Assembly (NCBI GenBank): GCA_934373455.1
Contig: CAKRON010000088.1
Span: 1-10,484 of the forward strand
Length of the DNA: 10,484 bases
Direction: 5' to 3'
Source: an uncultured Marvinbryantia sp.
GTDB lineage: Bacteria; Bacillota; Clostridia; Lachnospirales; Lachnospiraceae
Part shown: piece after piece, positions 1 through 10,484 of the stretch
Layout: every line of letters begins with the position of its first letter
Position numbering within the stretch: the stretch's first letter is position 1
The notes under the pieces: model-generated
Seen by the model: only the letters and a program-made list of their open reading frames with translations
Databases searched by the model: none
What the model was told of the DNA's origin: nothing
Made by a program: the position numbers and the translations under genes

Positions 1-265
1 CTTTCTCCACCGGTGATGTAATCTTAAGGTCAGATACGAAAAATCCCTTCTTGGGCTGCGAATAAATATACCCTTCTGCTATAAGCTGACCATAGGCATT
101 CTCCACCGTGATGACACTTATACCCAGATTTTTAGCAAACATCCTCTTGGAGGGCAGCTTCTCACCTGGCTTAATTTTTCCGGAAAGAATGTCCTTTTTG
201 ATGCATTTATACAGATATTCATACAGGGAATCTGACCCTGTATTGGTAAAATTGTAAGTAAGCAA
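1..265 (-). CDS. pdxR: PdxR-like MocR-subfamily GntR regulator, N-terminal part (cut by window edge)
   Basis: Only the first 88 codons are present; the gene runs off the left edge. The translation is a GntR-type winged helix: a helix around residues 14-27 (SLYEYLYKCIKKDI), then SGKIKPGEKLPSKR (28-41), the recognition-helix region LGISVITVENAYGQL (47-61) and the wing EGYIYSQPKKGFFV (64-77). Full-length MocR proteins (about 450-480 residues) add an aminotransferase-like PLP-binding domain, which would lie outside the window. PdxR members sense PLP and control pdxST, which is divergently transcribed here, so the assignment rests on both sequence and context. The start is taken as TTG (263-265): an in-frame TAG lies six codons upstream, no ATG is available, and AGGAG lies 12 nt before it. 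The non-AUG start may limit regulator synthesis. The helix-turn-helix call is firm; the PdxR name is inferred from the neighbour. Confidence 0.85.
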   Translation of the reverse strand, partial: MLTYNFTNTGSDSLYEYLYKCIKKDILSGKIKPGEKLPSKRMFAKNLGISVITVENAYGQLIAEGYIYSQPKKGFFVSDLKITSPVEK

Positions 266-315
266 TGTTCCCTTTTTCTCCTATCTGGTATTACTGAATA
301 TATGGAAATTGATTA

Positions 316-344
316 TTTTCATAATATCACCTTTCCATTATACT
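316..344 (+). promoter_or_regulatory. Probable sigma-A promoter of pdxST
   Basis: A -35 box TTTTCA (316-321), a 17-nt spacer and a -10 box TATACT (339-344) point toward pdxS. Transcription would begin near 351 and leave a leader of about 100 nt. The -10 box overlaps that of the opposing regulator promoter. A weaker alternative lies closer to the gene: TTGAAA (395-400), a 19-nt spacer and TATACC (420-425). This alternative would put the PdxR-like box inside the promoter. I cannot decide between them from sequence alone. Confidence 0.5.
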
Positions 345-365
345 CGGTGCATGAGATCTACGCAA
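337..365 (-). promoter_or_regulatory. Probable promoter of the pdxR-like regulator
   Basis: On the minus strand, TTGCGT (360-365) and TATAAT (337-342) are separated by 17 nt. The -10 box is a perfect consensus, and the leader would be about 65 nt long. The -10 box shares positions 339-342 with the -10 box of the pdxST promoter, so RNA polymerase could probably occupy only one of the two at a time. Confidence 0.5.
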
Positions 366-367
366 CT

Positions 368-383
368 CCTGTTCAGAGACAGG
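368..383. repeat. Short inverted repeat in the pdxS leader
   Basis: CCTGT (368-372) and ACAGG (379-383) flank a 6-nt loop. The repeat lies between the putative pdxST transcription start and the PdxR-like box. It could be a small leader hairpin or half of an operator. Arms this short can also arise by chance. Confidence 0.3.
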
Positions 384-399
384 TGCATTTTTATTTGAA

Positions 400-411
400 A
401 AAGTGGATCCA
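400..411 (+). promoter_or_regulatory. Candidate PdxR-binding box
   Basis: AAAGTGGATCCA matches the box reported for PdxR regulators, as I recall it from Corynebacterium and Listeria work, AAAGTGGW(-/T)CTA, with one mismatch. It lies 40 nt upstream of the pdxS start, in the intergenic region shared with the pdxR-like gene. PdxR sites usually occur as two or more copies. I do not see a second clear copy here, so this is a candidate only. Confidence 0.5.
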
Positions 412-450
412 AACGATCGTATACCGTATTTTATACAGGAGGATATTATT

Positions 451-1332
451 ATGGAGAAAATTACAGAAAGATATGAATTAAATAAACAACTCGCTCAGAT
501 GCTCAAAGGTGGCGTTATCATGGATGTAACCACACCAGAGCAGGCAAAGATTGCAGAAGCAGCAGGTGCCTGTGCAGTTATGGCATTGGAACGCATTCCG
601 GCTGATATCCGTGCAGCAGGCGGTGTTTCCCGTATGAGTGATCCAAAATTAATTAAGAAAATTCAGAATGCCGTATCTATCCCGGTTATGGCAAAATGCC
701 GTATTGGCCACTTTGCAGAGGCACAGATCCTGGAAGCTCTGGAGATCGACTATATTGATGAAAGTGAAGTTCTCTCCCCTGCTGATGATATTTATCATAT
801 TAACAAAAGGGAGTTTAAAGTACCATTTGTATGCGGTGCCAAAGATCTGGGTGAAGCGCTGAGACGAATTAATGAAGGTGCTTCCATGATCCGTACCAAA
901 GGAGAACCTGGTACTGGTGATATTATCCAGGCAGTACGTCATATGCGGAAAATGAACAGTGAGATTGCCCGCATCGGAAGCATGCGCAAAGACGAGCTCT
1001 ACGAAGCAGCCAAACAACTTCAGGTTCCTTATACTCTGGTAGAATATGTCCATGAAAACCACCGTCTTCCGGTTGTCAACTTTGCTGCAGGAGGCATAGC
1101 TACCCCGGCTGATGCTTCTCTTATGATGCAGCTTGGCGCAGAGGGTGTCTTCGTTGGCTCCGGTATTTTCAAATCCGGCAATCCCCAAAAACGTGCATCT
1201 GCCATTGTTCAGGCAGTTACCAACTATACAGACGCTGCACTGATCGCAAAACTGTCAGAAGATCTGGGTGAAGCTATGGTAGGTATCAATGAGCAGGAAA
1301 TCCAGCTGATTATGGCAGAAAGAGGAATTTAA
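451..1332 (+). CDS. pdxS: Pyridoxal 5'-phosphate synthase subunit PdxS (lyase)
   Basis: A 293-residue (beta/alpha)8 barrel that builds PLP from ribose 5-phosphate, glyceraldehyde 3-phosphate and ammonia in the DXP-independent vitamin B6 pathway. The family forms a cytosolic dodecamer that takes ammonia from PdxT. The two catalytic lysines are visible: K82 in [10 protein letters not shown] and K150 in [11 protein letters not shown], matching K81 and K149 of Bacillus subtilis PdxS. D25 (VIMDV) and the phosphate-binding loop near [11 protein letters not shown] are also present. The length is normal for the family. The start is ATG 451, preceded by AGGAGG (437-442) at 8-nt spacing. An in-frame GTG at 403 would add 16 unconserved residues and is rejected. 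pdxT follows after 2 nt, so the two are translated from one mRNA, presumably under the divergent PdxR. Confidence 0.97.
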
Positions 1333-1334
1333 AG

Positions 1335-1910
1335 ATGATTGTTGCAGTACTGGCACTTCAAGGTGCCTTTATCGAACATGAACAGGTACTGGATCGTCTT
1401 GGCGTGGAACATATCGAGCTTCGCCAGACATCTGACCTGGAAAAAACATTTGATGCACTGATTCTCCCAGGCGGGGAAAGTACTGTGCAGAGTCTCCTGC
1501 TTCATGAGCAAAATATGTTTGAACCCTTGAAAAAGAAAATTTCGGACGGAATGCCTGTGCTTGCCACTTGCGCGGGACTGATTTTACTGGCATCCGAAAT
1601 CGAAAGTTCGGAAGTTTCTCATTTTGCCACGCTACCGGTAAAGGTAAAGAGAAACGCCTACGGCCGGCAGCTTGGCAGTTTTCATACAGAATCTGAAGTA
1701 AAGGGTATTGGAAAGGTACCAATGACCTTTATCCGTGCCCCATATATATCCGAAACAGCACCGGATGTGGATATACTTGCCGTCGTAGACGATAAAATCG
1801 TGGGCGTCCGTTACGGTAATCAGTTTGCCTATGCCTTTCACCCGGAACTGGATGACGATACTCAGATTCATGAGCTATTCTTAAAGAGCGTTTTGTCAGA
1901 AACGTCATAA
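1335..1910 (+). CDS. pdxT: Pyridoxal 5'-phosphate synthase glutaminase subunit PdxT
   Basis: A 191-residue class I glutamine amidotransferase that hydrolyses glutamine and channels ammonia to PdxS. The catalytic triad is complete: nucleophile C79 in LATCAGLILLA, and H169 and E171 in FHPEL. The oxyanion-loop motif PGGEST (45-50) and GRQLGSF (110-116), typical of PdxT, are intact, and the length fits the family (190-200 residues). The gene starts 2 nt after the pdxS stop and uses an AGAGGA ribosome binding site that overlaps the 3' end of pdxS, which suggests translational coupling. It is followed at once by a strong terminator, so pdxST looks like a two-gene operon. Confidence 0.97.
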   Translation: MIVAVLALQGAFIEHEQVLDRLGVEHIELRQTSDLEKTFDALILPGGESTVQSLLLHEQNMFEPLKKKISDGMPVLATCAGLILLASEIESSEVSHFATLPVKVKRNAYGRQLGSFHTESEVKGIGKVPMTFIRAPYISETAPDVDILAVVDDKIVGVRYGNQFAYAFHPELDDDTQIHELFLKSVLSETS

Positions 1911-1917
1911 GCCTATA

Positions 1918-1964
1918 AAAACAGACCTGATCTGGCACATTCATGCCACAATCAGGTCTGTTTT
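1918..1964. terminator. Bidirectional intrinsic terminator between convergent genes
   Basis: ACAGACCTGAT (1921-1931) pairs with ATCAGGTCTGT (1951-1961), and AAA/TTT extends the stem outward (1918-1920 with 1962-1964). An inner TGGCA/TGCCA pair (1933-1937 with 1944-1948) lengthens the hairpin. The T run follows the stem on the plus strand, and the A run before it gives a U run on the minus strand. It therefore suits both pdxT, 10 nt upstream, and the convergent gene that ends at 1980. Confidence 0.88.
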
Positions 1965-1979
1965 GCATTCGTATATTTG

Positions 1980-2453
1980 TTATACCAATCCAATTAAACT
2001 GAATACTCCGGTACTTGCCACACCCATGATGATGCCTGCCAGAAGTACACCACCCAGCGCTGCCAGTACACTCTTTTTAAAGTCCAGATCCAGAATACTG
2101 GCTGCCAGTGTTCCGGTCCATGCTCCGGTTCCCGGAATCGGAATTCCAACAAAGAGAAACAGCGCCACATAGGTACTTCTTCCTACTTTCTCCACCAGCT
2201 TTTCCCCACCTTTTTCTCCTTTTTTCAAAATCCAGGTAAAAGGTTTTTCAAGAATCGGCTTCTCGGCTCCCCATTCCAGAACTTTTCTTGCAAAGAAATA
2301 AATAAACGGTACCGGAATCATATTTCCAATGATACAGATAATATAAGACGCCACAAGCGGCAGCTTCATACCCACCGCCAGAGGCACTGCCACACGCAGC
2401 TCAGCCAGCGGTAACATAGATACCAAAAAAACAGTCAAAAACTTTGTAAACAT
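1980..2453 (-). CDS. Small integral membrane protein, COG2426/PF06695 (putative small multidrug export family)
   Basis: A 157-residue, strongly hydrophobic protein with about four membrane-associated segments: roughly residues 5-28, 33-56, 94-118 and 127-155. A basic, charged cytoplasm-like loop (63-92, with KKGEKGGEK) lies in the middle. Two conserved motifs typical of this family are clear: PLAELRVAVPLA (15-26) and GIPIPGTGAWTG (103-114). The paired proline/glycine motifs with a charged E-x-R resemble re-entrant loops of DedA-like transporters; that comparison is my inference. The family's export label comes from database naming, and I know of no firm substrate. The start is ATG 2451-2453, with AAAGGA 7 nt upstream; an out-of-frame ATG lies 4 nt earlier. 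The gene has its own promoter and converges on pdxT, sharing its terminator. It appears to be monocistronic. Confidence 0.85.
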   Translation of the reverse strand: MFTKFLTVFLVSMLPLAELRVAVPLAVGMKLPLVASYIICIIGNMIPVPFIYFFARKVLEWGAEKPILEKPFTWILKKGEKGGEKLVEKVGRSTYVALFLFVGIPIPGTGAWTGTLAASILDLDFKKSVLAALGGVLLAGIIMGVASTGVFSLIGLV

Positions 2454-2475
2454 ACATTTTCCTTTCTATACAGAC

Positions 2476-2490
2476 GTTAACTCACTTAAC
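2476..2490. repeat. Small palindrome in the leader of the COG2426 gene
   Basis: GTTAA (2476-2480) and TTAAC (2486-2490) are separated by 5 nt. The element lies just downstream of the predicted transcription start of the leftward gene at 2453, where a repressor could block transcription. No regulator can be named from it, and the short arms could be chance. Confidence 0.3.
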
Positions 2491-2497
2491 GCTATTC

Positions 2498-2526
2498 AAT
2501 ATAATATATATTTACAAACATTGCAA
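2498..2526 (-). promoter_or_regulatory. Probable promoter of the COG2426 membrane protein gene
   Basis: On the minus strand, TTGCAA (2521-2526) and TATATT (2498-2503) are separated by 17 nt within an AT-rich stretch. The start codon lies 44 nt downstream of the -10 box. Spacing and both boxes fit sigma-A promoters, though AT-rich DNA can yield such matches by chance. Confidence 0.55.
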
Positions 2527-2570
2527 GTTATACTGCATCATTCAACTATCATTTTCTATACAATTACATA

Positions 2571-2669
2571 AACTCAGGCACTTCAAAGCAATCACACAGA
2601 TGATAGGCAGATTTCGCAGCAGATGCCAGAAATCAACGTATCTGTGGAATGCTTTAAAATGCCTGAGTT
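2571..2669. repeat. 99-nt imperfect palindrome after atpC (long hairpin or miniature repeat element)
   Basis: Four nested arm pairs fold this stretch into one long hairpin: 2571-2580 with 2660-2669 (AACTCAGGCA/TGCCTGAGTT, perfect), 2585-2590 with 2650-2655 (AAAGCA/TGCTTT), 2595-2601 with 2640-2646 (CACAGAT/ATCTGTG) and 2610-2615 with 2629-2634 (GATTTC/GAAATC). It begins 17 nt past the atpC stop. Neither strand has a U run after the stem, so it is not a standard intrinsic terminator. It may end or protect the atp mRNA, or be a dispersed non-coding palindromic element. No obvious target-site duplication flanks it. Confidence 0.7.
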
Positions 2670-2686
2670 ATTCAATAATATATATT

Positions 2687-3103
2687 CTATTTAATGACGC
2701 CCTGCTCTGAACTGTGTCTCATTCGATTGATTGCTCTTGCCAGAGATGCCTGTGTCGTCTTATACTCTCGAATGCTCTGCTTCTGGCGCATTTCTTCCAA
2801 AGCACGGTCTCTTGCCTCTCGTGCTCTGACAGCATCGATCTCTTCCGGAAGTTCCGCAGATTCTACAATAGCTGTCACACGGTTGTTGGCTGCCTGTACC
2901 ACTCCTACACCGGATACTGCGGTTACCCAGGTGCCGTCTTCCTTCTGAAAACGGATCTCTCCTGCCTTTAAAGCAAGTACCATCTCTTCATGATGCGCCA
3001 TAAATGCTTTTTCTCCATCGGTTGCCGTTACCACCACAACCGATACCTGTCCTTTGAAGAACACTTTGTTACTGGTAATGATTTTCAAAAAAAATGTAGC
3101 CAT
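2687..3103 (-). CDS. atpC: F1Fo ATP synthase epsilon subunit
   Basis: A 138-residue central-stalk subunit that binds gamma and the c-ring and can inhibit ATP hydrolysis. The N-terminal beta-sandwich spans about residues 1-84. The two-helix C-terminal domain (about 88-132) carries IDAVRA (89-94), the (I/L)DxxRA motif linked to ATP binding in bacterial epsilon subunits, and ends with an ASLARAINRMR segment typical of the family. The usual GxxGILPGH turn is degenerate: it reads GEKAFMAHHEE (30-40). The start ATG lies 6 nt after the atpD stop, with AAGGA overlapping the end of atpD. It is the last gene of the atp operon and is followed by the long palindrome at 2571-2669. Confidence 0.93.
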   Translation of the reverse strand: MATFFLKIITSNKVFFKGQVSVVVVTATDGEKAFMAHHEEMVLALKAGEIRFQKEDGTWVTAVSGVGVVQAANNRVTAIVESAELPEEIDAVRAREARDRALEEMRQKQSIREYKTTQASLARAINRMRHSSEQGVIK

Positions 3104-3109
3104 AGAAAG

Positions 3110-5406
<2,297 letters not shown>

Positions 5407-5417
5407 TGGATCACCAC

Positions 5418-7451
5418 CTATACTTCTTTATTCCAGACCTGATCTCTGTACTCTACTGCTGCTTTCACAATCTGTTCACGCAGACTGTCACTGAGCTGAC
5501 CTGTTGTTTCCAGTTCACGGATAACTGACGGCTGGCTCTTTGCAAAGTATTCCAGCATTCCAGTACGGAATTCTCTGATTTTCTCTACCGGCACATCAAT
5601 CATCACTTTTCCGGTTGCTGCACACAACATAATAACCTGTTGAGGCATGGAGAATGGTTTACACAGCGGCTGTTTCAAAAGTTCCATCAATCCTTTTCCA
5701 TATTTCAGCTGTTCCACTGTAGCCGGATCCAGATCAGATGAGAACTGTGTGAATACTTCCATTTCACGATACTGTGCCAGATCAATACGGATACTTCCGG
5801 CTGCTTTCTTCATTGCCTTTGTCTGGGCTGCACCACCTACACGGGATACAGAAAGACCTACGTTTACAGCTGGTCGCATACCTGAGAAGAATAAGTCACT
5901 TTCCAGGAAAATCTGACCATCTGTGATAGAAATAACGTTGGTTGGGATATATGCAGATACATCCCCTGCCTGTGTTTCAATAATCGGCAATGCCGTAATA
6001 GAACCGCCTCCTGCTTTTTCATTCAGACGGCTGGAGCGTTCCAGAAGTCTGGAATGCAGATAGAATACGTCTCCCGGATAAGCTTCACGTCCAGGTGAAC
6101 GTTCCAGAAGCAGAGACAATGCACGATAAGCAACCGCATGCTTTGACAAATCATCATATACAATCAGAACATCTTTTCCCTGATACATAAAGTATTCTGC
6201 CAGTGCTGTTCCGGAATAAGGCGCCATATACTGAAGCGGTGCCGGATCTGATGCGGTAGAAACCACAACGGTTGTATATTCCATGGCATCATGTGCTTTT
6301 AATGTATGAACGATTTTTGCAACAGTAGACGCTTTCTGACCAATGGCTACATAAATACATTTTACATCTTTGCCTTTCTGATTCAGAATAGCATCAATTG
6401 CGATGGAAGTCTTACCTGTCTGTCTGTCACCGATAATCAGTTCTCGCTGGCCACGGCCGATTGGGAACATAGAGTCAATAGACAGAATTCCTGTTTCCAA
6501 TGGTACAGATACGGATTTACGATCCACGATACCAGGTGCCTCATTTTCAATCGGACGGTAATCACTGGATGGAATATCGCCTTCTCCATCAACCGGAGCA
6601 CCAAGAGCATTGATGACACGTCCCAGGAACTGATCCCCTACAGGGATACCGGCTTTCCGTCCTGTTCTCATAACTCTGCTGCCTTCACGGATTTCACTGT
6701 CACTTCCAAACAGAATACATCCGATTTCATCACGTTTAATGTCCTGAACCATACCTTTGATTCCATTATCAAAAATAACAATCTCACCATACATGGCATG
6801 GTCAATACCATCAATATTTACGATACCGTCACCTACAGATTTTACAGTACCGACTTCTTTATCTTTCGCTTCCAGATCAAAGTCTTCTATCTCACTCTGT
6901 AAAATTGAGATAATACCTTCCAGTGTTTCGGAATGCTTCTCTCCTTTGTTCTCACCAAGAATCTTATCTGTCAGCTGTCTGATTCTTCCTTCTGTGGACC
7001 AGTCATACTCTTTGTTACCTATTGAAAGAACAAATCCACCACCCAGACTCTCCTCTTTTTCGCAGACAAGTTCAATGTTTTCAGATCCACTTTCTTTTTT
7101 TACAAAGTCTCTGATACCTTCCAGCTGGCTTTCTGATGGCTCCGTTACATATTTCAGAATTGCACGTTCTTTTCCAGTTTTTTTCCACTGTGTTTCTTTA
7201 TATGCCTTGCATACTTCCGGGAATAATTCAATATCCTGATCGTCACACATCACCTTAATCATGTCACGGATCTGAGATGGAAAAATTTTATCAATTGCTC
7301 TGTGTTTTCCGGCCAGATCTGCTGCAGGATTACGGAACTGTTCCATTAATACCGGTACCGTCTGGAAGATATCAAGGGCCTGCTCTATCACATCTTCAGG
7401 AATCTCCAATTCCTTTAACATGGTTGCATACTTTTCTACTGCCTGTATCAT
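5418..7451 (-). CDS. atpHA: Fused F1Fo ATP synthase delta-alpha subunit (AtpH-AtpA)
   Basis: One uninterrupted 677-codon frame covers both delta and alpha. Residues 1-164 are delta (OSCP): an N-terminal helical domain with YATMLKELE and [18 protein letters not shown], then the C-terminal signature [25 protein letters not shown] (136-160, quoted in part). After about ten linker residues, alpha runs from about 174 to 677 (504 residues, a normal length). It has [11 protein letters not shown] (200-210), P-loop GDRQTGKT (341-348), Walker B LIVYDD (429-434), the region [20 protein letters not shown], and the arginine finger R537 in SVSRVGG. The ATG has AAAGGAG 8 nt upstream. The junction keeps an AAAGGAG sequence (6941-6947), but no ATG, GTG or TTG follows in frame at a usable distance. 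F1 normally holds three alpha and one delta, so a pure fusion would alter stoichiometry. Each half is certain; whether the cell uses the fusion intact is unknown. Confidence 0.95.
6941..6947 (-). other. Shine-Dalgarno sequence retained at the delta-alpha junction
   Basis: AAAGGAG lies inside codons 169-171 (K-G-E) of the fused gene, where a separate atpA would carry its ribosome binding site. At 5-8 nt spacing the in-frame codons are CAT and TCC, which are not start codons. The first possible non-AUG start is CTG (6921-6923), 17 nt away, which is too far for efficient use. It looks like a scar of the ancestral atpA start region, or a site for weak internal initiation. Confidence 0.6.
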
Positions 7452-7478
7452 CTTCTAATCTCCTTTATAAAGCATAGC

Positions 7479-7952
7479 TTACTGCTGACGCAGGAACTCA
7501 TCATACAGGGCACGGTCGTTATCCGTTCCTTCTTTTTCTCCTGCCACACGGGCTGCTGCTGTCACTACCATATCACGTACCGCAGTCTCTGCCTGCTGCA
7601 TAATTTTCTTCTTTTCCTGCTCTGCATCGCTGCATGCTTTTTCCACAATTGTTCCTGCTTTCTTCTGAGCTTCCTCTACAATACGGCTGTATTCGCCTGC
7701 AGCCTCTTCTCTTGCCTTGGTAACAATCTGTGCTTTTTCCTGCTCTGCATTCTTAATAGATGCTTCATATTCTTCCTTACTCTTTAAGGCACTGTTCTTT
7801 GCTTCTTCCGCAGCAGACAGTCTTGCATCCTCTTCTCTCTGACGTTTTTCCAGAATTTCATTTACTGGTTTGAATAAAAATCTTTTCATCAGAACATACA
7901 GAATTAACAGGTTAATTACTGTAAATAATAAATTCCAGTCTAATCTTAACAT
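7479..7952 (-). CDS. atpF: F1Fo ATP synthase b subunit (peripheral stalk)
   Basis: A 157-residue stator subunit. One membrane helix lies near the N-terminus (about 5-22, WNLLFTVINLLILYVLMKRF), followed by the conserved LFKPVNEILEKR (26-37). From about residue 38 to 135 the protein is a highly charged, alanine-rich coiled coil (for example SAAEEAKNSALKSKEEYEAS) that would dimerise and reach up to delta. The family usually has 155-170 residues, so the length is normal. The start is ATG 7950-7952. An AGGAAGG sequence lies about 14 nt upstream, rather far, with AGG closer in; no other start is available, because an in-frame stop lies nearby. A 46-nt gap separates it from atpE and a 27-nt gap separates it from the delta-alpha gene. 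Confidence 0.95.
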   Translation of the reverse strand: MLRLDWNLLFTVINLLILYVLMKRFLFKPVNEILEKRQREEDARLSAAEEAKNSALKSKEEYEASIKNAEQEKAQIVTKAREEAAGEYSRIVEEAQKKAGTIVEKACSDAEQEKKKIMQQAETAVRDMVVTAAARVAGEKEGTDNDRALYDEFLRQQ

Positions 7953-7998
7953 CCTGGTTAACCTACCTTCCTGTTATAAATACTGTTCTCTCTTTCGA

Positions 7999-8223
7999 TT
8001 AACCAAGGAACATAATACATAAAAGTGCAATAACGAAACCGTAAATAGCAGTTGCTTCGGCCAGTGCACAACCAAGAAGAAGTAACTTTGTGATCTTTCC
8101 TTCTGCTTCCGGCTGACGTGCTACAGCGTCAGTTGCTTTACCTGTTGCGATTCCGATACCAATACCTGCTCCAATACCTGTCAGTACAGCGATACCTGCT
8201 CCAATTGCGATTAATGTACTCAT
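7999..8223 (-). CDS. atpE: F1Fo ATP synthase c subunit (rotor ring)
   Basis: A 74-residue hairpin of two membrane helices; many copies form the rotor ring in the membrane. Helix 1 is glycine-rich ([13 protein letters not shown], 18-30), the polar loop is ARQPEAEGK (35-43), and helix 2 carries the ion-binding glutamate E56 in [10 protein letters not shown]. Set against the sodium-binding ring of Ilyobacter tartaricus, E56 and Y61 match E65 and Y70, but Q32 is replaced by I23 and S66 by A57. These losses argue for proton rather than sodium coupling; that is inference from known ligand sets. The ATG has AAAGGAG 10 nt upstream. Confidence 0.97.
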
Positions 8224-8251
8224 TTTTTTATTCTCCTTTACGTGTTTTTCT

Positions 8252-8923
8252 TTATGCTTCTTTAATAAATAATGATGTCAGGAATACAAATACATATGCC
8301 TGAATCAGTCCGTCAAAAATATCAAAATAAAAACTGAATGGAAGTGGAAGTACAACTGGTACCAGCTGTTTGATCAGTTCCATAATTACAAATGCACCAA
8401 GGACATTACCAAATAATCGCATACACAATGACAATGGACGGATAAAAATCTCCAGAACATTGATCGGTGCCACAATTGCGATTGGTTCTGCAAAGTTTTT
8501 GCACCAGCCCTTAACTCCTCTTTTTTGAATTCCTGCAGCCTCGATCAATATGATACTCATGACAGAAAGTGCAGCTGTCACATTCAGATCTTTTGTCGGT
8601 GGCTTTACTCCAAATAAACCAATGACATTCGATACTCCGATGTAAAGCAGAACCGTTACCAGATATGGTATAAACTTACGTCCTTCTTCACCGATCATAC
8701 CCTCGACCATACTGTTCAGTTTTACGACAATGAACTCTGCGGCCGCCTGTCTTTTGCTGATATGGTCTACTTTCAAGTTATGCGTCATGAAAATAGCAAA
8801 TATCAAAAGGATTCCCATAATCACCCAGGTAATTACCGTAGATTCTGCAATCCCAATGCTGCCGATCTTAAAGACCGTCTCACAGGTAAGTTCTTCCTGC
8901 AGCCTTGTCGCCAGGTCACTCAT
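8252..8923 (-). CDS. atpB: F1Fo ATP synthase a subunit (ion channel)
   Basis: A 223-residue membrane subunit that holds the two half-channels against the c-ring. The essential arginine is R169 in the motif [13 protein letters not shown]; the preceding EIFIRPLSL and the downstream [11 protein letters not shown] (210-220) belong to the same two family helices. The conserved [16 protein letters not shown] (106-121) is present. Five to six hydrophobic stretches can be seen, near residues 28-47, 86-105, 114-130, 147-160, 170-195 and 203-222. The length is at the lower end of the family (about 220-270). It is the first gene of the operon; no atpI or atpZ precedes it. The ATG lies 5 nt after AGAGGTG, and a good promoter sits about 55 nt upstream. 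Confidence 0.96.
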
Positions 8924-8977
8924 ATTATCACCTCTTTCTGACTCTCCTAAGATGCGTCTTTATTTTATCAATCACGT

Positions 8978-9006
8978 ATTATACTCCCATTTTCTATATT
9001 TGGTAA
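8978..9006 (-). promoter_or_regulatory. Promoter of the atp operon
   Basis: On the minus strand, TTACCA (9001-9006) and a perfect TATAAT (8978-8983) are separated by 17 nt. Transcription would start near 8971, giving a leader of about 48 nt before atpB. The -35 box is inside a 15-bp palindrome, and A-rich DNA lies upstream. No other clear promoter is visible inside the operon, so all seven genes are probably driven from here. Confidence 0.7.
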
Positions 9007-9013
9007 GACCAAA
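8999..9013. promoter_or_regulatory. Palindrome over the atp -35 box (candidate operator)
   Basis: TTTGGT (8999-9004) and ACCAAA (9008-9013) form a perfect inverted repeat around a 3-nt centre. It overlaps the -35 box at 9001-9006, so a protein bound here would compete with RNA polymerase. I do not recognise the sequence as the site of a known regulator. Confidence 0.45.
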
Positions 9014-9030
9014 ATTATTGAATTTTCATA

Positions 9031-9048
9031 TTTTTTTAAGGTTTTTTT
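9031..9048 (-). promoter_or_regulatory. Phased A-tracts upstream of the atp promoter
   Basis: Two A7 runs on the minus strand (9031-9037 and 9042-9048) begin 11 bp apart, about one helical turn, upstream of the -35 box. Such phasing can bend DNA, and A-rich DNA here can contact the RNA polymerase alpha C-terminal domain. They lie somewhat farther out than a standard UP element, so the role is uncertain. Confidence 0.35.
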
Positions 9049-9112
9049 GTAACATTTTGACGATATTTTATTCTATTCAAAACGCCTCAACTTTTTTATC
9101 TCTGATAGCAGA

Positions 9113-9151
9113 AAGGAACAGCAGGAAAGTTTTTCTTTCCCACTGCTCCTT
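9113..9151 (-). terminator. Hairpin at the 3' end of the ABC transporter operon
   Basis: A 17-bp stem (9113-9129 with 9135-9151) encloses a 5-nt loop. In minus-strand RNA the three imperfect positions are G-U wobbles; in plus-strand RNA they would be A-C mismatches. The structure therefore fits RNA made from the leftward transporter genes, whose last stop lies 7 nt before it. No U run follows, so termination may be partial, or the hairpin may protect the mRNA end. Confidence 0.55.
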
Positions 9152-9158
9152 CTTATTT

Positions 9159-9944
9159 CTATCCTTTCGTATACCTTGACAAAAACTGTCTGGTACGTTC
9201 TTCTTTCGGCTGTTCTATTACTTCTCTTGCTTTTCCCTGTTCTACAATAAATCCTTCATCCATAAATATAATTTCATCAGCCACATCTCTGGCAAAAGCC
9301 ATCTCATGGGTGACAATGATCATTGTCGTCTTCTGGCCTGCAAGACCCCGGATTACTTTCAATACTTCACCGGTCAGTTCCGGATCTAATGCTGATGTCG
9401 GTTCATCAAAGCAGAGAATGTCCGGTTTTAACGCCAGTGCTCTTGCGATCGCAACACGCTGCTGCTGCCCACCGGATAATTGATGCGGATAATGATTTTC
9501 TCTTTGATCCAATCCCATTTTCTTTAGCAGTGCTTCCCCATGTCCATGAATTTCTTCCAGAATTGCCTTCTTATTCTGATTATAATCCGGACGTTCCTTT
9601 GCAAGAAGCTGTTCCGCCAACATTACATTTTCCAGTGCTGTATACTGTGGAAATAAATTAAACGACTGAAACACCATTCCAAAATGAAGACGTTTTTTTC
9701 TCAGTTCTCTTTCGTTCTGGCTTGCTCCTCTGGATGCATCATAAAGTGTCTCACCTTTAACTGTAATGCTTCCTTTATCCGGTGTTTCAAGAAAATTCAG
9801 ACAACGAAGCAATGTTGTCTTTCCGGAACCGGAGGAACCAATAATCGCCAGAGCATTTCCCTCATCCATGGAAAAGCTGACATCTTTTAAAACCTGGGTA
9901 CTTCCAAAATGTTTTTCTATATTTCTCACTTCTAATATTGCCAT
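9159..9944 (-). CDS. glnQ: Polar amino acid ABC transporter ATPase (GlnQ/TcyC type)
   Basis: A 261-residue nucleotide-binding subunit of a polar amino acid importer on the cytoplasmic face of the membrane. All ABC motifs are intact: Walker A GSSGSGKT (36-43), the Q-loop in MVFQSFNLF (Q93), signature LSGGQQQR (156-163), Walker B ILCFDEPTSALDP (176-188) and the switch histidine in VTHEM (H213). MVFQSFNLFPQYTALENV is typical of the glutamine/arginine/cystine subfamily. Two charged insertions (about 70-86 and 117-134) make it longer than the usual 240-250 residues. The start is ATG 9944, because AGGGGG lies 8 nt upstream; a TTG two codons earlier sits only 3 nt from that site. It lies downstream of its permease in one operon. 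The substrate cannot be read from sequence, so the symbol is by subfamily only. Confidence 0.9.
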   Translation of the reverse strand: MAILEVRNIEKHFGSTQVLKDVSFSMDEGNALAIIGSSGSGKTTLLRCLNFLETPDKGSITVKGETLYDASRGASQNERELRKKRLHFGMVFQSFNLFPQYTALENVMLAEQLLAKERPDYNQNKKAILEEIHGHGEALLKKMGLDQRENHYPHQLSGGQQQRVAIARALALKPDILCFDEPTSALDPELTGEVLKVIRGLAGQKTTMIIVTHEMAFARDVADEIIFMDEGFIVEQGKAREVIEQPKEERTRQFLSRYTKG

Positions 9945-9956
9945 TTCCAAAGCCCC

Positions 9957-10013
9957 CTATCTGAAATAATCCAGTCTTTTTTCAATGTAATTAAATAATA
10001 ATGTAAGAACTCA
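9957..10013 (-). other. In-frame TGA followed by the untranslated C-terminal tail of the permease
   Basis: After TGA (10011-10013) the permease frame stays open for 17 codons, VLTLLFNYIEKRLDYFR, and ends at TAG (9957-9959). This tail is what amino acid permeases of the HisM family carry at their C-terminus: the end of the last membrane helix plus a basic stretch. The TAG lies next to the glnQ ribosome binding site, which is normal operon spacing. The TGA therefore looks like a recent nonsense change, for example from GGA (glycine). Confidence 0.75.
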
Positions 10014-10484
10014 TACAAAAATCAGATAAAACAGTCCCGTATAGAACAATGGCCATACCAGACCTGCTGATTTCATAAAAGAGTATCCTCTTTGTGTCAG
10101 TTCCTGCGCTGCAATAATTCTGGCAAGGGAAGTATCCTTTACCAGTGTAATAATCTCATTCGACATTGGCGGAACAACACGCTTCACCATCTGAAGCAAT
10201 GTGATCTTAAAGAAGATCTGGCTTCTGGTCATACCCAGTACCTGCCCGGCCTCTCGCTGCCCTGCCGGAATACCTTCAATACCGCCGCGAAAGATTACAG
10301 AAAAATAACAGGCATAATTGATGGCAAATGCTACTACTGTCGCAGTAATACGTCCTGCCTCATTACCTCCCCAGATATTATGTCCCAGCCACATACCAGG
10401 TCCATAAAAAATAATAATCAACTGCAGCATCAGAGGTGTTCCTCTAATGATCCATACCAGTATCTGGATCAGATAGCTGAGTGG
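10011..10484 (-). CDS. Polar amino acid ABC transporter permease, partial, with early stop
   Basis: The frame is open to the right edge of the window, so the N-terminus is missing; 157 codons remain. RGTPLMLQ (residues 14-21 of the visible part) is the usual family motif in an early membrane segment. The EAA loop that docks on the ATPase reads EAGQVLGMTRSQIFFKITLLQ in outline and is intact. Several hydrophobic helices are visible. The family is the HisM/GlnP type inner-membrane subunit for amino acid import, and the adjacent ATPase belongs to the same system. The frame stops at TGA 10011-10013, 17 codons before the likely ancestral end. Losing the last turn of the final helix and the basic tail might be tolerated, so the gene may or may not work. 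A sequencing error is the main alternative. Confidence 0.88.
   Translation of the reverse strand, partial: PLSYLIQILVWIIRGTPLMLQLIIIFYGPGMWLGHNIWGGNEAGRITATVVAFAINYACYFSVIFRGGIEGIPAGQREAGQVLGMTRSQIFFKITLLQMVKRVVPPMSNEIITLVKDTSLARIIAAQELTQRGYSFMKSAGLVWPLFYTGLFYLIFV

Follow-up and report, generated by a model that had tools for sequence, protein, structure and literature searches.

Within the 10,484 nucleotides analysed here (the window), ORF translation identified a single open reading frame on the minus strand (5418-7451, ATG start, 677 aa) that encodes a complete delta subunit of an F-ATPase, with both of its domains, followed by a short linker and a complete alpha subunit. This delta-alpha fusion is confirmed by the ORF itself, by Pfam and NCBIfam matches and by its conservation in relatives, and it is widespread among related bacteria. 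Judging from sequence, its product is probably an intact delta-alpha polypeptide that would place three delta subunits in each F1.

A preliminary description of this DNA had claimed one frame holding both delta and alpha at 5418-7451, and the ORF, Pfam and TIGR00962 agree in bearing this out; the split points that it gave (residues 1-164 and 174-677) were correct to within a few residues. Pfam OSCP was matched at residues 4-163 with 65.5 bits (cut-off 22.3), spanning positions 8-171 of the 172 in profile PF00213, and thus represents a near-full delta match. The delta N-terminal domain (residues 1-92; 7176-7451, minus strand) was recognized by a domain HMM with 122 bits at 2-93 of the stop-to-stop frame, and is further outlined by six helices in the structure model and by its dN/dS. 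A second HMM matched the delta C-terminal domain (residues 96-164; 6960-7166, minus strand) with 105 bits at 97-165 of the stop-to-stop frame. The linker (residues 165-177; 6921-6959, minus strand), delimited by reading its codons, shows low model confidence and the weakest constraint in relatives. Alpha occupies residues 178-677 (5421-6920, minus strand), where Pfam, NCBIfam and the model outline an N-terminal helix followed by barrel, nucleotide-binding and C-terminal domains; the Pfam matches were ATP-synt_ab_N at 199-264, ATP-synt_ab at 321-536 and ATP-synt_ab_C at 543-667. NCBIfam atpA (TIGR00962) scored 760 bits against a cut-off of 484.45, identifying an alpha subunit of the F-type. Two other assignments were rejected: the profile for the N-ATPase (alternate F1F0; TIGR03324) gave 607.6 bits, below its cut-off of 750.5, and the protein is not a b-delta fusion, b being encoded by its own ORF at 7479-7952.

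The atp operon around the fusion is otherwise ordinary. Its order is a-c-b-[delta-alpha]-gamma-beta-epsilon, with the other subunits encoded on the minus strand by separate ORFs that have Pfam matches of their own, namely atpB for subunit a (8252-8923, PF00119), atpE for subunit c (7999-8223, 74 aa, PF00137), atpF for subunit b (7479-7952, 157 aa, PF00430), atpG for gamma (4507-5406, PF00231), atpD for beta (3110-4504, ATP-synt_ab domains and operon position) and atpC for epsilon (2687-3103, PF02823 and PF00401). No minus-strand promoter or terminator site was found within 5418-7451 that would lie between delta and alpha, in a scan that overall was no richer in sites than shuffled sequence, and no RNA family reached the gathering threshold in the whole window. 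A plasmid search with the window matched only 3% of it, corresponding to the atpD stretch in a Bacteroides record. The flanks (403-1910, 1980-2453 and 9159-10430) were also ordinary: they hold pdxS- and pdxT-like genes on the plus strand and, on the minus strand, genes for a small multidrug-export family protein, a transport permease and the ATPase of an ABC transporter.

It had been proposed in the preliminary description that related genomes be searched for single proteins matching both OSCP and ATP-synt_ab, and such proteins are plentiful. A protein search with residues 1-200 (E <= 0.001), in which candidate length was fixed by the entire fusion, returned 216 fusion-length proteins. Among the matches listed, all 120 of 120 combine OSCP with ATP-synt_ab domains and most have a length of 677 aa; identity is 80-100% over the matched part, and one entry represents 450 contigs. 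Where names were given by the sources, these proteins are called simply alpha or ATP synthase subunit alpha, so that the fusion is hidden in annotation. Among the best 80 of 334 loci, collected from one-per-species genomes with two peptide patterns, delta and alpha lie in one ORF in 61 and are split by in-frame stops in 17, while in the remaining two (L017, L078) delta is joined to the start of alpha and a break lies inside alpha; owing to the way in which these loci were found, the shares are not prevalences. Named isolates with the fusion include Oribacterium sinus DSM 17245, Caproiciproducens galactitolivorans YR-4 and Clostridium fessum SNUG30386.

The reading that an assembly or sequencing error erased the stop between two genes is given practically no chance and is already refuted by the relatives. 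It could appeal to the split loci, where exactly one in-frame stop separates the genes in 15 of 17 (two in L013 and L060), but the identical fusion recurs in the 216 proteins and 61 loci above and, besides the stop, the alpha start with its ribosome-site spacing is gone too.

Wider sampling revealed a second form of the fusion. Family-wide, 299 genomes were sampled and 250 of them gave some match; among these there were at least 21 full-length open fusions and at least 32 open fusions that matched only from the delta C-terminal domain onward, with two further rows cut by contig ends left out of these counts; seven additional rows that had been flagged with stops (L150-L156) were read as open from the C-terminal domain onward. 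Members of the same group with a free delta are also common family-wide, and in all 20 of the 20 rows fetched the genes are split, with alpha in a different frame from delta. Across the class, 391 genomes were sampled, of which 77 gave some match, and 33 open fusions were listed, sorted by frame length into eight of at least 660 aa, 24 of 570-659 aa and one shorter. These length classes were checked on 20 of the 33 loci, which were read directly and kept outside the trees (L179-L198): the N-terminal domain was present in six of six long frames and absent from 14 of 14 short ones. Within the family of genome G019, the fusion was found in 32 of 150 genomes (10 long, 19 short and three shorter still). 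Four of the loci read directly (L185-L188) are more distant truncated fusions, with alpha 56-60% identical and linkers that are longer and different, and their fusion may perhaps have a separate origin.

The truncated form was characterized on 38 loci that had matched from the C-terminal domain only (L119-L156). The delta C-terminal domain and the N-terminus of alpha share one ORF in all 38, and the N-terminal domain profile gave no match in any of these loci when compared with every frame of at least 30 codons. In all 37 truncated loci where b is a separate gene, the C-terminal domain follows the stop codon of b after -2 to 99 nt (median 22); the corresponding distance is 262-335 nt in each of the 78 full-length loci, so that the truncated ones have no room for an N-terminal domain. 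A start codon stands immediately ahead of the C-terminal domain in several of them (L071, L120, L128, L150 and L154 among others). Pfam was run on seven truncated members: five match OSCP only from position 97-104 onward (L153 below the cut-off), L121 has no reported OSCP, and in L137 the match (profile 54-171) extends into the end of b. The alphas of L121 and L074 are 96.5% identical, and a single in-frame gap of 243 nt (81 codons) removes the N-terminal domain from the former. The window itself retains this domain (residues 1-92) and so does not belong to the delta-deltaN-alpha type, with which it does share the joining of a delta C-terminal domain to alpha in a single chain.

Of the 38 genomes with the truncated form, 22 encode a free full-length delta elsewhere, and one more (G094) has it as two pieces on two contigs; another delta was not found in 15 of the 38, the completeness of the genomes not being stated. 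Other assemblies also contain truncated proteins of 577 aa, including one that occurs on eight contigs, and no named cultured species appeared in the protein searches made from L153 (residues 1-80, one relative) and L071 (residues 1-90, nine relatives). Locus L137 (G087:C33:98500-106500) carries a 787-aa open frame (3628-5989) of b, delta C-terminal domain and alpha, seen in one genome; such a triple fusion would tie b to alpha in number. Another set of truncated fusions (L138-L149, L151-L153) is set apart by a long N-terminal extension of subunit c (frames of 117-159 aa) and by a subunit a that is just 23-30% identical to that of the window, and L132 and L133 are similar.

Changes between these states were examined on an alpha-only tree (IQ-TREE quick) of 143 rows, comprising 57 full fusions, 43 truncated fusions, 36 split loci and seven canonical alphas. 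In an earlier tree, near-copies of at least 93% identity and the same state had been collapsed (154 to 124 rows); the 143-row tree added 19 of 20 further split loci, L167 being too short. L017, L034, L064, L075 and L078 were left out of the trees, their alpha being short or broken. The canonical alphas sit on a separate branch (100*, the star marking good support). The tree has weaknesses: of its 140 inner branches 53 are open, and 11 rows end in long branches. The preliminary description had named a stop followed by a new start at the junction as evidence against a fusion if seen in close relatives. This arrangement does exist in other branches (36 of 136 in-clade rows); the five rows nearest to the window are all full-length fusions.

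The N-terminal domain is absent from 43 of 100 fused rows and from none of 36 split rows. Its presence requires at least 17 changes on the best tree, five of them forced by starred branches, and 18 when only losses are allowed; placing the truncated rows in one clade was rejected (AU test, p 7.6e-5). Fused and split states changed at least six times (seven for the split label alone, three of these forced), indicating that the fusion is not essential to the ATPase. When fusion and domain loss were compared in a paired test, two independent pairs were available on starred branches (six on all branches), too few for significance to be reached; the lack of domain loss among the 36 split rows therefore no more than suggests a link between loss of the domain and the fused state.

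The preliminary description had named three outcomes for a working fusion, namely three deltas per F1, cleavage or separate production of alpha. This is the right set, and the last of the three is disfavoured by the codons at the junction. In split relatives, the site of the linker holds the delta stop, a ribosome site and the alpha start. The window keeps a purine run at this place (AAAGGAGAG, 6939-6947, minus strand) that is a good ribosome-site match, which is perhaps a relic. An internal start that also yields alpha alone, and so restores the normal stoichiometry, could draw on this run and on the CTG, ATT and ATC codons that follow it; however, no in-frame ATG, GTG or TTG occurs between codons 68 and 220 of the window fusion. 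The same region was surveyed in the tree rows, from the delta end to the tenth residue of the alpha helix according to the best domain hit. Some ATG, GTG or TTG is present in 55 of 100 fused rows and absent in 45, yet at 0.039 per codon against 0.055 for the whole gene such codons are not enriched. A start stands behind a ribosome-site run of five bases in three of 100 fused rows and behind one of six or more in none, whereas in all 17 of 17 in-frame split rows the start occupies a constant alignment position, preceded by a run of five to nine. With no start in the window and no strong-site start in 100 fused rows, separate production of alpha is improbable; most likely alpha is not translated on its own, and the internal start is regarded as very unlikely.

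Constraint on the parts of the protein was estimated from 19 pairs of full-length fusions, with synonymous change near saturation in many of them and the window in none. Pooled dN/dS was lowest in alpha (0.065), followed by the C-terminal domain (0.11), the N-terminal domain (0.16) and the linker (0.38), and the ratio of N-terminal to C-terminal domain distances was 1.14-1.17 in full fusions against 0.96-1.17 in split rows. Neither measure gave any sign of selection being relaxed on the N-terminal domain in full-length fusions. As the domain is not decaying, it is still used in these proteins, which speaks against the view that the tether makes it superfluous in every case.

The linker is thus the least constrained stretch, and it lies in the part of the window model (residues 166-195) that has low confidence, so that it could be exposed. 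This would suit a scenario in which one chain is made and a protease cuts the linker, leaving an F1 of three alphas and one delta, with the surplus delta degraded. Such a cut is considered unlikely. Linker length varies from 6 to 17 residues in full-length and from 3 to 20 in truncated rows (HMM borders), no shared linker motif was seen in the alignments, and cleavage in the 43 fused rows that have lost the N-terminal domain would leave a C-terminal domain with no known hold on alpha. Cleavage is hard to reconcile with these many fused relatives, in which a free delta would be missing its means of gripping alpha.

The model of the window protein was of moderate quality (pLDDT 73.6, pTM 0.58); it shows the N-terminal domain as six helices, then the C-terminal domain, a linker placed with little certainty and the helix of the alpha subunit at 178-195; its best PDB chain was 9jc1_I (TM 0.53). 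For the truncated protein L071, a template-free model (pLDDT 79.9) had as its top three PDB chains 9jc1_I, K and J (TM 0.88, 0.88 and 0.85), with rmsd of 3.3-3.4 Å over 570-572 columns. Being single-chain models, these carry no information on assembly.

Textbook F-ATPases have one delta and one stalk, and three alphas are required per F1. Where the fusion is the source of both subunits, three alphas bring three deltas with them. We infer the absence of cleavage, three deltas per F1, a role of the link as a tether and a number of stalks between one and three. Under this proposal, a single intact delta-alpha chain would supply both subunits of the F-ATPase, and every F1 would hold three deltas, the C-terminal domain of each tethered by the short linker to the N-terminus of its own alpha and, in principle, capable of binding a b dimer. 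The single central pocket of the crown could take one of the three N-terminal domains, with the other two hanging alongside. The covalent link would replace the N-terminal domain in keeping delta on alpha, and the domain would be dispensable because the link does the holding job. Its repeated loss in fused relatives would then have given rise to natural delta-deltaN-alpha enzymes like the design of Ueno et al. 2025 (PMC12229609).

How many stalks such an enzyme carries separates two readings that share this proposal. In the first, three fused deltas are present, yet only one stalk is allowed by the N-terminal domain that sits on the axis, leaving two deltas idle; the fusion would be neutral, with only the truncated relatives differing. 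It is compatible with the intact chain described above and differs from the bolder second reading in stalk number. The argument in PMC12229609 that the N-terminal domain restricts the stalks to one speaks for it, as do the selection on this domain in full-length fusions and the interchange of fused and split states, and it is given a considerable chance, a little short of even. Against it, nothing in the sequence forbids further b dimers, since each alpha carries its own docking domain, and relatives have lost the N-terminal domain repeatedly.

The second reading is put forward tentatively and rated as less likely than not: that the operon belongs to a large natural group of F-ATPases in Clostridia with a crown three-fold in delta and room for as many as three b dimers and for additional a subunits, in which the full-length fusion was a stepping stone, the N-terminal domain was lost later many times and the enzyme of the window could itself run more than one stalk. 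If true, the proton-to-ATP ratio could be raised by more stators instead of more c subunits. In this natural and widespread set of enzymes delta has to be produced as often as alpha, and its split, full-length-fused and truncated-fused members occur next to one another, the closest case differing by just a few percent. The questions that this raises are what sets the number of stalks, and whether several stators serve to make ATP at low proton-motive force, as in the engineered enzyme of PMC12229609.

Several of the genomes hold a conventional enzyme in addition. A second, free delta was present in nine of 19 genomes examined (G001, G003-G007, G009, G014, G017), and the eight loci fetched (L081-L088) proved to be canonical F-ATPase operons. 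These have the same families as the fused group, with b, delta and alpha adjacent and in the same order, but delta and alpha are free and alpha belongs to the separate branch of the tree noted above. In the c-subunit signature, atpE of the window has Ile at the site where the canonical second operon carries Gln. Among the canonical rows with a readable c subunit, Q was found in five of six and E in one of six; by locus, Q is given for L081, L083, L085 and L087 and E for L086 and L088. In the fused group, I was found in 32 of 32 full and 11 of 12 truncated fusions, many rows being unread. By c-signature rules, Q or E against I would suggest one Na+ and one H+ enzyme per cell.

Fusion of a stalk subunit with delta is also found in the mycobacterial-type b-delta protein (PDB 9vkp chain d, 'ATP synthase subunit b-delta'), where the partner of delta is b rather than alpha. 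A delta-alpha fusion without the N-terminal domain is already known, both engineered and noted in nature, from PMC12229609. In the literature covered, which included few subscription journals and some papers in part, full-length delta-alpha fusions, their spread in Clostridia, repeated loss of the domain after fusion and a b-delta-alpha frame were not described, and by titles no work on multi-stalk F-ATPases was found besides PMC12229609. As natural delta-deltaN-alpha cases, that paper names Acidaminococcus fermentans and two UniProt entries with similar features. A. fermentans has, like the window, a delta-alpha gene fusion in the atp operon but, by that description, its N-terminal domain is missing. 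In the text of the paper covered here, split sister lineages do not come up.

As described in the same paper (Ueno et al. 2025, PMC12229609), the delta N-terminal domain lies on the crown axis, where it binds two of the three alpha N-termini, leaving the third to the C-terminal region; the b dimer is also bound by delta. In the Bacillus PS3 FoF1 built there, the N-terminal domain was deleted and the remainder of delta fused to alpha, giving an enzyme with up to three stalks and three a subunits (two on average by gels) and an H+/ATP of 5.8. The preliminary description had called the join spatially plausible, and this engineered fusion of the delta C-terminal domain to alpha, which was built, works and has been solved (PDB 9jc1), upholds that view. 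In the engineered protein, as in the relatives, the delta C-terminal domain is fused to the alpha N-terminus in one chain, and residues 10-574 of the 577 of L071 align with engineered chain 9jc1_I. The PS3 design lacks the N-terminal domain that the window retains, while the relatives L119-L156, also without it, fit the design.
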